Source: a virus
DNA: 25,162 bases
IMG/VR virus record: IMGVR_UViG_3300030107_003717
Span: 1 to 25,162 of that record
Reading direction: 5' to 3' (one strand)
A program made the position numbers and the translations under genes. Within the stretch, counting starts at the first letter, position 1; every line of letters begins with the position of its first letter. This document shows, in pieces, positions 1 to 25,162 of the stretch. The notes beneath the pieces were generated by a model. That model was given only the letters and a program-made list of their open reading frames with translations. It searched no databases and had not been told where the DNA came from.

Positions 1-1
1 T

Positions 2-205
2 ACAGGTCAAGCTGGAACAAGTGTTGGTGCAGGTACACAGTTACCAAGTATTGGTATTACAGCAAATGATCTTGGTGGTACAGACAGATTTGAAATTACA
101 AGTATTTCTGGCACTGGTTTCAATATAAAGTTTCTTAATGCTGGAAATGCTGTACAGGATAAAACATTTAGTTATACTGCTACAGGATTTGGGCGTGGTA
201 GTTAG
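2..205 (+). CDS. C-terminal end of a tail/fibre protein (partial)
   Basis: An open frame enters from the left edge and ends at TAG 203-205, giving 67 residues ending in GFGRGS. It is rich in Gly, Thr and Ser with alternating hydrophobic residues, as in beta-rich phage tail or fibre proteins, and it lies 42 bp before the large tail-fibre gene on the same strand. The start and main domains are outside the window, so the exact role cannot be given. A tail or fibre component is an inference from composition and position. Confidence 0.6.
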   Translation, partial: TGQAGTSVGAGTQLPSIGITANDLGGTDRFEITSISGTGFNIKFLNAGNAVQDKTFSYTATGFGRGS

Positions 206-247
206 TATTGAATTAAGATATACTTAAAGAAAATTTTGGATTAGGTA

Positions 248-2488
248 ATGGCTACTCACGATTATGTAATAGATAACTCCACTGGAGCTAATGTCCGTAC
301 TGATTTAAATAATGTACTCCAGGCAATATTAACAAATAACAGTTCTGGTTCTGCCCCTAGTACCACTGCGGCATATATGTTGTGGGCTGATACAAGTAAT
401 AGTTTGTTAAAGATGAGAAATTCAGCTAATGATGGCTGGATTGATCTAAGAACACTTACTGGTGGTTTAACTTCTTCTGCTGATGCGACAATAAATTCTA
501 TAACTGTAGGTAAAGGTGCAAACTCTGTAGCTGGTAACACTGTTCTTGGAGAGACTGCTTTAGATGCTTCTGTTACTGGTGGAAATAATACTGCTATTGG
601 TAATAATGCGTTAACAGCAAACACATCTGGAACGCATAACGTAGCGGTTGGTGCTTTAGCCCTAGATGCTAATACTGAAGGAGCTACTAATATTGCTATA
701 GGTTATAGTGCTTTAGGAGGAAACACAACTGGTATTAGAAATGTTGCTTCTGGTCATGGAGCTATAGAGTCTAATACAACTGGCGGTAGAAATGTTGGTA
801 TTGGATATGCTGCCTTAAATGCAAATACTACAGCAGGTTATAATACTGCGATTGGAAATGAAGCTTTAACAGCAAACACAACTGCAAGTTATAACGTAGC
901 TGTAGGATCAAACTCTTTAAAACTAAACACAACTGGAACACAGAACGTAGCTGTAGGTGCTGATGCTCTAGATGAAACTACAACTGGTGACAATATTACT
1001 GCCGTTGGATATGAGGCATTAAGTAAATCAACTACAGCTAGTAGCAATACTGCTGTGGGTTCTAAAGCATTAAGAGATAACACAACGGCTTCTAATAATA
1101 CAGCAGTTGGTAAAGATGCTTTGTTGTTAAACACAACTGGAAGTTCAAACGTAGCCGTAGGTGCTTCTGCTCTTGATGCAAATACAACTGCTGTTAATAA
1201 TACGGCTGTAGGTACTTCTGCATTAGGAGCAAACACAACTGCATCAAGCAATACTGCTATAGGTACAGAAACCTTATTAACAAACACAACTGGAACTAAT
1301 AATACTGCTCTTGGTTCAGAATCTTTAAAATTTAACACCACAGCAGATAATAATACAGCACTCGGTAAATCTGTATTACAAGCAAACACAACTGGAACTC
1401 AGAATACAGCAGTTGGGGCTTTAGCTCTTGATGCTAATACCACAGGAGGACAAAACACTGGTCTTGGATATGAAGCTTTAACTAAAAATACAACTGCATC
1501 ATATAACACAGCTGTTGGTGCTTATTCTTTAGAAGATAATACAACTGGAGCAAATAACACTGCTGTTGGTTATCAAGCTTTAGTAGAAAACACAACTGCC
1601 AATAATAATACTGGTGTTGGATATTATGCTTTAAAAGCAAACACAACTGGTGCCAATAATACTGCCATTGGTGTTAACAGTTTAAAAAATAATACAACAG
1701 GGATTCAAAATATTGGTATAGGTGGAGAAGCATTAGAATCTAATACAACTGGAAATTATAATGTTGCTATAGGTAAAAATGCACTAATAGCAAACACAAC
1801 AGCAGATAATAACACAGCAGTAGGAAGATTTGCTTTAACATCAAACACAACTGGAGGAGGAAACACAGCCGTTGGTGCTTCAGCTTTAGATGCAAACACA
1901 ACTGGAAGTAACAATACTGCTGTAGGTTACTTGGCTTTGGAGGATCTCACAACTGGATCAGCAAATGTTGGAGTAGGTTTACAAGCTGGAGAAAATATAA
2001 CAACAGGAGATTTTAATACTTGTGTTGGTAATGCTGCTGGAGATAACATAACAACAGGAAGTAATAATATAATTCTTGGTCATAGTTCAGATTGTTCTTC
2101 TGCAACTGCAAGTAATGAAGTAGTTCTTGGTAATTCGAGTATTGGTACTCTTAGATGTAATACACAAACAATATCCTCCTTATCAGATGCAAGAGACAAG
2201 ACCAACGTAATTAACTTACCAGAAGGACTTAATTTTATAAATCAACTAAGACCTGTCAAATTTGAATGGTCTACCAGAGATGGGAATGGTAAAGATGGTT
2301 CATATGAACATGGTTTTATTGCACAGGATTTACAGACGGTACAGAAAGAAAATAATGCTGATTACCTAAACATGGTTATGAATGAAAATCCAGATAGATT
2401 AGAAGCAAGTTATGGAAAATTAATTCCAATACTTACAAAAGCAGTACAAGAGTTATCAGCAAAAGTCACAGCCCTCGAAGCAGGGTAA
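248..2488 (+). CDS. Repeat-rich tail fibre with C-terminal S74 chaperone domain
   Basis: A 746-residue virion protein expected to form a trimeric, host-contacting fibre. Residues 1-90 form a non-repetitive N-terminal region that probably attaches to the tail. Residues 97-623 are 31 consecutive units of exactly 17 residues, consensus N-T-A-V-G-x-x-A-L-x-x-N-T-T-G-x-x, a pattern like the beta-roll head repeats of trimeric adhesins. Residues 646-746 match the peptidase S74 intramolecular chaperone: SDARDK at 646-651 supplies the Ser646/Lys651 pair, followed by GFIAQ and an amphipathic C-terminal helix. In this family the chaperone drives trimerisation and then cuts itself off just before the Ser, which would leave a mature fibre of about 645 residues. 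The start follows a weak AGG-like site. The S74 and repeat calls are strong; the receptor is unknown. Confidence 0.93.
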   Translation: MATHDYVIDNSTGANVRTDLNNVLQAILTNNSSGSAPSTTAAYMLWADTSNSLLKMRNSANDGWIDLRTLTGGLTSSADATINSITVGKGANSVAGNTVLGETALDASVTGGNNTAIGNNALTANTSGTHNVAVGALALDANTEGATNIAIGYSALGGNTTGIRNVASGHGAIESNTTGGRNVGIGYAALNANTTAGYNTAIGNEALTANTTASYNVAVGSNSLKLNTTGTQNVAVGADALDETTTGDNITAVGYEALSKSTTASSNTAVGSKALRDNTTASNNTAVGKDALLLNTTGSSNVAVGASALDANTTAVNNTAVGTSALGANTTASSNTAIGTETLLTNTTGTNNTALGSESLKFNTTADNNTALGKSVLQANTTGTQNTAVGALALDANTTGGQNTGLGYEALTKNTTASYNTAVGAYSLEDNTTGANNTAVGYQALVENTTANNNTGVGYYALKANTTGANNTAIGVNSLKNNTTGIQNIGIGGEALESNTTGNYNVAIGKNALIANTTADNNTAVGRFALTSNTTGGGNTAVGASALDANTTGSNNTAVGYLALEDLTTGSANVGVGLQAGENITTGDFNTCVGNAAGDNITTGSNNIILGHSSDCSSATASNEVVLGNSSIGTLRCNTQTISSLSDARDKTNVINLPEGLNFINQLRPVKFEWSTRDGNGKDGSYEHGFIAQDLQTVQKENNADYLNMVMNENPDRLEASYGKLIPILTKAVQELSAKVTALEAG
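536..2116 (+). repeat. 31 tandem 51-bp coding repeats in the fibre gene
   Basis: Counting from Asn97, the fibre gene holds 31 in-frame units of 51 bp without one insertion or deletion. The best conserved part is the Asn-Thr-Thr-Gly turn (aacacaactgg or close variants). The other positions have drifted, so the units are homologous at protein level but only partly alike in DNA. The last three units are the most divergent. Such an array can change length by recombination between units, which would change fibre length. Confidence 0.9.
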
Positions 2489-2513
2489 ACTAAAAGTAAC
2501 CTAATTTTTAATT

Positions 2514-2762
2514 ATGGAAGAAAAAACCGCAACAGAAATAGCAGCAATCTTTAAAGCTGCTGGTGATAGCGTAACTGTTATCGGTACTGCTCAAGGATCA
2601 GATGAAACTGATGATGATTTTAAAGACAAGATCAAGCGTAATGTAGAGCATCTTGAAATTATCAAGGACTACAAGAAACTTGATGGAACAACATCTATCT
2701 GGACATCTGAATCGTTTACAAATATAGATGCTGCTATCACTGCTGGTAAAAAACTCTACTAA
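2514..2762 (+). CDS. Small hypothetical protein downstream of the fibre
   Basis: An 82-residue, mildly acidic protein with no membrane segment or signal peptide. It has an N-terminal helix (about 1-17), an acidic stretch around 29-37 (DETDDDFKDK) and a short C-terminal helix. It starts 25 bp after the fibre stop and ends 3 bp before the next start, so it is almost certainly cotranscribed with the fibre. I do not recognise the family. A fibre accessory or virion role is only a guess from position. Confidence 0.75.
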   Translation: MEEKTATEIAAIFKAAGDSVTVIGTAQGSDETDDDFKDKIKRNVEHLEIIKDYKKLDGTTSIWTSESFTNIDAAITAGKKLY

Positions 2763-2765
2763 ATT

Positions 2766-2957
2766 ATGAATTTACAGGAAAGACTACAGCAACTTGCTGT
2801 TGAAAGGCAGAACCTTACTATTGCCTTACATGAAGTTAACGGTGCGATGAAGATTCTTGAACAGCAGATTCTTGAGATTCAAGAGACATCCGAAGCAAAC
2901 CAGCCATCAGATACAGAGGCATCAATCCCACAAGAAGCAACAGCACCATCAGAGTAA
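2766..2957 (+). CDS. Small coiled-coil protein
   Basis: A 63-residue protein. Residues 3-42 have leucine/isoleucine heptad spacing (LQERLQQL, then ALHEVNGAMKILEQQILEIQ), which predicts a coiled coil. The tail is Pro/Ser/Thr/Glu-rich and probably unstructured. Short proteins with a helix of this kind are common among virion and chaperone accessories in tailed phages. The family is not recognised. It belongs to the run of small genes after the fibre. Confidence 0.7.
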   Translation: MNLQERLQQLAVERQNLTIALHEVNGAMKILEQQILEIQETSEANQPSDTEASIPQEATAPSE

Positions 2958-2994
2958 GTGGTGCTACCATTTTGTTAACTACTTCTTTAATCAT

Positions 2995-3216
2995 ATGTTT
3001 CAAAAAATCGCTAATGTTTTGAGTATTGTCTCATTCATAATGGTATCTTCTGTTATCGGTGGAGGATACTTTGGATATAAATATGTAACATCAGAACAGT
3101 TTCAGACAAAGATGATGAATAAAGTTCTTGGAAGTGTTCAAGGAATGATGCCTAAAGTTTTAGATAATGCTTTGCCAAAAACAACAGGCCAATCTATTCC
3201 TTTTCTGAAGAAGTAA
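2995..3216 (+). CDS. Single-pass membrane protein
   Basis: A 73-residue protein from the ATG at 2995. The frame is open to 2857, but that extension is basic and His/Gln-rich and overlaps the previous gene, so I take 2995 as the start. Residues 6-30 (VLSIVSFIMVSSVIGGGYFGY) are one hydrophobic segment with a Gly-rich end. The rest is amphipathic and ends in a Lys pair. The next gene begins directly after the TAA stop. A membrane role is clear from the sequence, but not which one; holin-like activity is possible but unsupported. Confidence 0.65.
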   Translation: MFQKIANVLSIVSFIMVSSVIGGGYFGYKYVTSEQFQTKMMNKVLGSVQGMMPKVLDNALPKTTGQSIPFLKK

Positions 3217-3849
3217 TTGGAAATACCTGAGATATATATTCGTGAAATATACATTCCAGAAGTTCCAGAAGTTTATACACCTCATTATTTAACTATTACA
3301 AAGCCACCTGATATAGATGTTCCTGGCTGTACTTATCAGCATCGTGATATAAAAAATACAGGTAATCGTAATTTGTTATTAGATGATCCTAATGGAGTAT
3401 TTACAACGTGCGATGTACCGTTTCCTAGTTTTATTCCTCTTGACTATACACCTGAGAATTTGGTCATTACAGAAGAAGTTCCTGTTACTAATGAAACCCC
3501 ACCCTTACCAGAAACAAAGCAACAAGAGATACCAGAGCTACCGAAAGATAAAGATATTGAACTAGAACCCTGCCCTGGCAAAAAAGATCAGAGGGTTGGA
3601 GATTTTCGTAACGAAAAGCGTTTAGAACGTGTCATCGGACATAAAAGAGGGGAAGATGGGGTTGAGTGTATAACCCTCTATGAAAACGTCCCGTTTAAAG
3701 ATCAGTACATTCCAGAAGTTTCTACTATTGTATCTACTGCTGTTATTGGCTTGGTCGCTGCCAGTAGTCCACTTCTTCTTAACGCAGTAAAACCATTAGT
3801 TAAGCAAGTAGTCAAAAAGCTGACAAAGAAGAAAGATAAGGTAAAATAA
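3217..3849 (+). CDS. Pro/Glu-rich protein with C-terminal membrane anchor, TTG start
   Basis: A 210-residue protein starting at TTG 3217, which abuts the previous stop. The N-terminal half is rich in IPEV-type motifs and contains a short VPGC motif. The middle is Pro/Glu-rich and probably extended. A C-terminal hydrophobic segment (about 170-190) is followed by a strongly basic tail of KK repeats. I recall similarly built hypothetical proteins (Pro-rich, PGC motif, membrane segment, Lys tail) next to fibre genes in marine cyanophages, but I cannot check this here. Function is unknown; a membrane- or virion-associated protein is plausible. It is the last gene of the rightward fibre block. Confidence 0.75.
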   Translation: MEIPEIYIREIYIPEVPEVYTPHYLTITKPPDIDVPGCTYQHRDIKNTGNRNLLLDDPNGVFTTCDVPFPSFIPLDYTPENLVITEEVPVTNETPPLPETKQQEIPELPKDKDIELEPCPGKKDQRVGDFRNEKRLERVIGHKRGEDGVECITLYENVPFKDQYIPEVSTIVSTAVIGLVAASSPLLLNAVKPLVKQVVKKLTKKKDKVK

Positions 3850-4096
3850 GTATTAGTAAAAGGATTTGACTCCTTGAGAGGTTCTAGACGCTCTCTTAAT
3901 GCCCAAAGCTAACACTCAATAGGCAAGGTCGTTCTTATTTGAAATACCACCTTTTACTAACTAAGCAAAGGAAGTTGTAAGTATAGTCTTTGACCTCTGC
4001 CGTTACATAGAGCCTTTGCTTTTTAAGCAACCAGACCCATTATCAAGTTGTTAACTCAACCTCTGCTCTGTTGGAACGTCAGTTGCTTATTTTTTT
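3850..4096 (+). ncRNA. Candidate three-domain structured RNA between convergent genes
   Basis: No reading frame fits here, but three long perfect stems follow one another. Domain 1 pairs 3853-3863 with 3950-3960 (TTAGTAAAAGG, 11 bp) and holds inner helices 3876-3880/3891-3895 and 3900-3903/3922-3925. Domain 2 pairs 3963-3971 with 4013-4021 (AAGCAAAGG, 9 bp) and has an inner TGTAA/TTACA helix at 3976-3980/4003-4007. Domain 3 pairs 4025-4031 with 4082-4088 (AAGCAAC, 7 bp), has an inner GTTG/CAAC helix, and is followed by seven T. ACCTCTGC occurs in domains 2 and 3, and AGAGGTT at 3877-3883 could pair with AACCTCT at 4058-4064. No known class is recognised. The stems are seen in the sequence; the RNA is inferred. 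Confidence 0.5.
4025..4096 (+). terminator. Possible rightward terminator (third stem plus T-run)
   Basis: The 7-bp AAGCAAC/GTTGCTT stem, closing at 4082-4088, is followed by A and then seven T (4090-4096) on the plus strand. It would end transcripts of the fibre block just before the convergent exported-protein operon. The loop between the arms is long (50 nt), so termination may depend on the inner folding. Confidence 0.35.
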
Positions 4097-4683
4097 GTCT
4101 TAATTTCGTGCGTATGTGGGATAACTTGACCTGGTGGAACTGTAACTACAATATCTTCACAAGTAACAGCACTAGGAGTATTAGGTTTGAAGGTAACACC
4201 TAATCTTGCCTGCTCAGCACAAATTTTGAGTCTATGGAGAGAAATTTCGAGCGAAGTCTTCTTGTACAGTAATTCTTGATTTTTGATATTTATTTCTGTT
4301 GCCTTATGGCAGAGTTGTGGAGACTTTCCTAATGGAATATTCAGTTGAGCAGAGATACCATAATTTAAATTAAAGTTTTCTTTTTCAAATCTGGGAGTTT
4401 CCTGTACATACTTTATCTCTCCAGTATTTTCGTCATAAATATTTTGTCTGGTAACAGTTTCTCTTGGTAAAGAAAATGTATGAGAATCAGTTACATAAGG
4501 AGTGATCGTAAGACTAGGTGAAGCACAGACAATACCTTGACTCATTCTGAAAGAAGGCATACTAGATGGCGTGATCATGGTGGCATTGTTATTTACTACT
4601 CCAGTACTTTGTGATTGAGGAGATGCTACTGTTGTATTAGCTAGAACCTTAGAAGGGCAAAGAAGTAAAGCTACTGCCCAAAT
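4087..4683 (-). CDS. Exported protein of unknown function, start unclear
   Basis: About 198 residues read from 4683. The frame stays open to a TTG at 4842, but the N-terminal extension is His/Asn/Arg/Lys-rich and lies entirely over the end of the upstream gene. The informative part begins at WAVALLLCPSKVLA, a hydrophobic stretch with a VLA signal-peptidase-like site. Just before it there is no ATG, GTG or TTG, only an ATT at 4683-4681, so a rare start, an upstream start with a long basic n-region, or coupling to the preceding gene is needed. The mature part has several Cys, a beta-rich centre (FNLNYGISAQLNIPLG) and a helical stretch (about 140-165). It is the last gene of the exported operon. 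Function is unknown. Confidence 0.65.
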   Translation of the reverse strand: MWAVALLLCPSKVLANTTVASPQSQSTGVVNNNATMITPSSMPSFRMSQGIVCASPSLTITPYVTDSHTFSLPRETVTRQNIYDENTGEIKYVQETPRFEKENFNLNYGISAQLNIPLGKSPQLCHKATEINIKNQELLYKKTSLEISLHRLKICAEQARLGVTFKPNTPSAVTCEDIVVTVPPGQVIPHTHEIKTKK

Positions 4684-5108
4684 GTAGTTGTAGTTTCTAC
4701 TGTAGTGCTTGTATTTATTGTTCTTGTTATTGTGGTTACTGTGTCTAATCCTGGTGTTATTAAAGTTTCTTGAAGAGAAAATGATGCCCCTGGATTTGTG
4801 ATTGTGAATCTTGGAACGGTTTCTAAGTTTGGTGAAGTCCAACTAAAATTTACTCCTCCAACTGTTTGTTCTGTAAGAGTAGTAGCTGTTGGGTTGATGT
4901 ATTTATTTGTATCGGTACTTTCAATATTGTGTCCTGATGCAGAGTAAGAGTATCCTGTTCGATATTGATGACTTGTGATGGTTTCATTTATTACTGATTC
5001 TGAGGTGCTTGAAGTTTGAGAACTTCCAGATCGAAATTGAGGCACTACTGGAACCGCTAGAGTTCTTATTGGTAGTGCTAAGAATAGTAGTAAACAAAGT
5101 TTTTTCAA
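4671..5108 (-). CDS. Exported Thr/Ser-rich protein, paralogue of upstream gene
   Basis: A 145-residue protein starting at TTG 5108, which overlaps the TGA of the preceding gene as TTGA. Residues 1-18 (MKKLCLLLFLALPIRTLA) form a typical signal peptide with a TLA site and no lipobox. The mature protein is Ser/Thr-rich and predicted to be mostly beta. It shares motifs in the same order with the 171-residue upstream protein: YSxSGxNI, then GGxNxS, then AxFSLxE. This suggests an ancient duplication. It probably crosses the inner membrane by Sec. I associate similar exported proteins with marine cyanophages, from memory. Role unknown; a virion or envelope-surface protein is possible. Confidence 0.75.
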   Translation of the reverse strand: MKKLCLLLFLALPIRTLAVPVVPQFRSGSSQTSSTSESVINETITSHQYRTGYSYSASGHNIESTDTNKYINPTATTLTEQTVGGVNFSWTSPNLETVPRFTITNPGASFSLQETLITPGLDTVTTITRTINTSTTVETTTTFGQ

Positions 5109-5620
5109 TCTATGGTTATGCGAACTGTAGTTGAGCCTATGCAGCTAGTACCACTTCCTCCAGCAGTACACGAATGGACACCCGATGAAAGGCTAGTCAT
5201 AGCAAGGTTTCCAGCAGTACCACCTGATCCTACTGTTGTCTGTCCTGACAGATGAGGTATCGTAGCAATTCCACTAGAAGGAGTTATTGCAGTTGGTAAG
5301 GCATCTCCCATTGTTACCGATTCTGTAAGACTGAAAGCCGACCCTGCACTTGTAATAGCCTTATCAGTTTGAATCAAAGCTGGCACTCCGCTAGTAAGAC
5401 TAGAAACATTGAGTCCTCCAATCTGACCAGAAGTTGTAGAGCCTCCAGCAGTTACAGATGGAGTAATATTATTACCTGATATTGAATATGTCGTTCCAAG
5501 TTTATTGGTAACGCTATATGGCATATCAACAGTAATCTGTGCAGAGGTTACAAATTCCTGTTTTATATCAGCATAAGCTGGTGCTGACATTAAAAATAAA
5601 AAGGCAAGAAGTTTTTTCAT
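5105..5620 (-). CDS. Exported Gly/Ser/Thr-rich protein
   Basis: A 171-residue protein with a clear signal peptide, MKKLLAFLFLMSAPAYA, and an AYA cleavage site at residue 17. The mature chain is rich in Gly, Ser and Thr, has no membrane segment, and has two Cys near the C-terminus (HSCTAGGSGTSC) that could form a disulfide outside the cytoplasm. It shares the YSISGNNI, GGLNVS and AFSLTE motifs with the next protein. ATG overlaps the stop of the upstream membrane-protein gene (ATGA). Function is unknown; an exported phage protein acting at the cell envelope or on the virion fits the features. Confidence 0.8.
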   Translation of the reverse strand: MKKLLAFLFLMSAPAYADIKQEFVTSAQITVDMPYSVTNKLGTTYSISGNNITPSVTAGGSTTSGQIGGLNVSSLTSGVPALIQTDKAITSAGSAFSLTESVTMGDALPTAITPSSGIATIPHLSGQTTVGSGGTAGNLAMTSLSSGVHSCTAGGSGTSCIGSTTVRITID

Positions 5621-6069
5621 GTGTCTAGTTTTCCATTGTTTTTTATGCCTTTCCCAGTAATGGGATCGACTCTGATAACATCAGGTTTCGAGGTAACGAT
5701 TTCTAATGGCTGCTTTATTATTATAGTTTGAGTGCCACCAGTAGAGTTACCGATAGTACCGTTTTCATCTTCTTTCTTTTTCTTTTTAGCTCCCTGTGCT
5801 GCATTAACAGAAATACCTAGTCCACCTAAAATATTACCTAATAAACCTGCTGCAAATGTGCTATCCACTCTTGGCTGATCTGGAATATCCATTCCAAATA
5901 GTTTATTAGGAAGTTTTATATATCCAAGAGATAAGACCACTAAACACCAAGTTAAGATAAATCCCTGTGCAAAAGTAGACACCAAAAAGGTGATTTTCTC
6001 CTGATAATCAGGTTTATCGTCATCTAATTGTTTAGGTTTCCCTGGTAAATCTTTCGGTTTCTCTGCCAT
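5617..6069 (-). CDS. Two-segment membrane protein heading the exported operon
   Basis: A 150-residue protein. Residues 1-25 are charged and Pro/Lys/Asp-rich, 27-50 form a strong membrane segment (FLVSTFAQGFILTWCLVVLSLGY), and 68-90 form a weaker Gly/Ala-rich hydrophobic segment. A KKKKKEDE stretch and a C-terminal beta-rich part follow. It is the first gene of a leftward four-gene unit and overlaps the next gene by ATGA. Two hydrophobic segments with charged ends would be compatible with a holin-like or membrane-adaptor protein, but no lysis enzyme is adjacent and I do not recognise the family. Confidence 0.75.
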   Translation of the reverse strand: MAEKPKDLPGKPKQLDDDKPDYQEKITFLVSTFAQGFILTWCLVVLSLGYIKLPNKLFGMDIPDQPRVDSTFAAGLLGNILGGLGISVNAAQGAKKKKKEDENGTIGNSTGGTQTIIIKQPLEIVTSKPDVIRVDPITGKGIKNNGKLDT

Positions 6070-6115
6070 AACTGGGGTTTATTAGTCATACTATACATAA
6101 ATATAGCCTAAATCA
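6070..6115. promoter_or_regulatory. Divergent promoter region of the exported operon and small-gene operon
   Basis: The 46 bp between the leftward gene at 6069 and the rightward gene at 6116 are very AT-rich. On the minus strand TTGATT, a 17-bp spacer and TAGTAT form a plausible but imperfect promoter. On the plus strand the CATACTATACATAAATATAG stretch offers -10-like TATACA or TACTAT. Gene orientation demands promoters here, but the exact boxes are uncertain. Confidence 0.4.
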
Positions 6116-6277
6116 ATGCCAGAGGTTTATGGAGCGTTAATAGGGGCAGCAGCCACCGCCTTTCTCATGGTTTTGTCTAACATTAGCAACAGAAGAGAAA
6201 GAGATATCAGAGAAATATTTAACCGTATCTCCCAACTAGAGAAAGCCGTAAGTCGTATGGAAGGTCAAAAAGACTAA
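6116..6277 (+). CDS. Small membrane protein with helical tail
   Basis: A 53-residue protein read directly from ATG 6116 to TAA 6275-6277. Residues 4-22 (VYGALIGAAATAFLMVLSN) form one membrane segment. The remainder is charged and helical (NRRERDIREIF, then ISQLEKAVSRME), with heptad-like spacing. This N-out or N-in single-pass plus coiled-coil layout is seen among small phage holin-like and membrane-scaffold proteins, but there is no specific evidence of lysis function. It is the first gene of a rightward group of three. Confidence 0.6.
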   Translation: MPEVYGALIGAAATAFLMVLSNISNRRERDIREIFNRISQLEKAVSRMEGQKD

Positions 6278-6311
6278 TCTTTGGTATGTTTGGGAAAGAA
6301 CATAAAACACT

Positions 6312-6473
6312 ATGTCTAAATTCCTAATTAATCTTTTTATCAGATTTGGTAAAAGTGAATCGTTACGCAAGGCAGCTTTGAATCTTTTAAAGGATCTTGC
6401 ACAGAAATCTGACAATGATGTAGACGATGCCATCGTCAAGATGCTTGAAGAAAAACTATTTCCAGTAAAATGA
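6312..6473 (+). CDS. Small helical hypothetical protein
   Basis: A 53-residue protein from ATG 6312 to TGA 6471-6473. It has an amphipathic N-terminus (FLINLFIRFG), a Lys/Leu helix (LRKAALNLLKDLAQK), an acidic DNDVDDA stretch and a second short helix ending in PVK. Its stop overlaps the next start (ATGA), which supports that it is translated. The family is not recognised with certainty. Confidence 0.6.
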   Translation: MSKFLINLFIRFGKSESLRKAALNLLKDLAQKSDNDVDDAIVKMLEEKLFPVK

Positions 6474-6742
6474 AAAAGAAAAAATTTCTGAACATCGAGA
6501 TAGAAGATGCACCTCTGGAGCTTGAACTATCGGTGGAACAAAGATGTCGTGATATCTTGGCCTCTGATGATATCTACAGCATCAAACGGTATTGCACACA
6601 TCTGGTGAGGCATCAAATGAAACAGGATGTATTTCTTGCATCTTTACTTGGTCGTCTTGTAGAACTTGAGGCTTTTTTTGCTGCACATCAAGTGAGAAAA
6701 GATAAAAAGGGATTTATGAAACGCTTTTTTCGTACTCCTTAA
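6470..6742 (+). CDS. Small helical hypothetical protein
   Basis: A 90-residue protein, coupled to the preceding gene by ATGA. It begins with a basic KKKKF stretch followed by an acidic beta-like segment (LNIEIEDAPLELELS), then helices (QRCRDILAS, YCTHLVRHQ, LASLLGRLVELEAFFAAHQ) and a basic end. There is no signal peptide or membrane segment. Its last 29 bp overlap the end of a convergent gene on the other strand. Function is unknown; the length and helical content would suit a small regulator or an assembly factor. Confidence 0.7.
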   Translation: MKKKKFLNIEIEDAPLELELSVEQRCRDILASDDIYSIKRYCTHLVRHQMKQDVFLASLLGRLVELEAFFAAHQVRKDKKGFMKRFFRTP

Positions 6743-6989
6743 GTTCTTCTTTTGTAAAATCTTTTACAAGCAGCCTTTGAATCTTATCAATTTCAAAATT
6801 AAACTTCAGGATTGATGTCCTGATGTGTTCAGTAACCCAAGCACCATCTTTATTTACAACCTGGGCTTTATTACTTTCATTAATAAACACATAATGATCC
6901 TGACCCTTCAACTGGACATCTAATAAATTTTTTTCTAAGTTTTTACGTCTGATCTCTTTCAACGCTCTAAGTTTCTTTGAGTCACTCAT
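6714..6989 (-). CDS. Small hypothetical protein
   Basis: A 91-residue protein. A basic N-terminal helix (KKLRALKEIRRKNLEKNL) leads to a short beta-rich centre (DHYVFINESNKAQVVNKDGAW) and a C-terminal helix with FNFEIDKIQRLL. Its start overlaps the end of a 50-residue gene by 8 bp, and its 3' end overlaps the convergent gene by 29 bp. No family is recognised. It is the last gene of the leftward early region. Confidence 0.7.
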   Translation of the reverse strand: MSDSKKLRALKEIRRKNLEKNLLDVQLKGQDHYVFINESNKAQVVNKDGAWVTEHIRTSILKFNFEIDKIQRLLVKDFTKEELKEYEKSVS

Positions 6990-7134
6990 TTTCCAATTCC
7001 GCTATCCTTTTATTTATAGCATCATATCTTACACAATATTCCTTAGTTTTCATATTTTCAAACCAGTATTGCCTTTGCAGTTCTGCAAGCTGGTCATAAT
7101 AATTTTTGATCAAGTCTTTGTTGGTTTGCTCCAT
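6982..7134 (-). CDS. Small helical protein
   Basis: A 50-residue protein read from ATG 7134 to TGA 6984-6982. It is helical and charged, with aromatic residues (NYYDQLAELQRQYWFENM) and a C-terminal IAELENE. Its last codons overlap the start of the next gene (ATGAGTGA). Too short to classify. The overlaps on both sides support it as a real gene. Confidence 0.55.
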   Translation of the reverse strand: MEQTNKDLIKNYYDQLAELQRQYWFENMKTKEYCVRYDAINKRIAELENE

Positions 7135-7202
7135 AATTTTATGAGAAGTTCTAATTCAGCCACTCTTTTCTTGGCTGCTGCGATTTTTTCGGCTGTTGTC
7201 AT
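7110..7202 (-). CDS. Very small leucine-zipper-like peptide
   Basis: A 30-residue frame from ATG 7202 to TGA 7112-7110 with a strikingly regular helix: AEKIAAAKKRVAELELLIKLW. It overlaps the next gene by 25 bp and follows a candidate terminator directly. Peptides of this pattern (AKxRIxELExLI) recur in marine phages as I remember them. It could equally be a chance frame, as the length gives little statistical support. Confidence 0.4.
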   Translation of the reverse strand: MTTAEKIAAAKKRVAELELLIKLWSKPTKT

Positions 7203-7206
7203 AAAT

Positions 7207-7257
7207 AAAAAAGGGGTCTTACATGACTAAGAAGGCTGCTGGACTATCAATGCCCCT
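7207..7257 (-). terminator. Leftward terminator or attenuator after the SSB gene
   Basis: On the minus strand, AGGGG at 7257-7253 can pair with CCCCT at 7216-7212, which is followed by a run of T (7212-7207). Inside lies a 5-bp hairpin, TCTTA/TAAGA with loop GTCATG (7232-7217). It begins 5 bp after the SSB stop and would separate the recombination operon from the three small genes that follow. Confidence 0.5.
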
Positions 7258-7262
7258 ATAAA

Positions 7263-7583
7263 TCAGGCTGGTATTGCCTCGTAGTCTCTACTTCTTACTG
7301 GTAATGTGAAATTATCTACATTTACCTCAATAGATGCTCCACTACTGCCATCTCTTCTTTCAAAGGTTTTTAATTTGCCAGCACCAACTACTGTTATCTG
7401 GTTGCCTTTCTTTACATAATTTGCAATCACATCACCACGATTGCCCCAGACAGTGCAATCAAATTGTGTCGTTACATCTTGAATATTAGTAAGCAAAGTG
7501 AAGCTAGTCACTTTTGTTCCTTTTGCAGTTTCTTTCTGCACTGGATCTGAGGCTAAGTTGCCAACGGCTGTTACGTTTAACAT
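7263..7583 (-). CDS. ssb: Single-stranded DNA-binding protein
   Basis: A 106-residue OB-fold SSB that coats single-stranded DNA during replication and recombination. Signature segments are GNLASDP near the N-terminus, then TSFTLLTN, FDCTVWG, YVKKGNQITVVG and the C-terminal VNVDNFTLP strand. The order and spacing are those of bacterial SSB. It is shorter than the usual bacterial protein and ends in YEAIPA, with no linker and no acidic DDDIPF-type tip, so it probably lacks the standard docking site for host partners. It is the last gene of the leftward recombination operon, downstream of Rad52-like and HTH genes. Confidence 0.88.
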   Translation of the reverse strand: MLNVTAVGNLASDPVQKETAKGTKVTSFTLLTNIQDVTTQFDCTVWGNRGDVIANYVKKGNQITVVGAGKLKTFERRDGSSGASIEVNVDNFTLPVRSRDYEAIPA

Positions 7584-7592
7584 AATAAAAAT

Positions 7593-7787
7593 TTAATTAG
7601 GGTTGTTTGATTTGTTTTGCCAATCCTCAATATCCTCTCGGTTGTACCGAATAGTGTTATTAAGGATGACAGTCCATTTTGGGCCACTTGGATGACCCTT
7701 GCGAGTTTTGGTTCTCCAAAGTCGCACAGTTTGAGGTTTTACACCAAGCTCTTCAGCTAATTGATCTGAGGTTAAAAGTTCATTCAT
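7593..7787 (-). CDS. Excisionase/MerR-type small HTH DNA-binding protein
   Basis: A 64-residue protein with a winged-helix HTH_17-like fold: LTSDQLAEELGV, then KPQTVRLWRTKT as recognition helix, a wing around GPKWTVILNNTIRYN, and REDIEDWQ at the end. This family includes phage Xis proteins and small regulators. It has one of the clearest ribosome binding sites here (AAGGAGG before the ATG), and the ATG overlaps the Rad52 gene stop (ATGA). No integrase is visible in the window, so a regulator is as likely as an excisionase. Confidence 0.8.
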   Translation of the reverse strand: MNELLTSDQLAEELGVKPQTVRLWRTKTRKGHPSGPKWTVILNNTIRYNREDIEDWQNKSNNPN

Positions 7788-8416
7788 GAATCCTCCTTAT
7801 CTAAAATAAGTGTGAGTAAACCATCTCTTTGATCTTCACTAATAGCATTAGATTCATATCGCTTTGAAATGTTTTTCTTTAACAAACCAAGCTTGTCTTT
7901 GTTGCCTGGTTTATTTATAAAGGCTTCACATTCTTTGATGAACTTATCACTTTCGGATCTGTCAATCGGTTTATTACTTGAGACAGTTGGTTTACTATCA
8001 TCAGGTTTTAACCATGCCTTGTCCTTATCGTATAAAGACAGGCCAAATTGATCTCCAAACTGCATCAACGCACGTTTTCTTGCATCACTTTCTGCTTCTT
8101 TTACTGCTGATTCGTACTTATCACCAATACTGCCCATGCGGCCATGACCAGCACCTGTGCCTTCTCTGACAATATCACCAACAGTAATTCTTACTCTTGC
8201 AATGTAAGTAATACATTTAGGATCTTCAGACACTAAAAATGTTTCCAAAGTTTCAGAACTCCAGCCATCAAAACCGAAAATGCGGTTGGCTTCCTGTATG
8301 ACGTGCCAGCTTTCAACATAAGCTAATTTCTGGCCACCTCCACCTGGTCTAAAGGTGACATTTTTTTGATTAATTTTTTGATTAAGCAGTTTTTTCTGCT
8401 CTTCATTAAAACTCAT
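7784..8416 (-). CDS. Rad52-family single-strand annealing protein
   Basis: About 210 residues from ATG 8416. The frame extends 9 codons further to ATG 8443, but 8416 overlaps the previous TGA as ATGA, the coupling used by its neighbours. The Rad52 core is clear: FRPGGGGQKLAYVESW (22-37), ANRIFGFDGWS (43-53), a beta region with ARVRITVG, GAGHGRMGSIG (88-98) and EAESDARKRALMQFGDQFG (107-125), then LYDKDKAW. Such proteins anneal complementary strands and pair with a 5'-3' exonuclease, here encoded directly upstream. The C-terminal third is Lys-rich, helical and not conserved in the family. It probably works in recombination-linked replication of the phage genome. Confidence 0.88.
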   Translation of the reverse strand: MSFNEEQKKLLNQKINQKNVTFRPGGGGQKLAYVESWHVIQEANRIFGFDGWSSETLETFLVSEDPKCITYIARVRITVGDIVREGTGAGHGRMGSIGDKYESAVKEAESDARKRALMQFGDQFGLSLYDKDKAWLKPDDSKPTVSSNKPIDRSESDKFIKECEAFINKPGNKDKLGLLKKNISKRYESNAISEDQRDGLLTLILDKEDS

Positions 8417-9216
8417 TTTTCTAAGGGGGTTGAAAATGCCCATCGGGGCAAGGATAAAGATTGAACTCCTGTTTTACACCAGCTTGGCCAATCATCAAGC
8501 AGGCGGCATTCGGCAATTCTGTCTAAAGCTTCTCTAGACAGTCTTTGCCCTTCTTGCAACGCATCATCATCAAGCTCCCATAATCCAACATCGAATGGAT
8601 ATTCAGATTGCACCACAAGAAAGATAAATCTCTTTGCTGATGGAATGCCAGATAAATAATGAGCGCATTGAAGATGATACTTAAAATTAGCAACTGCTTT
8701 TGCAAAGTCTCTAGGGTTTGCTCCTGATCTACTGGTTTTTAAATCCACAATTGTTTCTTTGTTTAACCAATCAGGTCTGCACTTACAGGTCAAACCAGAG
8801 GTGGTATCTTCCCACCAGTATGATTTTTCTGCAATACCAAAACTCAACAACTTCTTTGCATGGGGTTCTGCAAAAACCGCATCTCTCATCTTGATAGCAT
8901 TTGCCATATCAGATTCAGTGACAGCAGTCATACCTTTTTCTTCGGCTTCCTTTGCCTCTTCCTTACCTTTTTTGGTTGTCCTTGATGATACTGCAACAAA
9001 CCTTTTTGTCAGTTCATCAGGTTCAAGAACGGCACAATGAGTTAGTGTTCCCAAGAGCATTGCACTTGTCGGTTTATGTTCTGGCCTTTCGGGATTAAGA
9101 AAAGAGTTCCAGTAAGCCTTTGGGCCATGAGATACCATTACTTTTTGCATAGATGCAGAAATAGCATCATCAGCATGGTATTTTTCGTTTGAAATTTGGA
9201 TTGATCCTGTTGTCAT
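8413..9216 (-). CDS. RecE-like PD-(D/E)XK exonuclease
   Basis: A 267-residue nuclease expected to resect double-stranded DNA ends to give 3' tails for the Rad52-like protein. Motifs: GTLTHCAVLEP (56-66, with His60), CRPDW (146-150, Asp149), VDLKTS (157-162, the Asp158/Lys160 pair) and YHLQCAHYL (180-188, Gln183 and Tyr187), the order in the exonuclease VIII/DUF3799-like branch. A Lys/Glu-rich insertion at 80-95 is probably flexible. Its ATG overlaps the previous TAA (TAATG) and its stop overlaps the next ATG (ATGA), so nuclease and annealer are translationally coupled. Family-level confidence is high; polarity is inferred from the family. Confidence 0.85.
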   Translation of the reverse strand: MTTGSIQISNEKYHADDAISASMQKVMVSHGPKAYWNSFLNPERPEHKPTSAMLLGTLTHCAVLEPDELTKRFVAVSSRTTKKGKEEAKEAEEKGMTAVTESDMANAIKMRDAVFAEPHAKKLLSFGIAEKSYWWEDTTSGLTCKCRPDWLNKETIVDLKTSRSGANPRDFAKAVANFKYHLQCAHYLSGIPSAKRFIFLVVQSEYPFDVGLWELDDDALQEGQRLSREALDRIAECRLLDDWPSWCKTGVQSLSLPRWAFSTPLEK

Positions 9217-9503
9217 TATTTAAATCCTAAAAAAGTAGAGCCTTTATGTTGAAGAATTGTGAAAGTAGAAATCTTTTCGCAATCTTCACAAGAAAACTCA
9301 ATAGAAATAGCACCTCTGCACCTTGAGCTTGGATTTTCTTCATTAGATGTTTTTTCAACTCTTAAATTTTGATATTCATCAAAAATGGTTACACAGTCAC
9401 TTTGTTGATCTTCATTTGTAGACCAGATTCGATAAGCCTGTTGATGGAGATACTCACAGTTACAAAAGGGACAACAAAGAAATTCGTCATAAAAACTTGT
9501 CAT
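9216..9503 (-). CDS. Zinc-ribbon-like small protein
   Basis: A 95-residue protein from ATG 9503; the frame opens 18 codons upstream, but 9503 overlaps the previous stop as ATGA. Two Cys pairs, C11-P-F-C14 and C72-E-D-C75, separated by a polar, acidic region, look like a zinc ribbon; C10, C16, C37 and C62 are also present. The order of knuckle, beta strands and knuckle suggests a structural zinc site, often used in nucleic-acid or protein contacts. It lies between an unknown gene and the nuclease, so it may be an accessory of recombination. No specific family is recognised. Confidence 0.7.
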   Translation of the reverse strand: MTSFYDEFLCCPFCNCEYLHQQAYRIWSTNEDQQSDCVTIFDEYQNLRVEKTSNEENPSSRCRGAISIEFSCEDCEKISTFTILQHKGSTFLGFK

Positions 9504-9787
9504 GAGTCTGTGTACTTCTTTGTGTGAGGGCCATATTGCATTATCAAACGTGGCCATGTTTTCAAAATAAGTGCCTTATCCTGTGGCATTGCAACAAGAC
9601 CAGCCTGTGCTAATCGTTTTAAAAATGGTGATGCGTCTGGAGAATCAATTACAGATGCAAATGTATTAAAGATTTCTTTATCGGTCATAGGTAAAGTAGA
9701 AGTGCCGAGGTTGAGGCGTTCAGGGGTTGGTCGCTTCTTCCTCGGTTGTTTATGGAAGCGCAGACCAAGATCATATTCACTCATCAT
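9500..9787 (-). CDS. Small hypothetical protein
   Basis: A 95-residue protein from ATG 9787, which overlaps the TGA of the 45-residue gene. A TTG frame extension to 9808 is less likely, since it starts inside that gene. The N-terminal third is basic (RFHKQPRKKRPTPER), followed by helices (EIFNTFASVI, FLKRLAQAGLVAM) and a WPRLIMQYG segment. A GAGGAG purine stretch lies 11 bp before the ATG. A basic, helical protein in a recombination operon might bind DNA, but no motif shows this. Confidence 0.65.
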   Translation of the reverse strand: MMSEYDLGLRFHKQPRKKRPTPERLNLGTSTLPMTDKEIFNTFASVIDSPDASPFLKRLAQAGLVAMPQDKALILKTWPRLIMQYGPHTKKYTDS

Positions 9788-9921
9788 TTTCTGGCAAGCT
9801 CCTCGCAAGCAGCCTCGACATTATATGTTAAGCAATCTATCTTTGTAGATTGAAGTAATGAATCTGTAAGTGCAAAATATCCTATGCCAAAAATGCAAAG
9901 ATAGAGTAGAGCGTGTTTCAT
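9784..9921 (-). CDS. 45-residue membrane peptide
   Basis: Read from ATG 9921 to TGA 9786-9784. Residues 4-24 (ALLYLCIFGIGYFALTDSLL) form one membrane segment, followed by a polar tail with two Cys (C35 and C42) and a charged end EELARK. The stop overlaps the next ATG (ATGA), and a promoter with good boxes lies upstream with its -10 box 25 bp before the ATG, so it is the first gene of the recombination operon. No family is recognised. A membrane peptide made first from an early operon could act on the host envelope. Confidence 0.6.
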   Translation of the reverse strand: MKHALLYLCIFGIGYFALTDSLLQSTKIDCLTYNVEAACEELARK

Positions 9922-9946
9922 GGGGTTGGGTTTCAGGGGCTTTCTA

Positions 9947-9975
9947 ATAATAACTAACGGTCAACACTTGTCAAC
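9947..9975 (-). promoter_or_regulatory. Leftward promoter of the recombination operon with duplicated GTTGAC box
   Basis: On the minus strand the -35 TTGACA (9974-9969), 16-bp spacer and -10 TATTAT (9952-9947) form a sigma-70-type promoter. A second GTTGAC follows 10 bp after the first, giving GTTGACAAGTGTTGAC at 9975-9960. The -10 box lies 25 bp before ATG 9921. The same layout precedes the gene at 11571. Confidence 0.7.
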
Positions 9976-9977
9976 GC

Positions 9978-10655
9978 TTAAAGTATATTTAGTTGATAAT
10001 TTGGTAAAAATAAATTTTTTTGTTCTTTTTCTTTATTTAGTTTCTCTTTAACATAGTCAAAATATTCTTTATTTATCTCGATACCTGTAAAATCTATTGA
10101 TAAATCTCTGCATACTTCAGCAGTTACTCCAGAACCCATAAAAGGGTCTAAAACAGAAACTGGATTAAACCATTCAATTAAATTTTTTATTAACTTATAA
10201 GGTTTGCTCCATGCTCCTAATTTATTATTCATATTGCGTGGATAAATTAAAACGCTGTTAAGTTGCTTTTGATCTTTTGGTTGATATATTCTTTTCCCTA
10301 ATTTATCCATACCTATAGAACCATTACCTTTTTTTACTGCTTTTGTATTTTGATATTCACCAACACTTGCCGATTTTGGCTGTCCATAAATGTATATGTA
10401 ATCATGAGTTATTCGTGGTAAATCATTACTGACCCATCTACCATCAGCAAAATGCCAGACTAACTCTGTTTTTGGGATGCCAAATTTTTCCTCAACTATA
10501 TGTCTTGATTTAGGATTACAAAAACAAATAATATTTGAAGATAATTTAAAATTTATTTTGTTCCAATCTTGAAAAGGTGGATCAAGAATCATTAGATCGT
10601 ATTGACCTAATGACTCAATAATTTTAAAACAATCTTTGTTGTGTAAATTTATCAT
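9978..10655 (-). CDS. Adenine-type DNA methyltransferase
   Basis: About 225 residues from ATG 10655, which has a GGGAGGG ribosome-binding site just upstream; the frame extends to ATG 10676 but overlaps the previous gene. DPPF (25-28) is catalytic motif IV and FMGSG (172-176) is SAM-binding motif I. This order, IV before I, is that of the beta class of N6-adenine or N4-cytosine enzymes, and DPP[FY] favours adenine as target. Between them the target-recognition region is basic and aromatic. No restriction endonuclease partner is seen, so it is probably an orphan enzyme, for example to protect phage DNA. Specificity cannot be read from the sequence. Confidence 0.85.
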   Translation of the reverse strand: MINLHNKDCFKIIESLGQYDLMILDPPFQDWNKINFKLSSNIICFCNPKSRHIVEEKFGIPKTELVWHFADGRWVSNDLPRITHDYIYIYGQPKSASVGEYQNTKAVKKGNGSIGMDKLGKRIYQPKDQKQLNSVLIYPRNMNNKLGAWSKPYKLIKNLIEWFNPVSVLDPFMGSGVTAEVCRDLSIDFTGIEINKEYFDYVKEKLNKEKEQKNLFLPNYQLNIL

Positions 10656-10656
10656 T

Positions 10657-11130
10657 TCAATATCCCTCCCATCCATCAGCAGCTACTGGGCCTCTAGCAT
10701 TTTTTTCTCTAAAAGAATCCATGCTTGCTTGCTCTTCTTTTGTAAAGTTAAGCTGCCCTACTAAATGGCTATAATCATATCCAATAATTTCTGCTAACTC
10801 TTCGATCTTGTAAACAATATCGTTGTATCTAGCTCTTATTTCTGTTAGATACCATTCTTTGTAAAGATCAGGATGTCTAAATTTTCTAGTGTAAACAATA
10901 TCTGTCAAAGAATCAGAACTACCTAAAGAAACTCTGTAGTTGTGGTCATTCATCCAGTTTCTGAAATTAACTAAAAAGCATTGTTTTAAGCCATTGTCAT
11001 CTTTGTATCTGCTGAGTTCTAAACCTGTCTCAAACCTTTGTAAAGGTTGTTTTATTTTGTTTAGTTTAGTTTCGTAAGCAGAGATAAGCATTTGTATCTC
11101 TGCATCAGGTAAATTTTGATATATAGTCAT
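10657..11130 (-). CDS. Hypothetical protein of the methyltransferase cassette
   Basis: A 157-residue soluble protein, mostly helical and charged: NLPDAEIQMLISAYETKLNK near the N-terminus, a beta-like centre (QCFLVNFRNWMN), a SDSLTDIVYTRKF segment, a helical RARYNDIVYKIEELAEIIG stretch, and a Gly-rich C-terminus. It starts right after the stop of the 146-residue gene, and its stop lies one base before the methyltransferase ATG, so the three are one transcript. No family is recognised and no catalytic motif is evident. A cofactor or target of the methyltransferase is only a position-based guess. Confidence 0.7.
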   Translation of the reverse strand: MTIYQNLPDAEIQMLISAYETKLNKIKQPLQRFETGLELSRYKDDNGLKQCFLVNFRNWMNDHNYRVSLGSSDSLTDIVYTRKFRHPDLYKEWYLTEIRARYNDIVYKIEELAEIIGYDYSHLVGQLNFTKEEQASMDSFREKNARGPVAADGWEGY

Positions 11131-11571
11131 TTATTTAGCCTCCATTACTTTTCTATAGCCGTCACCATCTTGACCTGTAAAATGTGGTTCTTTAGCTGAA
11201 GTACATCTAGCCATTGCTTCTAACCATTCTTCGTCATTGCTTTCTGCAATAAATTTAAACATCTCGTAATGAAAGATAAAAAGACCTTGATACTTAATTC
11301 TGCATTTTCTATCAGCTTCATTGTCAGAAGTAAATCTACCTGGGAAAAAATAAGTTTTGCCGTTGCCATGATATAAAAATGATTTTTTGTTGAAAAATTG
11401 ACCAAGATCAACGTCTTTGTAGTTTTCTTCTAATTGAGCAAGAGTTTTTTTGCTTTCTTCAATTAATTTGTGATTTGTAGTCTTAACTCCATTTGCAAGC
11501 TCAAGTTCTGCTTGTGCCTTCCAATTAAGGTACATATGAAGTTCGGCTTTGGTTGCTTTAGTTAGTTCCAT
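11131..11571 (-). CDS. Hypothetical protein heading the methyltransferase cassette
   Basis: A 146-residue soluble protein. Its first 65 residues are Lys/Glu/Leu-rich and helical. The centre has aromatic beta-like segments (FFNKKSFLYH, KTYFFPGRF, YQGLFIFHYEMFKF), and the C-terminus is acidic. It follows the second duplicated-box promoter at the same distance as the recombination operon, and is the first gene of the cassette. It is not obviously related to the 157-residue neighbour. Function is unknown. Confidence 0.7.
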   Translation of the reverse strand: MELTKATKAELHMYLNWKAQAELELANGVKTTNHKLIEESKKTLAQLEENYKDVDLGQFFNKKSFLYHGNGKTYFFPGRFTSDNEADRKCRIKYQGLFIFHYEMFKFIAESNDEEWLEAMARCTSAKEPHFTGQDGDGYRKVMEAK

Positions 11572-11596
11572 TTGAATCGGGGGTTGATTTACCTTT

Positions 11597-11626
11597 ATAT
11601 TACATCAGGTGTCAACAACTGTCAAC
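11597..11626 (-). promoter_or_regulatory. Leftward promoter of the methyltransferase cassette with duplicated GTTGAC box
   Basis: On the minus strand the -35 TTGACA (11625-11620), 17-bp spacer and -10 TAATAT (11602-11597) sit 25 bp before ATG 11571. A second GTTGAC follows 10 bp after the first (GTTGACAGTTGTTGAC, 11626-11611). The -35 box overlaps the TGA of the upstream nuclease gene. It is near-identical in design to the promoter at 9947-9975. Confidence 0.7.
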
Positions 11627-11861
11627 AAGGTTTCATTACTTTTACATCAAATCCCTTTTCTTTTAACTCTTCAATCCTATATTTTTGGATTTCACTTAAT
11701 CTTCCCTTCGGCCCTTTTACCTCAATAAATTTGACCTCATCTGGTTTCATACATATTAAATCAGGCAAACCAGCTTTGTTGCACATAATTAACTTGATTA
11801 CTGTCCATCCTTCTTTTTCGTGCCTGTCGATCAGCTTCTTCTGATATTGAGCCTCTGTCAT
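11622..11861 (-). CDS. VRR-NUC domain nuclease
   Basis: A 79-residue stand-alone VRR-NUC protein of the PD-(D/E)XK fold. The key residues are visible: E3 and Q5 in the N-terminal helix, NKAGLPDLI (28-36, with Asp34), FIEVKGPKGRLSEIQ (45-59, with Glu47 and Lys49), then the final helix and strand. Family members are structure-specific or Holliday-junction-type nucleases, and small phage versions usually sit beside helicases. Here it lies directly downstream of the SNF2-like helicase and overlaps its 3' end by 101 bp in another frame. A role in resolving branched replication or recombination DNA is likely. Confidence 0.85.
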   Translation of the reverse strand: MTEAQYQKKLIDRHEKEGWTVIKLIMCNKAGLPDLICMKPDEVKFIEVKGPKGRLSEIQKYRIEELKEKGFDVKVMKPC

Positions 11862-13074
11862 TTCTGTAATGCTTGATCGTATAGCTTTCCTTTGATTGTA
11901 CTACCTGATAAACTTTTGGCTCGATTCCCTTTTCTGCAAAAATATAATGGATTTTATTCTTCCTTTCCCTGCCAAGAAAACTTGCCCTCTCCCTACCCTG
12001 TAAATAACTTAATGCAGAATAATCTATTCCTAAAAAAATTAAGTGATCGGCACTGCTTAAATTCACACCTTCACGACAACTCTTTACCTGACCGATAAAA
12101 ACAGAATCACTTACAGCATTAAATATATCAGGGTCATCTGTTGCCTTATGACCAAAACTTTCTCTAAGCATTTTGCCTTCAGCTATAAAACAATATAAAA
12201 TAGCAATCCTTCCACTAAAGTTATTTTTTATATAATTAATCTTGCTTTTATCAAATACAACAGCACCATGGTTCTCAGTAATTACATGACCATTATAAAT
12301 CTGACGTAACTTGCTCATAACTTTAGCCCCTGTATCTGCAACAACTGATCTTCCTCCAGGTCTACCGATAACACCGTTTTTTAGTATTCGATAAGCAAGC
12401 CTGTAAGTTCTTCTCGACATCTTCACAAGATGCACTTCTTCCTCAACCTCCTGAGTAAAACCAGCCTCTTTTTGGGTCATTTGTACCGTATAAGGCTCAA
12501 TATCTTTTAAAATCCTGCTTTGTTTAGCATCTGAATAATCTTTGATCACAACACCAGTACCTACTCTTTTCTCCTTTACATCAACATAATCACTAGCCCA
12601 TTTATAAAAATTTTGATATCTACTCCAAAGAAAAGGTGTCAATGACCATTGATGATATAGTTGACTGAAACTCTCAGGACTTGGTGTTCCACTCATCAGA
12701 ATGATGCTGTTATATCTAAGCTGCAAGATATTCTGATATCGTTGTGATGGTTTTGGAAATGCTCCCACACTATGGGCTTCATCAACAATGATCATATTCC
12801 AACTTGTACCCTTAAAATTTTTTAACTGCTCAAAATTAGTAATGGATACTACCTTCTCAAGATTCATCTTCTCAACATCACTTTTTATACTTGGGATTGC
12901 CTTTTTCTTGGTGATCACCAACACCTTCTCAAGTGCCATATTGCTAACAACAGACAGTGCCACCATTGTTTTGCCTGTTCTGCACTCACCACTTAAATAT
13001 GCACCTTTTTTGATTTGACAAAGCCTGGTTAACTTACTGCTTGCCACTTTTTGATATTTTCTTAATTTAACCAT
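11761..13074 (-). CDS. SNF2/DEAH-type phage helicase
   Basis: A 437-residue superfamily 2 ATPase that probably remodels or unwinds branched DNA. Walker A is GECRTGKT (29-36), Walker B is DEAH (98-101), motif III is SGTP (128-131), and the arginine-finger motif VI is QGRERAS (359-365) followed by LGRERK. Residues 405-437 are encoded in the 101-bp overlap with the VRR-NUC gene and are Arg/Gln/Ser-rich, unlike the rest. They look like overprinted sequence past the conserved helicase end. The gene starts at 13074, divergent from the ribbon-helix-helix gene. Family assignment is firm, but the exact DNA substrate is not readable. Confidence 0.88.
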   Translation of the reverse strand: MVKLRKYQKVASSKLTRLCQIKKGAYLSGECRTGKTMVALSVVSNMALEKVLVITKKKAIPSIKSDVEKMNLEKVVSITNFEQLKNFKGTSWNMIIVDEAHSVGAFPKPSQRYQNILQLRYNSIILMSGTPSPESFSQLYHQWSLTPFLWSRYQNFYKWASDYVDVKEKRVGTGVVIKDYSDAKQSRILKDIEPYTVQMTQKEAGFTQEVEEEVHLVKMSRRTYRLAYRILKNGVIGRPGGRSVVADTGAKVMSKLRQIYNGHVITENHGAVVFDKSKINYIKNNFSGRIAILYCFIAEGKMLRESFGHKATDDPDIFNAVSDSVFIGQVKSCREGVNLSSADHLIFLGIDYSALSYLQGRERASFLGRERKNKIHYIFAEKGIEPKVYQVVQSKESYTIKHYRNDRGSISEEADRQARKRRMDSNQVNYVQQSWFA

Positions 13075-13132
13075 TGACTATACTGTATATGGTGGTATCT
13101 TACCCTATAGTTACACATAAACAACCCTAGAT
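13075..13132. promoter_or_regulatory. Divergent promoter/operator region
   Basis: These 58 bp separate the leftward helicase from the rightward ribbon-helix-helix and primase genes. An 11-bp palindrome, TATAC-T-GTATA, lies at 13079-13089. On the plus strand TTGACT, a 16-bp spacer and TATCTT form a possible promoter; on the minus strand TTGTTT, 16 bp and TAAGAT is a weaker option. The palindrome overlaps the plus-strand promoter spacer, as expected for repression by a dimer, and the adjacent ribbon-helix-helix protein is the obvious candidate. Confidence 0.5.
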
Positions 13133-13276
13133 ATGGAACAAGAGCAAACATTAAAGACAATTAATATTCAACTCTCGCAGGGTCAGATAAAATGGCTTGA
13201 TGACAATAAAGGGTCTGAATCAAGATCCTGTTTACTCAGATTAATAGTTTCTGAAAGAATGGAGCAGGCTGCATAA
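13133..13276 (+). CDS. Ribbon-helix-helix DNA-binding protein
   Basis: A 47-residue protein from ATG 13133 to TAA 13274-13276. TINIQLSQ (9-16) fits the N-terminal DNA-contacting strand. QIKWLDDN (18-25) fits the first helix and SRSCLLRLIVSERMEQ (30-45) the second, the CopG/Arc pattern with a Gly-Ser turn between. These proteins bind palindromic operators as dimers of dimers. It is 2 bp before the primase gene and next to a palindrome in the divergent promoter, so an autoregulator of early genes is likely. Too short for certain assignment, but the strand-helix-turn-helix order is convincing. Confidence 0.65.
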   Translation: MEQEQTLKTINIQLSQGQIKWLDDNKGSESRSCLLRLIVSERMEQAA

Positions 13277-13278
13277 CA

Positions 13279-15342
13279 ATGGATATAAAAGAAGAATTGC
13301 TTGGACTTCCCAAGCACTGGGGTTTTGTTGCCGTTCAAAATAAAAGACCCTATCAAAACGATTGGCAAAATAATCCACTTACTCGCTCTCAGCTATTTAA
13401 AGAGATATCTTCCAAAAAATCTACAGGGATAGGTGTATGCTGTGGTGTTCCCTCAGGTGGTTTATTATTTCTTGACCATGATGGGCCGTCAGCTGCAAAG
13501 ATATTAGGTGAATGGGGGTTTTCTCTTTCATCTCTTCCTCCCTCATGGATGGTCACATCAGGTCGGGTTGGTAGATTTCAAATAATTTATCAAGTTCCAG
13601 AGCAATATTGGTCACAAATAAAAACACGCAAATTTCAGACAGGTGTAAAAGATGAAGATGGTTCTGTTGAGCAGATCGAATTACGTTGGAATGGTACGCA
13701 ATCCATAGTATCTGGGAAACATCCAAAAACTGATGGCTACAGATGGATGGAAAATCGCTCGCCAAGAGATTTAGAAATTGCAGAAGCTCCTGTTGCCATT
13801 ATAGAAAAGATGATGGAGCAAAAGAAAAAGACAAAAACTCCTCAAGTACAAACTCTTAACTCAGATACTGATAAAGCACGTTCACTTCTTCAATCAATAA
13901 ACCCCATACGGCTAGATGATTATGATGCCTGGCTAAAAATCGGCATGGCTGCACATTCAGTTGGGGATAATTCTCTACTCCACGATTGGGAACAATTATC
14001 ACAAAAGAACAGCAAATACCAATCAGGGGAATGTGAAAAAAAATGGCAATCCTTCAAGTCATCTGGGGTTTCTTTAGGTACTCTTCAAAAGTTTGCTTCA
14101 GAAGATGGTTGGACTCCACCACCTAGATATTTCCCCACCTCAATCAAACCAGCAGAAGAATCAACACCAGTTCCTCGTAAATTAGAACAATTAACTTCAC
14201 AGGAACTTATAAACTTTCTTCGCAACCTAAAACAAGAAATTCGATTTAATACTTTTTCTCATTCAATAGAAATGGAGGGCAAAGTTATAAAAAATATTGA
14301 ACTTTTCTACCTCACACTTGCAGAACTTGGTTATAAAGTTCCAAAAGAAATGGCTATTGACTGTCTCCTCAAAGTAGCTCATGAGAATGAATATGATCCA
14401 GTAAAGCTATATCTTGATCACTGCTACAACTCAATCCAACCAACATACATAGATAGACTTGCCTCTACATATCTTCGGCCACAAGATCAAAAACTTAAAG
14501 AACCAACAATATATGATGTGATGCTTAAGTTAACTTTAATAAACGCAGTAAGAAGAGTTTATATTCCAGGTTGCAAACATGATTCGGCAACTGTCCTTCA
14601 AGGTTCTCAAGGTATAAAGAAATCATCATTTTGGCAAACTCTCTTCGGCCCTTTCTTCTCAGATGCCCTCGGTGATATTTCTTCAAAAGATGATCTTTTA
14701 GTCCTCCACCGTTCATGGGGTATGGAATGGTCAGAAATTGATGGCGTAACATCTAGAAAACACGCTGGAACAGTAAAAGCCTTTCTATCAAGATCTACAG
14801 ACCTGCTTAGAGTGCCTTATGGTAAAGCAGTTGAAGAATGGCCAAGAAGAGGAATTATTGTTGGATCAACTAATAAAGAGTCAGGTTTGCTTATAGATGA
14901 TACAGGCAACCGAAGATTTCACATAATCCCCTGCACTACAAAATCAATAGACCTTGATTCCTTACAACTAGAAAGAGACAGTATTTGGTCGGCTGCGGTT
15001 CATGCCTTTAAAAATAAAGAATCACATTTTCTCTCTTACGAACAGGAAAATCAAATTGAAAAAGAAAATCTTGGTTACATGGTTGATTCTCCTTGGCTTT
15101 CGGTAATAACCAAATATTTAAATGATCCTTCTAATGCCGTAAAGGATATAACAATTGAGCTTCTTTTATCTGAAGCAATAGAAAAACCTGTTGAAAGACA
15201 AACTAAATCTGATACGATGACTGTCTCATCTATTCTTAAATCATTACACTATGAACGTAAAAGGAAACGAATAGAGGGAACACCTAAATGGGTGTGGTTC
15301 TCACCTGTTCTCACCTCTGTTCTCACTACTGGGAACGGTTAA
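13279..15342 (+). CDS. Prim-pol/VapE-like replication protein (primase-helicase)
   Basis: A 687-residue multidomain replication protein. Residues 5-175 form an archaeo-eukaryotic prim-pol domain: LFLDHDG (64-69, metal-binding Asp66 and Asp68), TSGRVGRF (93-100) and SIVSGKHP with His148. Residues 200-280 match the PriCT-2 accessory domain. Residues 405-560 are a VapE-type P-loop ATPase: GSQGIKKSS (442-450) as Walker A, EWSEID (483-488) as acidic Walker B region and STNKES...GNRRF (530-546) as sensor. The C-terminal 90 residues are basic and may be a DNA-binding winged helix. The protein is expected to prime and unwind phage DNA. The gene's last 67 bp carry five repeats of the adjacent iteron array. 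Confidence 0.88.
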   Translation: MDIKEELLGLPKHWGFVAVQNKRPYQNDWQNNPLTRSQLFKEISSKKSTGIGVCCGVPSGGLLFLDHDGPSAAKILGEWGFSLSSLPPSWMVTSGRVGRFQIIYQVPEQYWSQIKTRKFQTGVKDEDGSVEQIELRWNGTQSIVSGKHPKTDGYRWMENRSPRDLEIAEAPVAIIEKMMEQKKKTKTPQVQTLNSDTDKARSLLQSINPIRLDDYDAWLKIGMAAHSVGDNSLLHDWEQLSQKNSKYQSGECEKKWQSFKSSGVSLGTLQKFASEDGWTPPPRYFPTSIKPAEESTPVPRKLEQLTSQELINFLRNLKQEIRFNTFSHSIEMEGKVIKNIELFYLTLAELGYKVPKEMAIDCLLKVAHENEYDPVKLYLDHCYNSIQPTYIDRLASTYLRPQDQKLKEPTIYDVMLKLTLINAVRRVYIPGCKHDSATVLQGSQGIKKSSFWQTLFGPFFSDALGDISSKDDLLVLHRSWGMEWSEIDGVTSRKHAGTVKAFLSRSTDLLRVPYGKAVEEWPRRGIIVGSTNKESGLLIDDTGNRRFHIIPCTTKSIDLDSLQLERDSIWSAAVHAFKNKESHFLSYEQENQIEKENLGYMVDSPWLSVITKYLNDPSNAVKDITIELLLSEAIEKPVERQTKSDTMTVSSILKSLHYERKRKRIEGTPKWVWFSPVLTSVLTTGNG

Positions 15343-15489
15343 AACGCCCTCTGTCACTAACTTATATATATATGTTCTCTATGTTCTCTATGTTTTATAT
15401 ATAAATATAATAATAGGTAATATAGGGTTGATATAAGGGTTAGGTAAGTCTTAAGTACTTCTGGGAACACTTGGGAACGTGGGAACACC
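15276..15489. other. Candidate replication origin: ten GRGAAC iterons flanking an AT-rich core
   Basis: Ten copies of a G[AG]GAAC element lie within 214 bp. Five are on the plus strand (GGGAAC at 15276, 15331, 15463, 15473 and 15481) and five on the minus (GTTCTC at 15297, 15307, 15319, 15374 and 15383). Flanks extend the match: GGGAACACC occurs twice, and GGTTCTCACC and TGTTCTCACC are neighbours. Between 15361 and 15440 is an AT-only or nearly so core with 9-bp direct repeats TATGTTCTC. Iterons beside an AT-rich unwinding stretch, directly after a primase-helicase gene, is the layout of a replication origin. Seen in the sequence; the role is inferred. Confidence 0.6.
15371..15397 (+). repeat. 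Three 9-bp tandem repeats TATGTTCTC/TATGTTTTA
   Basis: Units at 15371-15379 and 15380-15388 are identical, and 15389-15397 differs at two positions. They contain two of the ten iteron cores and run directly into an AT-only stretch, so they form the boundary between the iterons and the AT-rich core of the candidate origin. Confidence 0.7.
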
Positions 15490-15547
15490 TCTCAGTCTTA
15501 AATGAGTCTTATTTTGTTATTTTTTAATACTGAACTACTATGGGCTT

Positions 15548-16747
15548 ATGACTTCAATTAATGATTTACAAAACGATCATAAAAATGCTCGTAAGCGTAC
15601 TGATCGTTCCTCAAAACTTATAAAAGAATCACTCCAAAAATTTGGTGCTGCAAGATCAATTGTGATAGACGAAAACAACAGAATACTTGCAGGCAATGGA
15701 ACAATCGCTGGTGCAAAGGCAGCAGGGATAAAAAATCTTAAAGTTATTGAAACTGATGGTAATGAAATTATTGCTGTAAAAAGAGTTGGGCTTTCAGAAG
15801 ATGAAAAGGTTGGGCTTGCTCTTGCAGATAATAGAACCTCCGACCTTTCAGAATGGGATATAAATATGCTTGAACAATTAAGCCAAGAACATGACCTCAA
15901 CCCCTGGTTTGACAATGATGATTTAAAAGAATTACTTGGAGAGACAGAAGTATTACCAGCAGAAGGTTTAACAGATCCTGATGAAGTTCCAGAAGTTCCA
16001 AAAGAACCAATAACAAAATTAGGTGATATATGGCAGCTCGGTAATCATAAAGTACTTTGTGGAGACTCAACTGATCAAAACCAACTGCAGCCTTTGATGC
16101 AAGATGAACTGGCTAATTTATGGTTGACCGATCCTCCTTATAATGTCAATTATGAAGGTAAAACTAGTGATAAATTAAAAATACAAAACGATCAGTTAAA
16201 TGATAATGAGTTTAGACAATTTCTAGCATCAGCCTATATTGTTGCTCATCAATATTTAAATGAAGGAGCTTCTTTTTATATTTGGCATGCCGATTCAGAA
16301 GGTTATAACTTCAGAGGTGCAGCACACGATGCAAACCTGCAAGTAAGACAATGCCTTATTTGGGTAAAATCTTCAATGGTTATGGGTCGTCAAGATTATC
16401 ATTGGCAGCATGAACCCTGTCTTTATGGTTGGAAAAAAGGAGCATCTCATTTTTGGAACGCTGACCGAAAACAAACAACAGTTTTAAAATTTGATAGACC
16501 AAACCGTAATAAAGAACATCCAACAATGAAACCTGTTGATCTTTTTCAATATCAAATTACAAATTCTTCTAAACCAGGTGATATTATTCTTGACACTTTT
16601 GGTGGTTCTGGCACAACTTTGATCGCAGCAGAAAGAATACAAAGACAAGCACGACTTGTTGAACTTGATCCAAAATATTGCGATGTAATAGTTAAAAGGT
16701 GGGAGGATTTTACAGGTAACAAAGCAAAACTTGTATCATCTAATTAA
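15548..16747 (+). CDS. ParB-like/DNA methyltransferase fusion
   Basis: A 399-residue protein. Residues 1-130 are a ParB/sulfiredoxin-like N-terminal domain, with ILAGNGTIAGAKAAG (47-61) as the nucleotide-binding-like loop and ADNRTSDLSEWD (93-104) after it. Residues 155-395 are an N6/N4 methyltransferase: TDPPYN (194-199) is motif IV, HPTMKP (324-329) a conserved loop, and TFGGSG (350-355) SAM-binding motif I, so again motif IV precedes motif I. DPPY favours adenine methylation. Such fusions occur in many tailed phages just before the terminase. No restriction partner is adjacent. The stop overlaps the small terminase start (TAATG). Confidence 0.87.
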   Translation: MTSINDLQNDHKNARKRTDRSSKLIKESLQKFGAARSIVIDENNRILAGNGTIAGAKAAGIKNLKVIETDGNEIIAVKRVGLSEDEKVGLALADNRTSDLSEWDINMLEQLSQEHDLNPWFDNDDLKELLGETEVLPAEGLTDPDEVPEVPKEPITKLGDIWQLGNHKVLCGDSTDQNQLQPLMQDELANLWLTDPPYNVNYEGKTSDKLKIQNDQLNDNEFRQFLASAYIVAHQYLNEGASFYIWHADSEGYNFRGAAHDANLQVRQCLIWVKSSMVMGRQDYHWQHEPCLYGWKKGASHFWNADRKQTTVLKFDRPNRNKEHPTMKPVDLFQYQITNSSKPGDIILDTFGGSGTTLIAAERIQRQARLVELDPKYCDVIVKRWEDFTGNKAKLVSSN

Positions 16748-17067
16748 TGGGTAAAAAAGGATCAAAAGCTGAAACAATAATTAGGTCACAGAAGTTTGCT
16801 CGTATTATCGCAAATGGTGGCCGCAGATCCGACTGTGTTCGTTATGCAGCCGAGAACTGGGGGGTGGGTGAAAGAGCCTGTTGTAAATATATAAACATAG
16901 CTAGGGAAGAATTAAAGAAGGATTGGGATATGGAAAGACCCCAGATGGTGGCTGATCTTTTAGCGCAATGTAGCACCTTACAGATGGAGGCTAGAAAGGC
17001 TGGTCATTATCACATTGCTCTTGGTGCAATCAATACAGCAGCCAAACTTGCACAAATTGTTTCGTGA
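16747..17067 (+). CDS. Terminase small subunit
   Basis: A 106-residue protein between the methyltransferase and the large terminase, overlapping both (TAATG before, GTGA after). The N-terminal half is basic with a helix-turn-helix pattern (VRYAAENWGVGERACCKYINIA), fitting a subunit that recognises the packaging site. The C-terminal part (LLAQCSTLQMEARKAGHYHIALGAINTAAKLAQI) is helical and fits oligomerisation. Assignment rests mainly on size, fold pattern and position, since these proteins diverge strongly. Confidence 0.8.
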   Translation: MGKKGSKAETIIRSQKFARIIANGGRRSDCVRYAAENWGVGERACCKYINIAREELKKDWDMERPQMVADLLAQCSTLQMEARKAGHYHIALGAINTAAKLAQIVS

Positions 17068-18410
17068 GTATTTTAGATACGGCAAGACCAGGGAATGTTT
17101 TATATCAGATCGGTGCTTATGATATACCGACAGCAAATGAAGCAATAAAGCGTATCAATCAAGACTTACTTCCGCATCAATCAAAATTTTGTGACGACCT
17201 CGACCATAGAAAACTTGCTCTGGTCTGTGGCTTCGGTGCTGGTAAAACTCACGCACTAATCTCAAAATCTTGCATACTGGCAGCACTTAATGTTGGTCAT
17301 GTTTCTGCAATTTTTGAACCGACTGCGCCAATGCTCAGAGATATTTTGCAGAGAACAATGAATGAACTGCTAGATCAATGGCAAATACCTTTTTCGTTTA
17401 GAGCATCACCATTACCTGAGTACAATTTAGAATTTGCAGAAGGCACTCATACAATCTTGCTTAGAACAATGCTTACATATCAAAGATTAAGAGGCCAAAA
17501 CTTATGTGCAGTGGGATTTGATGAGGCAGATACTGTTCCCAAACGTGACGCAGAGCAAGCAATGAATATGGCACTGGCAAGACTTAGATCAGGTAATGTT
17601 CAGCAATTCTATGCAACAACAACTCCCGAAGGTCATGGATGGGCATTTGAAACCTTTGAAAAAAATAAAAAATCAGACACAGGATTGATCCAGGCAAAGA
17701 CAAAAGATAACCCTTTTCTTCCCGACAATTTTATTCAATCTCTTGAGGAAAATTATCCACCGCAGCTAATCAAGGCTTATCTTCTTGGTCAATGGGTCAA
17801 CCTCACAAGCGGTCAGGTTTATGACCGTTTTAATCGTAATGACCATGTAATTAATCAAATACCGTTTGATATAAAGATGGAGGTATTAAGAATCGGTGTG
17901 GACTTTAACGTGATGAACTGCAATGCCGTGGTTGGTGTCAAGTCTGGAGACAAGTTATTTATCATAGATGAAATATCAAAACAAAATGATACAGATGCGT
18001 TGGCACAGGAAATTAAAAGACGCTACCCTTCAAACAGAATATTAGTTTATCCAGACGCAAGTGGTTCAGCACGTTCAACGATCAATGCTTCAAAAACAGA
18101 CATCGCAATACTCGAAAGTTACGGCTTCAGTTCAATGGCTCTCAAGAGCAATCCCTTTATCAAAGATCGAGTTGCAACCGTCAATGCGTTACTACAAAAC
18201 GGAAAAGGGGAAAGACGTTTGGCGATTCATGCCCGTTGCACTCGTTTAATCGAGTGTCTTGAGTTGCAGAGTTACGATGAAAAGACAGGCGATCCTGACA
18301 AACAGAATGGATATGATCACCATGTGGATGCGTTAGGATATTTAATTTATCGTGAATTTAATATTCTTTATGGTAGAACAGGCAAGCCAACTGGTATTAG
18401 AATATATTAA
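17064..18410 (+). CDS. terL: Terminase large subunit
   Basis: A 448-residue packaging motor with ATPase and nuclease halves. It starts at GTG 17064, overlapping the previous stop. Walker A is GFGAGKT (56-62), Walker B GFDEAD (151-156) with Asp153/Glu154, and TTTPEG (185-190) is the coupling motif. The RNase H-like nuclease has Asp280 in GVDFN, Asp331 in YPDASG, and Asp422 in HHVDALGY, the full acidic triad. It is close to the typical length for this family. It cuts concatemers and drives DNA into the prohead through the portal, encoded next. Confidence 0.95.
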   Translation: MSILDTARPGNVLYQIGAYDIPTANEAIKRINQDLLPHQSKFCDDLDHRKLALVCGFGAGKTHALISKSCILAALNVGHVSAIFEPTAPMLRDILQRTMNELLDQWQIPFSFRASPLPEYNLEFAEGTHTILLRTMLTYQRLRGQNLCAVGFDEADTVPKRDAEQAMNMALARLRSGNVQQFYATTTPEGHGWAFETFEKNKKSDTGLIQAKTKDNPFLPDNFIQSLEENYPPQLIKAYLLGQWVNLTSGQVYDRFNRNDHVINQIPFDIKMEVLRIGVDFNVMNCNAVVGVKSGDKLFIIDEISKQNDTDALAQEIKRRYPSNRILVYPDASGSARSTINASKTDIAILESYGFSSMALKSNPFIKDRVATVNALLQNGKGERRLAIHARCTRLIECLELQSYDEKTGDPDKQNGYDHHVDALGYLIYREFNILYGRTGKPTGIRIY

Positions 18411-18436
18411 AAGTAATGGTACTATGAGGAAAAACC

Positions 18437-19831
18437 GTGTATAGCTCTCTGAATATTTACAATCAGCCTGTAACACTAGCTCCTACAACGGTTGCAAGTC
18501 CTAATGCTGCCTATCAGAGGATGGCAAATTTCTGGGGTTTGGTTGAAGATTTGAAAGAGGGAACATATAAAATTAGAAGTGAACATAGAAAATACCTCCC
18601 ACAAGAGAGCAGAGAAACTGATGATTCATATGACGTTAGATTAAGTAGATCAACAGTAGTGCCATATTTGCAGCGTATTGAGAAGATGTTGTCAGGTATG
18701 CTGGTCAGAAAACCTATCAGACTTGATGATGTATCTGATTTAGTTAGAGAGCAGTTATTTGATGTTGACCTTGAGGGTAATGATCTTAATGTCTGGTTAT
18801 ATCAAACAGCAAGAGTAGCTATTTCTTTTGGTCATGTTGGTGTTCTTGTTGATGCACCAAAAGATGGAGAAAAGGCAAGGCCATACTGGGTTACATATGC
18901 CCCTAAAGATATTCTTGGTTGGAGAACAGAAATTGTTGATGGTGTAAGAAAATTAACGCAGTTGCGATTAATGGAACAGGTTGTTGAATCTGATGGTAAA
19001 TATGGAGAGAAGACTGTAAAACAGATTAGAGTGCTTGAGCCTGGTAGATATGAAATCCATAGAAAAAACAATAAAGGTGAATATAAATTACATGACGAGG
19101 GAGAAATGAGTATTAAGGATAAGATTCCTTTCTCTGTTGCATATTCAAACAGGGTGGGAATGTATGAATCACGCAGTCCTTTGTATGACATAGCAGAACT
19201 AAATCTCAAACATTACCAGATACAGAGTGATCTTGATAATATTCTTCATATCAGTTCTGTTCCATTACTCGCAGTCTTTGGTTATCCAAATGCAGATGAG
19301 ATAACAACAGGGCCGAATGAAGCTTTATCTTTACCACCTGAATCAAGAATGGAATATGTCAGCCCATCGGGTGACAGTTATGACAGCCAATTCACAAGAT
19401 TAAAGGATATTGCAGATCAAATAAATACATTGTCATTAGCAGCAGTATTGGGCCAGAAGTTGGTGGGTGAGTCAGCCGAGGCCAAGCGAATAGACCGTTC
19501 ACAGAATGACAGCACAATGATGGTCATTGCCCAACAGATGCAAGATTTGATTGATAACTGTCTTAAGTTTCATAGTGAATATCTAAATGAACCTAATGCT
19601 GGTAGCAGTTTTGTTAATAGAGATTTTGTAACCGCAAGATTAGAACCACAAGAGATTCAATCATTACTTGCATTATTTACTGCTGGAACTATCAGCCAGG
19701 AAACATTACTCACACAGTTAAGCAGTGGTGAGATTCTTGGTGATGATTTTGATGTAGAGGAAGAAGTTGAGGCAACACAGTCTGGTGGATTGATCGAAAT
19801 GGAAGCCCCAACTCAAATAGATGAATCATAA
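18437..19831 (+). CDS. Portal protein (DUF4055-like)
   Basis: A 464-residue protein from GTG 18437, preceded by AGGA at a good spacing. Diagnostic features of this portal family are YLP near the N-terminus, MLVRKP, and GHVGVLVDAPKDGEKARPYW followed by ILGWR (central domain). A long helix with LSLAAVLGQKLVGESAEAKRI lies in the C-terminal third, followed by acidic residues. It forms the dodecameric channel at one capsid vertex and binds terminase. It sits between terminase and head-morphogenesis genes as expected. Confidence 0.9.
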   Translation: MYSSLNIYNQPVTLAPTTVASPNAAYQRMANFWGLVEDLKEGTYKIRSEHRKYLPQESRETDDSYDVRLSRSTVVPYLQRIEKMLSGMLVRKPIRLDDVSDLVREQLFDVDLEGNDLNVWLYQTARVAISFGHVGVLVDAPKDGEKARPYWVTYAPKDILGWRTEIVDGVRKLTQLRLMEQVVESDGKYGEKTVKQIRVLEPGRYEIHRKNNKGEYKLHDEGEMSIKDKIPFSVAYSNRVGMYESRSPLYDIAELNLKHYQIQSDLDNILHISSVPLLAVFGYPNADEITTGPNEALSLPPESRMEYVSPSGDSYDSQFTRLKDIADQINTLSLAAVLGQKLVGESAEAKRIDRSQNDSTMMVIAQQMQDLIDNCLKFHSEYLNEPNAGSSFVNRDFVTARLEPQEIQSLLALFTAGTISQETLLTQLSSGEILGDDFDVEEEVEATQSGGLIEMEAPTQIDES

Positions 19832-19834
19832 TAA

Positions 19835-21025
19835 ATGGCAGTTCCAGAGGCTTTCTATCGTGAAGCGATTGATCTGAACAGATACAGCAATAAGGTTCAG
19901 TTTCAAATTGCAAGTCAATTTAATGAAGTAATTTTAGATGTTTTACGAAAGATAAGAGATCTTGAAGGTAACAGCCCGACTACAACTGCAAGACTGCGAT
20001 CAATATTGGCACAGATGGTTGATAGTTTAAAAGGATGGGAAAATGAAAGTGCAGCTTATATGATTGATGAACTGCAAAACTTGGCAGAGTTTCAAGTCGG
20101 TTTTGTTAAGGATCAACTGCAAAGAGTTTTACCAAAAGGGGAGTTTCAGGTAAACACAGTTGCTGTTTCTCCTGACTTTGCAAAATCTATTGTCACAAAA
20201 GATCCGACTGCGATGACAATTAGATTGAGAGATAAAGATGGTGTGTTTCGATCTGCTCAGTTTGCTCTGACGGCAAAAAGAGGATCGGAAATATCATTGC
20301 CAAATGGCAAAAATGTAAAAAAATCATTCAGAGGTATTGCTGAAGATTCTGCTTCAAGACTTTCAAAAGCAATCAGACTTGGTGTTTTAGAAGGTGAATC
20401 TTTACCAAAGATTGTAAGAAGGTTAAAAGGGCCAAACCTTAGATTTAATGCCAAACCACAGAATGCAATTGCATTGAACTCTGCATTGAAAAACTCAGAG
20501 GGGATGCTTTTATCTAATAAACAAATCCAAACTGTTGTAAGAACAACTGTAAACCAGGTTCAAAATGCAGCGAGTCAAGCGGTGTATGCAGCAAACAAAG
20601 ATATAACAGGCAGATATCAATATGTGGCAACACTTGATGCAAGGACAAGTTCTATCTGTCAAAGATTAGATGGTCAATTGTTTAGATATGATCAAGGCCC
20701 TGTTCCTCCACAACATTTCAACTGCCGATCAACTACCGTACCTGTTATTGATGACGATGATTTAGCAAAAACTTTCCCCAATACAAGACCAAGTGCAACA
20801 GGCCGTGTTCCTCAAGATACAAACTATGCAAACTGGTTAAAAGACAACCCTGATTTACAAGACAAGGTATTAGGAAAAAAGAAAAGATATTTTAATTTTT
20901 TGATGAGTCCTAAAAGAGGAACAAAACAACTTAACGCCACAAATGCTCTAAAAAAAATTATCCGTGAAGATGGAACAGAGCTAACATTAAAAGAACTAGC
21001 TGCAAAATATAAAGATGCCAATTAA
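19835..21025 (+). CDS. Head morphogenesis protein (Mu F / SPP1 gp7-like)
   Basis: A 396-residue minor head protein. The C-terminal domain has the family hallmark: [19 protein letters not shown] (265-283) with Cys275, then [11 protein letters not shown] (289-299) with His294, Asn296 and Cys297. The N-terminal half is helical. These proteins associate with the portal and are needed to assemble or fill the head. The Lys-rich end leads directly into an overlapping 49-residue gene. Family identity is clear, but the exact role differs among phages. Confidence 0.88.
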
Positions 21026-21164
21026 GAAAGGAAAGTCACAAAAAACAATCACAGGTAATATCAGAATGTTAATGAAAGAAGGTAAATCAAGATCACAGGC
21101 AATTGCGATTGCATTATCTACAGCAGGCAAAAAGAAAACAGCTAAGAAACGTAAAAGGAAGTAA
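21015..21164 (+). CDS. Small basic phage protein
   Basis: A 49-residue protein from ATG 21015 to TAA 21162-21164, overlapping the end of the head gene. It has the recognisable pattern [22 protein letters not shown], then [15 protein letters not shown], which I know from small proteins near phage head genes, where a helix with QAxAIAL is conserved. The tail is nearly all Lys/Arg. A DNA- or capsid-associated role is plausible from the charge, but not shown. Confidence 0.6.
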
Positions 21165-21189
21165 GATATAAACAGTTACTTGTGTCCTT

Positions 21190-21243
21190 ATGTACGGTAA
21201 GCCAAAAAAAACAAAAAAGATTAAAAAAGGAGGTAAAAAATAA
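21190..21243 (+). CDS. 17-residue Lys/Gly-rich peptide frame
   Basis: The frame runs from ATG 21190 to TAA 21241-21243: MYGKPKKTKKIKKGGKK. Its stop overlaps the ATG of the next gene (TAATG). The 3' part contains AAAGGAGG, the ribosome binding site of the next gene. It fits the overlapping, Lys-rich gene group, but could also be a leader in which only the ribosome binding site matters. Confidence 0.35.
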   Translation: MYGKPKKTKKIKKGGKK

Positions 21244-21353
21244 TGGGATATACATTTAAAGTCCAGACTTACGATGAGTCAAAGCCAAAGGTTGAAAACT
21301 GTGAAGTTAAACCTAAAACAACAAAAAAATCAAAAAAGGTAAAAGGTGACTAG
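21243..21353 (+). CDS. 36-residue small protein
   Basis: Read from ATG 21243 to TAG 21351-21353. MGYTFKVQTYDESKPKVENCEVKPK starts as a beta-like strand and ends in a Lys-rich run. A GGAGG site lies 9 bp before the ATG, the best ribosome binding site of this group, which supports translation. Its last 8 bp overlap the GTG of the following gene. Not recognised as a family. Confidence 0.5.
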   Translation: MGYTFKVQTYDESKPKVENCEVKPKTTKKSKKVKGD

Positions 21354-21570
21354 AAAGTTCAGGCGAGTTGCAAAGGACAAAAAGACAGGTGTTCCCAAAA
21401 AATATCTGTCTGGAGCGAAGAATAAGGGAGCGAAAGCTGCTGAGATCAAGCGAACTGCCGAAGCCTACAAACGTGGTGAAAAAATTGATATAAAAGCTGT
21501 ATCCAAATCAAGAGTTGCCCAAGATGCCACCAAAAAAAAGAAAAAGCGCAAAAAAAACACCAAGCGCTAA
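21346..21570 (+). CDS. Small Lys-rich phage protein (DUF5824-like)
   Basis: A 74-residue protein from GTG 21346, overlapping the previous TAG. The N-terminal pattern RKFRRVAKDKKTGVPKKYLSG, then KGAKAAEIKRTAEAYKRGEKIDIKAV, matches a conserved domain I recall from phage and giant-virus proteins as DUF5824. It ends in a Lys/Arg run encoded in a poly-A stretch. The next gene overlaps it by 47 bp in another frame. Function is unknown. Confidence 0.65.
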   Translation: MTRKFRRVAKDKKTGVPKKYLSGAKNKGAKAAEIKRTAEAYKRGEKIDIKAVSKSRVAQDATKKKKKRKKNTKR

Positions 21571-21838
21571 AAAACCCTCTAAAAAAGATACACTTACTAC
21601 AGCTTTACAAAATAAAGCAGATAGAAGTCGTTACACTGTTGGCGATTTAAAAAAAGTTTATGAAAGAGGTGTTGCTGCATATTTAAGCAGCGGATCAAGG
21701 AATACTTCTGTTGGTGCTTGGTCTATGGGTCGTGTAAGTAGTTTTGTTTCAGGTGATGGAGGAGCAAGAAAAGCTGATATTGATATTCATCAAAATAGAT
21801 TAAAAAATCCAAAGAAGAAAACTAAAAAGAAAAAATGA
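21524..21838 (+). CDS. Small basic phage protein (DUF5872-like)
   Basis: A 104-residue protein from ATG 21524. A TTG three codons earlier is possible but less likely. After a Lys/Ser/Pro-rich N-terminus the core reads YTVGDLKKVYERGVAAYLSSGSR, then SVGAWSMGRVSSFVSGDG and a final Lys tail. I recall this core as the partner domain (DUF5872) of the previous gene. The two domains are often adjacent or fused, as here. It is coupled to the next gene by ATGA. Function unknown; a head-associated role is an inference from position. Confidence 0.65.
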   Translation: MPPKKRKSAKKTPSAKKPSKKDTLTTALQNKADRSRYTVGDLKKVYERGVAAYLSSGSRNTSVGAWSMGRVSSFVSGDGGARKADIDIHQNRLKNPKKKTKKKK

Positions 21839-21990
21839 AACTAACTACCAGACAAAAAAACACCCTTGCCAAACATCAGAAAGCTCACGGCCACACAAAG
21901 GCACATATGGATTATATGAAACGCAAGATGAGAGAAGGCATTAGTTTCACCGAGGCTCACAATATGGCGATGAGGAAAAAAGGCAAATGA
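21835..21990 (+). CDS. Small His/Met-rich helical protein
   Basis: A 51-residue protein from ATG 21835 to TGA 21988-21990, with ATGA overlaps on both sides. The pattern KLTTRQKNTLAKHQKAHGH, then HMDYMKRKMREGISFTEAH, has evenly spaced His and Met residues. Small proteins of this sort (LxKH...HTxxHM...MxxGxSFxxAH) are widespread near phage capsid genes, from memory. Could bind metal, but this is not shown. Confidence 0.6.
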   Translation: MKLTTRQKNTLAKHQKAHGHTKAHMDYMKRKMREGISFTEAHNMAMRKKGK

Positions 21991-22286
21991 CATTAAGTAA
22001 AAAAGAAAAGATAGAACGTAAGCTGAAAAAGTATGGCTTAACAGAAGTTAACAAAGCAAAACCAACTCCAAACCACCCAAGAAGTTCTCATGTTGTACTA
22101 GCAAAAAAGGGTGATGAGGTTAAATTAATTAGGTTTGGACAGCAGGGAGTCAAAGGTGCTGGCAAGAATCCAAGAACAAAAGCAGAAAAGCAGAGAAGAG
22201 CTAGTTATTACGCAAGACATAATGCCCAGAACCCAAATCCAACAATATTTTCACCGTTATTTTGGTCACATAAGGTCAAATGGTAA
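21987..22286 (+). CDS. Small phage protein with KLIRFGQQG motif (DUF6321-like)
   Basis: A 99-residue protein, coupled to the preceding gene. A Lys-rich N-terminal helix is followed by KPTPNHPRSSHVVLAKKGDEVKLIRFGQQGVKGAG, then KAEKQRRASYYARH, and SPLFWSHKVKW at the C-terminus. This layout is a conserved phage domain that I remember as DUF6321. No catalytic motif is obvious, but His, Lys and Arg are conserved in the family. It is the last of the small basic genes before the scaffold. Confidence 0.7.
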   Translation: MTLSKKEKIERKLKKYGLTEVNKAKPTPNHPRSSHVVLAKKGDEVKLIRFGQQGVKGAGKNPRTKAEKQRRASYYARHNAQNPNPTIFSPLFWSHKVKW

Positions 22287-22292
22287 TTTTCA

Positions 22293-22325
22293 CGATAATA
22301 TTATAAATAAATATTACGATTTTTT
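22293..22325 (+). promoter_or_regulatory. AT-rich hairpin with TATAAATA before the scaffold gene
   Basis: CG plus TAATATT (22296-22302) pairs with AATATTA (22310-22316) plus CG, with a bulged A and a loop of 7, followed by a T-rich stretch up to the ATG. The loop side includes TATAAATA at 22302-22309, identical to the T4-type late promoter box. It could be a late promoter, a weak terminator or an mRNA hairpin; AT-richness makes chance matches likely. Confidence 0.3.
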
Positions 22326-22997
22326 ATGTCAGAAGAGCCTATCAAGCCAAACCCTTCTCCTGAGCAATATGCAGCTTTACAGGAAGAACTACAAAAACTA
22401 AAAACTAATAATGCAAAATTGTTAGATCAGAACATAAAAGCAAAAGAAGCTGGCAAAGCTATCCCTCCAGATGTTGATGTAAATGCCTTGATTGCTTATA
22501 AGCAGAAAAAAGAACAGGAAGAACTTGAGGCACAGGGTAAATATGAGGAGGCAAGAGAAAAACTTGCAACCCAATATCGAGAGGCCGAAGAATCAAAAAA
22601 CAAAAGAATACAGGAACTTGAGCAAAGACAGAGAGAACTTGAAGTGGAAGCCCCTGCCGTCAGTGCATTAGCTGATGTGGTACATGATCCACAATATGTT
22701 TTGTCAAGAATAAACAGAGATCAACTTACAAGAGAAGCTGATGGCACTGTTGTTATTGTTGATGGTTATAACAGAACACCTGTGAAAGATTGGGCGCAAC
22801 AGAAGATGCCTCAATGGGTACAGAAAAACCCAAGACCACAGGGCGGTGGGGCTACAACAACCAAAGTAACTGCTGATGTAATTACAGGAGAAGCGAATCC
22901 ATTTGCGAAAGAATCTTTTAACTTAACTGAACAGGCTAGACTATATCGTACAGATATTAATAAATATAATATGCTCAAAAACGCAGTTAGCGGTTAA
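22326..22997 (+). CDS. Scaffold-like protein before the major capsid gene
   Basis: A 223-residue protein. Residues 1-15 are Pro-rich, 16-40 and 58-107 are Glu/Lys/Gln/Leu-rich helices of coiled-coil type, and 110-223 are less regular, with VHDPQYVLSRI, DGTVVIVDGYNRTP, Gly-rich GGGATTTK and a short helix at the end. This build and its place just before the major capsid gene are those of a capsid scaffold or assembly protein. No protease motif is seen. An alternative is a minor head protein. Confidence 0.75.
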   Translation: MSEEPIKPNPSPEQYAALQEELQKLKTNNAKLLDQNIKAKEAGKAIPPDVDVNALIAYKQKKEQEELEAQGKYEEAREKLATQYREAEESKNKRIQELEQRQRELEVEAPAVSALADVVHDPQYVLSRINRDQLTREADGTVVIVDGYNRTPVKDWAQQKMPQWVQKNPRPQGGGATTTKVTADVITGEANPFAKESFNLTEQARLYRTDINKYNMLKNAVSG

Positions 22998-23021
22998 TAT
23001 AAAGTTAACTTGTTTGTATGA

Positions 23022-23041
23022 GTTAGGTGTTGTCACCGAAC
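23022..23041 (+). promoter_or_regulatory. Hairpin upstream of the major capsid gene
   Basis: GTTAGGTG (23022-23029) and CACCGAAC (23034-23041) pair around a TTGT loop, with one A-G mismatch (7 of 8 positions). The 26 bp that follow end in a T-run before the capsid ATG, and no Shine-Dalgarno sequence is visible. It may stabilise or regulate the capsid mRNA; partial termination is also possible. Confidence 0.4.
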
Positions 23042-23067
23042 AGTAAAAATCATTAGTACATTTTTTA

Positions 23068-24105
23068 ATGGCTACATTAAGAAGTGATTTAATAATCCCT
23101 GAGGTTTTTACACCCTATCTGATTGAAGAAACAACTCAAAGAGATGCTTTCTTGCAGAGTGGGGTCGTGACACCTTTGGCAGAATTAAATCTATCCGCAG
23201 AAAGAGGCGGTGACTTTGTAAAGATTCCATTCTACAAAGCTAACTTATCTGGAGACTTTGAAGTTCTTACAGATTCATTATCATTAACACCTGGAAAGAT
23301 CACAGCCGATAATCAAATCGCTGCTGTCCTTCATAGAGGTAGAGCATTTAGTTCAAGAGACTTGGCTGCATTAGCAGTTGGTGGTGGCCCTGACCCAATG
23401 GCTGCTATCGCTCAGAAGATGGCTGCTTACGTTAATAACCAGAAGCAGAAAGATTTATTCTCTTGCTTAACTGGTGCCTTTGGCTCTATCAATGCAAACG
23501 ACAGCAACTCTGCTTTATTTGCTTTGACAATTGATTCAGAATCAGGAGACTCTCCAACAACATTAAGTCCAAGACACGTTGCAAAGGCACAGTCTTTACT
23601 TGGTGATCAAGGTCAGAAATTAACTGCTGTTGCAATGCACTCTAAAGTTTTCTATGACTTAGTAGAGAGAAATGCGATTGATCGTATTTATGACAACACT
23701 GGCGCACCTGACACAGCAGCAGCTTCAGGTAGCACAACAAGAGCATTTGATGGCCCAACTGCTGTTAATACCTTTATGGGTCTTAACGTAATTGTTTCTG
23801 ATGATGTTCCAACAACAGGTTCTGGTTCTTCCACTGAATATTCAACTTTCTTCTTTACACAGGGAGCAGTTGTTACAGGTGAGCAGGCACCAATCAGAAC
23901 ACAAACAGATAGAGATATCCTTGCTTTAGAAGAAGCAATGGCTGTTGACCTTCATTACATCTACCATCCAGTAGGTTTGAAGTATGCAGTATCTACTGTT
24001 AACCCAACTCGTACCGTATTAGAGACAGTTGCCTCTTGGTCGAAAGTGTATGAGACAAAAAACATCGGAATTGTCCGTGCTACTAACGTAAGTAACCAAG
24101 ATTAA
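23068..24105 (+). CDS. Major capsid protein
   Basis: A 345-residue coat protein. Segments typical of this HK97-fold branch are IIPEVFTPYLIEETTQRDAF near the N-terminus, GDFVKIPFY, AVLHRGRAFSSRDLAAL (about 86-102), LTAVAMHSKVFYDLVERNAID (spine helix region), MGLNVIVSDDVP, and YIYHPVGLKYAV near the C-terminus. No long pro-domain is present, which fits a separate scaffold upstream. Its place between scaffold and decoration-like genes agrees. The capsid call is firm; whether maturation involves cleavage cannot be judged. Confidence 0.92.
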   Translation: MATLRSDLIIPEVFTPYLIEETTQRDAFLQSGVVTPLAELNLSAERGGDFVKIPFYKANLSGDFEVLTDSLSLTPGKITADNQIAAVLHRGRAFSSRDLAALAVGGGPDPMAAIAQKMAAYVNNQKQKDLFSCLTGAFGSINANDSNSALFALTIDSESGDSPTTLSPRHVAKAQSLLGDQGQKLTAVAMHSKVFYDLVERNAIDRIYDNTGAPDTAAASGSTTRAFDGPTAVNTFMGLNVIVSDDVPTTGSGSSTEYSTFFFTQGAVVTGEQAPIRTQTDRDILALEEAMAVDLHYIYHPVGLKYAVSTVNPTRTVLETVASWSKVYETKNIGIVRATNVSNQD

Positions 24106-24107
24106 TC

Positions 24108-24473
24108 ATGGCTTCTATTTTTGAAATTGGTGCTGGTAGTTTAATCGGCCCAACAGACGGTGGTACTGTAACTCAGGCTACTAACAAATCAACAGGTGTA
24201 ACTCTTAATACTGAGAGTGGACAGATCACAATGAACAACGCTGCACTAGCTGACGCTGCTGAAGTATCTTTCACAGTTACTAACAGTAAAGTCGCTGCAA
24301 CAGATGTTGTCGTTGCTTGCCATGGTTCTGCTGGAACTGCTGGTGCTTACATCGTAAGTGCTAATGGAATTGCAGCTGGATCATTCAAGATCACAGTTTC
24401 TAACGTATCAGGTGGATCTTTAAGTGAAGCCATTGTTATTAACTATGTTGCTCTAAAGGGAGCATCTAGCTAA
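24108..24473 (+). CDS. Head decoration-like protein
   Basis: A 121-residue protein directly after the capsid gene. It has Ala/Gly/Thr-rich beta segments: GTVTQATNKSTGVTLNT, SGQITMNNAALADAAEVSFTVTNSKV, AGAYIVSANGIAAGSFKITVSNVSGG, and SEAIVINYVALK. This pattern is frequent in phages next to coat genes. It is thought to be a small decoration or head-stabilising protein, but I know of no proof. No signal peptide or membrane segment. Confidence 0.72.
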   Translation: MASIFEIGAGSLIGPTDGGTVTQATNKSTGVTLNTESGQITMNNAALADAAEVSFTVTNSKVAATDVVVACHGSAGTAGAYIVSANGIAAGSFKITVSNVSGGSLSEAIVINYVALKGASS

Positions 24474-24611
24474 ATGGGAATGTACGCTTTTAGGCGTATG
24501 AGAGCGAGGAATGAGGCTGCTCAAAAGGCAGCTTCATTAACTCCCACTCTTGAAAAGCCAAAACCAAAACCAAAGCCCAAGAAGGTGAAACTAAATGGCG
24601 ATAACTCTTGA
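24474..24611 (+). CDS. Small basic Pro/Lys-rich protein
   Basis: A 45-residue protein from ATG 24474, one base-run after the previous TAA, to TGA 24609-24611, overlapping the connector gene by 17 bp. MYAFRRMRARNEAAQKAASL is a basic helix, followed by a KPKPKPKPKK tail. Similar MYAxRR-type peptides lie after decoration genes in other phages, as I recall. Function unknown. Confidence 0.55.
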   Translation: MGMYAFRRMRARNEAAQKAASLTPTLEKPKPKPKPKKVKLNGDNS

Positions 24612-25155
24612 TGCAACTGTTGGTGGTGCAAATGCAAACACCTATATAACACTTGATGATGCAAACTCATTTATTGAAGGTTTAGTCCTCAGTGATGACG
24701 CTGCTGCATGGGATGGGTCAAGCAACGACAATAAAAATCGTGCATTGTTTACCGCAGCCCAAAGAATAGACAGAGAGAAGTTTTTGGGAGCTAGGGTAGA
24801 TGATACCCAGGCACTTGAATGGCCAAGATCTGGTGTTCGCAAACCAGACACTTATACAAATCTTTATGGCTTATCTTTTCCAAATAGATTAGTTGCTGAT
24901 TATTACACTGATACTGAAATTCCAGATCGTGTAAAAAATGCACAGGTAATTTTGGCTGTATATCTCAACAACAACAGGAACGGGTTGGAGTTAAGTGGTC
25001 TAGAAGATTTTGCAACTGTAAGCATCGGCAATATAAATGTAACCCCTAGATTTTATGGGGCAGTAGGTATTGATCGAATCCCACCTATAGTTGATCATTA
25101 CCTGATGGGTATTAGAATAGGTGGAAGAGCAAACTTATCAATCAAGAGGTCATGA
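24595..25155 (+). CDS. Head-tail connector (DnaT-like/gp6-type adaptor)
   Basis: A 186-residue protein whose N-terminal part, TYITLDDANSFIEGL, then NKNRALFTAAQRIDREKFLGARVDDTQALEWPRSG, matches the family often annotated as DnaT-like in phages, which acts as a head completion or connector protein. The central helix (IPDRVKNAQVILAVYLNN) is followed by a beta-rich end. It follows the capsid genes, as such adaptors do. The DnaT label is misleading here; a structural connector is more likely. Confidence 0.82.
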   Translation: MAITLDATVGGANANTYITLDDANSFIEGLVLSDDAAAWDGSSNDNKNRALFTAAQRIDREKFLGARVDDTQALEWPRSGVRKPDTYTNLYGLSFPNRLVADYYTDTEIPDRVKNAQVILAVYLNNNRNGLELSGLEDFATVSIGNINVTPRFYGAVGIDRIPPIVDHYLMGIRIGGRANLSIKRS

Positions 25156-25162
25156 AAATGGG
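25152..25162 (+). CDS. Start of the next structural gene (partial)
   Basis: An ATG at 25152 overlaps the connector TGA as ATGA and stays open to the window edge (three codons plus two bases). Coupling of this kind is the rule here, so a further head-tail gene probably begins here. Too little sequence for any assignment. Confidence 0.35.

Follow-up and report, generated by a model that had tools for sequence, protein, structure and literature searches.

What is encoded in the non-coding DNA between the convergent genes U and D of a Prochlorococcus phage, where several perfect stems follow each other: one large RNA, an elaborate terminator, or a series of separate elements? The window analysed here is a stretch of 25,162 nt (positions 1-25,162 of IMG/VR record IMGVR_UViG_3300030107_003717) from a Prochlorococcus siphovirus, whose portal is 88.5% identical to that of P-HS2, MED4-117 and MED4-184. 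Gene U (phrog_570, unknown function) is located at 3217-3849 on the plus strand, and gene D (phrog_848 / phrog_1755, cyanophage gp165-like) at 4087-4842 on the minus strand. For the region in between, the original prediction had proposed a single phage-encoded structured RNA of three domains, closed by perfect stems of 11, 9 and 7 bp. All three stems are present, and the third extends to 8 bp. On the plus strand, they close module 1 (family F12, 108 nt, 3853-3960, stem 3853-3863/3950-3960), module 2 (family F2, 59 nt, 3963-4021, stem 3963-3971/4013-4021) and module 3 (family F1, 66 nt, 4024-4089, stem 4024-4031/4082-4089). Directly 3' of module 3 follows the terminator-like tail TTTTTTT (4090-4096, plus strand), and the stop codon of gene D (4087-4089) falls within the 3' arm of stem 3. 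The repeat ACCTCTGC of domains 2 and 3 was found at 3993 and 4059, AGAGGTT and AACCTCT are present at 3877 and 4058, and no gene-sized open reading frame lies within 3850-4096, all in agreement with the original prediction.

The three non-overlapping stems comprise 28 perfect base pairs, a value that none of 1000 dinucleotide shuffles reached (mean 6.3, maximum 19). The fold z-score that had been recommended as a check was -1.65 for the plus strand and -3.11 for the minus strand, so that the minus strand folds better; plain folding energy is weaker evidence for this region than stem tiling and alone unconvincing. Rfam covariance models (including those for tRNA, tmRNA, 6S, Yfr and cyanophage motifs) yielded no match at the gathering threshold in the window and 12 relatives, the best score noted being 13.3 bits for astro_FSE, compared to a threshold of 70. 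Furthermore, no tRNA or tmRNA was found in the window. A known RNA was ruled out by the absence of Rfam, tRNA and tmRNA matches. The region is, as had been claimed, larger than a simple bidirectional terminator and fits no Rfam class, and the prediction of a phage-encoded structured non-coding RNA is supported.

Relatives were retrieved from IMG/VR by their encoded U or D, and further loci by module patterns. The modules were annotated by means of 39 seed sequences with 20 family labels; families and boundaries were sorted by us from the seeds. This annotation covered 179 distinct U-D spacers, whose flanks differ slightly among some, so that the loci are not fully independent. The spacers are -8 to 2815 nt long and contain between zero and about five separately folding modules. 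Modules are present in 163 of the 179 spacers, with 19 family labels in 81 distinct orders, and 370 of 370 lie on the strand of U (plus). In the unbiased subset, fetched by the flanking proteins alone, 92 of 104 spacers contain modules, in 43 orders and with 206 of 206 on the plus strand; one or more larger modules occur in 45 of these 104 spacers, and the others have only short hairpins (F0, F4, F18) or none. Nine distinct loci with abutting or overlapping U and D have no module, and the array is therefore dispensable.

The three domains of the original prediction did not hold together in this comparison. In relatives they occur alone, reordered, or with other partners, that is, as independent modules. 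Module 1 is found without an F1 or F2 module in 14 of 19 loci, which rules out one RNA with interacting domains and speaks against the proposed pairing of AGAGGTT in domain 1 with AACCTCT in domain 3; moreover, AGAGGTT mostly sits in a local stem. Judged from these spacers, the region does not represent one RNA but an instance of a hypervariable array in which independent, putatively structured RNA modules are placed between the two convergent genes of Prochlorococcus siphoviruses.

Covariation was assessed family by family. The F1 alignment, calculated with MAFFT, contains 34 distinct sequences picked by us; it is independent of structure to a good degree for the inner helices and to a lesser degree for the closing stem, which was used to pick some of the instances. 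Double compensatory changes were found in 12 of 19 consensus pairs, which for module 3 is in line with the covariance check that had been suggested for the three stems. Paired cells account for 98.1%, compared to 84.1% in column shuffles. The covariation score is 0.563, compared to 0.272 (sd 0.014) in column shuffles, which lose the relatedness of the sequences, and to at most 0.11 when partners were slid by 1-3 columns, a control that keeps it. For F2, double compensatory changes occur in five of the eight pairs of the closing stem, a result that covers this stem and not the interior. F12 is well conserved in sequence and keeps its stems with little covariation; it varies too little to prove them. 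On their own, modules 1 and 2 of the window are poorly supported by covariation. F6, which is absent from the window, has double changes in 10 of 20 pairs, in only 10 sequences. In at least two families, F1 and F6, the compensatory changes show that the predicted base-paired structure has been kept. The original prediction had named the uncompensated loss of stems between conserved flanking genes as an observation that would speak against it. Losses and replacements of whole modules do occur in relatives; module 3, however, has compensated stems where it is kept.

The covariance model R2 matches module 3 of the window at 4026-4087 with 86.5 bits, and this module belongs to a new RNA family with strong covariation. 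R2 also weakly touches F2-type and F17-type modules, via a common hairpin followed by ACCUCUG or a close variant. Non-Watson-Crick exceptions in F1 are 49 G.U versus 3 A.C, and in F2 they are 7 G.U versus 0 A.C. An RNA made from the minus strand would give the reverse, and the excess of G.U therefore indicates that the plus strand is the RNA.

Of the 163 distinct loci with modules, 141 have a TATAAT box (at least five of six matches) in the 26 nt that precede the first module. The corresponding values are 22% for shuffled upstream sequences and 6 of 163 for a more upstream part of U. In 121 of these 141 loci, the distance from the end of the box to the module is 5-8 nt, a spacing that would place the transcript start at the first base of the module. 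Among the loci with modules, 137 of 163 have the box at the end of U, compared to none of nine loci without modules. The box overlaps codons at this position and could partly reflect coding (KVE-stop). Behind F4, the commonest second unit is preceded by the box in 25 of 45 cases (23 of them perfect TATAAT), and there the DNA is non-coding. In the window, the -10-like hexamer TAAAAT (3842-3847, plus strand) overlaps the last codons of U and ends 5 nt before the first module. A separate scan paired it with the -35-like hexamer CTGACA (3820-3825, plus strand) as CTGACA-16-TAAAAT at 3820-3847, with 10 of 12 matches and a spacer of 16; since chance alone would give about one such site per region, the weight is carried by the position and the conservation of the box. 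Given a promoter-like box directly before the array, it is doubtful that late expression downstream of the fibre block would be the cause of a transcript, as had been suggested.

Gene D and its operon belong to families that are also present in cyanophage podo- and myoviruses (gp165, gp166), and the modules were followed to other sites and viruses. Among 133 instances of F1, F2 and F12 that were checked, a list that included a few chance matches, 94 are directly flanked by U and D; most of the remaining ones have one of the two or no gene of the window nearby. In a Prochlorococcus podovirus-like contig (L240), a head-assembly gene and a T7-like major head gene flank a module. The podovirus-like contigs L486, L443 and L241 have modules next to an exonuclease that shares 79.5% identity with its counterpart in P-SCSP2 within the compared stretch. 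Siphovirus loci with differing neighbours and L213 share a 62-nt F1 module without any difference in sequence; in L213, the end of the upstream gene matches the one in L240. Modules are therefore exchanged between virus families.

The cultured podovirus P-SCSP2, which is grown on MED4, contains an F1-like module of 152 nt at 31009-31160. It adjoins the same D-type genes, and a TATAGT box is located six bases upstream. Its closing stem AGGAAC...GUUCCU is a compensated change from AGCAAC...GUUGCU, and the inner GACC and GAACGUCAG of F1 are kept. R2 did not find this module in a search of P-SCSP2, which is due to a long insert; its classification as a putative F1 relative rests on our reading of the ends and on the syntenic spacer. 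When the modules were compared with cultured phages by means of blastn, only the single-particle virus AG-345-A17 matched. The D gene is annotated as overlapping its convergent neighbour in P-RSM1 and P-RSP2. In P-SSP7, P-GSP1, NATL1A-7, 9515-10a, SS120-1 and S-TIP37, the genes that follow D are on the same strand as D, and the spacer of P-SCSP1u comprises 36 nt with a single short hairpin. An origin from a host RNA was considered and rejected: an exact search with the 20-nt core of F1, which is blind to divergent host copies, gave one match in the genomes of 84,980 species, and this match belongs to a single-cell assembly, in which the contig concerned has the gene content of a phage.

The reading that we favour, and regard as rather likely, is that Prochlorococcus phages have a modular non-coding RNA gene, of which window positions 3842-4096 represent one allele, and that its modules act in trans. 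Host RNA polymerase would start at about 3853 and stop at the T-run near 4096, which corresponds to a transcript of about 240 nt. Closed off by its own helix, each module would fold independently, and modules may be released by cleavage at the short A/U-rich linkers. The modules, which are probably trans-acting small RNAs or decoys, would act on targets of the host or of competitors. As the module ends are alike (AAGCA...TGCTT), recombination between them could swap modules between phages and in this way vary the set of targets. Chances seem evenly balanced for the broader proposal of a fixed slot with its own promoter, in which unrelated RNA modules are swapped in one orientation, even across phage families, so that each phage has its own trans-acting set. 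A comparison of the conserved loops with the start regions of the phage's own genes yielded only a weak excess of complementarity; a strong complementary site of F12 before the gene at 6982-7134 is present with or without F12.

In a sub-case of this explanation, which does without base-pairing, the modules would function as anti-defence or decoy RNAs through binding to a host protein such as a nuclease, RNA polymerase or a defence sensor, and their swapping would reflect an arms race. The extreme gain, loss and swapping at one accessory site would fit, as would the unrelated folds at the same site and the occurrence in two phage families of one host genus. We know of no partner protein for the modules, however, and the loop motif ACCUCUG after a hairpin, which is all that some families share, is compatible with either mode of action. 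This specific version is put forward only tentatively.

We consider it unlikely that the modules are terminators or 3'-end stabilisers that insulate two convergent operons and owe their variety to neutral hairpin turnover. The main context is always the ends of convergent genes, the closing stems are often followed by T-rich tails, as is the window array by its run of seven T, and some spacers hold only a short hairpin (F4). A terminator, however, requires no conserved covarying inner helices and, in a convergent spacer, no fixed strand, yet all 370 modules are on the plus strand. Tandem stacks of up to five modules with a -10 box in front are unexpected for terminators, at least nine distinct loci with abutting or overlapping genes have no module, and F1 modules also occur upstream of a major head gene. 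A terminator scan (G+C-rich stem, loop of 3-8 nt, T-tail) detected no site in 3700-4200; it covers short loops only, and a tail of seven T after a 66-nt module is beyond its definition. The preservation of inner helices and loops, the fixed strand and the tandem copies make regulatory small RNAs or protein decoys, in our view, likelier than terminators.

Very unlikely is a function at the DNA level, with the hairpins as single-stranded recombination or insertion sites (integron attC, MITEs, REP) and the RNA as incidental: the similar ends AAGCA...TGCTT, the modular shuffling, the presence at several genome sites and the whole genes within the same spacer of some loci would agree with it, but the pairing exceptions point to one strand (49 G.U versus 3 A.C), the orientation is single, promoter boxes stand 5-8 nt before the first module, and the ends, read from the sequences as AGCAAC...GTTGCT and AGYAAAGG...CCTTTRCT, do not fit the attC rule RYYYAAC...GTTRRRY. 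REP and MITE elements occur in both orientations at many sites; the modules lie on one strand (370 of 370), and their other sites are few. CRISPR arrays consist of near-identical repeats; modules within one array are usually of different families.

The proposed modular RNA gene has partial likenesses to several known systems. Integron gene-cassette arrays consist of exchangeable cassettes that share one orientation and follow a promoter at a single site. The array resembles them in these respects, with a promoter-like box in front, but its cargo would be folded RNAs without reading frames, and the attC consensus was not seen. Phage tRNA arrays and small-RNA clusters are tandem small structured RNAs at an accessory site that are gained and lost between relatives. 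The modules share these properties; they are, however, not tRNAs and belong to many unrelated families in shuffled order. The modules resemble the RNase III sites of T7, which are structured intergenic hairpins of about 60 nt that contain inner loops; those sites, however, are not interchangeable tandem families. GOLLD and ROOL are large ornate RNAs that are often linked to phages (PMC12286853). The modules have in common with them that they are predicted structured, phage-linked RNAs; they differ as arrays of 30-150 nt modules versus single large RNAs, and have no Rfam match.

The Yfr1 motif of cyanobacteria is an ultraconserved, unpaired ACUCCUCACAC between two stem-loops (PMC2190773). The modules are similar to Yfr1 and Yfr10 in being short putative non-coding RNAs from the same host group, with an apparent promoter of their own and an unpaired CU-rich motif between helices (PMC2190773, PMC6778093). 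The F1b modules contain CUCCUCAC, which corresponds to eight letters of the Yfr1 motif; the window modules do not have it, and module 3 contains ACCUCUGCUCUG instead. In contrast to Yfr1 and Yfr10, the modules lack an Rfam match, have another fold and an incomplete 11-nt motif, and stand in arrays of unrelated modules. The CU-rich conserved loops recall the host Yfr1 motif and may serve as a lead, not as evidence of common targets.

No description of such arrays was found in the open-access literature; a description outside open papers is possible. To our knowledge, the exchange of unrelated structured RNAs as oriented cassettes has not been described for any locus. For this reason we call the arrangement, which matches no RNA family or system found, a candidate for a new kind of locus, a label that falls if the modules prove to be terminators. 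If the modular reading is true, phages of the most abundant photosynthetic cells would carry an accessory locus with structured RNA rather than protein as cargo, RNA modules would be traded between virus families, and a large natural library of new folded RNAs would be at hand for tests of binding, regulation and counter-defence. Since cultured P-SCSP2 carries a relative, the role of phage non-coding RNAs should be testable in the MED4 system.

Several further observations were made at these loci. In L021, L058, L005, L033, L063, L098 and L144, with U-D spacers of 1.3-2.8 kb, whole protein genes stand ahead of the RNA units, and the slot therefore also accepts protein cargo. The first 0.8-1.4 kb of the spacers of L021 and L058 are non-coding and contain apparent imperfect long tandem repeats. 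The unit F18 (L033, L005, L058 and others) consists of a TATAAT box, the short hairpin GUAGAUAAGUUACUUGGAAGGGGCUUAUCUAC and a T-run, and looks like a separate short terminated transcript. The overlap of D and its neighbour in P-RSM1 leaves no space for an array. At sites independent of L223 (L477, L499, L184, L411, L418), F1 or F2 modules are located elsewhere in the genome; that of L477 lies between two genes of the same strand. The modules of L477 and L499 adjoin genes that we take, from our reading of the protein, to be RusA-like. The tail fibre encoded at 248-2488 of the window has many degenerate repeats, and its C-terminal domain is a Peptidase_S74 chaperone. The segment 2857-6069, which comprises phrog_568 ("plasmid stability"), U, and D with its operon, has relatives in cyanophage sipho-, podo- and myoviruses.
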